Positions 1-64,000 of a stretch of 64,000 bases of DNA are shown one piece after another; positions within the stretch are counted from its first letter, which is position 1, and each line of letters opens with the position of its first letter. The translations under genes were made by a program, and so were the position numbers. Location of the stretch: the NCBI GenBank assembly GCA_022843125.1, contig JALHOG010000007.1:24971-88970 (forward strand), read 5' to 3'. The stretch is from Ilumatobacteraceae bacterium. Its GTDB lineage: Bacteria; Actinomycetota; Acidimicrobiia; Acidimicrobiales; Ilumatobacteraceae. The notes beneath the pieces are model-generated. The model saw nothing but the letters and a program-made list of their open reading frames with translations, ran no database searches and was not told the DNA's origin.

Positions 1-85
1 GTGCGGCGGGGGCGCGCCCCCGGACCCACGCCTGCGGCAGCCACGAGCGAGCACTCGCGACGGAAGCCCCGTACCCTGCGGCCTT

Positions 86-1450
86 GTGATGCGGCGGTCG
101 TGGGCAGGGCGTTCGGCGAAGGTTGCGAAGCTCGGGGCCAAGGTAGGCGCAGTGCATGCTTCGACCGCGGCCCGCAAGGTGTTCGCGTCGACCGAACGGC
201 GGATCGAGCTCGACGAGCACCGGCGGCTGCGGACCGCCAACGCCGTGGCCGAGGAGCTCGGGCACATGAAGGGCGCGCTGATGAAGCTCGGCCAGATGGC
301 GAGCTACCTCGACGAAGGGCTCCCCGAGCCGCTGCGGATGGCGCTCGCCCAGCTCCGGTCGAGCGCTCCCCCGATGTCGCCCGAGCTCGCCGCCGGAGTG
401 ATCGAGGCCGAGCTCGGCGGTCGCCCCCACGAGGTGTTCCTCGAATGGGATCCCGAGCCCATCGCTGCGGCGTCGATCGGGCAGGTGCACCGGGCGTTGG
501 TGGTCGACCCGGATTCGGGTGAGCAGCGTGCCGTCGCGGTCAAGGTGCAGTACCCGGGCGTCGACCAGGCGATCGAAGCCGACCTGCGCAACGCCGACAT
601 GCTCGGCATGATCCTGAAGCAGGGGTTCGGCGGCCTCGAGCCCGACGAGATGGTCGCCGAGATCAAGGAACGGCTCACCGAGGAGCTCGACTACCGGCGC
701 GAGGCCCGCAACCAGTCCGAGTTCGCCGAGTTCTACCGCGACCACCCGTACATCCACGTTCCCGCCGTGATCCCGGAGCTGTCGACCGGGCGGGTGCTCA
801 CCACCGAGCTCGTCAACGGTCACACCTGGGACGAACTGCTCACGTGGGATCAGCGAGAGCGCGACCTCGCCGGCGAGACGATCTTCCGGTTCGTGTTCCG
901 CTCGCTCTACCGCATGAGTGCGTTCAACGGCGACCCCCACCCCGGCAACTATCTCTTCCATGGTGATGGCCGGGTCACGTTCCTCGACTTCGGTTTGGTG
1001 AAGCACTTCACCGACGAGGAGATCACGACGTTCAAGGCGATGGTCAAGTCAGCTGCGGTCGACCATGATGCCGCCGAGTTCCGGTCGATCGTCGAGCGTG
1101 CCGGCATGCTCCGCCCAGACGCGCCGGCGACCACCGAGGATGTCGGCGAGTACTTCTCGCACTTCTACGAACCGGTCCGACTCGACCGCGAGATGACGTG
1201 GTCCGGCGAGTACGCGAGCAGCATCGTGCGCCACACCTTCGACCGCAGCAGCCCGATCTCGCAGTACGCGACCGTGCCGAAGGCGTTCGTGTTCATCCAA
1301 CGGATCAACCTCGGGCTGTACGCCCTCCTCGGCCAGTTGCAGGCCACGGGCAACTACCGCCGCATCGCCGAGGAGCTGTGGCCCTTCGTCGACGGCCCGC
1401 CGTCGACTCCCGCCGGCGAGGCGGAAGCCGAGTGGCTCGCCCGGCGCTGA
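86..1450 (+). CDS. ABC1/UbiB-family atypical kinase (AarF-like)
   Basis: 454-residue protein of the ABC1/UbiB/ADCK atypical kinase family, which binds ATP and supports quinone or lipid metabolism at the membrane; its exact client in actinobacteria is unknown. Visible motifs are the A-rich region with GQMASYLDE near residue 70, the nucleotide-binding lysine in VAVKVQYPG near residue 150, the catalytic-type loop NGDPHPGNYLF near residue 290 and the metal-binding LDFGLVK shortly after. The GTG at 86 is chosen because a TACCCT -10-like hexamer (72-77) ends 8 nt upstream and no Shine-Dalgarno site is present, as in many genes here; an ATG at 89 is the alternative. It is followed closely by the FKBP lipoprotein gene. 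Confidence 0.9.
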   Translation: MMRRSWAGRSAKVAKLGAKVGAVHASTAARKVFASTERRIELDEHRRLRTANAVAEELGHMKGALMKLGQMASYLDEGLPEPLRMALAQLRSSAPPMSPELAAGVIEAELGGRPHEVFLEWDPEPIAAASIGQVHRALVVDPDSGEQRAVAVKVQYPGVDQAIEADLRNADMLGMILKQGFGGLEPDEMVAEIKERLTEELDYRREARNQSEFAEFYRDHPYIHVPAVIPELSTGRVLTTELVNGHTWDELLTWDQRERDLAGETIFRFVFRSLYRMSAFNGDPHPGNYLFHGDGRVTFLDFGLVKHFTDEEITTFKAMVKSAAVDHDAAEFRSIVERAGMLRPDAPATTEDVGEYFSHFYEPVRLDREMTWSGEYASSIVRHTFDRSSPISQYATVPKAFVFIQRINLGLYALLGQLQATGNYRRIAEELWPFVDGPPSTPAGEAEAEWLARR

Positions 1451-1478
1451 CGCGTTGCGGGCAGTAGCGTCGCCCGTC

Positions 1479-2507
1479 GTGGACCGCCCCCGAACCGTTC
1501 CGCTCGGCAGGATCACCGGCTCCGCGACCGCGCTGGTCGCCATCGCGCTGCTCGCGGCCTGCACCGCCGACAGCGAGACCGATGCGGCGGGCGCGGATCG
1601 CGGCGTCGCACCGACCGCCGCACCCGTTGCGACGGCTTCCCCGGCAGCGATCGAGACCGAGACCGATCCACCGGCGAGTACCGCCCCGGCCGTCCCCGAG
1701 CTCGACCCTGAGGCGTGCGAGGACGCTCCGGCGGTGACCGTGCCGCCGACCGACGAACCGCTCGACGTGCTGCGGCCGTGCACCCTGCCCGAGGAGCTCG
1801 GCGTCTACGTCGTCAATGAGGGCAGTGGGCCCGGTGCCGAGAACGGCGACACGCTCATCGTCGACTACACCGGTATCCGCGCCGTCGACGGCGAGATGTT
1901 CGACATGAGCTACCTGCGCGGTGTGCCGCTCGACTTCGTGCTCGGGCGCGGCGGCGTGATCCTCGGGTGGGACGTCGGTCTGCTCGGCGCTCGCACCGGC
2001 GAGGTCGTCAAGCTCGACATCCCCGGCGACATGGCCTACGGCGCTTCGCCGCCGAGCGGCAGCACGATCGAGCCGGGCGACGCGCTGACGTTCCTGATCC
2101 AGGTGCGAGCGGTCATCCCCGCGGCCGATCCGGCGGACGCACCGCTCGACCTGCTCGTGCAGCCGTCCGAGGGCGCGACCGGTGTCACATGGTCCGACGC
2201 AGTCATCGGTGAGGGCGCCCCGATCCGCCCAGGTCAGACGGCGGTGGTGCAACTGCTCCTCGTACGTGGCGACAACCTGAAGGTGCTGCTCAACACGTGG
2301 GAGCGCAGCGACCCGTTCCAGATCATCATGAGCGAGGGGCAGACGCTGCCCGGCATGCTCGAAGGCCTCGACGGCGCGACCGTCGGATCGACCCGCGTGA
2401 TCGCGATGCCGCCCGAGCAGGCGTTCGGCCCTGACGGGGAGCCGGGCCTCGGGCTCCCGGCCGGGATCGATCTGATCGTCGTCGCCGAGGTGCTCGGCGT
2501 GTACTGA
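1479..2507 (+). CDS. lipoprotein with two FKBP-type peptidyl-prolyl isomerase domains
   Basis: Predicted exported lipoprotein of 342 residues. A short basic N-terminus and hydrophobic stretch lead to a lipobox LLAAC with Cys28 as the likely lipidated residue, then a Pro/Thr/Ala-rich linker of about 75 residues. The first FKBP domain (about 115-213) has the usual GDTLIVDYTG and the GYGASPP-like segment before the last strand; a second, more divergent FKBP-like domain fills about 240-342. The family folds proteins by proline isomerisation, here outside the membrane. The GTG start is preferred over an in-frame TTG at 1455 because it lies 8 nt after a TAGCGT hexamer (1465-1470) and gives a normal signal peptide. 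Whether the second domain is catalytic cannot be told. Confidence 0.85.
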   Translation: MDRPRTVPLGRITGSATALVAIALLAACTADSETDAAGADRGVAPTAAPVATASPAAIETETDPPASTAPAVPELDPEACEDAPAVTVPPTDEPLDVLRPCTLPEELGVYVVNEGSGPGAENGDTLIVDYTGIRAVDGEMFDMSYLRGVPLDFVLGRGGVILGWDVGLLGARTGEVVKLDIPGDMAYGASPPSGSTIEPGDALTFLIQVRAVIPAADPADAPLDLLVQPSEGATGVTWSDAVIGEGAPIRPGQTAVVQLLLVRGDNLKVLLNTWERSDPFQIIMSEGQTLPGMLEGLDGATVGSTRVIAMPPEQAFGPDGEPGLGLPAGIDLIVVAEVLGVY

Positions 2508-2548
2508 GCGGCACGCCGCACGATCGACGTGTCGCTACCGTGGCGGCG

Positions 2549-3469
2549 ATGGCACCACACGTGGCCCAGATCAACATCGGCACGATGCTCGCCCCCACCG
2601 ACGACCCGCTGGTGGCCGAGTTCATGGACAACCTCGACCGGATCAACGCCGATGCCGATCGTGCGCCGGGGTTCGTGTGGCGGCTTCAGACCGACGACGG
2701 CAATGCCACGTCGATCCACGCATTCGACGATCCGCTGACCCTCGTGAACATGAGCGTGTGGGTGTCGGTCGACGCCCTGAAGGACTACGTCTACCGCACC
2801 GAGCACGTCGACTTCTTCCGGCGTCGCGCTGCGTGGTTCGTTCCCGACGCGAAGCGTGTTGCGCTGTGGTGGATCCGCCCAGGGGAAGTTCCTGCGATCG
2901 ACGACGCAGTCCGACGTGTCACGTTTCTCGAGCGGCGCGGCCCGAGCCCGTACGCGTTCGGTTTCGGTCGCACTCCTGCGCAGCTGATCTTGGAGCCCAC
3001 GGTCCCCGACGATGCCGACACGGTCGAGCTGATCCATCGGCTCGACGCCGAACTGGAGGCCGCTGCGACCGGCCCAGGGCAGAATCACTTCGGCCTCGAC
3101 ACTGCCGAGGTCACCGGCGGCAACGGCGTGATGCTCCGGGCGCGCCTCGACGATCGACTGGTCGGTTGCGGTGCCGTGCGCCGGATCGAGCCACGCGTCG
3201 GCGAACTGAAGAGGATGTTCGTCGACCCGGCGGCGCGCGGCGCCAAGGTCGGTGCTGCCGTGCTCGATCAGCTCGAACTGCACGCTGCGCGGCTCGGCCT
3301 CGACGAGCTCAAGTTGGAGACCGGGCCACGCCAGGACGCCGCCCTCCGGCTGTATGCGAGCGCCGGGTACGAACCGTGCGAACCGTGGGGCGCGTACGTG
3401 GCGACGCGGGACACCAGCCTCTGTATGCGCAAGGTGCTCCGGAGCGACAACGCGGCGCACGATCGATGA
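2549..3469 (+). CDS. DUF3291-GNAT acetyltransferase fusion
   Basis: 306-residue cytoplasmic protein with two parts. Residues 1 to about 130 match the DUF3291 pattern (HVAQINIG start, VWRLQ, HVDFFRRRAAWF), a small alpha/beta-barrel-like domain found alone in many bacteria. Residues about 165-300 form a GNAT acetyltransferase with the acetyl-CoA loop PAARGAKVGAAVLDQLE and the ALRLYASAGYEP segment. The substrate is unknown. The ATG is chosen over a GTG at 2540 because a TACCGT hexamer (2536-2541) overlaps the GTG and ends 7 nt before the ATG, the spacing seen at other leaderless starts in the window. Confidence 0.85.
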   Translation: MAPHVAQINIGTMLAPTDDPLVAEFMDNLDRINADADRAPGFVWRLQTDDGNATSIHAFDDPLTLVNMSVWVSVDALKDYVYRTEHVDFFRRRAAWFVPDAKRVALWWIRPGEVPAIDDAVRRVTFLERRGPSPYAFGFGRTPAQLILEPTVPDDADTVELIHRLDAELEAAATGPGQNHFGLDTAEVTGGNGVMLRARLDDRLVGCGAVRRIEPRVGELKRMFVDPAARGAKVGAAVLDQLELHAARLGLDELKLETGPRQDAALRLYASAGYEPCEPWGAYVATRDTSLCMRKVLRSDNAAHDR

Positions 3470-3704
3470 AGCAGGGGCGATCCGGTCGAGGTGTTGCGAA
3501 CGGCAAGGTCGGGCACACCTCTGACGTGGGCGACCTGACATGTGTGAACGCTCGATGTCGCCGGCGGCGTCCGCCGAGTGGGCCCGAGTGCAACCCCCTA
3601 GAATCTGCTGGCGCATCCGCTCGGGCTCGGCGAGCCCCACGACCACGACGGACAGCGAGATCGACGATCCGAGGCCACCGCCTCGATTCGAACAGGCGGC
3701 TTTC
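3470..3704. other. intergenic region with possible -10 element
   Basis: No gene is supported in these 235 bases. A TAGAAT hexamer at 3599-3604 is a good -10 candidate for the downstream secreted-protein gene, but no convincing -35 stands 16-18 bp upstream. If used, it would give a leader of about 95 nt. Just before the ATG the sequence AACAGGCGG is shared with the region ahead of the next paralogue. Confidence 0.3.
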
Positions 3705-6140
3705 ATGACGACAACGAGCGCGAACCGACGCGGCACGAGGATGGCGACAGTGATCGCTGTCGTCGCGGCGTCGGCCGGAGCGCTCGTTGCATCTCCGCAG
3801 GTGGCCAAGGCTGCGCTCGTCGTCGTCGCCGACTACCGGATGGACGAGAACACGATCGGCCCAGACCGGCTGATGGTCGACTCGGGGCCACTCGGGCTCG
3901 ACGGTCGGATCGGCGACTCGATCCAGGTGGGTTCGATCGGCGCGGGCGTGTCGGGCTATCAGTGGGCGTTCACACCGCCCGACACCGGTCCGGAGGATCC
4001 CGAGCGACTCGCCGTCATCGACAACGACGAGAACCTGAACCCCGGCACCGCCGAGTTCGCGATCGAGTTCCGGTACCGGACGACTCGCAGCTTCGGGAAC
4101 ATCGCCCAGAAGGGCCAGAGCAACACCGACGGCGGCTACTGGAAGATCGAGCAGCCCGACGGCAAGGTCACCTGCCTGTTCCGCCACAACCAGAGCAATG
4201 ACGTCGCCGTGACGTCGCCGGTCCGGACGAATGACGGCGCCTGGCACACGATCCGGTGCGAGCGCCGCGGCACGTTCGTCCGGATGCTGATCGACGGCAC
4301 CGAGGTCGTTCGCAACAACAAGACGGTCGGCAGCATCGCGAACAGCTTCCCGCTGACGATCGGCGGGAAGGTGAACTGCAATCAGGTGTTCGTCGGGTGC
4401 GACTACTTCACGGGAGCGATCGACTACCTGAAGGTCGAGAAGGACATCCCGGAGATCCCGAACGAGCACCCGGTGATGCAGCTCGCGGCGCCCCAGTGCA
4501 CCAACCTCACCTGCACGTTCGACAGCAGCGGATCGAACGACCCCGACGGCACGATCGTCGATCGAGCATGGGACTTCGGCGACGGAGCCGAGGTCGAACA
4601 CCAGGACGAGATCGCGATCCATTCATTCCCGAGCGCCGGCACGTACACGGTCTCCATCGTCGGTACCGACGAACTCGGGGCGAGCTCCGTTCCGGCCACC
4701 CGGCAGGTGACCGTGACCGGACCCCCGAACCAGCCGCCCCAGATGCAGCTCGCGATCTCCTGTGTCGGCCGCACGTGCACATTCGACACCGCCAGCGCCA
4801 CCGACCCCGACGGATCGATCGTGTCACGGTCATGGCAGTTCGGGGACGGCGCAACACAGGCCGGCGGCGCCGCAACCGTGCAGCACACCTTCGCCGCCGA
4901 CGGCGCGTACACGGTCCGCGTCGTCGGAACCGACGACCGGGGCGCCGTCGACGTCATCACCAGAACGGTCGCCGTGCCATGGCCCTCGAAGATGATCCCG
5001 GTGTCGCCGTCTCGCTTGTTCGACACACGGCCGGGGGAGCCGGCACCTGGCCCGGAGGGGGTCGTCGTCGGCGGCACGTCGATCGACGTCCAGGTCACGG
5101 GAGTCGGGCCCGTTCCTCCGACGGGCGTCACGGCGGTGGCGATCAACCTGACCGCAATCGGCGTCCAGGCGCCGAGCTTCGTGGCCGCCCGCCCGGCCGG
5201 CACACCGGAATCGACGACGTCGAGCATCAACCTCGTGACCCCCGGCGAGGTCCGAGCGAACATGGTGATCGTGCCGGTGGGCGCCGGCGGCAAGATCAGC
5301 CTCACCTCGCTGCGCGATGCCCACCTGCTGGGCGATATCGCCGGCTACTTCGTCCCCGTCGACCGCACCTCGGACGACGGCCGGATCGTCACGCAGGCGC
5401 CGCAGCGGCTGTTCGACACGCGCCCAGGTGCGGCCCCCGGCCCGAAGGGACTGGTGCCTTCAGCGTCTGCCATCACCGTGCCGGTCCTGGGTCGCGCCGG
5501 TGTCCCCGCCACCGGGGTCACGGCCGTCGTGCTCAACGTGACCGTCACCGAGACCGAGGGCCCAGGATTCGTCACGGCGTTCCCGTCTGGAACCACCCGG
5601 CCGACCGCGAGTTCGATCAACGTGAACCGCCAGGGCGAGACCGTCGCCAACCAGGTCATCGTGCCATTGGGTGTCGACGGGGCGATCAGCTTGTTCACGC
5701 TGTCGGGCGCGCACCTCGTCGCCGATGTGTTCGGCTACGTCACCGACGACGCGGCCGGCACCACATCGACCGGCCTGTTCGTCCCCCTCGAGCCGTCCCG
5801 GGTGTTCGACACGCGCGAGGGCGAGCCGGGCGGCGGACCGAAAGGCCTGGTCGCGGCCGGCACGACCATCCGACCGCAGGTCGCCGGAGTCGCCGGCATC
5901 CCGAACGCGGCCGGTGGCGTGGTGCTCAACGTGACGATGATCGGGTCGGCCCCGAGCTTCGCGACCATCTGGCCGGCCGGTCGAGATCGTCCCGACACCT
6001 CGAACGTCAATGTCGTCGGTGCCGGGGACGTCCGACCGAACGGCGCGATCGTGCAGCTCGGCGAGGGCGGCGACGTCGACGTGTTCGCGCTCGCCCCGGC
6101 GCATCTCCTGGCCGACGCGTTCGGCTACCTGTTGGCCTGA
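3705..6140 (+). CDS. secreted LamG-PKD-PKD protein with three C-terminal FDTR repeats
   Basis: 811-residue exported protein. A signal peptide with a cleavage site after VAKA (near residue 36) is followed by a LamG/concanavalin-A-like domain (about 40-255, with a conserved FRYRTTRSFGN core and paired cysteines), two PKD domains (about 258-350 and 352-430, each with a DPDG and FGDGA motif), and three tandem copies of a repeat starting at about 431, 568 and 699. Each repeat opens with a (L/V)FDTR(P/E)G motif and ends with HLxxDxxGY. LamG and PKD modules suggest carbohydrate or surface binding; the repeats have no function I can name. No catalytic domain is visible. Its N-terminal half is nearly repeated in the next two genes, so the locus grew by duplication. 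Confidence 0.88.
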   Translation: MTTTSANRRGTRMATVIAVVAASAGALVASPQVAKAALVVVADYRMDENTIGPDRLMVDSGPLGLDGRIGDSIQVGSIGAGVSGYQWAFTPPDTGPEDPERLAVIDNDENLNPGTAEFAIEFRYRTTRSFGNIAQKGQSNTDGGYWKIEQPDGKVTCLFRHNQSNDVAVTSPVRTNDGAWHTIRCERRGTFVRMLIDGTEVVRNNKTVGSIANSFPLTIGGKVNCNQVFVGCDYFTGAIDYLKVEKDIPEIPNEHPVMQLAAPQCTNLTCTFDSSGSNDPDGTIVDRAWDFGDGAEVEHQDEIAIHSFPSAGTYTVSIVGTDELGASSVPATRQVTVTGPPNQPPQMQLAISCVGRTCTFDTASATDPDGSIVSRSWQFGDGATQAGGAATVQHTFAADGAYTVRVVGTDDRGAVDVITRTVAVPWPSKMIPVSPSRLFDTRPGEPAPGPEGVVVGGTSIDVQVTGVGPVPPTGVTAVAINLTAIGVQAPSFVAARPAGTPESTTSSINLVTPGEVRANMVIVPVGAGGKISLTSLRDAHLLGDIAGYFVPVDRTSDDGRIVTQAPQRLFDTRPGAAPGPKGLVPSASAITVPVLGRAGVPATGVTAVVLNVTVTETEGPGFVTAFPSGTTRPTASSINVNRQGETVANQVIVPLGVDGAISLFTLSGAHLVADVFGYVTDDAAGTTSTGLFVPLEPSRVFDTREGEPGGGPKGLVAAGTTIRPQVAGVAGIPNAAGGVVLNVTMIGSAPSFATIWPAGRDRPDTSNVNVVGAGDVRPNGAIVQLGEGGDVDVFALAPAHLLADAFGYLLA

Positions 6141-6169
6141 GCGTTCACCAAACGTCAACCTGCAGTCCA

Positions 6170-6206
6170 GAAGTGCTTTGCACTTCACGAAACCCTGTCG
6201 TAGTCT
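6170..6206 (+). promoter_or_regulatory. candidate promoter with overlapping 7-bp inverted repeat
   Basis: TTGCAC (6178-6183) and TAGTCT (6201-6206) are separated by exactly 17 bp and lie about 95 bp before the next secreted-protein gene. The -35 is inside a perfect inverted repeat, GAAGTGC-TTT-GCACTTC (6170-6186), which could be an operator or the terminator hairpin of the upstream gene; there is no T run after it. Confidence 0.4.
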
Positions 6207-6301
6207 CGTCACAAGGCGTGGTCGTGCGAGGCGGCACCCATCGCACGATGTGAGCGAATGCGGGCGGCGAGACGCGCCCACGAACAACAGGCGGAACGGC
6301 G

Positions 6302-8815
6302 ATGATCTCCCCCAGGCGATGGGTCAACGGCACGATCGCAGCGATGCTGCTGGCTTCGGCGACCGTGGTCGTCAGCGCAACCGCCGACCCCGCCCCACCG
6401 GTCGCCCAGGCCGCCGAGCCCAGGCCGCTGCCGGTCGTTGCGCGCTACGACATGAACGAGGGCTCGGGCGCATCGACGATGAATGACGGTGGGCCGCACA
6501 ACCTCGACGGCGCCGTCGGCAACCTCGTCACCACCGGAGCGACCTTCGCCGGCGCGACGGGCTACCGGTTCACACCAGAGAGCCCGACGAACCCCATCAC
6601 GACCCCGGCGAGCCTCGAGCGCATCGTCACCGTCCCCGATGACCCCCGGCTCGACCCGGGCACCGGCGACTACGCGATCGAGTTCCGGTATCGCACCACC
6701 CGGAGCTTTGGCAACGTCCTGCAGAAGGGCCAGAACACGACCTTCGGCGGCTATTGGAAGTTCGAGCAGCCGAACGGACTGATGACATGCCTGTTCAAGG
6801 ATGCCGACGGGCGCACGCTCGGCGTCAAGGCCAAGGACACTCCGGAGCGAACCTGGCACACCAACAACGGCCAGTGGCACACGATCCGCTGCGAGCGGCG
6901 AGCGAACTTTGGAGTGATCCTCTTCATCAACGGGGTCGAGGCGGCGAAGAACGGCAACGATCCCCTCTTGCCGTTGGGCTCGGTCAGCAACTCCAAGGAG
7001 CTGTCCATCGGGGGGAAGGCGAGCTGCAATCAGAACACCGGCATCCCCCCCGTGACGTGTGACTACTTCAACGGTGACATCGACTACGTCCAGATCGAAA
7101 AGGGCGGCACACCGGTGCCGCCGCCGAACCAACCACCTGCGATGACGTTCTCGGTCGAGTGCGTCGTGTTCGATTGCGAGTTCGACGCCAGCGAGTCGAC
7201 AGACCCGGACGGCGACATAGTCAGCTGGTCCTGGAACTGGGGTGACGGATCGCCGAACAGGATCGACGATGACCCACTCGACCAGCATCGATTCCGAGGC
7301 CCGGGCACCTACACCGTCGTGGTCACTGGGACCGACGACGACGGAGCGACGGGAACCGCGACCGAAGACGTCAACCCCGCCTCGCCCAACGCCCCACCGA
7401 CGATGGCGTTCACGGCGTCGTGCACCGAACTCACATGCAGCTTCGACAGTTCGGGCTCGACCGACGCGGACGGCACGATCGACAGCCGGTCCTGGGAGTT
7501 CGGTGATGGCACGACCAGCTCCGACCTCAACCCGACGCACACCTACGACGCTCCAGGCGACTACACGGTGATCCTCACCGGTGTCGACGACGACGATGCG
7601 AGCGCCGACACCTCCCGAACCGTCACGGTCGAGCAGCAGGCTTCGTTGCCGCCGCTCGTCGGCACCACGCGCCTGATCCCGCTCCCGCCCGAGCGGGTGT
7701 TCGACACTCGTGAGGGCACGCCCGGCGCAGGTCCGAAGGCGCTCGTGAGCGGCGGCACCACCATCGACGTCGATGTCACCGCGCTCGACGGCATCCCCGC
7801 CGACCCAGCGGCGGTTGCAATCAACGTCACGGCGATCGCCCAGGAACCCGGCTTCGTGACGATCTGGCCGACCGGGCTGCCCCGACCCACCGCTTCGAGC
7901 ATCAACCTCACCGCCTCCGGACAGGTCCGGGCCAACCTGGTGATCGTCCCCGTCGGCACTGACGGGAAGATCAGCCTGTTCAGCCTCGGCGACGCCCACC
8001 TGCTCGGCGACATCGCCGGGTACTTCGCCGACCAGACCACCGCCATCGGTGCCGGACGGATCATCACCCAGAGCCCTCAGCGCCTGTTCGACACGCGCCC
8101 GGGGGAGCCCGGTAACGGGCCCAAGGGCGGCGTGGTTGCGGACGGCACGATCGAGGTGCGGGTGCTCGGCGAAGGGGGTCTGCCCGCAACCGGGGTCAGC
8201 GCCGTCGTGCTGAACGTCACCGCGACTGCGCCCGCCGGGCCCGGTTTCGTCACCGTGTGGTCGGGCGAGGGCACCCGGCCGACCGCAAGCATCATCAACC
8301 TCACCACGTCCGGCGAGACCGTGCCGAACCAGGTGATCGTGCCCGTCAACCCGAACGGGACCATCACGTTCTTCAGCTCCACTGCGACCCAGCTGCTCGC
8401 CGACGTGTCGGGCTACGTCACCGACGCCACCGCTGCCCCGGCGGTGAGCGGGCTGTTCGTGCCGCTGCCGCCCGACCGCCTGTTCGACACACGACCTGGC
8501 GAACCAGGCGGCGGGCCGAAGGGCCAGGTCCCCGCCGAAGGCACCATCACCCCCCAGATCGCCGAGGTCGCGGGGGTGCCGGCCGACGCCGGTGCCGTCG
8601 TTGTCAACCTCACGATGATCGGTACGGCGCCGAGCTTCGCGACAGCATGGCCCGCCGGCGGCCTTCGGCCGGTCGCGTCGATCGTCAACCTCGGCGGCAG
8701 TGACGTGCGCGCCAACGGCGCCATGATCGCCCTCGGCGACGGTGGCGACATCAGCGTCTTCGTCTCGGCCGCCGCCGATCTGCTCGCCGATGTCAGCGGC
8801 TATCTACTGCGGTGA
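6302..8815 (+). CDS. secreted LamG-PKD-PKD protein with three C-terminal FDTR repeats (paralogue)
   Basis: 837-residue paralogue of the preceding protein with the same order of parts: signal peptide (cleavage likely after the AQA near residue 38), LamG-like domain (about 45-265), two PKD domains (about 276-355 and 360-440) and three FDTR repeats beginning near 465, 594 and 726. The LamG segment repeats the IEFRYRTTRSFGN, QKGQN, CLFK and WHTIRCER signatures. The repeats resemble those of the upstream protein more than unrelated sequences do, which points to tandem duplication. The ATG follows a GGCGGAACGGCG stretch that may act as a weak ribosome binding site. Likely a surface or extracellular adhesive protein; the ligand is unknown. 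Confidence 0.88.
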   Translation: MISPRRWVNGTIAAMLLASATVVVSATADPAPPVAQAAEPRPLPVVARYDMNEGSGASTMNDGGPHNLDGAVGNLVTTGATFAGATGYRFTPESPTNPITTPASLERIVTVPDDPRLDPGTGDYAIEFRYRTTRSFGNVLQKGQNTTFGGYWKFEQPNGLMTCLFKDADGRTLGVKAKDTPERTWHTNNGQWHTIRCERRANFGVILFINGVEAAKNGNDPLLPLGSVSNSKELSIGGKASCNQNTGIPPVTCDYFNGDIDYVQIEKGGTPVPPPNQPPAMTFSVECVVFDCEFDASESTDPDGDIVSWSWNWGDGSPNRIDDDPLDQHRFRGPGTYTVVVTGTDDDGATGTATEDVNPASPNAPPTMAFTASCTELTCSFDSSGSTDADGTIDSRSWEFGDGTTSSDLNPTHTYDAPGDYTVILTGVDDDDASADTSRTVTVEQQASLPPLVGTTRLIPLPPERVFDTREGTPGAGPKALVSGGTTIDVDVTALDGIPADPAAVAINVTAIAQEPGFVTIWPTGLPRPTASSINLTASGQVRANLVIVPVGTDGKISLFSLGDAHLLGDIAGYFADQTTAIGAGRIITQSPQRLFDTRPGEPGNGPKGGVVADGTIEVRVLGEGGLPATGVSAVVLNVTATAPAGPGFVTVWSGEGTRPTASIINLTTSGETVPNQVIVPVNPNGTITFFSSTATQLLADVSGYVTDATAAPAVSGLFVPLPPDRLFDTRPGEPGGGPKGQVPAEGTITPQIAEVAGVPADAGAVVVNLTMIGTAPSFATAWPAGGLRPVASIVNLGGSDVRANGAMIALGDGGDISVFVSAAADLLADVSGYLLR

Positions 8816-8932
8816 ACCGGCCCAGCTGAATCAGCCGAGTTCGAATCGGCGCTGCCCGCCACGGCGCCACCACGAAATCCTTCACAACGACGACCAATGG
8901 TCACAACACGAATGACGAGACGGAGCGGGCGA

Positions 8933-10594
8933 ATGAACGGACGAGACAATCACATCGGCGGCGCCGGCGACCGCCGGCGCGGTCGCCGCCGATGGGTCGC
9001 CACGACCGTGGCGATGATCGCGACGGTGGCGTGGACCACGGCGGGAGACACTCCTGTCGAGGCCGCGACGTCGCTCGTCGGGCTCTGGGAGATGAACGAG
9101 GGTGCCGGCGCGACCACCATGGTCGACTCGGGACCGTTCGGTTTCGACGGTGTGGTCGGGCCGGCCATCCAAACAGGCGCCGTGCACGCTGGCGCGCTCG
9201 GGTACCGGTGGTCGAACGTGAGCCCCACCGCCCCACCGGCGAAGCCGGAGCGGATCGCCTACGTGCCGTCGTCGAGACACCTCAACCCCGACTCGGGCGA
9301 TTATGCGATCGAGTTCCGCTATCGCACCACCCGCAGCTTCGGCAACGTCGTGCAGAAGGGCCAGAACGCGACGCCGGGCGGCTACTTCAAGTTCGAGCAG
9401 CCCAACGGCAACATGACGTGCCTGTTCAAGGGTGGCAACGGCCAGCAGCGGGCGATCCGCTCGCCGATCCGGACCAACGACGGCAACTGGCACACCATCC
9501 GCTGCGAACGCACCGCCACCTTCATCCGGCTCTTCGTCAACGGCGTGCAGGTCGGGCGGCTCAACGGGCCGACCGGCAACATCTCGAACACGCAGCGCCT
9601 GTCGATCGGCGGGAAGTCGACGTGTGACCAGATCGAGATCACCTGCGACTACTTCGTCGGCGACATCGACTACATCAGGATCGAGAAGGCCGGTGCGGTG
9701 CCGCCGCCCAATCAGCCGCCGGTCGCAGCGTTCACACCATCGTGCGATGAGCTCGCCTGCACATTCGACAGCGCAGCGTCGACCGACTCCGACGGCACGA
9801 TCGTCCAACGGCAATGGACGCTCGGCGACGGAACCACGGCGACCGGCCCGACCACCGCGCACACCTACGCGGCACCGGGCCCGTACGTCGTGACCTTGAC
9901 CGTGACCGACGACGACGGCGCGTCGACCCAGACCCAGCGGACCCTCAACCTCGGCCAGCCCGCCGGAGCGATCAGCTTCGTCGGTGGCGCCGCCAGCTCG
10001 GCGACCTCGACGACACACCGAACGACGCTGCCCTCGGTCGAGGCCGGCGACGCGGTGCTGCTCTTCCTCACCGTCGGCTCGGCGGTCACCGTCGGTCAGC
10101 CGACCGGTGTGACCGGCTGGGAGCTGGTCGGCACGGCGGCTGCGGGCTCAGGGTCCACCACGGTCTGGAAGAAGGTGGCGGCGGCAGGCGACGCCGGAAG
10201 GACCGTGACGATCACCACCTCCGCGTCCGCCAAGAGCAGCCTCGGCGTCGTGGCGTATCGCGGCGCGTCGGACACCGATCCGGTCGCAGCGTTCGCCCGA
10301 ACGATCCACACCAGCGGCGCTGGGCGCACATCACCGGCCGCCCCGGTCGATGCCCCCGGGTCACTCGTGGTGTCCTATTGGGCGCACCGCGACTCGTCGA
10401 GCACCTCGCTCGTTCCCCCGGCCGGAGTCGTGACTCGCCTCACCGGCACCCAGTCGGGCGGCGGGCGCATCACGATGCTCCTTGCCGACAGCGGCGGCCC
10501 GGTGGGCATCGGGTCGTACGGAGGGCTCACCGCCACCGCGCAGGCGTCGAGCAGCTTCGCGACATCGTGGACGCTGGTGCTCCGCCCCGGCTGA
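8933..10594 (+). CDS. secreted LamG-PKD protein with distinct C-terminal domain
   Basis: 553-residue exported paralogue. A long basic n-region and hydrophobic core (cleavage likely after PVEA) are followed by the same LamG-like domain as the two upstream genes and one PKD domain (FTPSCDELACTFDS start). Instead of FDTR repeats it ends in about 200 residues rich in Ser, Thr, Ala and Gly (starting AISFVGGAASS), a beta-rich module I recognise only as common in secreted actinobacterial proteins. The ATG is chosen because GGAG stands 7 nt upstream; an in-frame ATG at 8897 would add 12 residues. The swap of C-terminal modules between close paralogues suggests recombination at the PKD boundary. Confidence 0.85.
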   Translation: MNGRDNHIGGAGDRRRGRRRWVATTVAMIATVAWTTAGDTPVEAATSLVGLWEMNEGAGATTMVDSGPFGFDGVVGPAIQTGAVHAGALGYRWSNVSPTAPPAKPERIAYVPSSRHLNPDSGDYAIEFRYRTTRSFGNVVQKGQNATPGGYFKFEQPNGNMTCLFKGGNGQQRAIRSPIRTNDGNWHTIRCERTATFIRLFVNGVQVGRLNGPTGNISNTQRLSIGGKSTCDQIEITCDYFVGDIDYIRIEKAGAVPPPNQPPVAAFTPSCDELACTFDSAASTDSDGTIVQRQWTLGDGTTATGPTTAHTYAAPGPYVVTLTVTDDDGASTQTQRTLNLGQPAGAISFVGGAASSATSTTHRTTLPSVEAGDAVLLFLTVGSAVTVGQPTGVTGWELVGTAAAGSGSTTVWKKVAAAGDAGRTVTITTSASAKSSLGVVAYRGASDTDPVAAFARTIHTSGAGRTSPAAPVDAPGSLVVSYWAHRDSSSTSLVPPAGVVTRLTGTQSGGGRITMLLADSGGPVGIGSYGGLTATAQASSSFATSWTLVLRPG

Positions 10595-10689
10595 GGCTCG
10601 CGACCACCCAACTTCCACCGAGCGCGCTGGTGTCACCACGCAGCGGGAGGTGGGCGGCGGACCTTGACTGCTGTTTGCCCACGCACCCG

Positions 10690-10718
10690 CTGACATAGAA
10701 CGACCATTCTCGTACCGT
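10690..10718 (+). promoter_or_regulatory. sigma-A-type promoter of the propeller/FDTR gene
   Basis: CTGACA (10690-10695, five of six matches to TTGACA) and TACCGT (10713-10718) are separated by 17 bp. The -10 ends 6 nt before the ATG at 10725, so the transcript is predicted to be leaderless and to start at or next to the A of the start codon. Confidence 0.55.
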
Positions 10719-10724
10719 GTGATC

Positions 10725-13106
10725 ATGCGGGACAGGACAACGTGGTGCGGGATCCGTCGAGCGGTGCCGGTGCTGGTCGGTGCGGCCGTCATCGCCGGCT
10801 TCGGAACTGGCGGATCGACGGCGAGGGCGGACAGCCCACCCATCGACGCCCGGCTCGCGGCCGGGCACGTCACGGAGGCGGCGACGGTCTCTCCGATCAG
10901 GACGACCATCCTCGACGTCGTCGTCAGGAACCTCCTCCACGACGCCACACGCGACGTGCTCTACGCCGCCGTCGACGGGACCTCTCCCCGCTACGCGAAC
11001 CGGGTCATCGCCGTCGACCCCGACACCGGTGAGGTGCTCGGCGAGACCAACGTCGGTACCCAGCCCAACGCGCTCGCCATCAGCGCCGACGGTGGCGAGT
11101 TGTACGTCGGGACCGATGGCAGCGGCTCGGTCCGCCAGTTCCACCTTCCCGGCATGACGCCGGGTTGGACCTACGCGATCGAGATGGGCCGCCTCGGGAT
11201 CCAGACCGCGGAGGACATCGAGGTCTCTCCCGCCGACCCCGACCTCGTCGCGGTCACGGTCCGCGAGGGGAACAACCACCGGCATGTGGTCCTGCTCGAC
11301 GACGGGGTGCCGTTGCCCGACCGCTACGCGACCCGTCCGAGCGTCAACGTGATCGAGTTCTCACAGGACGGCACCCATCTCTGGGGCGCCAACAACTGGA
11401 GCAGCAGTTACGACTTCACCCGCATCGCGGTCACTGCGACGGGCCTCACCAAGATCGACTCGGTCTCCGGGCTCGTCGACTACGCCTACTCCGACATCGA
11501 CACCGCCGACGGCCTCGTGTACACCACCTCCGGGCGCATCATCGACCCACGCGGCGGAACGACCGTGCTGGTCGACACCCTGGCACCTCCACGCGCGCCG
11601 CGCGGGGTCGCCACCGACGCATCGGCCGACCGCGTCTACTTCGTGAGCGACGTGTCCAGGGGCGTCACCATCACCGCGCACGACACCGACACCCGCGATC
11701 AGGTCGGCGAGTGGTTGATCGACGGCGCCGAGCACTCCGGACGGCGCCTGCGCGCGCTGGGCGACGATCGAGTGGCGTTCACCTCAGGAGGCCACCCGCT
11801 CGCCGCCGGCGCACGGCTCGTGATCGTCGATCTCACCCCCGACCCAGGCCCTACCCCGGACCCGACACCAGATCCCACCCCGGACCCGACACCAGATCCC
11901 ACCCCGGACCCGACACCAGATCCCATCCCGGACCCGACACCAGATCCCATCCCGGACCCGACACCGCCGTCACTCGGCTCGTTCGGTGAGTACACCGCGC
12001 TCACGCCGACCCGCGTGCTCGACACGCGAATCGACCTCGGGCACAGCGGGGCGATCGGCGCTGGCGAGACGATCGACCTCCAACTCGCCGGGGTGGCCGG
12101 TATCCCGCGCACGGGCGTGACCGCCGTGGTGATGAACGTCACGGCCGCGCTGCCCACGCAACCCGGCTTCCTGACCGTGTTCCCGACGGGCATCCCGATC
12201 CCGACGATCTCGAACGTCAACTTCGATGCGAACGGCGTGGTCGCCAACCTCGTCACGATGCCGCTCGGTAGCGACGGTGCGGTGTCGATCCACAATCCGT
12301 TCGGCTCCGTCGACGTGCTCGCCGACATCGCCGGCTTCTACGCCGACACCGACGGTCCCGACGGCCTGCGCTTCACGCCGGTCACCAACACGCGAATCAT
12401 GGACTCCCGCACCGGTCTCGGCGGCCGGTCGGGTGCGCTCACGCCGCAGACCGAGGTCGAGCTCCAGGTCGCAGGCGTCGGTGGCGTGCCGGGCACGGCG
12501 CGCGCCGTTGCGCTGAACGTGACCGTCACCGGTCCGTCCGCCGGCAGCTTCGTCAGCGTCTACCCGGCCGACGTCCTGCGTCCGACCGTGTCGAACCTGA
12601 ACGTCGCACCCGGCTCGACCAATGCCAACCAGGCCATCGTCCGGCTCTCCACCAGCGGCGCTGTGCGGCTCTACAACGAGGCCGGATCGGCGCACGTGAT
12701 CGTCGATGTCGTCGGCTACTACAGCGACGGCGCCGACGTCCCGGGCGACGAACGCGGTCGGTTCGTCCCGATCGATCCGGAGCGTCTGATCGACACGCGC
12801 CGCGACAGCCCGTTCGAGGGTTCCGGCGCACTCCCACCGAACGCCGTGCTCTACACCGGGGACGAGGGCGAGATCGCCTCGGCCTACGTGCTCAACGTCA
12901 CGGCCACGGGCACGATCGGCAACGGTTTCGTCACCGCGTACCCGTTCGCTCTCGGCGATCCGACTCCCGAGTCGTCGACGCTCAACTACCGATCGGGCCA
13001 GACCGTGCCCAACCACGCGATCACGATGACCGGCCCGTACCTCGGCTTCTTCAACGCCGGCGGCACCGCCCACGTCCTCGTCGACGTCTTCGGCGCCTTC
13101 ACGTAG
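10725..13106 (+). CDS. secreted beta-propeller-like protein with PDPT linker and three FDTR repeats
   Basis: 793-residue exported protein. The signal peptide ends near ARA/DS (residue 35). Residues about 40-370 look like a YVTN/SMP-30-type beta-propeller (repeats such as VIAVDPDTGEVLGETNVGTQPNALAIS). A low-complexity linker of repeated PDPTPDPT/I units follows, encoded by a 24-bp DNA tandem repeat. The C-terminus has three FDTR-type repeats starting with (L/M/I)D(T/S)R motifs near residues 430, 556 and 687; these are more diverged than those of the two LamG proteins. The shared tail on an unrelated N-terminal domain argues that the FDTR block is a reusable module, perhaps for surface attachment. 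The start is set by the adjacent promoter. Confidence 0.87.
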   Translation: MRDRTTWCGIRRAVPVLVGAAVIAGFGTGGSTARADSPPIDARLAAGHVTEAATVSPIRTTILDVVVRNLLHDATRDVLYAAVDGTSPRYANRVIAVDPDTGEVLGETNVGTQPNALAISADGGELYVGTDGSGSVRQFHLPGMTPGWTYAIEMGRLGIQTAEDIEVSPADPDLVAVTVREGNNHRHVVLLDDGVPLPDRYATRPSVNVIEFSQDGTHLWGANNWSSSYDFTRIAVTATGLTKIDSVSGLVDYAYSDIDTADGLVYTTSGRIIDPRGGTTVLVDTLAPPRAPRGVATDASADRVYFVSDVSRGVTITAHDTDTRDQVGEWLIDGAEHSGRRLRALGDDRVAFTSGGHPLAAGARLVIVDLTPDPGPTPDPTPDPTPDPTPDPTPDPTPDPIPDPTPDPIPDPTPPSLGSFGEYTALTPTRVLDTRIDLGHSGAIGAGETIDLQLAGVAGIPRTGVTAVVMNVTAALPTQPGFLTVFPTGIPIPTISNVNFDANGVVANLVTMPLGSDGAVSIHNPFGSVDVLADIAGFYADTDGPDGLRFTPVTNTRIMDSRTGLGGRSGALTPQTEVELQVAGVGGVPGTARAVALNVTVTGPSAGSFVSVYPADVLRPTVSNLNVAPGSTNANQAIVRLSTSGAVRLYNEAGSAHVIVDVVGYYSDGADVPGDERGRFVPIDPERLIDTRRDSPFEGSGALPPNAVLYTGDEGEIASAYVLNVTATGTIGNGFVTAYPFALGDPTPESSTLNYRSGQTVPNHAITMTGPYLGFFNAGGTAHVLVDVFGAFT
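11857..11967 (+). repeat. 24-bp in-frame tandem repeat, about 4.6 copies
   Basis: Units begin at 11857, 11881, 11905 and 11929 with a partial fifth at 11953. The unit starts CGGACCCGACACCAGATCCC and encodes eight residues of a PDPTPDPT/I linker. Copies differ only at the last Thr/Ile codon. Because the period is a multiple of three, gain or loss of units changes linker length without a frameshift. Confidence 0.9.
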
Positions 13107-13117
13107 CACCACCCGAA

Positions 13118-13149
13118 TTCCGTAGCCGGAAGGCCCGGTCGGTGACCGG
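13118..13149. terminator. two short hairpins between convergent genes
   Basis: TTCCG-TAGC-CGGAA (13118-13131) and CCGGTC-GGT-GACCGG (13135-13149) lie in the 75-bp gap between the propeller gene and the convergent META-domain gene. They could end transcription from both sides. No T run follows, so this is a modest call. Confidence 0.35.
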
Positions 13150-13181
13150 CAGTACGGATCGAGTTGACGCGGCGCCGAAGA

Positions 13182-13745
13182 TCAGGCGGCCGGGTCGGTG
13201 GGGGGCGGCGGCGTCGGGACGACCGTCAGCGCTGTCGACGAGGGCGTCGGCCGAACCGTCGCCGGCCCTGCGCGTTCGAACACCCACACCGACGTGGGTG
13301 CGGTGAGGCTCAGCGTTGAACTCGCGAGCGACCACTCGACCGTGCCGCTCGTCAGCTCGCGGAACGCGGCCTCGATCTCGCCCAGCGGACCCGTGCAGAA
13401 CGCTTCGCTCGCGGTTCCCTCGCCGAACGTCATGCTCGTCGCACCGAGGTCGACCACGACCTCGAAGTCGTTGCAGCCACGCGAGCCGGTGATCCGGTCA
13501 CCTGCGATCTCGAACGTCACGCCCACCGTGTCGAGGTCGGTCAACTCAACCCCGTCGACGGTCGCCGCGATCGCCCGCCATTCGCCGTCGAGCGAGCCGT
13601 CGGCAGGCGGCGCGCCCGTCGCCGGGGCGGGCAGCGTGATGGTGTTCGCGATCGGCGTTCCCCCATCGTCGCTGGTGGCAGCGCACGCGCCGCCCAGCAG
13701 GACGACCGCGACCAGCGCAACCGTCGTGGTGCGGGTCCGCGTCAC
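13182..13745 (-). CDS. META-domain lipoprotein (HslJ-like), downstream copy
   Basis: 187-residue predicted lipoprotein: short basic start, hydrophobic core and lipobox LGGAC with Cys21. After a linker comes one META/HslJ-like domain (LDGEWRAIAATVDG ... GSRGCNDFEV ... FGEGTASEAFC ... WSLASSTLSLT). HslJ-type proteins sit in the envelope and are linked to stress or antibiotic tolerance in other bacteria; the role here is unproven. The GTG start overlaps the TGA of the upstream gene as GTGA, so the pair is translationally coupled. It is a tandem duplicate of the gene before it, with an extra Thr/Pro-rich C-terminal tail. Confidence 0.8.
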   Translation of the reverse strand: MTRTRTTTVALVAVVLLGGACAATSDDGGTPIANTITLPAPATGAPPADGSLDGEWRAIAATVDGVELTDLDTVGVTFEIAGDRITGSRGCNDFEVVVDLGATSMTFGEGTASEAFCTGPLGEIEAAFRELTSGTVEWSLASSTLSLTAPTSVWVFERAGPATVRPTPSSTALTVVPTPPPPTDPAA

Positions 13746-14125
13746 TCGAACACCCACTCCGACGTCGAGCTCGTGAGGGTCAGCTTCCCACCGTCGAGCG
13801 ACCACTCGGCGGCACCACTGGTGAGCGCGTAGAACAGCGCCTCGATCTCGCCCTGTCTCCCGTCGCAGAACATCTCGGTCGCGGCGCCCTCGCCGAACGT
13901 GATCGTGCTGGCGTCGATCCCAGCTGCGGTGTCGTACTCGTTGCAGCCGCTCGACCCGGTGATCCGGTCGCCGTCGATCTCCATCGTCACCACCACGGTG
14001 TCGAGACCGGTGACCTCGACGCCGTCGACGGTGGCGTGCGTCGCCCGCCAGTCGCCGCCGAGCGATGAGCCGCCGCAGCCCGCAGCGACCGATGCCAGCA
14101 CCAGCAGCGGCAGCACACGTCGCAC
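13742..14125 (-). CDS. META-domain lipoprotein (HslJ-like), upstream copy
   Basis: 127-residue predicted lipoprotein with lipobox VAAGC (Cys17) and a META domain (LGGDWRATHATVDGVE ... GSSGCNEYDT ... FGEGAATEMFC ... WSLDGGKLTLT). The GTG start is supported by a TACGTT hexamer (minus strand, 14137-14132) ending 6 nt upstream. It is followed by its paralogue with a 4-base GTGA overlap. The conserved central Gly-Cys-Asn and the second Cys suggest a disulfide in the exported domain. Confidence 0.8.
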   Translation of the reverse strand: MRRVLPLLVLASVAAGCGGSSLGGDWRATHATVDGVEVTGLDTVVVTMEIDGDRITGSSGCNEYDTAAGIDASTITFGEGAATEMFCDGRQGEIEALFYALTSGAAEWSLDGGKLTLTSSTSEWVFE

Positions 14126-14144
14126 GCCCGCAACGTACACAACC

Positions 14145-14789
14145 TCACTGGAGGGCGGTGCTGATCGCTGCGGCGGTGGCGACCACCTGCGGGCCGAAGC
14201 GGCGGCCGGGCTCACGGGTCAGGCGTTCCACCGGGCCGCTGATGCTCACGGCGGCGACCACACGTCCGTCGGCGTCGTGGACGGGCGCGCTGACCGAGGC
14301 AACGCCCGCCTCGCGCTCCTCGACGCTCTGCACCCATCCCGCACGTGTGGTCTCCCCGCGCAGCACGGTGCCTGCCGAGCCGGCGTCGAGGGGGAAGAGC
14401 ACACCCTCGGGGACGATCCAGCGCAGCGCGTGCGGTGACTGGAGCGACACGACGCAACGACGCTGCGCCCCTTCGCGCACGAAGAGCTGCACGCTCTCGC
14501 CGGTGTCGTCGCGCAACCGTTCCAACACGGGCAACGACAGCGCTGCCAGCGGGAACCGCTCCGACGCCACGCGGCCCAGGGCCGCCAGCTCAGGCCCGAG
14601 ATCGAAGCGGCCGTCATCGTCGCGGCGCAGCAAGCCGTGCTCCTCGAGTGCCACGGCCAGCCGGTGTGCGGTCGCACGCGGCAATCCGGTGGCGGCCTGC
14701 AGGCCGTTCAGCGTGAGCGGCGTGTCGGCGACTGCACGCAGCACGTGCACCGCTTTGTCGAGCACGCCGACGCCGGTTACGATGTCCAT
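14145..14789 (-). CDS. ndgR: IclR-family regulator of leucine genes (NdgR/LtbR type)
   Basis: 214-residue transcription factor. An N-terminal winged helix (about 5-65, with [19 protein letters not shown] as helix-turn-helix) precedes an IclR effector domain (about 75-214, ending [14 protein letters not shown]). It is divergent from leuCD with only 36 bp between start codons. This arrangement is the hallmark of Streptomyces NdgR and Corynebacterium LtbR, which control leuCD and other amino-acid genes. The two promoters must overlap: a TACGCT hexamer for this gene (14804-14799, minus strand) lies over a TATCTC-like hexamer for leuC. Orthology rests on family plus position; it was not tested by search. 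Confidence 0.85.
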
Positions 14790-14825
14790 ACCGCAAGAAG
14801 CGTATCTCAGAAAGTGGGACGCACC

Positions 14826-16256
14826 ATGACCGCAACGCCGGACAGGCCGATGACGCTGCCGGAGAAGATCTGGTATCGCCACGTCGTGCACAGCGCGCCA
14901 GGCGAGGCCGATCTCCTGTACATCGACCTCCACCTCGTCCACGAGGTCACCAGCCCGCAGGCGTTCGACGGCCTGCGACTGAGCGGCCGCACGGTCCGCC
15001 GTCCCGATCTCACGATCGCCACCGAGGACCACAACGTCCCCACTGCCGACATTCACCTGCCGATCGCCGACGAGATCTCGGCCAAGCAGGTCGACACGCT
15101 GCGCCGCAACACCGCCGAGTTCGGCGTGACGAACTTCCCGATGGGCGACCCGAACCAGGGCATCGTCCACGTGATCGCACCCGAGCAGGGCCGCACCCTC
15201 CCCGGCATGACCGTGGTGTGTGGCGACAGCCACACCGCCACCCACGGCGCGTTCGGCGCGCTCGCGTTCGGCATCGGCACGAGCGAGGTGGAGCACGTGC
15301 TCGCCACTCAGACGCTCCCCCAGTCACGCCCGAAGTGGATGTCGGTCACCGTCGAGGGCGACCTGCCGCCGGGCGTCACCGCCAAGGACGTGATCCTCGC
15401 GATCATCGGCCAGATCGGCACCGGCGGCGGCATCGGTCACGTCATCGAGTTCCGCGGCTCGGCGATTCGTGCGCTCTCGATGGAAGGCCGCATGACGTTG
15501 TGCAACATGACGATCGAGGCGGGCGCCCGCGCCGGCCTCGTCGCCCCCGACGAGACCACGTTCGCCTACCTCGAGGGTCGCGATCATGCACCGAAGGGCG
15601 ACGCCTGGGAAGCAGCCGTCGCCGACTGGCGCACGCTCCAGACCGACGACGGCGCCGTGTGGGACAAGGAGGTCGTGATCGACGCCTCTGCCCTCACCCC
15701 GCAGGTCAGCTGGGGCACCAACCCGGCCCAGGTCGGTTCGATCGACGGCACAGTGCCGTCGCCCGACGACTACGCCGATCCGACCACCCGCGAGACCGTC
15801 GCCCGTGCGTTGGAGTACATGGGCCTTCAACCCGGCACGCCGATCAAGTCGATCCCGGTCGACACCGTGTTCATCGGCTCGTGCACCAACAGTCGCATCG
15901 AGGACCTCCGGGCAGCGGCCGCCGTGATGGAGGGCCGGACCGTGACCGTGCCGCGCGTGATGGTCGTCCCCGGATCGCACCGGGTGAAGGTCCAGGCCGA
16001 AGCCGAGGGTCTGCACGAGGTCTTCCGTGCAGCCGGAGCCGACTGGCGCGAACCCGGTTGCTCCATGTGCCTCGCCATGAACCCCGACAAGCTGGCCCAA
16101 GCCGAGCGCTCGGCCAGCACCAGCAACCGCAACTTCGAGGGCCGCCAGGGCCGCGGCGGCCGCACCCACCTCGTGTCCCCCGCTGTCGCCGCCGCCACCG
16201 CGGTCAAGGGCACGTTCGCCACCCCGGAAGACCTGGATGAGGGAGTCCCGTCATGA
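14826..16256 (+). CDS. leuC: 3-isopropylmalate dehydratase large subunit
   Basis: 476 residues, normal for LeuC. With LeuD it isomerises 2- to 3-isopropylmalate in leucine synthesis using a [4Fe-4S] cluster. Cluster ligands are visible in GSCTNSR and in GCSMCLAMN; the substrate region [19 protein letters not shown] is intact. The ATG is 36 bp from the divergent IclR regulator and lacks a clear Shine-Dalgarno site. leuD follows with an ATGA overlap, so the two subunits are coupled in translation. Confidence 0.97.
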
Positions 16257-16837
16257 AAGCCGTACAGATCGTGTCGGGGACCGGAGTACCGCTCAAGCGG
16301 TCCGACGTCGACACCGACCAGATCATCCCGGCCGAGTGGCTCAAGCGGGTCGAGCGCACCGGATTCGAGAAGGGTCTCTTCGCGACGTGGCGTGACGACC
16401 GCGACTTCGTGCTCAACCAGGAGCAGTACCAGGGCGCGTCGATCCTCGTGGCCGGGCCGGCGTTCGGCGTCGGTTCGTCACGCGAGCACGCGGTGTGGGC
16501 GATCCAGCAGGGCGGGTTCGATGCGGTGATCGCACCGAGCTTCTCCGACATCTTCCGCAACAACTGCACGAAGAACGGCCTCATCCCCGTGGTCGTGCCC
16601 GAGGAAACCGTCGAGCGGATCTGGGCGGCGATCGACGCCGACCCGACGACGGAGATCACGGTCGACATGGAGCGCCTGACCGTCGAGGTGCCGGCCGCCG
16701 GCATCACGGCGAGCTTCCCGATGGACGCCCCCACGCAGGAGCGGTTCCTGAAGGGCCTCGACGACGTCGGCATCACCCTCACCCACGCCGACGCGATCGA
16801 CTCCTACGAAGCCAACCGCCCCGCCTGGCTCCCCTGA
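16253..16837 (+). CDS. leuD: 3-isopropylmalate dehydratase small subunit
   Basis: 194-residue swivel subunit that completes the LeuCD enzyme. The family motif [14 protein letters not shown] and the [13 protein letters not shown] start are present. Its ATG overlaps the stop of leuC. A strong perfect hairpin follows the stop, separating it from the convergent helicase gene. Confidence 0.97.
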
Positions 16838-16842
16838 CGAAC

Positions 16843-16871
16843 GTTCACGTTGTGTCAGACACAACGTGAAC
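16843..16871. terminator. perfect 14-bp inverted repeat between convergent genes
   Basis: Arms GTTCACGTTGTGTC and GACACAACGTGAAC are separated by one base. The element fills most of the 37-bp gap between the leuD stop and the stop of the convergent DEAD-box gene, so it is placed to act as a bidirectional terminator. There is no T run on either side. Confidence 0.65.
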
Positions 16872-16874
16872 CGG

Positions 16875-18197
16875 TCACTTGGTGGTGGTGGTCGCTGCGT
16901 CGGCCTGGAAGAGGCTGAGGTCGCGCAAGTTGGCGTTGTTCGAGAACACCTCGATGGGCGGGCCCAGCGGGAGTCGCAGCATGCGCTGGAGGATGCGCAT
17001 CTGGGTGTGCTGGTTGTACTCGACGAACGTGACCGCCCAGCCGTCGCGACCGGCGCGAGCCGTGCGACCCGAGCGGTGGAGGTAGTCCTTCGGATCCTTC
17101 GCCGGCTCGTAGTGGATCACGGCGCCGATGTCGTCGATGTCGATGCCGCGGGCTGCGACGTCGGTGGCGATCAACATGTGCAAGCGGCCTTCGGAAAAGT
17201 CCTGCAGGGCGCGCTCACGCGCCTTCTGCGGCAGGTCACCGTGGATCGCCGAAACCTTGACCCCGAGATCGTGCAGCTCCTGGTCGACCTTGTCGCAGAG
17301 GCGCTTGGTCTGGCAGAAGACGACGACCTTGGGGATGCCCTGACCGATCGCCGCGACCACGCGCGACTTGTCCATGTGGTGCACCGCGAGGAACAGGTGG
17401 TGCATCGTGCCGACGGTGTCGGTGGCGGCGTCGACCGCAACCTCGATCGGATCCTTCAGGTAGTGCCGGATCAGGTGACCCACGTCGCCGTCGAGCGTGG
17501 CCGAGAACAGCATCGTCTGGCTGCGACCGGTGCAGTGCCGGAGGATCCACTCGACCTGCGGCGTGAAGCCGTCATCGGCCATGCGGTCGGCCTCGTCGAG
17601 GCACACGATCTGCACCGCGCTGAGGTCGACCTCGTTCGACTTGATCAGGTCGATCAAGCGCAGCGGCGTCGCCACGACGAGCTCGACGCCCTTCTGGAGG
17701 TCGTCGATCTGGGTATGGCGGCTGGCACCTCCGTAGACCGGGGCGACCGTCATGCCGGCGTGCTGCGCAATCGGCTGCAGCACCTCGGCGACCTGCACGG
17801 CGAGCTCACGAGTCGGCACCAGCACGAGCCCGAGCGGCTTACGCGGCTGCGCTTGGTCGGTGATGCGGGCCAACATGGGCACGCCGAACGCCAGCGTCTT
17901 CCCCGAGCCGGTCTTCGCACGGCCACACACGTCGCGGCCCTGCATCGCCACCGGGACGGCTTCGGTCTGGATGGCGAACGGCTGAGCGAACCCACAGGCC
18001 GCGAGGCCTTCGTCGATTCGGGCCGGCACGCCGAGCGCAGCGAAACCGGTGGGGGCCTCCACGGCGGGGAGCAGGTTGGTGGTGGTCAGGTTGCCTGTGC
18101 GGGTGGGTTCGGTCGACTCGGACGACGGTCCGGAGCGGCGAGGACGGCGCCCGCGAGGCGCACCGCGGCCCGTTGACCGCGCAGGGGGTTGATTCAT
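16875..18197 (-). CDS. DEAD-box ATP-dependent RNA helicase
   Basis: 440-residue helicase with a basic low-complexity N-terminal segment of about 55 residues, then the two RecA-like domains. Motifs are complete: Q motif near IQTEAVPVA, Walker A AKTGSGKT, PTRELAVQ, DEAD in VCLDEADRMADDG, SAT, and HRSGRTARAG. It belongs to the RhlE/CshA-like group that remodels RNA in ribosome assembly or mRNA decay. The ATG is preferred over a TTG at 18206; a TAGCCT hexamer (18212-18207, minus strand) ends 9 nt before the ATG. Confidence 0.93.
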   Translation of the reverse strand: MNQPPARSTGRGAPRGRRPRRSGPSSESTEPTRTGNLTTTNLLPAVEAPTGFAALGVPARIDEGLAACGFAQPFAIQTEAVPVAMQGRDVCGRAKTGSGKTLAFGVPMLARITDQAQPRKPLGLVLVPTRELAVQVAEVLQPIAQHAGMTVAPVYGGASRHTQIDDLQKGVELVVATPLRLIDLIKSNEVDLSAVQIVCLDEADRMADDGFTPQVEWILRHCTGRSQTMLFSATLDGDVGHLIRHYLKDPIEVAVDAATDTVGTMHHLFLAVHHMDKSRVVAAIGQGIPKVVVFCQTKRLCDKVDQELHDLGVKVSAIHGDLPQKARERALQDFSEGRLHMLIATDVAARGIDIDDIGAVIHYEPAKDPKDYLHRSGRTARAGRDGWAVTFVEYNQHTQMRILQRMLRLPLGPPIEVFSNNANLRDLSLFQADAATTTTK

Positions 18198-18280
18198 GAT
18201 CTGCAAAGGCTACCCGCAGGGACAGAGCGCCAGCGTGGACCGTCCGTAGCCCGCCCGTCATGTCACGCGCGCTTCGCCGG

Positions 18281-18309
18281 TTGAGTTCTCCGGCGAGCAG
18301 GAGTAGGGT
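18281..18309 (+). promoter_or_regulatory. leuA leader promoter
   Basis: TTGAGT (18281-18286) and TAGGGT (18304-18309) are separated by 17 bp. The -10 ends 8 nt before the ATG of the leader peptide, so the leader peptide would be translated from a leaderless transcript. Confidence 0.6.
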
Positions 18310-18317
18310 TCCAGCCG

Positions 18318-18349
18318 ATGTCGTGCCGCGAGTTGCTTCTCCTTATGTA

Positions 18350-18350
<1 letters not shown>
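18318..18350 (+). CDS. leucine leader peptide MSCRELLLLM
   Basis: Ten-codon reading frame whose sixth to ninth codons are four consecutive leucines (TTG, CTT, CTC, CTT), ending in TAG. It lies 115 bp before leuA and is followed at once by a strong hairpin. Runs of codons for the end product just before RNA hairpins are the signature of ribosome-mediated transcription attenuation, known for actinobacterial leuA. Starved ribosomes would stall on the Leu codons and change the folding of the RNA that follows. Confidence 0.8.
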
Positions 18351-20168
<1,818 letters not shown>

Positions 20169-20172
20169 TCGC

Positions 20173-20877
20173 TCACGCCGTCAGGTCGGCGAGCGTGTCG
20201 GACTCGAGGTAGGCGAGCACCGCCCGGACCCGGCGGTTCACGTCGGGGTCGTCGAACAGCCCGAGTTTCGAGAAGATCGAGTTGATGTGCTTCTCGACGG
20301 CCCGGTGGCCGATGAACAGCGCCTCGCCGATCGCGACGTTGGAGCGACCGGTCGCGAGCGCGGCCAGGATCTCGAGCTCACGGGCGGTCAGCTTGGCAAC
20401 CGGCGACACCGTCTGGCGCGCACGACGATCGACCATCAGATCGGTCACCTGCCGGTCGACGAAGGAGCCGCCGGACCGCACGAGCTCGATCGCCGTCACG
20501 AGGGAGTCCGACTCGGCGACGTTGTCTTTCAGGAGGTAGCCGCGACGTTCGGCGCCGCCGCTGATCAGACGCGACAGGTAGGCCGGGTCCGCGAACTGGG
20601 ACAGCACGACCACACCCACCCACGGGTGGGTCGACCGCAGGCGCTCGGCGAGCACGATGCCCTCGTCGACGTTGGTCGGGGGCATACGGATGTCGGTGAC
20701 GACGACGTCGTGCCCGCCGGGCTCACCGAACCACGAGTCGACAGCCGACCCCAGCGCATCGAGCGACGCCGCCGTGGCCACCACCTGCACTGCCGGTTCC
20801 AGCGCCAGCAGGGCTTCGACGCCGGCGCGGATGACTGCGCTGTCGTCCGCCACGATCACCCGTACATCGTCCACCAC
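20173..20877 (-). CDS. NarL/FixJ-type response regulator
   Basis: 234 residues: receiver domain (about 5-130) with phospho-acceptor Asp in VVVTDIRMP and the conserved Lys in GYLLKDN, then a LuxR-type helix-turn-helix (about 165-215, LTARELEILAALATGRSN ... AVEKHINSIFSKLGL). The GTG start follows a TAGTGT hexamer (20889-20884, minus strand) by 6 nt. It is divergent from a receiver-only regulator and a histidine kinase, so the three are likely one signalling unit. Confidence 0.9.
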   Translation of the reverse strand: MVDDVRVIVADDSAVIRAGVEALLALEPAVQVVATAASLDALGSAVDSWFGEPGGHDVVVTDIRMPPTNVDEGIVLAERLRSTHPWVGVVVLSQFADPAYLSRLISGGAERRGYLLKDNVAESDSLVTAIELVRSGGSFVDRQVTDLMVDRRARQTVSPVAKLTARELEILAALATGRSNVAIGEALFIGHRAVEKHINSIFSKLGLFDDPDVNRRVRAVLAYLESDTLADLTA

Positions 20878-20976
20878 ACCGGAACACTACGACGCGCCGC
20901 ACACCACACGACCAGATTTTCGCACTGCCCGGAACTGGTGCTGGCACGATGGACACCGATCACGCCAGCCGCGAAC

Positions 20977-21390
20977 ATGGCACGGATGTCGTCGGGTCGA
21001 CCGAACGCTGGAACGCACCGAGCGCTCACACTGCTCGTCATCGACGACCATCCGGCGTTCCATGCTGCGATCGATGTGATGTGCGTCGCGGACGGCGGCA
21101 TCGAGGTCGCCGCCCACGCCACCTCGGTCGCCGAGGGGATGGCCGCGCTGGACGGCGAGCCGGACCTCGTGCTGCTCGACGTGAACATGGCCGAGATCGA
21201 CGGCATCACCGGCGCCCGGATGATCATCGCCGAGCGACCCGACCTCCCCATCATCATCTGCTCGACGGCTCCCCGCAGAGCGCTGCCGCCGCTCCCCGAC
21301 CATCCTGGTGTCACGTTCATCGGCAAGGAGGACCTCGACGCCGCTGCGCTCCACGACTGGTACAGGGCCCGCTGCGGTCGTCGTGACTGA
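20977..21390 (+). CDS. stand-alone receiver-domain response regulator
   Basis: 137 residues containing only a CheY-like receiver: acidic pair in LLVIDDHPAF, phospho-acceptor in LVLLDVNMAEIDG and a late Lys in FIGKEDL. There is no DNA-binding output domain. The stop overlaps the proposed start of the histidine kinase by 8 nt, so they are translated together. It may act as a phosphate sink or a relay between the kinase and the divergent NarL-type regulator. The exact start (20977 or an ATG nine bases later) is uncertain. Confidence 0.8.
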   Translation: MARMSSGRPNAGTHRALTLLVIDDHPAFHAAIDVMCVADGGIEVAAHATSVAEGMAALDGEPDLVLLDVNMAEIDGITGARMIIAERPDLPIIICSTAPRRALPPLPDHPGVTFIGKEDLDAAALHDWYRARCGRRD

Positions 21391-23776
21391 GCCGGTGGCC
21401 GTCTCCGTCACCTGGCCCCGCCGGCGGCCGCTCAGCCCGTCGGAGCTCCGGCTCCGCCAGCTGGTGACGACGAACGTTCGCAGTGAACTCGTCGGCAAGG
21501 TCAGCCTCACGGCCCTCGCGATCGTCCTGAACTCGCCGTGGATGTGGCTGCTCTGGGCCACGCAGTTCGCCGTGCTCGGCGGGGTGTGGTTGGCACGCAC
21601 GGCACTCGAGCGCTCGAGCACCGACCGCGCACTCCTCATCCTCGTCTGCAGCCACAGTGTCGGTGGGCTCGGTGCGGTCATCGCGCTCCCCGACATCGCC
21701 CCGCTCGTGATGCTCGTGCTGTTCGGCGATCTCACGCTCAGCGGGTTCGCAACACGGACCGGCGTGCGCCCGTACCTCGCGACGTGCCTCGCGATGATCA
21801 GTGCCGTTGCGCTGCTGAGCCTCAGTCGATGGTCCGACCTGCGCGACGATGTCCCGATTGCGCTGGTGGTCGTCGCGTTCGCGATCCAGGGTCTGGCGAG
21901 CGGTTGGATCACGGCGACGAGCAGCAGGGAGACGTACACGCGCCTGCGCGACCGCGGCGAACGTCTGCGGTCACTGACCGAACGGATGCGCACCGCCGAT
22001 CGCGACGAGCGGCTCAGCGTTGCGAACCGGCTGTCGGCGGGGACCATCGCCGACCTCGGCCTGCTCCGCGATCGCGTTGCCGACATCCACGCAGCCGAAT
22101 CCGAGCATGATCGCAGGGCACACCTTGCAGCAGGAGCAACCCTCGCCAAGCGCAGCCTCGCACGACTCCGCGAGCTCTCCCACGGGCTGTATCCCGACGT
22201 GCTGCACCAGCACGGCCTGGCAGCAGCGATCGCCTCGCTCGATGCACTCGCCGAACGGGACGAGCTGAACGCGACCGCACGTGCCGTGCTCGCATCGCAT
22301 CCGCCCGACCGGCTGCCGGGGACGATCGAGTCGGCCTTCTACGCGTGCACCGTCGCGGCGCTCCCGGCGATGCCGCCCGGCGCGGTGCTCGTCACCGCCG
22401 TCGAGGTCCGCGACGGCTGGGCCGAGCTGCTGCTGAGCGGACCCGGTTTCGCACCCGACGCCGGTGTCGAGGCGGCTCTACGCGACCAGGCGAGCGCCGT
22501 CTCGGGCGAGATGGCACTCATCGCCGCCGCCCCCGACGCTGTGGTCCACGTTGCCGCCCCACTCGCGCCACCCGTCGCCGCCGGCCCGTCGTCGTTCGAT
22601 GTGCAGCATCCGGTCCCGATCCTCCGACGCTTCATCGACGTCAGCGTGCTGCTGTGCGGCATCGGACTGCCGGTCTCGGCTGCGGTCTGGGTCGCGACGA
22701 GGTCGCCTGCCGTGGCCGTGGTGTTCGGCGTGCTGTGCGTCGTGATGGCGAGTGTGCTGGCCGCACGGGCGGCCGAGCGGCGCGCCAACGCAACGCTGGC
22801 GCTCGCCCTGCTGTCGTTCGAGACGTCGTTCGCGGGTATCGCCGTCACTGCGGCGGTCCCCGACTTCGCTCCGGTCTCCGCTCTGATCGTGACCATGCCG
22901 CTCATCCTCGGTCTCCCTCACCTGGCCCCACGGCACCTCGACGCGGTGGGCATGGTGCAGACCCTGATGATCACAGCGGTGGTACTGCTCGGCTTGCTGC
23001 GCACCGGCGTGGTCGACGACGTCGGCCTCCCGCTGTGGGTGCCGCTCACGGTGCTCGCCCCGGCGTCGCTGGCGGTCGCGAGCCTCGTCGTCGTCGCGCT
23101 GGCCGACGGGCGCGCTGCGACCGACGCGGCGAACGAACGTCTGCAGGCGGCACTGCGCGAACTGCTCGTCACGTTCGACACCACGCGCCATCGCATCGAA
23201 CGCGACCTGCACGACGGCGCTCAACAACACCTCGCTGCGCTCGCCATCCAGTTCGGTGTGGGCGGGAAGCTCGTGGGCACGCCCGAGCGCGTGGGCCCCG
23301 TACTCGACCGTGTCGCCCAACAGATCGACGAGGCCCGAGCCCAGCTGCAGATGCTCGTCGACGGTTCGTTCGGCGACACCGTGCGCACCATCGGGCTCGC
23401 AACGGCCCTCGAGCGAACCGCGGCGCTCGCCGGCCGCCCCGTCAACGTCACCACGGTCGGCACCGAACAGTTGCCCGACCACCTCGCGCTCGTCACGTAC
23501 TTCGCCTGCCACGAGGCGATCCAGAACGCCACCAAGCATGCGGGCGCCACCGCTGCGATCGATGTCGACATCCGAACGGTCACCGGCGTCGAGGGATCAC
23601 GGGTCGAGTTCTCCGTCACCGACGATGGCCACGGCTGCGAACAGGCCCACCTCGAGTCTGGGCGCGGGATGCGCTCCCTGCGTCAGCGGATCGAGGAAGT
23701 CGGCGGCGTACTCGACGCCGCGTCGGCACCTGGTCGCGGCACGAGCCTGACCGGGGTGATCCCGGTCAGGCTCTGA
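21383..23776 (+). CDS. double-module NarX/LiaS-type sensor histidine kinase, first module degenerate
   Basis: 797-residue membrane protein made of two kinase-like modules in tandem. Each has about five membrane segments followed by a HisKA_3-type helical domain. The first (membrane part about 30-165, helical part about 190-275) keeps the family's SHGLYPDVLHQHGLAAAI segment but has no phospho-acceptor His: the place of DLHDG reads ANRLSAG. It also lacks the ATPase N-box. The second module has intact ERDLHDGAQQH (His610), CHEAIQNATKHAG as N-box, DDGHGCE and GRGMRSLRQRI. Thus the C-terminal half is the active kinase and the N-terminal half a likely regulatory copy. It is coupled to the receiver-only gene upstream. 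The GTG at 21395 is an alternative start. Confidence 0.85.
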   Translation: MTEPVAVSVTWPRRRPLSPSELRLRQLVTTNVRSELVGKVSLTALAIVLNSPWMWLLWATQFAVLGGVWLARTALERSSTDRALLILVCSHSVGGLGAVIALPDIAPLVMLVLFGDLTLSGFATRTGVRPYLATCLAMISAVALLSLSRWSDLRDDVPIALVVVAFAIQGLASGWITATSSRETYTRLRDRGERLRSLTERMRTADRDERLSVANRLSAGTIADLGLLRDRVADIHAAESEHDRRAHLAAGATLAKRSLARLRELSHGLYPDVLHQHGLAAAIASLDALAERDELNATARAVLASHPPDRLPGTIESAFYACTVAALPAMPPGAVLVTAVEVRDGWAELLLSGPGFAPDAGVEAALRDQASAVSGEMALIAAAPDAVVHVAAPLAPPVAAGPSSFDVQHPVPILRRFIDVSVLLCGIGLPVSAAVWVATRSPAVAVVFGVLCVVMASVLAARAAERRANATLALALLSFETSFAGIAVTAAVPDFAPVSALIVTMPLILGLPHLAPRHLDAVGMVQTLMITAVVLLGLLRTGVVDDVGLPLWVPLTVLAPASLAVASLVVVALADGRAATDAANERLQAALRELLVTFDTTRHRIERDLHDGAQQHLAALAIQFGVGGKLVGTPERVGPVLDRVAQQIDEARAQLQMLVDGSFGDTVRTIGLATALERTAALAGRPVNVTTVGTEQLPDHLALVTYFACHEAIQNATKHAGATAAIDVDIRTVTGVEGSRVEFSVTDDGHGCEQAHLESGRGMRSLRQRIEEVGGVLDAASAPGRGTSLTGVIPVRL

Positions 23777-23954
23777 CGCCGCGCGAGCCGGCCGGCTCAG
23801 CCCAAACAGGGCAGCTGCTGTGTCGGCGAGCAGCTCGTGCCGTCCGCCCGATCGCACTGAGGAACGTCTTGTTCGCCATGCCCTCGATCATCGAGATGTT
23901 GTCGTGCCGTGACAGTCGTGCCACCACGACTTCGCCGCTCCCGTCCCCGCTCAT
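23766..23954 (-). CDS. possible small hypothetical or remnant gene
   Basis: A 62-residue reading frame (start MSGDGSGEVVVARLSRHDNI) whose composition is less arginine-rich than the usual antisense shadows here, and which continues sensibly upstream of its first ATG (WFAPAEFLCA) without a start codon. It may be a small gene or the decayed 3' end of a longer one. It overlaps the end of the kinase gene by 11 bp. No family is recognised. Confidence 0.25.
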   Translation of the reverse strand: MSGDGSGEVVVARLSRHDNISMIEGMANKTFLSAIGRTARAARRHSSCPVWAEPAGSRGVRA

Positions 23955-24014
23955 CGCGCACAGGAACTCGGCGGGCGCGAACCACGCACGGTGGCTGCGT
24001 CTAGGGTGAGCAGC

Positions 24015-24461
24015 ATGTACATCGTGCTGCGGCGCATCTTCCTCCTCGGCGTGCTCGGCGGCGCAGGGTTCGCCGGCTGGAGCGCTTGGCAGCGACGCAA
24101 CGAGGCAGTCGGCGTGGTCGGCACACCCGTCTGGCCGTCGTTCGAGCCAGCTGCGTCGAACCCCGCAGCGACGCCCGCTGCCGAGCCCGCGAGATTCGCC
24201 GCGATCCCCGACGACGCAACCGCCAATGACCCTGCGACCGACACCCACGACGGGTCGGCCGATGCCTCGCACGCCCATCCGGCTCGATGGGTCACCCCGG
24301 TCGACGGTGACTGCCCTCCCGGTTACCCGATCAAGGCGAACGACAACTCGGGCATCTTCCATGTGCCCGGCGGCCGCTTCTACGTGCGAACCGTGCCCGA
24401 GCGCTGCTACGCCGACGCAGCCGATGCCGAGGCCGACGGCTACCGTCGCGCCAAGGCCTGA
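24015..24461 (+). CDS. membrane-anchored sunset-domain-like protein
   Basis: 148 residues: one N-terminal membrane anchor (about 5-24), an Ala/Pro-rich linker, and a C-terminal module (about 100-148) with the [30 protein letters not shown] and [11 protein letters not shown] pattern. This matches the small Cys-containing domain called sunset in actinobacterial annotation, often at the end of nuclease-like or anchored proteins; its function is unknown. TAGGGT (24002-24007) ends 7 nt before the ATG, so the transcript is predicted to be leaderless. Confidence 0.7.
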
Positions 24462-24502
24462 ATCTGGGCCCACCCACCCCACGAAACACACCAGGAGCCG
24501 TC

Positions 24503-24694
24503 ATGAAGGTGACCGTCGAGTACGAGATGTGCGCGTCAACCGGGGGCTGCATGCAGATCTGCCCCGAGGTCTTCGAGGTGCGGAGCGACGGCTACCTCTA
24601 CGTCCTGCAGGACGAGCCCGGCGAAGAGCTGCACGACAAGGTGCGCGAGGCCGCCGACCTCTGCCCCACCGCCGCCATCATCCTCGAGGGCTGA
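24503..24694 (+). CDS. small ferredoxin
   Basis: 63-residue iron-sulfur protein. Cysteines are at 10, 16, 20 and 54 ([16 protein letters not shown] and LCPTAAI). The related three-Cys ferredoxins that serve actinobacterial P450s have Ala at the third position (APEVF) and hold [3Fe-4S]; the extra Cys20 here predicts a [4Fe-4S] cluster. No P450 or reductase is nearby, so the partner is unknown. A CAGGAGC site stands 9 nt before the ATG. Confidence 0.85.
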
Positions 24695-24702
24695 CACGCC
24701 GC

Positions 24703-25518
24703 GTGGGTTTCCACGATCAGCTCCGGCGTTCCTGGGACGCGTCGGGATCCCTGTTGTGCGTCGGGCTCGATCCCGACCCGGCGAAATTCCCGGCGCCGCT
24801 CGATCACGGCAACGAGTCGCTGCTGCGCTTCTGCACCGAGATCGTCGATGCCACCGCCGACCTCGTCTGCGCGTTCAAGCCCCAGATCGCGTACTTCGCG
24901 TCGCAGCGGGCCGAAGGCGCGCTCGAACAACTGTGTGCCTACATCCGTGACCGGTACCCGGACGTCACGCTGATCCTCGACGCCAAGCGCGGCGACATCG
25001 GTTCGACCGCCGAGCACTATGCGCGGGAGGCGTTCGGCCGGTACGGCGCCCATGCAGTCACCGCCAACCCGTATCTCGGCGGCGACTCGGTCGAACCGTT
25101 CTTCGCGCACGGCGGCGGCGTCATCGCGCTGTGCCGGACCTCGAACCCGGGTGGCGACGACCTGCAGTCGCTCGACTGCGGCGGCCGTCCGTTGTACGTC
25201 CGGGTCGCCGAGATGGTCGCCAACGAGTGGGCGCCCCGCGGCGACTGCGGACTCGTCGTCGGGGCCACCTACCCCGACGAATTGCGCACGGTACGCGAGG
25301 TCGTCGGTGACCTGCCGATCCTGGTGCCCGGCATCGGCGCACAGGGCGGCGACGCCCAGGCTGCGACCGCGGCGGGCATCACGGCCGACCACCGCGGGCT
25401 GATCATCAGCTCATCGCGAGCGATCATCTATGCGAGCAGCGGTGAGGACTTCGCCGAGGCGGCACGGGCGGCGGCGATCGACGCACGCGACTCACTGGTA
25501 CCGATCACACCACGCTGA
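24703..25518 (+). CDS. pyrF: orotidine 5'-phosphate decarboxylase (type 2)
   Basis: 271-residue enzyme making UMP from OMP, the last step of pyrimidine synthesis. It is the longer type-2 form usual in actinobacteria. The catalytic tetrad is visible in FKPQIAYF and [14 protein letters not shown]; the phosphate loop is near [10 protein letters not shown]. The GTG start lies 8 nt after the ferredoxin stop, so the two may be co-transcribed although unrelated in function. Confidence 0.94.
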
Positions 25519-25568
25519 CGTCCGAAACCCACCGACATCGCCGTGGGCTGTCGGTGCACGATGGCGAC

Positions 25569-26387
25569 ATGCCCACGACCGACCCCGTCGCACGCCGTTC
25601 ACGATTCTTCGACCTCCACGCCCGGTCCGAAGTGTTCGTGATGCCCAATCCGTGGGACGTCGGCTCGGCGAGACTCCTCGGGCACGCAGGGTTCGAAGCC
25701 CTGGCGACCACGAGCGCCGGGTTCGCGTGGTCGCAGGGCCGCGACGACTACGGCGTCACGCTCGACGAACTCGTCGACCACGTCCGCCGCATCGCAGCGG
25801 CGGTCGACGTCCCGGTCAACGTCGACAGCGAGCGGCTGTTCGCCGAGACGCTCGACGGGGTCGCAGCGACCGTGCACCTGCTGCACGAGGCCGGTGCCGC
25901 TGGTTGCTCCATCGAGGACTGGAGCGGCGCAGCAGGCGCGATCGACCCGATCGGCCTCGCGACGGAACGGGTTGCGGCGGCCGCGGAGGCCGCTCACCGA
26001 GATCCGGGCGATCGCCTCCTGTTGACCGCACGCTGCGAGAACTTCCTGCGCGGCGTGAACGACCTCGACGACACGATCGCACGCCTGGTCGCCTACCGCG
26101 ACGCCGGCGCCGACTGCGTCTACGCGCCGGGGCTCACGACCACCGATCAGATCGCCGACGTCGTCGATGCAGTCGGCGTGCCCGTCAACGTGCTCGCTCT
26201 GCCCGGCGGGCCGTCGGTCGCTCAGATCGGAGCAGCAGGAGCACGGCGTGTGTCGGTCGGCAGCTCGTTCGCGAGCACCGCCTACGGTGCGCTCATGACC
26301 GCAGCGAAGGAGCTGCGCGAGCGCGGCACGAGTGACTACCTGGCAATCGCCCTGCAGCCCGAGGATCGTCGAGCACTCCGCACCTGA
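25569..26387 (+). CDS. isocitrate lyase/PEP-mutase superfamily enzyme
   Basis: 272-residue TIM-barrel protein of the ICL/PEPM superfamily. It opens with FVMPNPWDVGSARLL, has the VNVDSERLF metal-site region and SIEDWSG, and ends with a barrel strand VNVLALPGG. Members cleave or rearrange 2-hydroxy acids (carboxy-phosphonoenolpyruvate, 2-methylisocitrate, oxaloacetate). The usual lyase KKCG loop is absent, so it is not a true isocitrate lyase. The substrate cannot be named. A GTG at 25554 is an alternative start. Confidence 0.8.
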   Translation: MPTTDPVARRSRFFDLHARSEVFVMPNPWDVGSARLLGHAGFEALATTSAGFAWSQGRDDYGVTLDELVDHVRRIAAAVDVPVNVDSERLFAETLDGVAATVHLLHEAGAAGCSIEDWSGAAGAIDPIGLATERVAAAAEAAHRDPGDRLLLTARCENFLRGVNDLDDTIARLVAYRDAGADCVYAPGLTTTDQIADVVDAVGVPVNVLALPGGPSVAQIGAAGARRVSVGSSFASTAYGALMTAAKELRERGTSDYLAIALQPEDRRALRT

Positions 26388-26419
26388 TCCGGCCACTTGA
26401 CGAATTCTCGAAGCAGGCT

Positions 26420-26446
26420 TCAACCCAGGCGGTGCCATGCCGATAA
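26420..26446 (+). promoter_or_regulatory. sigma-28 (FliA/WhiG)-type promoter
   Basis: TCAA (26420-26423), 15 bp, then GCCGATAA (26439-26446). The consensus is TAAA-N15-GCCGATAA, so 11 of 12 defined positions match with exact spacing. The -10 ends 7 nt before the GTG at 26454, predicting a leaderless mRNA for the diguanylate cyclase. Confidence 0.6.
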
Positions 26447-26453
26447 GCCCCAG

Positions 26454-27698
26454 GTGACCGGTGAGCACACACCTCCTCCCAGCGAATGGGATGCTGCGGC
26501 GATGCTCGACGCGCTCCCGGAGATGGTCAACCGGTACCGCGTCACCGACCTCTCCATCACCTTCTGCAACCAGGCCTGGGCAGCGCAGTACGGGGTCACC
26601 CCGGCCGAGGCCATCGGGCTCCGGCTCGATCAGTTCCTGACGCAGGACGAGCTCACCGGCCTGCGCATCCAGCTCGCCAGTCTCGGGCCGCATCGACCCG
26701 TGATCGCCGACACGGTGCCGCGGTCGTCCCACTCGGCGACCGGTCAGTGGGTGGCGTGGGTCGATCGGTACCTGATCGGGCCAACCGGCGCCGAGGTGCT
26801 GTCGGTGGGTCGCGACGTCACCGAGCGACACACAGCGGAGCTCGCGCTCGCCGCCAGTGAGGCCCGGTTCCGTGCGTTCGCGGAGCGAGCGTCCGACATC
26901 GTGTGGAACGTGGTCGTCGATCCGGTCCCCCGCTTCGACTACGTGAGCCCCTCGGCCGAGGTGATCCTGGGGTATCCGCCGGCCTTCTTCATCGAGAACT
27001 TCCAGCGCTTCGTCGACCTGGTCGACGACACCGGCCGCAACGCGATCGAGCGGACCCTCAAGGGTGAGCGAACACTCGATCAGTTCGACTTCCACATCCG
27101 GCACGCGAACGGCTCGGTCGTCATCTGCGAGACCCGCACGGCACCCGTTCCGTCGGGCCTGCAGGGTGTCAGTCGTGACGTCACCGAGCTCCGGCGGTTG
27201 CAGGAGACGCTCGCTGCACATGCTCTCCGCGATCCGCTCACCGGGCTCGCCAACCGCCGCCTCCTCGACGAGTTGCTGGACACCGAGCTCGCCCGGTCAC
27301 GTCGCACCGGCACGCCGCTCGCTGTGGCGTACGTGGATGTCGACGGCCTGAAGCAGGTCAACGATGCGCACGGCCATGACGCCGGCGACGTCGTGCTGCG
27401 CGAAACCGCACGGCGCCTCCTCAAGGCGGTTCGCGGCGCCGACGTGGTGGCTCGGATCGGCGGCGACGAGTTCGTCGTCGTGTACGAGCCCGACGATCCC
27501 GCGTCGGATCACCTGGTCGATCGCATCGAAGATCTGCTCGCGGAGCCGATCGACATCGGTGCGGCCGACTCGATACGGTGCCCGGCGAGCGTCGGGACGG
27601 CCGACACCAGGACGGTCGGGACCAACCCGGAACGCCTGCTCGCAGCAGCCGACGACGCCATGTACCAGGTCAAGCGGGCACGCCGCACGCGTCCGTGA
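26454..27698 (+). CDS. PAS-PAS-GGDEF diguanylate cyclase
   Basis: 414-residue soluble signalling enzyme. Two PAS domains (about 15-130 and 140-250, the second starting ARFRAFAERASDIVWNV) precede a GGDEF domain (about 255-410). The active-site motif RIGGDEFVVVYE is intact, and the inhibitory I-site RxxD (RGAD) stands five residues before it, so it should make c-di-GMP and be product-inhibited. It has no membrane segment; the PAS domains are likely to sense a small ligand. The GTG start is favoured over a TTG at 26397 because the sigma-28-type promoter lies between them. Confidence 0.9.
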   Translation: MTGEHTPPPSEWDAAAMLDALPEMVNRYRVTDLSITFCNQAWAAQYGVTPAEAIGLRLDQFLTQDELTGLRIQLASLGPHRPVIADTVPRSSHSATGQWVAWVDRYLIGPTGAEVLSVGRDVTERHTAELALAASEARFRAFAERASDIVWNVVVDPVPRFDYVSPSAEVILGYPPAFFIENFQRFVDLVDDTGRNAIERTLKGERTLDQFDFHIRHANGSVVICETRTAPVPSGLQGVSRDVTELRRLQETLAAHALRDPLTGLANRRLLDELLDTELARSRRTGTPLAVAYVDVDGLKQVNDAHGHDAGDVVLRETARRLLKAVRGADVVARIGGDEFVVVYEPDDPASDHLVDRIEDLLAEPIDIGAADSIRCPASVGTADTRTVGTNPERLLAAADDAMYQVKRARRTRP

Positions 27699-27710
27699 CC
27701 GCACCGCTGC

Positions 27711-27737
27711 CAGCGAGCCTCTGACAGCGAGCCTCTG
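27711..27737. repeat. short direct repeat between convergent genes
   Basis: CAGCGAGCCTCTG occurs at 27711-27723 and again at 27725-27737, one base apart, in the 50-bp gap between the cyclase and serA stops. It looks like a replication-slippage duplication. Confidence 0.7.
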
Positions 27738-27748
27738 CCAACGCGGCC

Positions 27749-29317
27749 TCAGCCGGCGAGTTCGACCACGCTGAGGATGCCGGGCGCGGTACGCAGTTCG
27801 TCGAGCACCCGGGCGGCCACCTCGGTCGTGGTGGCGATCAGCATCACCGCCCGGTCCTGATCGGCGACGCGGCCCACGTCCATGTCGGCGATGTTGACGC
27901 CGGCAGCACCGAGCAGCGTGCCGACGGTGCCGATCACTCCGGGGCGATCGTCGTTGGTGATGACGAGCATGTGCTCGGAGGGCGGCACGTCGAACGTATG
28001 CCCGTCGATCTCGACGACTCGCTGCTCACGGCGGCTGCCGGTGAGGGTGCCCGAGATGCTGTGGTGATCGGTGCACCGGAGCGTGATGAGGTTGACGTAC
28101 TCGTCGGTGTCGGTCGAGTTGATCTCACGCATCGCGATCCCGGCGGCCTTCGCCATGCTCGGAGCGTTGACGTAGCTGACCGGGTCGTCGGTGAGCAGGC
28201 TGAAGAATCCCTTGAGGACCGCGAGTCCGAGGATCCGTGTGTCGTAGCGAGCGATGTCTCCCTGGCACACGAGCTCGAACGAGTCGGGTGAGCTGCGGTG
28301 CAGCGAGCCGTACAGACGTCCCAACCGCTCGGCGAGCGGCAGGAACGGCCGGAGGTTCTCGTGCGCCTCCGCTGCGTCGACGTTGACCGCCCACGGCACG
28401 AATTCGCCCGCGAGCGCCAACTGCACCATGTCGGCGATCGCATCGCCCGCCTTGTCCTGGGCCTCACGGGTCGATGCACCGAGGTGAGGGGTGACGACCA
28501 CCGAGGGCAGCTCGAACAGCGGCGACACCGTGGTGGGCTCGGTGTCGAACACGTCGAGCGCGGCGCCCGCGATGACGCCGTCGCGAATGCACTCAGCGAG
28601 GTCGGACTCGACGACGATGCCGCCGCGAGCGACGTTGATCACCCGGAGCGACGGCTTCGCCTTGAGCAGGAGGTCGCGGTTGATCAGGCCCGCGGTCTCC
28701 TTGGTCTTGGGCAGGTGGATCGTGAGGAAGTCGCACTGCTCGATCAGCTGGTCGAGCGGCAGGAGCTCGACCCCCATCTGGCGGCCACGGTCGGCCGAGA
28801 CGAACGGGTCGTACGCGACGAGCCGCATCTGGAACGCCTTGGCACGGTCGGCCACGAGCTTGCCGATCCGGCCGAGCCCGACGATGCCGAGCGTCTTGTC
28901 GGCGAGTTCGACGCCCTCCCACTTCGACCGCTCCCACCTCCCCGCGACCAGCGCGGCGTGTGCCTGCGGCACATTGCGTGCCTGCGACAGGAGCAGTGCC
29001 ATCGTGTGCTCGGCAGCCGAGATGATGTTCGATTGCGGCGCGTTGACGACCATCACGCCGCGAGCCGTTGCTGCTGCGACCTCGACGTTGTCGAGACCGA
29101 TGCCGGCGCGGCCGACGACCACGAGATCGGACCCGGCCTCGAGCACCTCGGCGGTGACCTGGGTGGCGGAGCGGATGATCAGCGCGTGGGCCCCGACGAT
29201 CGCGCCGAGCAGCTCGGCCGGTGACAGATCGAGCTGAACATCGACGGTGTGCCCCGCAGCCCGGAGACGATCGAGACCGCCGTCGGCGATCGGTTCGGTG
29301 ACCAGGATGCGCGCCAT
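27749..29317 (-). CDS. serA: D-3-phosphoglycerate dehydrogenase
   Basis: 522 residues, the long form with N-terminal substrate/NAD domains (NAD motif GLGRIGKLVADRAK near 150), an intervening ASB domain (about 320-450) and a C-terminal ACT domain (about 450-522, MLVITNDDRPGVIGTVG). It oxidises 3-phosphoglycerate to 3-phosphohydroxypyruvate in serine synthesis; the ACT domain is the serine-feedback site in this family. It stands alone, convergent with the cyclase and divergent from a GNAT-type gene. Confidence 0.96.
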   Translation of the reverse strand: MARILVTEPIADGGLDRLRAAGHTVDVQLDLSPAELLGAIVGAHALIIRSATQVTAEVLEAGSDLVVVGRAGIGLDNVEVAAATARGVMVVNAPQSNIISAAEHTMALLLSQARNVPQAHAALVAGRWERSKWEGVELADKTLGIVGLGRIGKLVADRAKAFQMRLVAYDPFVSADRGRQMGVELLPLDQLIEQCDFLTIHLPKTKETAGLINRDLLLKAKPSLRVINVARGGIVVESDLAECIRDGVIAGAALDVFDTEPTTVSPLFELPSVVVTPHLGASTREAQDKAGDAIADMVQLALAGEFVPWAVNVDAAEAHENLRPFLPLAERLGRLYGSLHRSSPDSFELVCQGDIARYDTRILGLAVLKGFFSLLTDDPVSYVNAPSMAKAAGIAMREINSTDTDEYVNLITLRCTDHHSISGTLTGSRREQRVVEIDGHTFDVPPSEHMLVITNDDRPGVIGTVGTLLGAAGVNIADMDVGRVADQDRAVMLIATTTEVAARVLDELRTAPGILSVVELAG

Positions 29318-29438
29318 AGGCGCTCATGCCTATCGGCCGCGAGACGCGACGGCAACGGGATGAACGACACGTCAACGACCGCGCGGTGCGGGCCAGCGCA
29401 CTCGGCAGCCACCGTGCCCACCAACTACCCTGCCGATC

Positions 29439-30149
29439 GTGGCCGAACCGACCTTCGAGATCCGGACCCTCGAGACGGCTGCCGACATGGCCTCGATCGT
29501 CACGATCCTCGGACAGGTGTGGGGCACTGTCACCCCGATCGTCAACGTCGAGTTGCTGCGGGCGATCGAGCACTCGGGCGGCTACGTGGCTGCCGTCAGC
29601 GAGTCAGGTCACCTCGTCGGGGCGTCGTTCGGCTTCCTCGGCCGCCACGCCGGCAAGGAGTGCCTGCACAGCCACGTCACCGGGATCCTGCCCGGCGTCC
29701 AGCACGGTGGTGTCGGCCGGGCGATGAAGAACCACCAGCGTGACTGGGCTGCGGCACGCGACATCCCGTGGATCACCTGGACCTTCGACCCGCTGGTTCG
29801 ACGCAACGCCTGGTTCAACATCGAGGTGCTGGGGGCCCACGTGGCCGAGTACCTCGTCGAGTTCTACGGTCCGATGACCGATTCGATCAACGCGCAGGAC
29901 GAGTCCGATCGGCTCCTCGTGGCCTGGCCCACGAGCGACGCCGTGCCGCGCCCGGCGCCGCCCGCCGGGAGCATCGAGATCGAGGTCGCCACGCCCGACG
30001 ACGTGGTCGTGTTGCGGCGCACCCAACCCGCCGAGGCGCTCGTCTGGCGCCGTCAGGTCCGCGCCGAGCTGGGCGATCGGCTGGCAGCGGGTGCGGTCGT
30101 CACCGGGTTCACCCGCGACGGTGCATACGTCCTGCACGCTGCCGCCTGA
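29439..30149 (+). CDS. GNAT-superfamily protein (COG3375-like)
   Basis: 236 residues. The first 150 resemble a predicted GNAT acetyltransferase group (GYVAAVSESGHLVGASFGF, HSHVTGILPGVQHGGVGRAMK as CoA loop, TWTFDPLVRRNAWFNI). The last 70 residues are a variable tail. The substrate is unknown. TACCCT (29426-29431) ends 7 nt before the GTG start, again a leaderless layout. Confidence 0.75.
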   Translation: MAEPTFEIRTLETAADMASIVTILGQVWGTVTPIVNVELLRAIEHSGGYVAAVSESGHLVGASFGFLGRHAGKECLHSHVTGILPGVQHGGVGRAMKNHQRDWAAARDIPWITWTFDPLVRRNAWFNIEVLGAHVAEYLVEFYGPMTDSINAQDESDRLLVAWPTSDAVPRPAPPAGSIEIEVATPDDVVVLRRTQPAEALVWRRQVRAELGDRLAAGAVVTGFTRDGAYVLHAAA

Positions 30150-30173
30150 GCGGTCGCCGGTACAGTCCTGCGC

Positions 30174-30581
30174 ATGTACGCGTTCTTGTCGGATGAGTGG
30201 ATGGATGCGGCACGCGAGATCCGCGCCCGCTACGAAGATCAGCTCCCCGAGATCACGGTCAGCGTCCGGGTCAACCAGGTCATCACCGACGTGCCGTTCG
30301 GCGAGGGCATGATCATGGCGTACATCGACACGAGCGCCGGCTCGATGGTGTTCGAGCTCGGTGAACTCGACGAGCCCGACGCGGTGATCGTGACCGACTA
30401 CCACACGGCGCGGGCGATGCTGGTCGAGCGCGACCCGGCCGTGCTGATGCAGTCGATGATGCAGGGCCGGGTCCAGCTCCAGGGCGACATGATGAAGCTC
30501 CTCGCAGCCATGCAGGCCCAGGCGGCACCCACCGAGCTCGCCGAGCAGGTGGCCACCGAGATCGCAGCCATCACCGCCTGA
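30174..30581 (+). CDS. SCP2 sterol-carrier-like domain protein
   Basis: 135-residue protein with a single SCP2-type fold: acidic N-terminal helix, beta-sheet with MIMAYIDTSAGS, and the typical GRVQLQGDMMKLLAAM helix. Such proteins bind lipids or acyl-CoA. TACAGT (30161-30166) ends 7 nt before the ATG. It is convergent with an SDR gene. Confidence 0.8.
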   Translation: MYAFLSDEWMDAAREIRARYEDQLPEITVSVRVNQVITDVPFGEGMIMAYIDTSAGSMVFELGELDEPDAVIVTDYHTARAMLVERDPAVLMQSMMQGRVQLQGDMMKLLAAMQAQAAPTELAEQVATEIAAITA

Positions 30582-30605
30582 GCAATCGGGCTCGGATGCG
30601 TCGCG

Positions 30606-31490
30606 TCAGACGCCTCGACTCTGGAACGTGGCCATCGCCCGCTCCAGATCGTCCAGCGGCCACCTGCTGGGGTACTCGATCGAGTCGCCGGCCAGCGACC
30701 AGGGCTCCAGTCGGCGCACGGTGCCGCCCTGCACATAGAACGTCTCCCCGTTGAACGGGCAGCCCGCACCGGCGAGGTACGCGACCACTGGCGACACGTT
30801 GGCCGGTGCCCACACGTCGAACCCTTCGGCCGGTGCCTGCATGATCTCCGGGAGGCCGGGCGAAGCGAGCGTGAGGCGCGTGCGCGCGCCCGGCACGACG
30901 CAGTTCGAGACGACGCCGTACCGAGCCAACTCCTTCGACGCGATCTGGCTGAGCGTCACGATCGCGGACTTGGCCGGGCCGTAGTTGATCTGCCCCGGGT
31001 TGGCGTAGATGCCGCTCGTCGAGCTGGTGTGCACGACATTGCGACGCCGTTCGACGCCGGCCTTGTACTGCGCTCGCCAGTGGACGGCGGCCCACTTGGT
31101 CGGGGCGAGATGGCCTTTGAGGTGCACCCGCACGACCTCGTCGAAGTCCTCCTCCGACATGTTGACCAGCGTGCTGTCGCGCAAGATGCCCGCGTTGTTG
31201 ACGAGAACGTCGAGATCCGAAAACGCTTCGAGGGCGAGTGCCACGAGCGCCTTCGCCCCGTCCCAGGTCGCAGCATCCACGGTGCTCGCGATCGCACGTC
31301 CACCCAGTGCACGGATCTCCGCAGCGACGTCATCGGCCGGCGTGGGGTCTCCACCCGAGCCGTCGTTGCCGACCCCGGGATCGTTGACGACGACCGCCGC
31401 CCCGGACGACGCCAACAGCATTGCGTGCTCCCGACCGAGACCCCGGCCAGCACCCGTGATCACGGCGACGCGCCCGTCCAGCTCGATCAT
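30606..31490 (-). CDS. short-chain dehydrogenase/reductase
   Basis: 294-residue SDR. The NAD(P) site TGAGRGLG is at about 11-18, the NNAG motif near 95, and the active-site set is Ser in HTSSTSGIY, Tyr and Lys in YGPAKSA. The long insertion after the nucleotide site (VNDPGVGNDGSGGDPTPADD) is typical of SDRs related to the dehydrogenase part of multifunctional beta-oxidation proteins, so a 3-hydroxyacyl-CoA substrate is plausible. The ATG is chosen over one six bases upstream because GGGAGG stands at the right distance for it. The adjacent SCP2 protein fits a lipid theme. Confidence 0.88.
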   Translation of the reverse strand: MIELDGRVAVITGAGRGLGREHAMLLASSGAAVVVNDPGVGNDGSGGDPTPADDVAAEIRALGGRAIASTVDAATWDGAKALVALALEAFSDLDVLVNNAGILRDSTLVNMSEEDFDEVVRVHLKGHLAPTKWAAVHWRAQYKAGVERRRNVVHTSSTSGIYANPGQINYGPAKSAIVTLSQIASKELARYGVVSNCVVPGARTRLTLASPGLPEIMQAPAEGFDVWAPANVSPVVAYLAGAGCPFNGETFYVQGGTVRRLEPWSLAGDSIEYPSRWPLDDLERAMATFQSRGV

Positions 31491-31596
31491 CTCCATCCTC
31501 CCGGTCGTCGCCGACCCCATCCGCTCGGGGGCACCGTAGCCAGCGCGCGGCCCGAGCGACGATTGTGGACGCTGCCGAACCTGCGACCGCAGAGGA

Positions 31597-33885
31597 TCAG
31601 GGCGACAGTGCGGTGATCTCGACGACGGCACCGCGCCGGTACGAGTTGCCGACGACCGGCTCGTTGCCGTCGATCCGCACCTGCTGCACGATCCCGAGGG
31701 AGTCACCGAACACGAGCACCGGCTCGAAGCCGGCCTCGCGCAGTACGATCGCCGCTGCCTCGAAGTTCGGTGCTGCCGAGATGTCGGGATACGCGACGAG
31801 ATCGGGGCCTCGCGACAGCGCAACCGCGACGGTGGTGCCACGCTCGACCTGCCCGCCCTCGGGGACGCTCTGGGCGACCACGGAGCCGAGCGCGATGTCG
31901 TCGCTGAACACCTGCTCGACCTCGACCAGCGTGAGCTGGATCGCCTCGAGCTCGGCCCGCACTTCGGCCAGCGGGCGGCCGATCAGGTTCGGCACGACCC
32001 GCGGCGCCGGGCCGAGCGACACCACCAGCTGCACCGGGGTCTCGGGCTCGACTTCGGCCCCGGCGACCAACGTCGCGTCACCCGGCACCGACCACGAGAT
32101 CACCGTTCTGGGCGGCACGACCTCATCGAACTGCTCAACGGTCTCGACCTGAAGCCGCAGCGCGATGAGGGTCGTCGAGGCCTCGCTCTCGAGCAGGCCG
32201 GTCGACTCGGGCAGCGCCCGGAGGAGAGGGCCCTCACTGACCACCATCAGGAACGGCTCACCCTCGGCCAGCTCGACACCGGCCGCAGGCGCGGTTCGGA
32301 CCACCTGCCCGATGATCGCCACCTCGTCGCTGCGCTCGGTCTGCACGTCGATCAGCCAGTCGTTGGCGGCGACCAGGTTGCGGGCTTCGGCTTCGGGGAC
32401 GCCGACCAGATCGGGCACCGGGTACGTGGGCCGCTGGAACAACTGCATCGCGAGCACGCCGAGGGCAGCGAGCGCAGCGATGACGAGCACGCCGAGCAAC
32501 AGCTTCCACGGGAAGCCCCGACGCCGGCGCGGGATCGACTCGGGCTCGGCGAGCACCGCCATCGGAGCGGTGGCGGCGGCGTCCATCACCAGATCGCCCG
32601 ATCCGGTCGGGCCGACCGGCCGCAGGCGATCGGCGGCGGCGTCGAGCGGGGTGATGACGAGGTCGTCGGTGACGGGCCCGACACCACTCGATCGGTCGGG
32701 ACTCGATTGGTCGAGCGCAGCCGCAGACTCGGGCTCGGCAACATCGGTCGACAGCCCGACCGGCAGCTCACGGGTGAGGTCGGCGGCGGCATCGAGCGAC
32801 TCGGCCCCGAGCGGTACCCCGGCGTCGAGACCGGCCTCGAGATCGGCGTCGAGGCCGGCTGAGCCGTCATCGCTGTCAGGTTCGTCGAGCGGGACCAGCA
32901 CCAGCGGCGCCCCGCCACCTGGACGGATCACGCCACCGGTCGGATCGTCGGGGCCGCGCAGTTGCTCGGCGGGTGTGTCGAACAGGCCGGTCGACAGCAG
33001 CGGGAGCGGTTCGGGGCGCGGGAGCTTCGACGCCACCTGCAGCAAACCCTTGCCGAATTCGGCAGCGGTCGAGCGTTCGTCGTGTTCGGGGCGGCCAGCC
33101 CGCTCGAGCACCGAAGCAAGCGGCCCGAGATCGGCCGACACCGGCATCAGCTTGCCCACGCGTGCCGACAGCGAAGCGACCGTGGAATCCGACTTGAAGG
33201 GCACCGCCCCGGTGACCGCCTCCTGCAACGTGAGGCAGAGCGCATACACGTCGGCGCGGCCGTCGACCTGCCCACCGAGACCCTGCTCGGGCGCTGCGTA
33301 CCAGGCCACGTGGGTCGGCACGGAATCGGGTCGCTCCCAGTTGGGGGCGCTGAGTAGGCGGGCGAGACCGAAGTCGATGATCCGCAGCCGGCGATCGTCG
33401 CCGAAGACGATCTTGGAGGGGTTGAGCTCGGCGTGCACGAAGCGACGACGGTGTGCGTGGTCGAGGGCGCGGCACACGTCGAGCCCGATCGCGAGCGCCT
33501 GCGACGGGCTGAGCCGCCGACCCCGATCGAACATGTCTCGCAGGCTGCCACCGGCGAGATGCTCGTTGACGACGTACGCCGTCGACGTGTCGGCGACTCG
33601 CGCCAGACCCCAGTCGTACACGGCAGCGATGTTGGGATGACTCAGCGAGGCCACCGCGCGCATCGTCTCGTCGAATCGGTTGCGGAACGACGGGGACGCA
33701 GCGAGCTTCGGCCGCACGAGCTTGAGCGTCACCGTGCGACCGTTCTCCTCGTCGGAGGCGTCGAAGATCGCCGTATTGGCGCCACTCGACACGAGTCGAA
33801 GTATCCGGAACCGATCGGCGAACAGGTCGCCGACCAGGTCGCCGGGATCGAACGTTCGACTGGGGGACGGTTCGCCGGTCTCCAC
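31597..33885 (-). CDS. membrane PASTA protein with degenerate kinase domain (pseudokinase)
   Basis: 762 residues built like PknB: cytoplasmic kinase-like domain (about 24-280), a disordered acidic linker, one membrane segment (460-483) and four extracellular PASTA domains (about 488-553, 554-626, 627-694, 695-762). The ATP lysine (Lys55 in VTLKLV), DFG (171-173) and APE (198-200) remain. However, the catalytic loop reads HAELNPSKI (151-159) in place of HRDLKPxNI, so the catalytic Asp, the Lys and the metal-binding Asn are all changed, and the glycine loop (SSGANTAIF) is poor. It is predicted to bind muropeptides or lipid II outside and a partner inside, without normal phosphotransfer. Confidence 0.85.
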   Translation of the reverse strand: METGEPSPSRTFDPGDLVGDLFADRFRILRLVSSGANTAIFDASDEENGRTVTLKLVRPKLAASPSFRNRFDETMRAVASLSHPNIAAVYDWGLARVADTSTAYVVNEHLAGGSLRDMFDRGRRLSPSQALAIGLDVCRALDHAHRRRFVHAELNPSKIVFGDDRRLRIIDFGLARLLSAPNWERPDSVPTHVAWYAAPEQGLGGQVDGRADVYALCLTLQEAVTGAVPFKSDSTVASLSARVGKLMPVSADLGPLASVLERAGRPEHDERSTAAEFGKGLLQVASKLPRPEPLPLLSTGLFDTPAEQLRGPDDPTGGVIRPGGGAPLVLVPLDEPDSDDGSAGLDADLEAGLDAGVPLGAESLDAAADLTRELPVGLSTDVAEPESAAALDQSSPDRSSGVGPVTDDLVITPLDAAADRLRPVGPTGSGDLVMDAAATAPMAVLAEPESIPRRRRGFPWKLLLGVLVIAALAALGVLAMQLFQRPTYPVPDLVGVPEAEARNLVAANDWLIDVQTERSDEVAIIGQVVRTAPAAGVELAEGEPFLMVVSEGPLLRALPESTGLLESEASTTLIALRLQVETVEQFDEVVPPRTVISWSVPGDATLVAGAEVEPETPVQLVVSLGPAPRVVPNLIGRPLAEVRAELEAIQLTLVEVEQVFSDDIALGSVVAQSVPEGGQVERGTTVAVALSRGPDLVAYPDISAAPNFEAAAIVLREAGFEPVLVFGDSLGIVQQVRIDGNEPVVGNSYRRGAVVEITALSP

Positions 33886-34027
33886 GATGCCCGCACGCTA
33901 TCGCCTGCCCTCGGAGCCAGGGGTGACAGCTCGGCACGTTCCGGGTGGGCCGAGGTCGCTCGGGAGACGCTCGGGAGACGCTCCGGAACCATCCGACTCC
34001 GGTGGGCGAACCGGCCCCCGGCCCGGC

Positions 34028-34630
34028 ATGATGGAGCCTGTGACCGAGGTCAGCGACACCAGCGAAAGCCGCGTCGGAGCGGTCGACGACATCGACGACA
34101 CCGACCCCGCAGCACCCGCAGAGCGTTCCGGCACCGAGGCCGCTCCCGGCCGGTGGCGCCGGCGGCGCCGGCTCGACAAGGGCTTGCTGCTCGCGAGCCT
34201 CGCCATCGCCCTCGGCATGGTGCTCGTCATCCGGGGCCTCGCCGTGGGCATCACCGGTGACGATCGCGTCGGACTCCCCGAGATGATCGAGTCCGTCGAA
34301 CCGGTGCCCGAGGCCGTCCAGGTGCTCGGACAGACGCGGGTCTTCGTCGATCTGGAATTCGGCTACACAGGGGTGCTCGTCATCGACGGGATCGAGATCG
34401 AGACCGTCAACATCCAGGACTTCGCCACACAGGTCAGCGGCCAGCAGGTGTCGTTGCCCCCCGTCACGATCTTCGAGGGCGGCAACAGCACCTTGACGTT
34501 CGTCCCGAACGACTCGGCTCCGATCGAGGAGTTCTCCACCGGGATCCACCGCGTCCAGCTGATCTACTGGGAGATCGACGTCGGCCGCGAACGTGCCCGC
34601 AGCTTCAGCTGGTTCTTCAACGCCGTCTGA
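34028..34630 (+). CDS. single-pass membrane protein of unknown function
   Basis: 200 residues: acidic cytoplasmic N-terminus, a basic patch (RWRRRRRLDKG) and one membrane segment (about 58-78), then an extracytoplasmic beta-rich domain of about 115 residues (YTGVLVIDGIEIETVNI ... IHRVQLIYWEIDVG). No family is recognised. It is divergent from the PASTA pseudokinase and ends 15 bp from the ligA stop. A GTG at 34040 is an alternative start. Confidence 0.7.
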   Translation: MMEPVTEVSDTSESRVGAVDDIDDTDPAAPAERSGTEAAPGRWRRRRRLDKGLLLASLAIALGMVLVIRGLAVGITGDDRVGLPEMIESVEPVPEAVQVLGQTRVFVDLEFGYTGVLVIDGIEIETVNIQDFATQVSGQQVSLPPVTIFEGGNSTLTFVPNDSAPIEEFSTGIHRVQLIYWEIDVGRERARSFSWFFNAV

Positions 34631-34645
34631 TCGACGCGGCGCGGG

Positions 34646-37856
<3,211 letters not shown>

Positions 37857-37977
37857 CCCGTCATCGTTGCACCCGGACGATGCGCTGAACGATTCTTCCG
37901 TGCGACGTGCGTGTTCCGTTTCGGTGCCGCCCGTACCGGGGCGCCGAACCGGGCGAGGCCCCGGCAGACTGTCGGCC

Positions 37978-38862
37978 GTGCCGTCGACGCCACTCGAACG
38001 CTGGCTCCCCTGGGCGCTCCGCCTCGCCTGGATCGGGGTGCTCTGGGCGGGAGGTGCTGCGGTCGACGGGGCCACCCGCGGCCGCTCCGACGCGATCGAC
38101 GCAGTGGCCACATACGGCAGTGGGGTGCTCTGGTTGGCCGGTGTGGCAGCGATGGCGGTACCAGCCGTGGTGACGCTCACGGCGGTCCGCTCGATCGTGC
38201 CGCTGTCGATCCCGGCTGCGGCGATGGCGTGGATCGCCGGAGCCGGCGTTGTCGACGGTGCGTCCTTCGTCGCCATCGCTGCCGTCGCCACGGCGATCGC
38301 ATGGTCCGCCGACACCGGTCGAGCGTTCGTCCAGGCCTCGGCGTACGGCGACGAGGATCGCTACCTGCTACGGCCGCCCCTCGCCTACGGCCTCGCCACG
38401 GTTACGACCTGGGCAGCGTGGGCGGCGAGTCTGCTCGCCGGTCCGCTGCTGCTCGCAGCTGAACGGTTCGTGGTGGGCGGGATCATCACCGTGATTGCCA
38501 TCGGCGGCACCGTGTGGACGTGGCCGCGTTGGCACAAGCTGTCGCGTCGCTGGTTCGTCCTCGTCCCGGTCGGCATCGTCATCCACGATCACGTCGTGCT
38601 CGCCGAGACCATGATGGTGCGCCGCCAGGAGCTCCGTACCCTGCGGCTGGCGCCGGCGGGCACCGACGCAGCCGACATGACCGGACCGGCCAGCGGGCAT
38701 GCGATCGAGGTCACGACACACGACCCGATCACTGCGATCTTTGCCGCGTCACCCAAGCAGCCGCGGGGAACGGTGATCCACCTGACCGGCTGTCTCGTGA
38801 GCCCGACCCGTCCGGGTCGCCTGCTCGCAGCGGCATCGCAGCGTCGCCTACCAGTCGGTTGA
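37978..38862 (+). CDS. multi-pass membrane protein of unknown function
   Basis: 294 residues with about six predicted membrane segments (WALRLAWIGVLWAGGAAV, VLWLAGVAAMAVPAVVTL, the IPAAAMAWIAGA region, LATVTTWAAWAASLLAG, VVGGIITVIAIGG, and WFVLVPVGIVI) and a soluble C-terminal part of about 80 residues starting VVLAETMMVRRQELRTL. No family is recognised with confidence. It is divergent from the MetE-like gene and convergent with mnmA. Confidence 0.7.
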   Translation: MPSTPLERWLPWALRLAWIGVLWAGGAAVDGATRGRSDAIDAVATYGSGVLWLAGVAAMAVPAVVTLTAVRSIVPLSIPAAAMAWIAGAGVVDGASFVAIAAVATAIAWSADTGRAFVQASAYGDEDRYLLRPPLAYGLATVTTWAAWAASLLAGPLLLAAERFVVGGIITVIAIGGTVWTWPRWHKLSRRWFVLVPVGIVIHDHVVLAETMMVRRQELRTLRLAPAGTDAADMTGPASGHAIEVTTHDPITAIFAASPKQPRGTVIHLTGCLVSPTRPGRLLAAASQRRLPVG

Positions 38863-38884
38863 CGAAGGCAGGGCCGGTCACGCC

Positions 38885-39940
38885 TCAGCGGCGGGCGACG
38901 CCCCCACCGAGTACCCGCCGATTGCTCGCGTCGTAGAACACCACGCTCTGGCCGGGAGCGATGCGCCGCTGGGCGACATCGAACCGGACGTGCGACACGC
39001 CCGCAACCGGTGATCCAGCGACGAGGTGGCCGGTCACCGTGGCGCCGTGGGCGCTCGCCTGGACCCTCACCTCACCATCAGCCGGGCCGTCGACCCAGGT
39101 GAGCTGCTCGACGTCGACGTGGTCGCGACGCAGGTCGTCGTCGGCACCGACGACCACGGTCGCCGCCACCGGGTCGATGTCGACCACGTACCGCTTCGGC
39201 CCGCCGCCCGGCAGGCCGATCCCGCGCCGCTGGCCGATCGTGACGGTCTCGATCGCATCGACCTCCCCGAGCACGGCGCCTGACGTGTCGACGACCTTCG
39301 CCCGACGGAATGGGATCCGGTCCCCGAGGAACGCCGTTCGGCCGCCGTCGGAGGTGATGAAGCACACGTCCTGGCTGTCGGGCTTGCTCGCGGTCCGCAG
39401 CCCGCGTTCGGCCGCCAACCGCCGCACCTCCGCCTTGTCGATGTGGCCCACCGGGAACAGGGTGCGAGCGAGCGCCGACTGGTCGAGCATGTGGACGACG
39501 TAGCTCTGGTCCTTCGCCGCATCGGCGCCGCGCTCGAGGGTGAAGCGACCGTCATCGCTGCGACCGATCCGGGCGTGATGACCGGTGGCGACCGCGTCGA
39601 AGCCGAGTTGGTCGGCACGTCCGAGGAGCCGATCGAACTTGAGGTGACGGTTGCACTCGATGCACGGATTGGGGGTGACTCCCAGCGCGTGGGCGTCGAC
39701 ATACGGCTGCACCACATGCGTGTCGAAGTCGTCGGCGAAGTTGAACACCAGATGGTCGATGTCGAGCTGCTGCGCGACGCGCCGCGCGTCATCGACGTCA
39801 CTGACACTGCAACAGCCCGTGTCGCTCTGGCCACCCCAGAGCTTCATCGTCACCCCGACCACGTCATGCCCCGCGTCGAGCAGCAGCGCTCCGGCGACCG
39901 ACGAGTCGACGCCGCCGCTCATCGCGAGCAGCACCTTCAT
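38885..39940 (-). CDS. mnmA: tRNA-specific 2-thiouridylase
   Basis: 351-residue MnmA/TrmU, which puts sulfur on U34 of Lys, Glu and Gln tRNAs. The PP-loop SGGVDSS is at the N-terminus, one catalytic Cys in NPCIECNRHLKF and the other in SQDVCFI. The ATG overlaps the stop of iscS by four bases, so enzyme and sulfur donor are co-translated. Confidence 0.97.
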   Translation of the reverse strand: MKVLLAMSGGVDSSVAGALLLDAGHDVVGVTMKLWGGQSDTGCCSVSDVDDARRVAQQLDIDHLVFNFADDFDTHVVQPYVDAHALGVTPNPCIECNRHLKFDRLLGRADQLGFDAVATGHHARIGRSDDGRFTLERGADAAKDQSYVVHMLDQSALARTLFPVGHIDKAEVRRLAAERGLRTASKPDSQDVCFITSDGGRTAFLGDRIPFRRAKVVDTSGAVLGEVDAIETVTIGQRRGIGLPGGGPKRYVVDIDPVAATVVVGADDDLRRDHVDVEQLTWVDGPADGEVRVQASAHGATVTGHLVAGSPVAGVSHVRFDVAQRRIAPGQSVVFYDASNRRVLGGGVARR

Positions 39941-41061
39941 CGCCGGACCTGCGCACGTCGCAGGCGGGTGACACTCGCCGTGATCACGTCGACGGCGCGG
40001 TCGACGTCGGCGGCAGTGGTGGTGTGGCCGAGGCTCATGCGCAGTGCGCCCCCCGCGAGCGACCGCTCGACCCCCATCGCGGCGAGCACGTGTGACGGCT
40101 CCATGGCGCCACTCGCGCACGCGGATGCCGCACTCGCGCACACGTCGGCCTCGTCGAGCAGGAAGAGCAACGACTCGCTCTCGATACCGTCGAGGCAGAC
40201 GTGGGCGGAACCGGCGACCTTGCGGTCGCGGGTCACGGTCTCGACCACGCCGTCGATCTCGGACTGCAGGGCGTCGACGAGCCGGTCTCGCAGCGCCGCC
40301 AACCGAACGGTCTCGCGATCTCGTTCGGTGTCGGTCTCGGCGAGTGCCGCGGCGAGGGCGACGATGCCGGCCACGTTGTGCGTGCCGCTGCGCCGCTCGC
40401 GCTCCTGCCCGCCACCGAGCAGCAGGGGCGCCAACGTCACGCCGTCGCGCACCGTGAGCACGCCCACCCCCTTCGGCCCGCCGAACTTGTGGGCGCTCAG
40501 CGACATCAGATCGACCATCGGCGCTACGGCCCGTAGGTCGAGCCATGAGGGCGCCTGGACGGCGTCGGTGTGGAGCAGAGCGCGAGGTGCGCGCTCACGT
40601 ATGAGCGCCGCCACCGCAGCGAGATCGGTGACTGTGCCCACTTCGTTGTTGACTGCCATCACACTCACGACGCGGACGTCGTCGGCGAGCGCCGCTGCGA
40701 GCCGATCCAGATCGACATGGCCCGCAGCGTCGGTGCCGACGACGCGACCACCGTGCGCCTCGATCGGGTGCAGCACTGCGTGGTGCTCGGCCGCCGGACA
40801 GACGGCAAGGCCGCCGACCCCGACGATGGCGGCATTGTCGGCCTCGGTGCCGCACCCGGTGAACACCACCTCGCCCGGCCTGACTCCGAGCAGGTCGGCG
40901 ACCTCGTCGCGCGCCTCGTCGACGGCACGCCGCGCATCGCGTGCGAATCGGTGCGACCCGCTCGGATTCGCGAACCGCTCCGAGAAGAACGGCAGCATCG
41001 CCTCGACGGCGACGGCACGCATCGGCGTGGTCGCAGCGTGATCGAGGTACGTGATTCCCAT
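39937..41061 (-). CDS. iscS: cysteine desulfurase
   Basis: 374-residue NifS/IscS-type PLP enzyme that takes sulfur from cysteine. The PLP lysine is in SLSAHKFGGPKGVG, and the persulfide Cys lies in the SAASACASGAMEPSHVL loop near residue 325. It feeds sulfur to MnmA, encoded next with an ATGA overlap, the same order as in mycobacteria. TAGCCT (41073-41068, minus strand) ends 6 nt before the ATG. Confidence 0.95.
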   Translation of the reverse strand: MGITYLDHAATTPMRAVAVEAMLPFFSERFANPSGSHRFARDARRAVDEARDEVADLLGVRPGEVVFTGCGTEADNAAIVGVGGLAVCPAAEHHAVLHPIEAHGGRVVGTDAAGHVDLDRLAAALADDVRVVSVMAVNNEVGTVTDLAAVAALIRERAPRALLHTDAVQAPSWLDLRAVAPMVDLMSLSAHKFGGPKGVGVLTVRDGVTLAPLLLGGGQERERRSGTHNVAGIVALAAALAETDTERDRETVRLAALRDRLVDALQSEIDGVVETVTRDRKVAGSAHVCLDGIESESLLFLLDEADVCASAASACASGAMEPSHVLAAMGVERSLAGGALRMSLGHTTTAADVDRAVDVITASVTRLRRAQVRR

Positions 41062-41131
41062 GTGTGCAGGCTAACGATCAGGCAGCTGCGTGCTCCGCCG
41101 GCAGCCCCAGCGGCCGCGGTACGGTGCGGCC

Positions 41132-41914
41132 GTGGACGGATACGGGTCGAGCACCTACGGTGAAGCCTTCGCCGACGTCTACGACGAGTGGTACGCCGAG
41201 ATCTCCGACGTCGACACCACCGTCGCCGACCTGCTCGACCTCGCCGAGGGCGGCCCGGTGCTCGAACTCGGGGTGGGCACGGGCCGGCTCGCCGTGCCGC
41301 TCGCCGAGGCCGGCCGCGTCGGAGGAGTCCGGGTGGTCGGCGTCGACACGAGCCCGCTGATGCTCCAACGACTCGCTGGGCGCGACACGGCCCACCTCGT
41401 GCGCGCCCTCGAAGCCGACATGGTGACCGGTCTCCCAGCCGGACCGTTCGGGCTCGCGTTCGTCGCCTACAACACCCTGTTCAACCTGACCGACGAGGGA
41501 GCGCACGAGGCGTGTTTCAGCGCCGTCGCCGGGTGCCTCCGGCCCGGCGGCCGATTCGTGGTCGAGGCGTTCGTCCCCGACGACCCGCCGCGTTCGGGCG
41601 ACGACGTCTCGGTCCGAACCCTGACCGCCGACAGGGTGGTGCTCTCGGTCACCCGTCACGAGCCCGACCGGCAGTCCGTCGCCGGGCAGTTCGTCGAGCT
41701 GACCGAGTCCGGCGGTGTGCGATTGCGACCGTGGTCGATCCGATATGCGACGCCCGAGCAGCTCGACCGGCTCGCTGAAGCCGCCGGCTTCACGCTCGAG
41801 CATCGCTGGGCGGGGTTCGGCCGAACGCCGTTCGAGACCGACTCGCCACGCCATGTGAGCGTGTATCAGCTTCCAGGCGCAGCGGCGGTCACCCCGGACG
41901 GTCGCGTGACGTGA
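41132..41914 (+). CDS. class I SAM-dependent methyltransferase
   Basis: 260 residues. The SAM-binding motif LELGVGTGRLAVPLA is near residue 45, with VVGVDTS as the acidic second motif and RPGGRFVVEAF as the late strand. The substrate is unknown. The GTG start is preferred to one 42 bases upstream because TACGGT (41120-41125) ends 6 nt before it. Confidence 0.85.
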   Translation: MDGYGSSTYGEAFADVYDEWYAEISDVDTTVADLLDLAEGGPVLELGVGTGRLAVPLAEAGRVGGVRVVGVDTSPLMLQRLAGRDTAHLVRALEADMVTGLPAGPFGLAFVAYNTLFNLTDEGAHEACFSAVAGCLRPGGRFVVEAFVPDDPPRSGDDVSVRTLTADRVVLSVTRHEPDRQSVAGQFVELTESGGVRLRPWSIRYATPEQLDRLAEAAGFTLEHRWAGFGRTPFETDSPRHVSVYQLPGAAAVTPDGRVT

Positions 41915-41972
41915 AAACGCTTGCAGAACGAGCACGCGCGGCGTGCGCGTACCACCTATCCTGAGGTTCCTC

Positions 41973-42956
41973 ATGAGTCAGATGCGGCTGAACCAGCTCA
42001 CTGGGCGCTGGGTGACGATCGTGGCGGAGCGTGCGCACAGGCCCACCGACTTCGCTCCTCGTGCCCGCCTCGACGACGTCGATCCCAGTCGTCCGTGCCC
42101 GTTCTGTCCCGGCCAGGAAGAGTCGACTCCGCCGGCGCTCGAGACGGTCGGCGACGAGGGCCGCTGGCGCGTGCGCGTGGTGCCCAACCTTTACCCGGCG
42201 TTCCATGGCGACGAGGGTTTTGCCGTGCACCACGAGGGTCCGGTGCACGTGATGGCCGAAGGCACGGGCATCCACGAGGTGTTCGTCTACTCACCCGATC
42301 ACGACGCATCGCTCGATCGGCTCGACGATGACACCGCGGCCGAGTTCATGTGGGCGCTCAAGCGTCGTTTCATCGATCACGCGGCCACCTCGCACATCCG
42401 GTACACGCAGGCGATCGTCAACCACGGCCGCGAGGCCGGTGCATCGCTCGCTCATCCGCACGGCCAGTTGCTCGGGCTCCCCTTCGTCCCCGGCGAGGTG
42501 CTCGACGAGGAGCGTGCGTTCGCCCGGTTCGCCGGAGGCTGCCTGCTGTGCACCACGGTCGAAGCCGAGCTCGCAACCGGTGAGCGGGTCGTGTTCGCCA
42601 ACGACGACGTGGCCGTCATCTGTCCCTACTGGAGCGGCTCGCCGTACGAGCTGCTCATCGTCCCGCGCCGCCACGAGCTCCACCTCCAAGACGCCGACGA
42701 CGACTCGCTGGCAGCCGTCGGCCGTGCGCTCCGCGACGCCACGGCGTTCCTCAATGCGCTCATCGGCGACGTCGCCTACAACGTCGGGTTCCACACTGCC
42801 CCGCACGCCCACGTCGGCGAGTACCACTGGCACATCCACATCTGGCCGAACCTCGTCACCCAGGCAGGTTTCGAGCGTGGGACCGGCGTGTTGATCAACG
42901 TGGTTCCGCCCGAGCAGGCGGCGAGTTCGCTGCGCAGTGTGGCAACGCTCGCCTGA
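41973..42956 (+). CDS. galT: galactose-1-phosphate uridylyltransferase
   Basis: 327-residue HIT-superfamily enzyme that swaps UMP between UDP-glucose and galactose-1-phosphate (Leloir pathway). Zinc cysteines CPFCPGQE lie near residue 35, and the active-site motif GASLAHPHGQLLG holds the nucleotidylated His. No galK or galE is nearby, so a role in sugar-nucleotide recycling is also possible. GAGG lies 5 nt before the ATG. Confidence 0.9.
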   Translation: MSQMRLNQLTGRWVTIVAERAHRPTDFAPRARLDDVDPSRPCPFCPGQEESTPPALETVGDEGRWRVRVVPNLYPAFHGDEGFAVHHEGPVHVMAEGTGIHEVFVYSPDHDASLDRLDDDTAAEFMWALKRRFIDHAATSHIRYTQAIVNHGREAGASLAHPHGQLLGLPFVPGEVLDEERAFARFAGGCLLCTTVEAELATGERVVFANDDVAVICPYWSGSPYELLIVPRRHELHLQDADDDSLAAVGRALRDATAFLNALIGDVAYNVGFHTAPHAHVGEYHWHIHIWPNLVTQAGFERGTGVLINVVPPEQAASSLRSVATLA

Positions 42957-42974
42957 GACTGACAGGCTTCGGCC

Positions 42975-43427
42975 ATGGGCCGCATCAACGTCGCGATCGA
43001 ACTGGACGCCACACCCGACGAGGTGTGGGCCGTGGTCGAACCCGTCGAGCGTCACGTCGACTGGATGGCCGACGCCGTCGCGATCCACTTCGAGACCGAA
43101 CAGACCCGAGGCGTCGGCACCCGCTTCCTGTGCGACACCAAGGTCGGGCCGATCACGCTGCAGGACCGGATGGAGATCACCGAGTGGGAACCCGGCCGCC
43201 GCATGGGCGTCCGCCACACCGGCGTCGTCACGGGCTCCGGCGTGTTCGAGCTCGAGCCGATCGATCTCGGCCGGCGTACCCGGTTCACCTGGACAGAGGA
43301 ACTGCACTTCCCCTGGTTCCTCGGTGGTCGTCTCGGCGAGGTCGTCGGCGGCCAGTTCGTGATGAAGCAGATCTGGAAGCGCAACCTCCGCGAACTCGAC
43401 CGCCTCGTGTCAGCAACAACGAAGTAG
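42975..43427 (+). CDS. SRPBCC-family ligand-binding protein
   Basis: 150-residue START/SRPBCC fold: first strand INVAIELDATPDEVWAVVE, then VGTRFLCDTKVGPITLQDRMEITEWEPG, and a long C-terminal helix. Such proteins bind hydrophobic ligands or act as cyclase-like enzymes; this one is generic. It follows galT by 18 bp and may share its transcript. Confidence 0.8.
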   Translation: MGRINVAIELDATPDEVWAVVEPVERHVDWMADAVAIHFETEQTRGVGTRFLCDTKVGPITLQDRMEITEWEPGRRMGVRHTGVVTGSGVFELEPIDLGRRTRFTWTEELHFPWFLGGRLGEVVGGQFVMKQIWKRNLRELDRLVSATTK

Positions 43428-43472
43428 CACGGCGTATGTGCTGACACGTCGTGCGCAGTATCGTCGCCCGGC

Positions 43473-44627
43473 GTGCGGGTGCTGATGCTGTCGTGGGAGT
43501 TCCCTCCCAGCTCGGCCGGGGGCACTGCAGCGCACGTCGACGGCCTCGCTCATGCGATGCAGCGAGCCGGTCACGAGGTGGTGCTGATCACCCGCCTGGT
43601 GCCGGGCAGCGAACGCGAATCGTCGATCGGCGGGGTGCGCGTGCTGCGGGTCGACATCGACATGCCCTGGCTGCCCGACCAGCCGGTTGCGGCAGTCGCG
43701 TCGGCCAATCACGCGTTCGTGTCGTGCAGCGTTCGGTTGGGTGCATGGCGACCCGAGATCATCCACGGCCACGACTGGGGTGTGGCGTGGTCGTGCGACG
43801 TACTCGCCGGCCTGTACGACGTCCCGGTGGTCACCACGTTCCACGGCACCGAGCGCGGGCGCCACGGCGGGCACCTGCCGCCAGGAACCGCCACCGACGT
43901 CAACAGCATCGAGTGGTGGCAGGCGTTCCGCTCCCGTCGTGTGATCGCGAGCACGCGACTCATGGTGCGCGAGATCACCGGCGGCTTCGAGATGGATCCC
44001 GATCACGTCAAGCGCGTGCCGGCCGGCATCGATCCGGCCTGGTGGGAGGCGACCGGCCCCGGCGAGCCGATCGGCGAGCCGCGCGGCAAGCTCGTCTTCG
44101 CGTGGGGGCGCGTTCGGTACGAGAAGGGCTTCCAGGTGCTGGCCCGCGCGGTCGGGACCCTGCGACCGCGGATCCCGGGCCTGGAGTGCATGATCGCCGG
44201 CCGAGGCAGCTACCTGCCCGAGCTGCAGTCACAGATCGACATCGCCGGCGTCGGTGACCTCGTCCAGCTTCCCGGATTCCTGTCCGACAATGAGCTGCGC
44301 GCTGCCATCCACCGGGCGGGCTGTGTCGTCATCCCGTCGCTGTACGAACCCTTCGGTGTGGTCGCACTCGAGGCGCTCGCCGGTGGCGCGCCGTTGATCG
44401 TCGCCGACACGGGCGGCCTGGCCGAGCTGGTCGGCGGGACCGGCACTGCGCTGCTGTTCGAGCCCGGCAACGCAGCCGAGCTCGCCGACTGCATCGAGCG
44501 AGCACTCACCGATCAACACCTCGCCGACGACATGGTGCGCCGCGGCCATGAGCTCCTGCAGGCGACCTACTCGTGGGACGCGATCGCCCTGCGCACGATC
44601 GCGGTCTACCAGGAAGCGCTGAACTGA
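43473..44627 (+). CDS. glycosyltransferase family 4 (glycogen-synthase-like)
   Basis: 384-residue GT-B enzyme. The N-terminal domain starts MRVLMLSWEFPPSSAGGTA with the donor-site glycines, HGHDWGVAW follows, and the C-terminal domain carries VFAWGRVRYEKGFQVL and the nucleotide-binding IPSLYEPFGVVALEALAGG. It resembles the actinobacterial GT4 enzymes related to glycogen or maltosyl-phosphate synthesis; donor and acceptor are not certain. TATCGT (43459-43464) ends 8 nt before the GTG. Confidence 0.88.
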   Translation: MRVLMLSWEFPPSSAGGTAAHVDGLAHAMQRAGHEVVLITRLVPGSERESSIGGVRVLRVDIDMPWLPDQPVAAVASANHAFVSCSVRLGAWRPEIIHGHDWGVAWSCDVLAGLYDVPVVTTFHGTERGRHGGHLPPGTATDVNSIEWWQAFRSRRVIASTRLMVREITGGFEMDPDHVKRVPAGIDPAWWEATGPGEPIGEPRGKLVFAWGRVRYEKGFQVLARAVGTLRPRIPGLECMIAGRGSYLPELQSQIDIAGVGDLVQLPGFLSDNELRAAIHRAGCVVIPSLYEPFGVVALEALAGGAPLIVADTGGLAELVGGTGTALLFEPGNAAELADCIERALTDQHLADDMVRRGHELLQATYSWDAIALRTIAVYQEALN

Positions 44628-44631
44628 CGGA

Positions 44632-45408
44632 TCACCGTCCGACGAACTGGGCCTTGCCCGGCCCGTCGGCGAGGAAGCTGCGCACGCCGATCTGGCTGTC
44701 CTCGGTCCGGAACGACTCGGTGAAGAGCTCCTGCTCGATCCGCAGGCCATCTGCGAGCGACGTGCCGAGGCCGCGATCGATCGCCTGCTTCGCCATTGCC
44801 TGCGCCAGCACCGCCCCGCGGGCGCACTCGGCCGCCAGCGCCAGGGCCCGGTCGTGGAGTTCGTCGCCGGGGACCACCTCGTCGGCGAGCCCGATCCGCA
44901 GTGCCTCGTCGGCGCGGACCTGACGGCCCGTGACGCACAGCTCCTTGGCCCGACTCGGGCCGACCAGGCGCGCGAGACGCTGCGTGCCGCCGCCGCCCGG
45001 GATCGTGCCGAGCAGGATCTCGGGCTGGCCGAACACGGCGCGATCCCCTGCGATCCGGTAGTCGCACGCCAGCGCCAACTCGCAGCCGCCACCCAACGCG
45101 TAGCCGGCCACGGCGGCGATCACGAACCGCGGGATCGCGGCGACCGCATCGAGGGCACGGTGGAACCCGGCGGTGATCTCGCGCGCCTCGTCTGCGCCGC
45201 CGAACTCGGAGATGTCGGCACCCGCCGCGAAGATCCGTTCGCCGCCGGTGATCACGACGGCTCCCGGCGGAGACGCTGCGAGATCCTGGGCCACATCGTG
45301 GAGGGCCACCAGGAGGGCCTGGGAGAGTGCGTTGACCTTGCCGTTGGCGAGGGTGACGACGGCGACGCCGTCGTCGCGGCGATCGAGCTGGACGAGGACT
45401 TCGGTCAT
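44632..45408 (-). CDS. enoyl-CoA hydratase/isomerase family protein
   Basis: 258-residue crotonase. Oxyanion-hole segments FAAGADISEFGG (about 63) and GYALGGGCELALACD (about 105) are present, with a Glu at each of the two hydratase acid/base positions (QPEILLGTIPGGGGTQRL shows one). Likely a beta-oxidation hydratase. It follows meaB with 7 bp between, so they form an acyl-CoA-related pair. Confidence 0.92.
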   Translation of the reverse strand: MTEVLVQLDRRDDGVAVVTLANGKVNALSQALLVALHDVAQDLAASPPGAVVITGGERIFAAGADISEFGGADEAREITAGFHRALDAVAAIPRFVIAAVAGYALGGGCELALACDYRIAGDRAVFGQPEILLGTIPGGGGTQRLARLVGPSRAKELCVTGRQVRADEALRIGLADEVVPGDELHDRALALAAECARGAVLAQAMAKQAIDRGLGTSLADGLRIEQELFTESFRTEDSQIGVRSFLADGPGKAQFVGR

Positions 45409-45415
45409 CCCGCCA

Positions 45416-46378
45416 TCATGACCCGAGCACCCCGCCGAGCATGCTGTCGGCGGCGGTCCAGGGGTCGGTTCGGTGGCCGACGACGGCCTCGGTGAGCTCG
45501 TCCCACCGCTCGCCGGTGCAGATCTCCCGGGCCCGCTCGCGCAGCCGGTTGACGATGATCTCGCGGAGTTCCTCTCCGGTGCGGAAACTGCGTCGATCGG
45601 CGAGCTGGCCGCTCTCCTCGGCGTACGCGCGATGGGCGAGGATCGCATCCCACATCGCGACGACGCCTTCCCCGGTCGACCCGATGGTGGGCACGATCGG
45701 CGGGCGCCACGCGTCGTGCGGGAGGTCGGACAGCTCGAGCATCTGCTCGAGGTCGCGGCGGGTCTCGTCGACCCCCTTGCGATCGGCCTTGTTGATCACG
45801 AACACGTCGGCGATCTCCATCAGCCCTGCCTTGTTCGCCTGGACGCTGTCGCCCCAGCCGGGGTTGACGACGACGACGGTCGTGTCGGCCTTGCCGGCGA
45901 TCTCGACCTCGACCTGACCGACGCCGACGGTCTCGACCAGGATCCACTTTCGGCCGATCGCGTCGAGGAGCCGCACCGCCTCCGGCGTGGCGAGCGACAG
46001 CCCACCGAGGTGCCCGCGAGTCGCCATCGAACGGATGAACACGCCGGGATCGGTGGCGTGATCCTGCATGCGCACGCGGTCGCCGAGGATGGCGCCGCCG
46101 GTGAACGGCGAGGACGGGTCGATCGCGAGGACGGCGACCTCGATCTCCTGCGAACGGAGATGGCCGATCGTGGCGCTCGTGAGCGTGCTCTTGCCGGCGC
46201 CGGGCGCTCCGGTGAGGCCCACGGTGTAGGCGCTGCCGCTGCGTGGGTACGCCAGACGGCCGACCTCGCGCCCTGCCTCGCCACCACGTTCGATCAGGGA
46301 GAGCAGCCGAGCGACCGATCCGCGGTCACCCGTCAGGGCGGCGTCGAAGAGCGTCGAGGGGTCGGACGGGCGCGGCAT
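45416..46378 (-). CDS. meaB: methylmalonyl-CoA mutase-associated GTPase
   Basis: 320-residue G3E GTPase of the MeaB/ArgK group, the chaperone that loads and protects the B12 cofactor of methylmalonyl-CoA mutase. P-loop GAPGAGKST is near residue 58, VETVGVGQVEVE is switch II and NKADRKG gives the guanine specificity. The mutase genes are not in the window. The enoyl-CoA hydratase gene follows. Confidence 0.93.
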   Translation of the reverse strand: MPRPSDPSTLFDAALTGDRGSVARLLSLIERGGEAGREVGRLAYPRSGSAYTVGLTGAPGAGKSTLTSATIGHLRSQEIEVAVLAIDPSSPFTGGAILGDRVRMQDHATDPGVFIRSMATRGHLGGLSLATPEAVRLLDAIGRKWILVETVGVGQVEVEIAGKADTTVVVVNPGWGDSVQANKAGLMEIADVFVINKADRKGVDETRRDLEQMLELSDLPHDAWRPPIVPTIGSTGEGVVAMWDAILAHRAYAEESGQLADRRSFRTGEELREIIVNRLRERAREICTGERWDELTEAVVGHRTDPWTAADSMLGGVLGS

Positions 46379-46403
46379 CGCAACAGGTTGGCAGACCGAT
46401 AGG

Positions 46404-46661
46404 TCAGACGACCGCGTCGATGGCGTTCTCGGCGTCGGCGATGTTGATGACCTCGGTCACACCATCGACTCGGTCGCGCATGATGCGTTCGATTCCGCCC
46501 TTGAGGGTCTGCGTGGACACCGGACAGGTGCCACATGCACCTACCAGGCGCACCGTGACGACCCCGGTGGCTTCGTCGACCCCGACGAGCTCGATGTCGC
46601 CGTGATCGGCCTGGAGCGCGGGACGGATGACCTCGATGCAAGCTTCGACCTGGGCACGCAT
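46404..46661 (-). CDS. NifU C-terminal-like Fe-S scaffold
   Basis: 85-residue protein equal to the NifU C-terminal domain, with the cluster motif GACGTCPVS. It can assemble and pass on Fe-S clusters. The ATG is chosen; an in-frame TTG at 46676 would add five residues. The gene lies between meaB and a divergent small membrane protein. Confidence 0.88.
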   Translation of the reverse strand: MRAQVEACIEVIRPALQADHGDIELVGVDEATGVVTVRLVGACGTCPVSTQTLKGGIERIMRDRVDGVTEVINIADAENAIDAVV

Positions 46662-46703
46662 GACGGGGTCATTCAATCAGCAGAACCCGTACGATGCCGA
46701 CAC

Positions 46704-46886
46704 ATGCCCATCATCGCTGCGGCGCTCATCGCCCATCAGGGCGGCTGGGACGAAGCACTGCTCGTGCTCGGCCCGATCGTGGTGATCGTGGCTGCGCTCG
46801 CAGTGGTGAAGCGCCGGGTGGATCGGATGGCCCTGGAGACACCACCTCCGGACGGCCACTCGGACGACGCCTCCCCCGGCACCTGA
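46704..46886 (+). CDS. small single-pass membrane protein
   Basis: 60 residues with one membrane segment (about 18-36, LLVLGPIVVIVAALAVVK) and a short hydrophilic tail. TACGAT (46690-46695) ends 8 nt before the ATG, which supports it as a real small gene. Function unknown; similar short membrane proteins are common in actinobacteria. Confidence 0.6.
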   Translation: MPIIAAALIAHQGGWDEALLVLGPIVVIVAALAVVKRRVDRMALETPPPDGHSDDASPGT

Positions 46887-46898
46887 GTCGGGCGATCG

Positions 46899-48173
46899 TC
46901 AGGCGGGGACGCGTTCGATGTCGGCGCCGACCGCACGGAGCCGACCCACCAGGTCGTCGTAGCCACGGTCGATGTGGTGCACTCCGCTGATCGTGGTCGT
47001 GCCTTCGGCCGCCAAGCCCGCCACCACCATCGCGGCGCCGGCGCGAATGTCGTGCGACTTCACCGGTGCGCCCGACAGACGGGGAACGCCGCGCACCACG
47101 GCGTGATGCCCGTCGGTGCGGATGTCGGCCCCGAGACGTTGGAGCTCCTCGACGTAGCGGAACCGCCCCGGGTAGAGGTTCTCGGTCACGATCGCGACCC
47201 CCTCGGCCACCGACAGCATCGTGATGATCAGCGGTTTGTAGTCGGTGGCGATGCCCGGGTACGGCAGGGTCGCGACGTCGGTGGAGCGGAGACGATCGGG
47301 GGCTGCGACGCGCAGGCCGTAGGGCAGCGGCGTGAGCTCCATCCCCATGTCGCGGAAGCGGGCGAGCACCATCGCCATGTGCGTGGGCTGCGCGTTGAGC
47401 AGGTCGAGTTCGCCGCCGGCGACGGCACACGCCGCGATGTACGTCGCGGCCTGGATCCGGTCAGGCACGGTCTCGTGGGAGCAGGCGTGGAGGCGGCCAC
47501 GCTCGACACCCGTGACCCGCAGGTGCGACGTGCCGATGCCCTCGATGCGGGCACCCATCTTGACGAGGAAGTTGCAGAGGTCGATGATCTCCGGCTCGCG
47601 CGCGGCGTTGTCGATGATGGTGACCCCGTCGGCCAGCACCGCCGCGGTCACGAGGTTCTCGGTAGCGCCGACGCTCGGGAAGTCGAACGTGATGTGTGCC
47701 CCGTGCAGCCGCTCGGCGGTGGCCTCGAGGTAGCCGTGCGCGAACTTGAACTCGGCGCCCATCGCTTCGAGCCCCTTGACGTGGAGGTCGATCGGGCGGG
47801 CACCGAAGTCGTCGCCGCCGGGCATCGACAGGCGGACGTGTCCGCATCGGGTGAGCAGCGGCCCGAGCACGTTGATCGATGCTCTGATCCGCTCGACCAG
47901 CTCGTACGGGGCGACCGGTGTGAGGTCACCGGTGTTCTCGATGACGACCGTGTCGGGTTCGGGACGATGGATGCGCAACCCGATCGCAGTGAGCAGCTCG
48001 CTCATGATCGTGACGTCGGCGATGTCGGGCACGTTGGCGATCTCGAAGACGCCATCGGCGAGCAGGCTCGCCGCCATCAGCTTGAGTACCGCGTTCTTGG
48101 CGCCCGGGACGAACACCTCGCCCTGCAACGGCCCGATGTTGCGCACGGTGATGCAGCACTCGGCCTCCGGCAT
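46899..48173 (-). CDS. murA: UDP-N-acetylglucosamine 1-carboxyvinyltransferase, Asp-type active site
   Basis: 424-residue MurA, first committed step of peptidoglycan synthesis (enolpyruvyl transfer from PEP to UDP-GlcNAc). The fold is complete with PGAKNAVLK near the start and RVTGVERG in the middle. The mobile loop that carries the catalytic Cys115 of E. coli MurA reads MPGGDDFGARP, so the Cys is replaced by Asp121. The same Cys-to-Asp change is known in mycobacterial MurA and makes the enzyme insensitive to fosfomycin while still active. Confidence 0.95.
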   Translation of the reverse strand: MPEAECCITVRNIGPLQGEVFVPGAKNAVLKLMAASLLADGVFEIANVPDIADVTIMSELLTAIGLRIHRPEPDTVVIENTGDLTPVAPYELVERIRASINVLGPLLTRCGHVRLSMPGGDDFGARPIDLHVKGLEAMGAEFKFAHGYLEATAERLHGAHITFDFPSVGATENLVTAAVLADGVTIIDNAAREPEIIDLCNFLVKMGARIEGIGTSHLRVTGVERGRLHACSHETVPDRIQAATYIAACAVAGGELDLLNAQPTHMAMVLARFRDMGMELTPLPYGLRVAAPDRLRSTDVATLPYPGIATDYKPLIITMLSVAEGVAIVTENLYPGRFRYVEELQRLGADIRTDGHHAVVRGVPRLSGAPVKSHDIRAGAAMVVAGLAAEGTTTISGVHHIDRGYDDLVGRLRAVGADIERVPA

Positions 48174-48309
48174 GCCTACCAGTATGCCCGCCCCCGCCCG
48201 CCGGACCGACAGCCGCGGACGAGCCACACCAGCCCCGACCGGGGGTGCGTACGTCACAGCGATCAGCGCCGAGAGCGCGACCTGCGTCGATCGTCGTAGG
48301 CTCCCGGGC

Positions 48310-49830
48310 GTGCGAGGAGGGACGACGGTCACGCGTGAGTGGCCCGACGAGCCCGACGTCCGAGCCCGGCTCGAGGCACCCCGAGACGACCTGCTCACCG
48401 AGCGCCGCCGCGACGACGGTGCGTTCGAACAGGTCGTCGGCCCGTTCGCAACGTACGAGCGCACGGTCGCGCCGGGCGGGGCCGGGGTGCTCGTCGAGCG
48501 CACTCGGTACCGGCTCGCGATCCCGTGGTTCGGCTGGTTGTTCTCCGTGCCGGTCCGGGCGCAGCTCGCCCGGCGCGGGCATCCGCCCACGCATCCGCTG
48601 ACCCACCGCACACCGTGGTGGGCGCCGCCCGACCAGATCGACCCGCGGCAGGCGCTCGTGATGGGTCTGCTCGCCGCTGCAGCGATGTCGTCGGCGTTCG
48701 TCAACACACTGTTCACCCAGACCGTTTCGTTCGCCGCCGACGACTTCGGTGTGGGCAATACGGGCGTCGGCATCGCTGGTGCCGTGGTGCGCGCAGGCAT
48801 CGTCGTGGCGCTCCCGTTTGCGCTCCTCGCCGATCGCATCGGCCGTCAACGGGTGATCCGCGTCGTCGCATGGGCAGCGCCGTTGATCGCCGCCCTGGGT
48901 GCGTTCGCGCCGAACTTCCCCGCGCTCGTCGCCACCCAGGCGATCGGCCGACCACTGGGCCTTGCGCTCGACTTCCTCATCGCCGTGGTCGTCGCCGAGG
49001 AGATGCCGCGCAACAGCCGCGCCTACGCGGTCAGCGTGCTCGCAATGGCCGCCGGCCTCGGCAGTGGCATCGCAGTGATGGCGCTACCGCTCGCCGACAT
49101 CGGTGATGGCGGATGGCGGCTCGTCTATCTGGTCGCGCTGATCTGGCTCGTGGTGGCCGTCGACATCAGCCGCCGGCTACCCGAGACCGAGCGTTTCGAG
49201 CGCCCGCACGTCGTGCATCCTCCGCTCGACCTCGGCCGGTTCGTCCCGATCGCCGCCGTCGCCGTGTGCGCCAACTTCTTCGTTGCGCCGGCCAGCTTGT
49301 TCCAGAACAGCTACTTGAGCGACGTGCGGGATTTCGACGCGCGCACGATCGCGATGTTCACGCTCATCACGGCCACGCCGGCGGGGCTCGGCCTCATCAT
49401 CGGCGGGCGTTTGGCCGACGTGCGCGGCCGCCGACGGATGATCGCCTTCGCGATCCCCGTCGCCACCGTGCTGGTGCTCGGTTCGTTCAGCACGGGCGGT
49501 GCGCCCATGTGGTTGTCCGCGTTCGGGGGCGGCTTCATCGGCGGTATCGCCTACCCGGCGCTCGCCGTGTATCGAGCGGAGCTGTTTCCCACCGGCAACC
49601 GCGGCCGCGCCGCGGGCTACCTCACCACGGCCGCCCTGATGGGCGGCATCGCCGGGCTCCTGCTCGTGGGCCACCTGGTCGATCAGGGATGGTCGTACGC
49701 GTCGGTGATCGCGCTCGTCGCAACGGGCCAGATCGCGGTGGTGGCGATCGTGCTGATGCGCTTCCCGGAGACGGCCCACCAGGAGCTGGAAGCGCTCAAC
49801 CCGGTCGACGCGCAGCCGCCTCCGGATTAG
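48310..49830 (+). CDS. major facilitator superfamily transporter with soluble N-terminal extension
   Basis: 506 residues. A hydrophilic N-terminal segment of about 110 residues is unusual for the family; then come about 12 membrane segments with the MFS loop motif LLADRIGRQRVIR after helix 2 and its repeat GGRLADVRGRRRM after helix 8. The substrate is unknown; sugar-porter and multidrug-like members share these motifs. TAGGCT (48297-48302) ends 7 nt before the GTG, which supports the long N-terminus. The stop codon overlaps that of the convergent hydrolase (TTAG). Confidence 0.85.
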   Translation: MRGGTTVTREWPDEPDVRARLEAPRDDLLTERRRDDGAFEQVVGPFATYERTVAPGGAGVLVERTRYRLAIPWFGWLFSVPVRAQLARRGHPPTHPLTHRTPWWAPPDQIDPRQALVMGLLAAAAMSSAFVNTLFTQTVSFAADDFGVGNTGVGIAGAVVRAGIVVALPFALLADRIGRQRVIRVVAWAAPLIAALGAFAPNFPALVATQAIGRPLGLALDFLIAVVVAEEMPRNSRAYAVSVLAMAAGLGSGIAVMALPLADIGDGGWRLVYLVALIWLVVAVDISRRLPETERFERPHVVHPPLDLGRFVPIAAVAVCANFFVAPASLFQNSYLSDVRDFDARTIAMFTLITATPAGLGLIIGGRLADVRGRRRMIAFAIPVATVLVLGSFSTGGAPMWLSAFGGGFIGGIAYPALAVYRAELFPTGNRGRAAGYLTTAALMGGIAGLLLVGHLVDQGWSYASVIALVATGQIAVVAIVLMRFPETAHQELEALNPVDAQPPPD

Positions 49831-50396
49831 CGCTTGACGACCCGGTCGACGAAGTCTCGGATGGCGCCGGCGATCGTGTGGTCGCACCCCTTGAGGTCGT
49901 GCCCCTTGCCCTCCAACCACAGATGGGAGACCTTCGCCTTCGACGCCATCGTCGCAGTCCAGCGCAGCAGCTCGTCGGGGGATCCGAACGTGTCGTTCGT
50001 GCCGGAGATGAACAGCGTGGGCACGTCGATCGCCAGGAGGTGTTCGACCCGGAGCGACTCGGGCTTGCCGGGCGGGTGCAGCGGATAGCAGACGAGCACG
50101 AGGCCCCTGAGGTTCTGGGGTTTCGGCATGCCGTCGGCACCGGCGGCGATCATCGAGCACATGCGCCCGCCCATCGAGCGCCCGCCCATCACCAGCGGCT
50201 CATCGGCAGGCAGCGATGCGATCTCGTTTCGCACGGCGGCCAGCAGCACCGGCGCGCGATCGGGGGCCCTGCGACCCTGCTTGCGATACGGGAAGTCGGC
50301 GCGGACCACCCGATGCGGAGCGAGTACGCGCTCGGTCGCAACGAGCGAGGAATGCGACGAATCCGAACCCGCTCCGGGGAACAGCAGCACCGTCAT
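49827..50396 (-). CDS. alpha/beta hydrolase (KANL3/Tex30-like)
   Basis: 189-residue small hydrolase. It starts MTVLLFPGAGSDSSHSS, the nucleophile elbow is GGRSMGGRM, the acid is near FISGTNDTFG and the His is in EGKGHDLKG. It belongs to the dienelactone-hydrolase-like group with unknown substrates. It follows the J-domain gene by 14 bp in the same direction. Confidence 0.82.
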   Translation of the reverse strand: MTVLLFPGAGSDSSHSSLVATERVLAPHRVVRADFPYRKQGRRAPDRAPVLLAAVRNEIASLPADEPLVMGGRSMGGRMCSMIAAGADGMPKPQNLRGLVLVCYPLHPPGKPESLRVEHLLAIDVPTLFISGTNDTFGSPDELLRWTATMASKAKVSHLWLEGKGHDLKGCDHTIAGAIRDFVDRVVKR

Positions 50397-50410
50397 GTCA
50401 GACCGTCATC

Positions 50411-51118
50411 TCACACAACCGAGACGTCCTTCATCGACAGGATCCGGCGCGCCTCGTTGAGGTCGAGGATCGCCTTGCTCGCGTCCTTCGCGGCGCCGCC
50501 GTGGTCGGGGTGGACCGCTCGCATCCGTGCTCGGTACTGCTTGGTGACGTCGCGCGACGAGGGCACCGTACCGAGATCGAAGCCGAGTACCTGGAGCGCC
50601 CACGCACGCGGGTCGGCGAGCGCCGACAACTCGGTCGCACTGGAACCGGCGAGGTGCGCCACGAGCGCCGGACCGATCGGGCCACGCCAGCGCAGCCCCT
50701 TGAGCAGTACCGGCCCGATGAGGCGACGACTCGATGCCGCCAGCCGCTCGACCGCGTAGATCGCACCGAGCACCTGCGCGAGATCGCTGCCGGTGGTCCC
50801 GAAGTCGAACTCGATCTCGTCGCCCTCACCGAGCAGCTGATGACGACTGTGCGACAGGCCGTGACGATCGATCTGGAAGCGGTGACGCAGGCGAGGCTGC
50901 ACGATCCGCTCGCCGTGCTCGACCTGCTGGACGAGTCGGGTGACGTCGCCCATGACGTCGCTGTCGATGCCCTGGACGTGGTTGGCGACCACCGCTCCGA
51001 GCAGCAGGCCACCGAAGCCCGGGGCCGGGTCGACCGGGAGCACGAGGTTGCCGAGCGCCACTCGCCGGGTGGGCACGGCGGGGCGCGTGTGGAAGACCTC
51101 GAGCTCCGCCAACAACAT
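50411..51118 (-). CDS. protein with C-terminal J domain
   Basis: 235 residues. The last 60 form a J domain with the HPD motif in RMRAVHPDHGGAAKDASKAI, placed at the C-terminus rather than the N-terminus as in DnaJ. The first 170 residues are a beta-rich region I cannot assign. It probably recruits a DnaK-type partner for a specific client. TAGCGT (51131-51126, minus strand) ends 7 nt before the ATG. Confidence 0.8.
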   Translation of the reverse strand: MLLAELEVFHTRPAVPTRRVALGNLVLPVDPAPGFGGLLLGAVVANHVQGIDSDVMGDVTRLVQQVEHGERIVQPRLRHRFQIDRHGLSHSRHQLLGEGDEIEFDFGTTGSDLAQVLGAIYAVERLAASSRRLIGPVLLKGLRWRGPIGPALVAHLAGSSATELSALADPRAWALQVLGFDLGTVPSSRDVTKQYRARMRAVHPDHGGAAKDASKAILDLNEARRILSMKDVSVV

Positions 51119-51216
51119 GCCAGGGACGCTATCGGTCGGTCGGGAACGGTGAGATCACGAGCTGGATGCCCATCACCGGGCGTTGCTCATACGGGCGTTG
51201 CTCACGCGGCGGTTGG

Positions 51217-52005
51217 TCACACGTACGGGCGGATGACGGTGCGCAGCTCTTCGGCCGAGGTCGACACGACGACTGGTTCGTCGCCCTCGTCGAGCAGACC
51301 GTGCAACGCCTGTGCGTTGCCGACGATCACGGCCCACGCCCGGATCGCCAACCCGAACGGCGGGGCGTTGGGTGAGAGGTCCGGCACCAGGGCGAGCAGG
51401 GTGCGTCGCGCCGAGGCGTCGGTCGGGTCGCGGACCAGCCGATCGGCGTTCACGTAGAGGTCGTTCAGGGCGCCGTCGGGAGCGGCCGCGTCCTCGTCGA
51501 GCGACGCCACCTCACCGGCCTCGATCGCGTCGAGTAGATCGTCGACGGTGTGCTCGGCGTCGCTGGCGACGACGAGTGTGCGCCCTTCCCAACGGTGCGG
51601 GATCTCCGCTTCGTTCATCGACTGCTGGAGCAGCTCGATGTCGTTCTTCGACCAGTCGTCGAGGTCGAACTCGGTGACACCCTCCCCCTCGTCGTCGTCG
51701 TCGAGCAACGGGACCGGGAATGGTCCGATCTCACGTTCCAGCTCGTCGAAGATCGCGTCGACATCTGTTTCGATCGCCTCGGGGACGATCAACTCGTCGC
51801 CCTCCCAGGTGTGGGGAACGCTGCGCTCGGCGAGCGTCTCGGCGAGCTCGGCACGCTGCTCGAACGTCCAGCCCATGAGGTTGTAGTGAACCTTGACCTG
51901 GTCGGGATCGTTCGGGTCGAACTCGACGTCGAACGCCGGGGGCGCGCCGGCCGCGGCCGTCGACTGCTGGTCGTCTTGATTGTCACCGCGGCTCGTCATC
52001 GACAT
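51217..52005 (-). CDS. acidic protein with internally duplicated domain
   Basis: 262-residue soluble acidic protein of unknown function. Two related segments are visible: residues about 30-95 (VHYNLMGWTFEQRAELAETL ... VPHTWEGDELIV) and about 110-165 (FDLDDWSKNDIELLQQSM ... IPHRWEGRTLVV). Each is an alpha-beta unit ending in a His-x-Trp-Glu-Gly turn and a strand. A helical C-terminal part follows. TAGCGT (52019-52014, minus strand) ends 8 nt before the ATG. Confidence 0.7.
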   Translation of the reverse strand: MSMTSRGDNQDDQQSTAAAGAPPAFDVEFDPNDPDQVKVHYNLMGWTFEQRAELAETLAERSVPHTWEGDELIVPEAIETDVDAIFDELEREIGPFPVPLLDDDDEGEGVTEFDLDDWSKNDIELLQQSMNEAEIPHRWEGRTLVVASDAEHTVDDLLDAIEAGEVASLDEDAAAPDGALNDLYVNADRLVRDPTDASARRTLLALVPDLSPNAPPFGLAIRAWAVIVGNAQALHGLLDEGDEPVVVSTSAEELRTVIRPYV

Positions 52006-52038
52006 GACGTGGAACGCTACCCGTGCGCGAGTCAGGGT

Positions 52039-53793
52039 TCAGCCAATGACACGAGCGAGGAAGGCCGCGGTGAGCTCGAAGTCGGCGCGCCGGTTGGCCG
52101 GCGAGCGGAAGCCGTGCCCCTCCCCCTCGAACACGTGGAGCTCGATCTCTCCACCCGCATCGCGGACACGATCGACGAAGTCCAGCGTCGACGACAGCGG
52201 CACCACCGGATCGGCGTCGCCGTGCATGACCAGCAGCGGCACGTCGATGCGGTCGGCGTACGAGATCGGCGACCGCTCGCGGTAGGTGGCCACGTCGTCG
52301 AGCGGGCCGACGAGCCGGAGCGGGTAATGGGCTTCGAACCGGTGACTCTCGTCGGTGAGCACCGTCAGGTCGGTCACCGGGTAGAGCACGGCGCCACCCG
52401 CAGCGAGCCCGTCGTGCAGACCGAGGACGCCGAGCACGGCGAGCCCGCCGGACGAGCTGCCGATCACCACCGTCCGCGCCGGCGTACTCCACCCGCGACG
52501 ATGCGACTCGACGAGGATCGCCGCCGTGTCGTCGACGTCGAGGCGCCCCCACTCCCCCTGGAGCGCCTGCTGGTACCAACGCCCGTGGCCGGTCGAGCCA
52601 CGTGGATCGGGAACGAGGACGTCGTAGCCCTGCGACCACCAGTACGCGATGCGTGGCAGGAACTCGACCTGCCACTGGTCGGTTGGCCCGCCGTGGACCC
52701 AACACAGGGTGCGACCCTCGCCGGCGACGTAACGGCGGGCGTGGAGCACGGCCCCGTCGATCGCGACCTCGACGATCTCCGGCTCCGGGAGGTCCGCCTG
52801 CTCCCATCCGGCGACCGGACCGATCGCGAGCACCGTCCGCTCCCATGCCGCAGTGTCATAGGAGACGATCTGGGTCGGCGTGCGAGCACCGCTGCGGAGA
52901 GCGACGACCCGGTCGCCGGCCCAGGTGAGCTGCCCGTGCACCCCGCGCGCCACCTCGGTGACGGCGCGGGTCGCGACGTCGACGACGCACAGCCGGCCGA
53001 AACCGCCCTCGTTGCGTGTGAACGCCACGCGATCACCGCCGGGCGACGCTGCGAACGATCGCTGTCCGGTGCCCCACGTCGGCCCGGCATGTTCGAACGG
53101 CTCGTCGACCAGCGGAGCGTCGCCCAGCCACACGTTGTTCCACCCGGTGTCGTCACGTACGCAGAGACCCGTGCCATCGGGCATGATCCGCGGCTGCTGC
53201 AGCGCGCCAGCAGGATGGAACTCGTCCCGGTTCTGACCGTCGAACGTCATGCGCTCGACTCGTGCTGCATCCCACGGCATGTCGGGCACGTTCCACGCCT
53301 GCCAGACCGCCCCCGAGCCGCACGGCGTCGGCCACGGGTCGAACACGAAGTCCGCCGACCCGTCATCGAGTCGCTGCGGCGATGACGACCCGTCGATCCA
53401 CCAGCGCCACACCTCGGCCTGATCGACGATCGCGACGACCGACGTCCCGTCGGGCGTGACCGCCGGCGCCTCGGCACGCCTCCCCTCGCCGACGTCGCTG
53501 ATCCGGCGGGCCGGGCCTCCGGGAACCGGCTGCGACCACAGGTTGCCATCGCGCCCCGCGTACACGAGCGAGTCACCGGACGGGCACCACGCGAAACAGC
53601 CACCGCCGAGCCCGCGGCCCGGTGCGGGTGCCGGCTCGGTGGTCACCAGCCGCTCGGGGCCACCGTCGCCGGGCACGGTGGCGATCGCTGCATTGCCGCC
53701 CCAACGCACCACAAACGCGACGAGGCGACCGTCGGGTGACAGCTTCGGTTCGGTCAGCTCCCGACCGGCGAGGCACATCTCGATCGTGATCAC
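52039..53793 (-). CDS. S9-family prolyl-oligopeptidase-like serine peptidase
   Basis: 584 residues without a signal peptide. An N-terminal beta-propeller (about 1-330, repeats such as [11 protein letters not shown] and [11 protein letters not shown]) caps an alpha/beta-hydrolase domain (about 350-584). The nucleophile is in IGSSSGGLA, the Asp near [10 protein letters not shown] and the His in EGHGFRSP, a full triad. Such enzymes cut short peptides in the cytoplasm. The GTG start is tentative; an ATG at 53778 and a GTG at 53805 are alternatives. Confidence 0.9.
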
Positions 53794-53911
53794 GCCGCCC
53801 GACACTACGTCCGCAACCCCGTTGGAGGGCTGCGAAACCTCGTTGGTGGGGGGCGGGGTGGTGTGGCACCGTGGTCGGGTCCGAGTCCGATCGACCCGAG
53901 AGGAGGTACCG
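53794..53911. other. divergent intergenic region
   Basis: This gap lies between the peptidase gene and a small gene on the other strand. It contains a G-rich stretch at about 53848-53862 and a short repeat CGGGTC ... GACCCG just before the Shine-Dalgarno site of the small gene. No clear promoter was found. Confidence 0.4.
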
Positions 53912-54010
53912 ATGTTGCAGCTCACGTTCACCACCGCTGCGTGTGGCCGCGCCCGCGGCGATGTCGTCGGTGCCCTCCGGCCGATCCTCGGCACCGCGTC
54001 GATCCGCTGA
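53912..54010 (+). CDS. small 32-residue protein with strong ribosome binding site
   Basis: The reading frame [16 protein letters not shown]... is preceded by GAGAGGAGG with 6 nt to the ATG, one of the best Shine-Dalgarno sites in the window, where most genes have none. It could encode a small protein or serve as a leader peptide for the next gene. A 17-bp hairpin follows the stop by 32 nt. No family is recognised. Confidence 0.45.
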
Positions 54011-54042
54011 CGATCGCGCCCCACTCGGCTCAGCCACCGGCC

Positions 54043-54085
54043 CGCTGGGCACACGCGCGTCCCTCGGGCGCGCGTGTGCCCAGCG
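54043..54085 (+). terminator. 17-bp perfect hairpin between two small genes
   Basis: CGCTGGGCACACGCGCG (54043-54059) pairs with CGCGCGTGTGCCCAGCG (54069-54085) across a 9-base loop. It may terminate transcription of the first small gene, or fold in a common leader. It is followed by an unstructured C/A-rich stretch with repeated CCAACC units (about 54087-54112) and then a Shine-Dalgarno site. Confidence 0.6.
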
Positions 54086-54130
54086 TCCAACCCCAACCCA
54101 ACCCCAACCCAACACGCCAGGAGGCGTCAC

Positions 54131-54271
54131 ATGTATCACCACAGCGTCAACGAACAGCGCCAGGCCATCGCCGACCGGCACGAGCAGCTCCGCCGCGCAG
54201 CGGGCGCAGCTCGGCTCCGGCGGGACGTCCGGCGCGAACGTCGGAGACGAGCCCCGGCACGCAGCCGGTAG
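54131..54271 (+). CDS. small basic 46-residue protein
   Basis: The frame starts [20 protein letters not shown] and becomes very Arg-rich. AGGAGG stands 7 nt before the ATG. The N-terminal half is predicted to be one amphipathic helix. Short proteins with a similar helix and Arg-rich tail occur in actinobacteria, but I cannot name a family. The C/A-rich leader and good ribosome binding site suggest strong translation. Confidence 0.55.
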
Positions 54272-54297
54272 GCGGGTCATCCCGACCAACCCGGGTC

Positions 54298-54330
54298 GGG
54301 CATGCGAGCACTAGGGTGACTCGCATGCCC
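54298..54330. promoter_or_regulatory. inverted repeat over the glpX -10 and start codon
   Basis: GGGCATGCGAG (54298-54308) and CTCGCATGCCC (54320-54330) are perfect complements around an 11-base centre that holds TAGGGT (54312-54317), the likely -10. The right arm contains the ATG of glpX. If the mRNA is leaderless, only one arm is transcribed, so the repeat would work as DNA, for example as an operator. Confidence 0.5.
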
Positions 54331-55323
54331 AACCCGGGAGCACAACGGCCCGACCGCAACCTCGCCATGGAGTTGGTCCGGGTCACCGAATCCGCTGCCC
54401 TCGCCGCCGCCCGCTGGGTCGGACGTGGCAACAAGGAGGGCGCCGACGCCGCCGCGGTCGACGCCATGCGACTCAGTCTCTCGAGCGTCCAGATGGACGG
54501 CATCGTCGTCATCGGCGAAGGCGAGAAGGACGAGGCGCCGATGCTGTTCAACGGCGAGCGCGTGGGCGACGGGCAACCACCCCTCGTCGACGTCGCCGTC
54601 GACCCGATCGACGGCACCACCCTCACGGCGAAGGGGCTCAACAACGCCCTGTCGGTGATCGCGGTGAGCGAACGCGGCTCGATGTTCGACCCGGGCCCGT
54701 CGTTCTACATGGACAAGATCGCCGTCGGCCCCGACTGCGTCGGTGCGATCGACATCTCCGCGAGCATCTCGCAGAACCTGCGCTGGGTGGCGAAGTCCAA
54801 GCAGACCAGCGTGCGCGACCTCACGGTCTGCATCCTCGACCGGCCCCGCCACGCCGATCTCATCGACGAGGTCCGCTCCAGCGGTGCCCGCATCCGGCTC
54901 ATCACCGACGGCGACATCTACGGGTCGATCGCGTCGGCGTGGCCCGATGCCGGCGTCGACGTGCTCGTCGGCGTCGGCGGCACCCCGGAAGCCGTGATCA
55001 CCGCAGCGGCGCTGAAGAGCATGGGCGGTGAGATCCAGGCACGGCTCGCGCCGCAGAGCGACAGCGAGCGCGCGGCCGTGCTGGCTGCCGGCTACGACCT
55101 CGATCGTGTCCTCACCCAGGACGACCTGATCCAGGGTGACAACTGCTTCTTCGCTGCCACCGGCCTCTCCGACGGGCAGCTGCTCCGTGGCGTGCGATTC
55201 GACCACTTCGGCGCCCGCACCCAGAGCCTCGTGATGCGCTCACGCAGCGGCACCGTCCGCTTCATCGACGCCCGTCACCGAGTCCGCAAGCTCCAAGAGT
55301 TCAGCGCCATCGACTACACGTGA
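54325..55323 (+). CDS. glpX: fructose-1,6-bisphosphatase class II
   Basis: 332-residue GlpX-type phosphatase, the main gluconeogenic FBPase of actinobacteria. Metal and substrate motifs are visible as [30 protein letters not shown] and the [14 protein letters not shown] segment. TAGGGT ends 7 nt before the ATG. The stop codon is the first part of a 78-bp palindrome shared with the convergent SDR gene. Confidence 0.95.
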
Positions 55324-55394
55324 CGGAATGGGTCAGACCAACTGCGTCACGGCTCGAGCCGTGACGCAGTTGGTCTGACCCATTCCGTCACGTG
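55317..55394. terminator. 78-bp perfect palindrome holding both convergent stop codons
   Basis: The two 39-base arms are exact complements with no spacer; the centre is CTCGAG. The glpX stop (TGA, 55321-55323) and the SDR stop (TGA on the other strand, 55390-55388) lie at mirror positions near the two ends, each preceded by ACG. RNA from either strand would fold into a stem of about 37 bp with a 4-base loop, a strong bidirectional terminator. Such perfect symmetry without a loop is unusual. Confidence 0.85.
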
Positions 55395-56158
55395 CGTTGG
55401 ACGCGCGAGCTTGCCCAGCGGCGGAGGCCGCGCGGCAGCGAGTTCGTCACCGCCGACATCGCCTGGTACTGCAGCCCAGGGATCGACACGGCCTTGTTCG
55501 CGACCACGTCACGCAGGCCGGTCTCGGCCACCTGCAGCGGGCTGGTCCACGCGAACGACGGGAACTGATCCGCGTACTGCTCGGTGTTGCTGACCCGCTG
55601 GAACTCGGTCTTCGTGAGCCCTGGGCACAGGGCAGTGACGTTCACACCGTGGGCCTTGGCTTCCTCGTGGAGGCTCTCGGTGAGGCTCGTCACGTAGGCC
55701 TTCGTCGCCGCGTAGACGGCGAGACGTGGCGCCGGCTGGAAGCTGGCGACGCTCGAGACGTTGAGCAACCAGCCGCGCCGGCGTGGGACCATCGCCGCCA
55801 GCGCTGCGTGGCTGAGACGCGTCAGTGCCGCGATGTTGAGTTCGACCTCGTCGGCGAGACGATCGGCGTCGAGTTCGTGGAACGTGCCGTTGGTGCCGAA
55901 CCCGGCGTTGTTGATCACCAGATCGATCGGCCGGGTCGCATCGGCGATCCGCGCCGCGACCTCGCGCTGCCCCGCATCGGTCGTCAGGTCGGCCACCAGC
56001 ACCTCGACGCCACCGTGACGCTCGGCGAGCGCAGCTAGGCGATCGGCACGACGTGCGACGACGACCGTCGGGACACCCGCATCAGCGAGCAGCCCGACCA
56101 TCACCTCCCCGATCCCCGACGACGCCCCGGTGACGAGCGCCGACGAGAACGGGAACAT
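55388..56158 (-). CDS. short-chain dehydrogenase, last gene of the atp cluster
   Basis: 256-residue classical SDR: TGASSGIG near residue 10, NNAG near 87, active-site Ser in LNVSSVASF and YAATKAY. Its ATG is 2 bp after the atpC stop, so it is likely transcribed with the ATP synthase genes though it has no known part in the complex. Its last codons run into the 78-bp palindrome. The substrate is unknown; it resembles the YqjQ/DltE-like group. Confidence 0.9.
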   Translation of the reverse strand: MFPFSSALVTGASSGIGEVMVGLLADAGVPTVVVARRADRLAALAERHGGVEVLVADLTTDAGQREVAARIADATRPIDLVINNAGFGTNGTFHELDADRLADEVELNIAALTRLSHAALAAMVPRRRGWLLNVSSVASFQPAPRLAVYAATKAYVTSLTESLHEEAKAHGVNVTALCPGLTKTEFQRVSNTEQYADQFPSFAWTSPLQVAETGLRDVVANKAVSIPGLQYQAMSAVTNSLPRGLRRWASSRVQRT

Positions 56159-56160
56159 CG

Positions 56161-56562
56161 TCAGACCGTGATGCCCGCTGCCCGCAAGCGGGCATGGGAG
56201 CGGCCGAGCGCACTGATCGCTTCGGCATCGTGCTCGTGGCGGAGACGCTCCTCGGCGCGTTGCTTTGCGGAACGCGCCCGATCGACGTCGATCTTGGAGC
56301 CGAGCTCTGCAGCGTCGGACAGGATCGAGACCTTGTTGTTGCTGACCTCGACGAAGCCGCCGTGCACTGCGATGTCTTCGACGCTGCCGTCGGTCAGGAA
56401 CACGCGGGTGTGGTTCTCGGTGAGCGCACCCAGGAAGGGTGCGTGGCCGGCCTGGAACGCGATCTCGCCGCCGCCGAGGGTCCGCGTGATCACCATCGTT
56501 GCCTCACCGGAGTAGAGCACCTCCTCGGGCGACACCACCTCGACCGTCATGGTCGCTGCCAT
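56161..56562 (-). CDS. atpC: ATP synthase epsilon subunit
   Basis: 133 residues: N-terminal beta-sandwich (TVEVVSPEEVLYSGEATMV ... HAPFLGALTENHTRV) and a C-terminal helical hairpin (about 88-133). It is part of the rotor and can inhibit ATP hydrolysis. The ATG overlaps nothing but lies 2 bp after the atpD stop; an internal ATG four codons in is possible. Confidence 0.96.
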   Translation of the reverse strand: MAATMTVEVVSPEEVLYSGEATMVITRTLGGGEIAFQAGHAPFLGALTENHTRVFLTDGSVEDIAVHGGFVEVSNNKVSILSDAAELGSKIDVDRARSAKQRAEERLRHEHDAEAISALGRSHARLRAAGITV

Positions 56563-56564
56563 GA

Positions 56565-58043
<1,479 letters not shown>

Positions 58044-58070
58044 TCAGAGAAAGAAAGGAAGGGTGGAGCT

Positions 58071-59324
58071 TCAGAGCTGTTCGCCGTACTTGGCGAGATG
58101 GGCGGCCTTGGCCTGGCCGATCCAGTCCTCGCGTTCGATTCGACCGCGGAAGTCGAGCTGGTCGCCGATGCGTTCGGCGTCCTCCGCCGTCCACTGCGCG
58201 ACCTGCTTGAAGGTGGTGATGCCGACTTCGGCGAGTTTGCGGCCGATGACCGGGCCGATGCCCTCGATCTCGCCCTCGAGATCGTCGGGTTCGATCACCC
58301 CGACCGCGGTCGCGGCCAGCGCTGACGCAGGCCGGATGTCGAGGAAGCCGTCATGTGCGTCATCGTTGAGTGGGTTCGACAGCGGCCCGAAGTCGACGAT
58401 CCGGACCTGCTTGCCGGCGCCCTTGCCCGATCCGAGCGCCTCGGCGCCGCCGACGATCTCCATGATCTCGGTGGTGATCGAGTCCTGGCGTGCCCGGTTC
58501 ATGACGATGCTCAGGTTCTTGATCAGCTCGTCGGCGTTGTCGGTCGCGGACTTCATGGCCCGCTGACGGAACGCGTGCTCGGACGCTGCGGCGTTGAGGA
58601 GCGCTGCATACACGCGGGCCTCGACGTACCGAGGGAGGAGTGTCTCGAGGATGATCGTCGGATCCGGCTCGAATTCGTAGTCGCCACCGGTGCCGTCGTC
58701 GGATCCGGCCTTGCCGTCGCCACCCTGCACCACCTCACGGCTGAGGGGGACGAGCGGTCGCAGCACGACCTCCTGGCTGCCCGGGGTGATGAACCGGGTG
58801 TAGACGAGTTCGACTCGGTCGACTTCGCCGCTCGCGTACAGATCGACGACGTGCTGGCCGATCGCCTTGGCATCGGCGTAGCTCGGGCTGTCGCTGAAGC
58901 CGGCGAAACCCTGACCGAGCCGATAGCCGCGAAAGCGGAAGTACGACTCGGCCTTGCGACCGACCGGGATGATCTCGTAGCCCTTGCCGGCGAGCACGTC
59001 GGCCTTGACCTCACCCTCGGCGGCGCGCTGGATACCCGCGTTGTAGCCGCCGCAGAGGCCGCGGTCGGCGGTGATGACCACGTAGCACGTCGTCTTCACC
59101 TCGCTGCGTCCGGCCAGCAGCGGCGAACTGCTGTTCGCGCCGGCAGCGGCGAGGTCCTTGACGACCTCGGTGATCTGCTCGGAGTACGGCACGGCGGCCT
59201 GCACACGCTGTTGCGCCTTGACGATGCGCGACGCAGCGATCAGCTCCATGGCGCGCGTGATCTTCTTCGTCGCCTGCATCGATCGGATGCGACCCCGGAG
59301 GATCCGTTCCTGGCCACCAGCCAT
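58071..59324 (-). CDS. atpG: ATP synthase gamma subunit with C-terminal helix-hairpin-helix extension
   Basis: 417 residues, about 120 more than usual. Residues 1-297 are a normal gamma subunit, from RILRGRIRSMQATKKITRAM to the C-terminal rotor helix ending MNRARQDSITTEIMEIVGGAEAL, where the family normally stops. A linker (about 298-347) then leads to a domain (about 348-414) with IEGIGPVIGRKLAEVGITTF and the FRGRIEREDWIGQA signature. That is the helix-hairpin-helix/H3TH-like domain of COG3743, elsewhere found alone or at the end of proteins such as NuoE. The extension would emerge at the top of the F1 head. A smaller Gly/Asp-rich insert is at about 200-214. The frame is intact to the stop. 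Confidence 0.93.
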   Translation of the reverse strand: MAGGQERILRGRIRSMQATKKITRAMELIAASRIVKAQQRVQAAVPYSEQITEVVKDLAAAGANSSSPLLAGRSEVKTTCYVVITADRGLCGGYNAGIQRAAEGEVKADVLAGKGYEIIPVGRKAESYFRFRGYRLGQGFAGFSDSPSYADAKAIGQHVVDLYASGEVDRVELVYTRFITPGSQEVVLRPLVPLSREVVQGGDGKAGSDDGTGGDYEFEPDPTIILETLLPRYVEARVYAALLNAAASEHAFRQRAMKSATDNADELIKNLSIVMNRARQDSITTEIMEIVGGAEALGSGKGAGKQVRIVDFGPLSNPLNDDAHDGFLDIRPASALAATAVGVIEPDDLEGEIEGIGPVIGRKLAEVGITTFKQVAQWTAEDAERIGDQLDFRGRIEREDWIGQAKAAHLAKYGEQL

Positions 59325-59329
59325 CTACA

Positions 59330-60922
59330 TCACTCCGTCGCGAGGGTCTTGGTGCTGTGGGCCTCGCCGACCTCGCCCGCGTCGGTCGCGGTCGGGTCGA
59401 GCGCACGAGCCGCTGCGCTCGCAGCGAGGAACGAGTCCTTGAAGGATTGCACGGCGTCACCGAGACCCTCGGGGACGCCCTTGGTGCGGACCTCGTCGAG
59501 CATCGAACCGTGGCGCGTGCGCATGAAGTCGAGCATCTCGGCCTCGAAGCGCCGCACGTCGGAGACCGGGACGTCATCGAGGTACCCCTTCGTACCGGCG
59601 AAGATCGACACGACCTGCTCCTCGACGGGCATCGGGCTGTTGAGCGGCTGCTTGAGCAACTCGACCAGGCGGTACCCACGCTCGAGCTGCGCCTTCGACA
59701 CGGCGTCGAGCTCGGAACCGAACGTGGCGAACGCCTCGAGCTCACGGAACTGGGCGAGGTCGAGCTTGAGCGTTCCGGCCACGGACTTCATGGCCTTGGT
59801 CTGCGCAGCGCTGCCCACGCGAGACACGGAGATGCCGACGTCGACGGCCGGGCGCACGCCCGACTTGAAGAGGCTGTCCTGGAGGAACACCTGACCGTCG
59901 GTGATCGAGATCACGTTGGTCGGAATGTACGCCGAGACGTCGCCGGCCTTCGTTTCGATGATCGGCAGGGCGGTCATCGAGCCGGCACCGTTCTCGTCGG
60001 AGAGCTTGGCAGCGCGCTCGAGCAGCCGACTGTGCAAGTAGAACACGTCACCGGGGTACGCCTCGCGGCCCGGCGGGCGGCGCAGGAGGAGCGACATCTG
60101 ACGGTAGGCCTCGGCCTGCTTCGACAGGTCGTCGTACACGATCAGCGCGTGCTGGCTGTTCTCCATCCAGTGCTGGCCCATCGCGCAACCGGCGTACGGG
60201 GCGAGGTACTTGAACGGTGCCGAGTCGGCGGCGGGAGCGGCCACGACGACCGTGTACTCCATGGCGCCGGCCTGACGCAGCGTCTCGACGGTCTGAGCGA
60301 TCGTCGAACCCTTCTGACCGATCGCCACGTAGATGCACTTCACGCCCTGACCCTTCTGGTTCAGGATCGTGTCGATGGCGACGGTGGTCTTGCCGGTCTT
60401 GCGGTCACCGATGATGAGCTCGCGCTGGCCGCGGCCGATCGGCGTCATCGCGTCGATCGACTTGATGCCGGTCTGCAGCGGCTCGTGCACCGGCTTGCGG
60501 CCGAGGATGCCCGGCGCCTGGATCTCCATGCGGCGGAGCTGGGTGCCGACGAGCGGCCCCTTCCCGTCGATCGGCTCGCCGAGCGCGTTGACCACGCGAC
60601 CGAGCACGCCGTCTCCAGCGGGGACCGAGAGGATGCGGCCGGTCGCCTTGACCGGCTGGCCCTCTTCGATCGAGTCGGCGTCGCCCAGGATGACGGCGCC
60701 GATCGACTCCTCGTCGAGGTTGAGCGCGAGGCCGACGGTGCCGCCGGAGAACTCGAGCAGCTCGTTGACCGCGCAGTCGGGCAGGCCGGTCACGCGGGCG
60801 ATGCCGTCGCCGACCTCGGCGACCCGGCCGACGGTGCGGGCCTCGAGCGAGGGCTCGAAGCCCTCGAGGTTCTTCTTGAGCGCCGACGCGATGTCGGCGG
60901 CGGAGATGGTGAGTTCAGCCAT
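59330..60922 (-). CDS. atpA: ATP synthase alpha subunit
   Basis: 530 residues. Walker [16 protein letters not shown] is intact, with the usual N-terminal crown domain and a slightly long, acidic C-terminal tail. It forms the alpha3beta3 head with AtpD. The stop is 5 bp before the atpG start. Confidence 0.97.
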
Positions 60923-60940
60923 GGTTCCGTTCGTTTCCTG

Positions 60941-61468
60941 TCAGAGACGCGACTTGAGTTGTTCGACGCGGGTACGGACGCTGCCGTCGATGACGGTGTC
61001 GCCGACGGTGGCGACGATGCCGCCGATGACCGACGGATCGACGATCGTCTTCAGGTTGACCTGCTGGCCCGTGGCGTTGGCCAGGGCGGCAGCGAGGCGG
61101 GCCTGCTGGTCGGCGGTGAGCGGGACGGCGCTGCGAACCTCGGCGACCGCCAGGTTCTTCGCGCTCGACGCCCGGGCGACCAACTGGTCGATGATCGCCG
61201 GCAGGTCGCGACCGCGGCCGGAGCCGACCACCATCGAGACGAGCTGGGTGGTGGTGGACGTGGCCTTGCCGCCGAGCAGATCCTCGACGATCGCCTGCCG
61301 CTTGCCGGCCGGCACCATCTCATCGGTCAGCGCGCTGCGCAGCGCGTCGCTCGACTCGTAGGAGCGAGCGAAGCGGAACAGCTCGTCCTCGACCTCGTCG
61401 AGTGTGCCTTCGGCGCGAGCGACCTCGAACAGCGCTCGGGCGTAGCCCTCGATGCGTGCATCACTCAT
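60941..61468 (-). CDS. atpH: ATP synthase delta subunit
   Basis: 175-residue stator subunit linking the b subunits to the top of F1 (IEGYARALFEVARAEG start, C-terminal VRTRVEQLKSRL). Its ATG overlaps the atpF stop by four bases. In mycobacteria delta is fused to a b subunit; here it is separate. Confidence 0.95.
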   Translation of the reverse strand: MSDARIEGYARALFEVARAEGTLDEVEDELFRFARSYESSDALRSALTDEMVPAGKRQAIVEDLLGGKATSTTTQLVSMVVGSGRGRDLPAIIDQLVARASSAKNLAVAEVRSAVPLTADQQARLAAALANATGQQVNLKTIVDPSVIGGIVATVGDTVIDGSVRTRVEQLKSRL

Positions 61469-62004
61469 GCGTTGGCACCAACCTTCTGGATGAAGCTCTC
61501 GATCAGATCCTGCTGGCCGGCGTCGTCGAGCGCGCCGTCGGCGAGGAGGCGATCGGTGGCCGCGTTCGCGAGACGGGAGATCTCGGCTCGCAACTCGTCG
61601 CCGGCTCGGGCTGACGACGATGCCATCTCGGCGTCGGCGCGAGCGTCGAGCTCGACCAACTCGGCCTCGAGGCGGGCGCGCCCCTCGGAGAGCAGGTTGG
61701 CCGCCTGTTCATCGGCCTCGGCGAGCAAGCGGACCCGCTCGGCCCCGATGTCGCCGGCGGCACGGCGGATGTCGACGGCCTCGGTTTCGGCCTGCGCCTT
61801 GGCGGCCGCTGCGCCGTCGAGTTGCTGGCGGATGCGCTCGGTGCGGGCGGCCATGGCCTTCTTCGCCGGCGGCCCTCCGAACTTGTAGAGCGCGAAGAAG
61901 ATCACGAGCGACGCCGGAACGCCCCAGATGATCTCCTTGAGTTCGGGCCACAGCCAGTGGATGCTGCGAGCCGGATCGGCCCCCAGCAGCGATGCGAGCC
62001 TCAT
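61465..62004 (-). CDS. atpF: ATP synthase b subunit
   Basis: 179 residues: one membrane helix (about 25-43, IIWGVPASLVIFFALYKFG) and a long Ala/Glu/Arg-rich coiled coil to the end. It is one half of the peripheral stalk. The ATG overlaps the stop of the preceding b-type gene by four bases. Confidence 0.92.
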   Translation of the reverse strand: MRLASLLGADPARSIHWLWPELKEIIWGVPASLVIFFALYKFGGPPAKKAMAARTERIRQQLDGAAAAKAQAETEAVDIRRAAGDIGAERVRLLAEADEQAANLLSEGRARLEAELVELDARADAEMASSSARAGDELRAEISRLANAATDRLLADGALDDAGQQDLIESFIQKVGANA

Positions 62005-62639
62005 GACCGCACCCCTTCCATGTCGACGAGGGCGGCCTCGACCGCCGAGCGGACCCGGCCGGCGTCGGGCGTCGTGCCAGTCGCGAGCTCGAGCGTTCGT
62101 GCCGTCACATCGCTGGCAGCGGCGGCAACGTCTCCCTGCACCGCAGCGCGGGCAGCTCGGGCCTGCTCCATTGCGGCGTGCCGCTTGGTGGCGATGGCCT
62201 CGTTGGCGGCGGCCAGCCGTTCGGCACGCTCGGCTTCGAGCGTCATCCGGGCTGCGTCGATCCGCTGGTTCGCCTCGGCCTGGACGGCTGCGAGCGCCGT
62301 CTCGTAGTCGGCGACCTCGGCGCGAGCCGACGAGCGGGCCGCGTCGGCCTGCTCATGGCTGGCCCTGATGTGCTCGGCGCGAGCGTCCATTCCAGCCTTG
62401 AGGCGGGGGAACAGGAACAAGCGCATGATGATGAGCAGGACGATGAACGCGCCTCCGCCCCACAGGAACTCCTTGAGTTCCGGGGCGACCGGGCTGGGGC
62501 CCTCGAGACAGACCTCGACGCCTGCTTCATTGGTTTCGACGAACTCGCAGTCGGCGGGGTCGATCGCTTCGCCTTCTTCGGCGGCGACGAGATCGACTTC
62601 CACCCGACTACCGGTTGTCCTGACGACGGCTGTCAGCAC
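62001..62639 (-). CDS. second b-type (b') subunit of ATP synthase with acidic N-terminal extension
   Basis: 212-residue b-like protein. Residues 1-58 form an acidic, two-Cys segment (CEFVETNEAGVEVCLEG) predicted to lie outside the membrane, followed by one membrane helix (about 59-78, LWGGGAFIVLLIIMRLFLF) and a coiled coil. The pair with atpF suggests a heterodimeric stalk as in cyanobacteria. GTG start, with AAGGAG 5 nt upstream. The extension is not usual for b or b'. Confidence 0.88.
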   Translation of the reverse strand: MLTAVVRTTGSRVEVDLVAAEEGEAIDPADCEFVETNEAGVEVCLEGPSPVAPELKEFLWGGGAFIVLLIIMRLFLFPRLKAGMDARAEHIRASHEQADAARSSARAEVADYETALAAVQAEANQRIDAARMTLEAERAERLAAANEAIATKRHAAMEQARAARAAVQGDVAAAASDVTARTLELATGTTPDAGRVRSAVEAALVDMEGVRS

Positions 62640-62718
62640 GTCAGCTCCTTGGTGGACTGGGTCTGATTACGGACGTGATGCTGCGCGGACGCAGCACGGC
62701 ACTCGGCGAACGCCGAGA

Positions 62719-63808
<1,090 letters not shown>

Positions 63809-63826
63809 GTGTTGATTCCGTTCAGG

Positions 63827-64000
63827 TCAGGAGTGGTTGCGTGAGTGCGAGTGCGGGACGGGGGGTCGGGGCTTGAGCCCGGGATGCGAGAGCGATGCGG
63901 ACACGTAGCGGACCTCCCATGCCAGGAGGCCGATGTGCGTCACGATGATGGCCGCTCCGAGTGCCGGCGGATAAATCCACGACTGATCGCGGACCAGGAG
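63827..64000 (-). CDS. C-terminal part of a small membrane protein upstream of atpB
   Basis: Only the last 57 residues are in the window. They contain one membrane helix (PALGAAIIVTHIGLLAWEVR) and a His/Pro/Ser-rich tail. Position before atpB fits an AtpI-type assembly protein, but the visible part is too short to decide. Confidence 0.5.
   Translation of the reverse strand, partial: LLVRDQSWIYPPALGAAIIVTHIGLLAWEVRYVSASLSHPGLKPRPPVPHSHSRNHS

Follow-up and report, generated by a model that had tools for sequence, protein, structure and literature searches.

The window analysed here, a stretch of 64,000 nucleotides from an Ilumatobacteraceae bacterium, carries an atp operon in which the gamma gene, atpG, is flanked by atpA and atpD and has delta and two genes of b type further upstream (delta and atpD were assigned by reading). 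The following features were assigned:

56565–58007, minus strand: atpD (beta), downstream of atpG; read by eye, the MTMTE ATG within the listed ORF being taken as the start
58071–59324, minus strand: F1 gamma gene (atpG), 417 aa, ATG start, TGA stop
58071–58073, minus strand: TGA stop codon of atpG
58074–58280, minus strand: HHH (COG3743/H3TH-type) domain, residues 349–417 (NCBIfam tail regions, sub-threshold HHH_5 match, alignment A2, AF2)
58281–58433, minus strand: linker, residues 298–348, predicted to be disordered (AF2)
58434–59324, minus strand: complete F1 gamma core, residues 1–297 (Pfam PF00231, NCBIfam PRK05621, AF2 helices)
59330–60922, minus strand: atpA (alpha), directly upstream of atpG (Pfam alpha/beta domains)
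60941–61468, minus strand: atpH (delta), 175 aa, the part of the stator that covers the top of F1 (reading and alignment)

The atpG gene is a single intact frame with zero internal stops in its ORF translation, and one PF00231 match was obtained in the window's own genome. The Pfam ATP-synt profile (PF00231) spans gamma residues 8–297 (E 1.9e-95) up to its last position, a full-length match (profile 4–285 of 285, 320 bits), and both TIGR01146 (314 bits) and NCBIfam PRK05621 scored above their cut-offs. Since the PF00231 match reaches the profile end, the gamma core is complete at residue 297. Another 120 residues (298–417; 58071–58433 including the stop codon) lie past it. An earlier note, made from the letters alone, had read a gamma subunit complete to residue 297 and then extended in frame by 120 residues; the ORF and PF00231 confirmed this, and the motifs it quoted are present in the tail. 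GC3 was 0.88 in the gamma core and in the HHH domain, and 0.82 in the linker. In the same operon, alpha (59330–60922, minus strand) has KTLATE at its C-terminus, an end shared by the alphas that were read in L002–L038 with the exception of L037 (shorter, with a different end); L032 gave no alpha. One b-type subunit (62001–62639, minus strand) has by eye about 60 residues ahead of its membrane helix and two cysteines.

The tail had been described as a helix-hairpin-helix (HHH) domain also found as a tail of core-complex proteins such as NuoE, and NCBIfam supported both points. Searched alone, the tail matched NuoE PRK12373 (2.4e-18, model positions 321–386 of 400), L21 PRK12278 (2.2e-16, positions 139–212 of 216), phasin PhaH (8.5e-16) and S2 PRK12311 (4.1e-13); the matched regions are the C-terminal parts of these four models and constitute one and the same domain, which we take to be the one named COG3743. 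Pfam HHH_5 (PF14520) reached 7.2e-5, with 23.6 bits for the tail alone and 20.6 bits for the whole protein, below its gathering score of 27 bits. In alignment A2, made up of 34 HHH sequences (the window gamma tail and 33 non-gamma domains), the window domain was 39–58% identical to the others and bears the hairpin GxGP and the signature GRIxREDWxxQA. Nine positions are invariant (D50, G58, G60, L67, F95, R98, R101, W104 and A108 in tail numbering), the last five of them in or just before that signature. The profile was built from alignment A4; alignment A3, a mixture of gammas and HHH pieces, seems to have misplaced the pieces (14–25% identity to the window, against 39–58% in A2) and was left unused. 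To alphaproteobacterial L21 tails (L046–L049), the window tail was 58–63% identical over about 60 residues. The HHH domain of the Fe-S oxidoreductase in the window's own genome was considered as the source of the gamma tail and rejected, as the 16 nearest domains listed did not include it. Two kinds of PDB chain contain the tail domain, protein-O of an RC-LH1 complex (8yy9_O) and one called 'complex I 41 kd' (9wqv_a); DNA polymerase IV is a relative, and so, at a weaker level, is RadA.

The C-terminal end of the gamma shaft has been studied intensively and usually carries little or nothing. In the AF2 model (59 gammas), helices at residues 2–60 and 222–298 belong to the gamma core, residues 299–348 have no secondary structure (pLDDT below 50 at 312–317 and 319–342), and the helices of the HHH domain occupy residues 349–413, with pLDDT of 67–86 in ten-residue blocks. 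Linkers of the eight HHH-bearing gammas described below measured 34–72 residues. An extended chain covers about 0.36 nm per residue, so even the 34-residue linker can reach out of F1. Among the 68 gammas without a domain, the whole tail had a median of 27 residues (range 1–65). The best gamma stretches listed from the PDB stop at or before window residue 305, a listing that does not include the second stretch of two chloroplast rows. In open-licence PMC papers, no description was found of a gamma with HHH or with the second domain introduced below, sunset, or of their replacing one another, in agreement with the earlier note, to which no described gamma with this tail was known.

The distribution of the tail was followed in the window's own genome and 60 relatives. 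An HHH match was obtained in 11 of these 61 genomes and was located in gamma in seven, all from the window's family: G000, G002, G006, G007 and G009, which share one genus code, and G021 and G027, from two further genus codes. Within the family, 33 of the 37 genomes searched had any gamma match (some only at contig edges), so that the HHH tail was present in 7 of 33 and most gammas read were without it. The Ilumatobacter sp. gamma (L002) is the same as that of G006, and L004 added an eighth HHH gamma, giving eight distinct sequences from at least three genera, which confirms the fusion of gamma with an extra domain. In a class-wide draw of 395 genomes for each domain, some HHH match was found in 111 and some sunset match in 81; among the matches listed, HHH was in gamma in G000, G009, G021 and G027. 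The 26 further HHH loci returned by the class search contained zero gamma hosts (hosts read for the matches with loci). Outside the class, the search for an HHH gamma was negative: in 20 genomes of Pseudomonadota and Bacteroidota that hold the domain, zero HHH matches were in or adjoining gamma. Three-frame reading by eye downstream of the stop of gammas without HHH (12 loci) revealed no HHH remnants, the start of atpD being found instead.

On the tree of gamma cores (78 of 80; two partial cores were left out), the HHH label changes at least 6 times, and three states (HHH, sunset or none) require at least 8 changes. Two pairs of sisters, both with support of 100/98, differ in their tails: L003 (HHH) with L006 (none), and L004 (HHH) with L014 (none). 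L014 ends in HHAEHGESL and the corresponding L004 end is HHAKYGETL, a similarity that suggests an in-frame deletion of the HHH domain in L014. Two types of HHH tail were distinguished, type I in the window, L002, L003, L004 and L086, and type II in L085, L091 and L092. For L085 and L092, identity is 90% in HHH but 84% in the core; for L085 and L003, it is 90% in the core but 49% in HHH. In the domain tree, which has few columns and many unresolved forks, type II forms one side of a branch with SH-aLRT 100. The gamma cores rejected type II as a clade (p-AU 2.8e-7), and also L085 plus L092 alone (p-AU 1.1e-4), both p-values being optimistic as the groups were named after the tails had been seen. 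Therefore, exchange or replacement of the tail seems to have taken place independently of the gamma core. Nei-Gojobori dN/dS of the HHH domain was 0.14–0.25 in the six closest pairs (within window/L002/L003 and within type II), with 0.11–0.18 in their cores, and 0.55–0.70 in three distant or between-type pairs; core values were 0.11–0.27 over all nine pairs. The HHH tail of gamma is under purifying selection. A frameshift or sequencing error creating a read-through, which the earlier note had named as a possible refutation, is ruled out as the origin of the tail by the eight distinct tailed sequences and their low dN/dS.

These data bear on a reading in which the caps are mobile passengers, spread by recombination between the 3' ends of genes, tolerated on free cytosolic C-termini and of little benefit to the ATP synthase. 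It would fit the patchy presence of the tail, the sister pairs with and without it, the apparent deletion in L014, the exchange independent of the core, and the short tails of variable length that gammas of the class carry anyway. However, it is opposed by the low dN/dS of HHH in close pairs and by the recurrence of two unrelated domains on the same small set of core proteins, and we regard it as possible but rather unlikely.

The second of these domains was found on the gamma L039 of genome G005, which has the window's genus code and ends not in HHH but in the NCBIfam domain 'sunset' (NF051437, 7.9e-21). Gammas L127 (G052, family code f17) and L192 (G423, f29) also bear sunset, and they and the L039 tail scored above 27 bits with NF051437. 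At least three gammas, each from a different family, thus bear sunset where others bear HHH; this is a minimum count, since a phylum-wide search of 396 genomes with the sunset-bearing gamma L127 listed rows down to an E-value at which weak tail pieces would not yet appear. On the window gamma itself, the 20 families listed at E up to 1 did not include NF051437. The earlier note had not seen the sunset alternative. Linkers of the sunset gammas measured 48–85 residues, counted to IKGN, and that of L039 resembles the linkers of tailless L005 and L087 and of HHH-bearing L085. At the contig edge of L039/L124 (first 30 codons), a non-gamma protein is joined to gamma at residue 63; the residues of L039 ahead of that position look ArgR-like by eye, and this edge may be chimeric. 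The sunset end of L039 is far from it and is followed by atpD.

Between sunset and HHH there was zero sequence match. The AF2 model of sunset matched the Ada N-domain weakly (Z 3.9); when it was aligned with 20 PDB chains, all four matches with Z of 2 or more were Ada N-domains. Foldseek gave zero rows under E 1, and its best row was again Ada (E 1.1, weak). Regarding charge, HHH domains had a mean net value of −3.5 and were positive in 10 of 89, and among 54 sunset segments those on ribosomal and gamma hosts were mostly acidic and those on small membrane proteins mostly basic.

NCBIfam scans showed that HHH and sunset substitute for each other on three ribosomal proteins as they do on gamma: uL22 (HHH in L157 and L160; sunset in L229, in the window's own genome), bL20 (HHH in L170 and L183; sunset known here only as the NCBIfam model NF051450) and uS2 (HHH in L062; sunset in L231 and L195). 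NuoE with HHH was found in L071 and L079. By reading, HHH is also the C-terminal domain of coiled-coil proteins of the class (several with a hydrophobic stretch at the N-terminus), of small membrane proteins outside it and, in L151, L152, L155, L156, L158 and L173, of the same Fe-S protein as in L154 (below). The uL4 of C. acnes in 8crx (chain 8crx_e) matches sunset, the domain being held in its long extension. Several other proteins with these domains were observed. In the window's own genome, locus L229 (G000:C43; 8329–10014 and 5968–6945, minus strand) encodes ribosomal uL4 and uL22 with sunset tails, and locus L154 (G000:C57) a TfrB/LdhH-related Fe-S oxidoreductase that ends in HHH. The window itself encodes, at 24015–24461 on the plus strand, a small protein of 148 aa; its N-terminal part includes a stretch that looks hydrophobic by eye, and its C-terminal part is a sunset domain (NF051437, 1.3e-15). 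L064 and L149 contain proteins in which HHH occurs two or more times in tandem.

The earlier note had reasoned that the tail must sit on top of the rotating shaft or limit rotation. A GFP fusion at the C-terminus of yeast gamma is functionally incorporated, according to the title of reference 28 in PMC3155378, and GFP fused directly to yeast gamma, near the top of F1, is described as detrimental (PMC3155378). In E. coli, cross-linking of the gamma C-terminus to the bearing (gamma 276–285) leaves ATPase and rotation in place through a swivel, at a rate up to fourfold lower, and a covalent lock at the penultimate gamma residue does not stop rotation (PMC3536650). In our own material, delta has 175 aa in tailed L002, L003 and L004 and in tailless L005–L017, and alpha has 529–531 aa in L002–L006, with HHH present (L002, L003, L004) or absent (L005, L006). 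A compensating change of length in delta or alpha was thus rejected for the three tailed loci whose flanks were long enough to compare, those of the other four being too short. With the disordered linker of the AF2 model and the loss and exchange of tails between close relatives, these data leave the supposed constraint on rotation unsupported.

They also separate the three roles guessed for the tail, a brake, a tether or an assembly factor, of which a tether or docking function is the best. A brake, with HHH folded back onto the top of F1 so as to restrict rotation or ATP hydrolysis, would be allowed by the position of the domain at the rotor C-terminus, binding of the domain to F1 would be compatible with what was computed here, and the harm done by direct GFP fusion (PMC3155378) would agree with it. 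It is nevertheless very improbable, because the linker is predicted to be disordered, GFP is tolerated, rotation persists by a swivel even with the penultimate residue locked (PMC3155378, PMC3536650), tails are lost or exchanged between close relatives, and delta and alpha are unchanged in length; moreover, the same domain is carried by ribosomal proteins and NuoE, and an unrelated domain takes its place. A factor for assembly or stability, in which the tail would aid the folding of gamma or recruit a chaperone during F1 assembly and may do likewise for ribosomal proteins and NuoE, agrees with hosts that are subunits of large assemblies and with the guess of an assembly role for protein-O made from a comparison of its membrane part (PMC12079452). 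Since most gammas of the family were read without a tail, delta and alpha are unaltered in length and the long linker holds the domain apart from gamma, this role is doubtful.

The explanation that we favour, at roughly even credence, is that the C-terminal HHH of gamma is a mobile docking arm on a swivel linker, binding a partner common to several large machines. The linker, of about 50 residues, would emerge next to delta at the top of the alpha3beta3 bearing and would serve as a swivel, since twist does not build up in a single disordered chain; HHH would then neither brake the rotor nor have to spin. The domain would bind a cytosolic partner shared by the machines with HHH or sunset tails, namely ribosomal L20, L21, L22, S2 and L4, NuoE and the Fe-S oxidoreductase, and the ATP synthase would thereby be tethered or grouped. 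On this reading, HHH and sunset would form a pair of adaptors with related purposes, and the partner could be a protein or a nucleic acid such as nucleoid DNA. Disordered linkers, tolerated adducts, the swivel and flexible tails elsewhere favour the docking arm over a brake. In its favour are also the conservation of HHH in eight gammas under selection, tails that move independently of the core, the unchanged delta and alpha in three loci, and the substitution of HHH by sunset on gamma (L039, L127, L192), uL22, bL20 and uS2. Flexible, exposed tails have been described for carriers of both domains: the residues of protein-O past its membrane part are invisible in the map of RC-LH1 (PMC12079452), and the uL4 extension of C. 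acnes is without density (PMC10085706).

Several points weigh against the docking arm. The patchy presence of HHH, with at least 6 label changes over 78 gammas, could be that of a dispensable passenger; the detrimental effect of direct GFP on yeast gamma indicates that a domain at the top of F1 is costly in some geometries (PMC3155378); and the overlap in hosts between the two tail domains may reflect no more than a tolerance of abundant proteins for tails. A rough hypergeometric estimate of this overlap was set aside as evidence, being built on assumed numbers of hosts. In addition, one common nucleic-acid role for both tails is not well supported, since HHH is acidic and the second hairpin glycine is lost in gamma tails L085 and L092, despite the DNA-binding relatives of both domains. 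This concerns a sub-case of the docking arm, overlapping it in probability, in which the tails would bind DNA or RNA non-specifically and keep the machines near the nucleoid. It draws on the relatedness of HHH to DNA polymerase IV and, at a weaker level, to RadA, on the Ada N-domains matched by the sunset model, and on the DNA binding suggested for an H3TH domain on a PhaC2 (PMC8686332). The acidic HHH domains argue, at the level of sequence, against DNA binding, as do the mostly acidic sunset segments of ribosomal and gamma hosts and the missing hairpin glycine, and we consider this sub-case improbable.

A further reading would be a cell-wide capping code, in which HHH and sunset are interchangeable on the free C-termini of the ribosome, the ATP synthase and complex I, and both dock to one scaffold or to each other. 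In the window's own genome, sunset is on uL4 and uL22, and HHH on the ATP synthase gamma and the Fe-S oxidoreductase. We hold such a code to be unlikely; if true, translation and energy conversion would be physically grouped.

The HHH domain and its habit of tailing core proteins are already known. The tails of NuoE (NF009040), L21 (NF008915/6), S2 (NF008966) and PhaH (NF045508) are the same domain, placed C-terminally after a low-complexity linker as in the window gamma, whereas the host in the window is the rotor of the ATP synthase. Among the close counterparts is also a subunit of a bioenergetic complex, protein-O of the Dinoroseobacter shibae RC-LH1 (8yy9_O), which has a flexible C-terminal domain of the HHH kind (E 4.1e-16 to the gamma tail profile); protein-O, however, is a small membrane subunit and the window gamma a rotating shaft. 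Its authors call the function unknown or obscure, and they note that the HHH domain is also carried by NuoE and by proteins whose annotation is ATP synthase subunit E (PMC12079452). The sunset variants of L4, L17, L20 and S2 (NF051448–NF051451; L4 in 8crx) resemble HHH tails in placing a small domain on a C-terminal linker of core proteins, but the window gamma carries HHH and not sunset. Replacement of HHH by sunset on gamma and three ribosomal proteins joins these curated oddities and the reaction-centre subunit into one question, that of what the caps bind. Finally, the engineered GFP on the C-terminus of yeast gamma or of V-ATPase subunit D (PMC3155378 and its reference 28) shows that a large adduct at the rotor top is tolerated in part; those fusions are artificial, and direct fusion to gamma is detrimental. 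The natural domain on gamma is folded, conserved and exchangeable, and offers a native system to test what may hang on the rotor.
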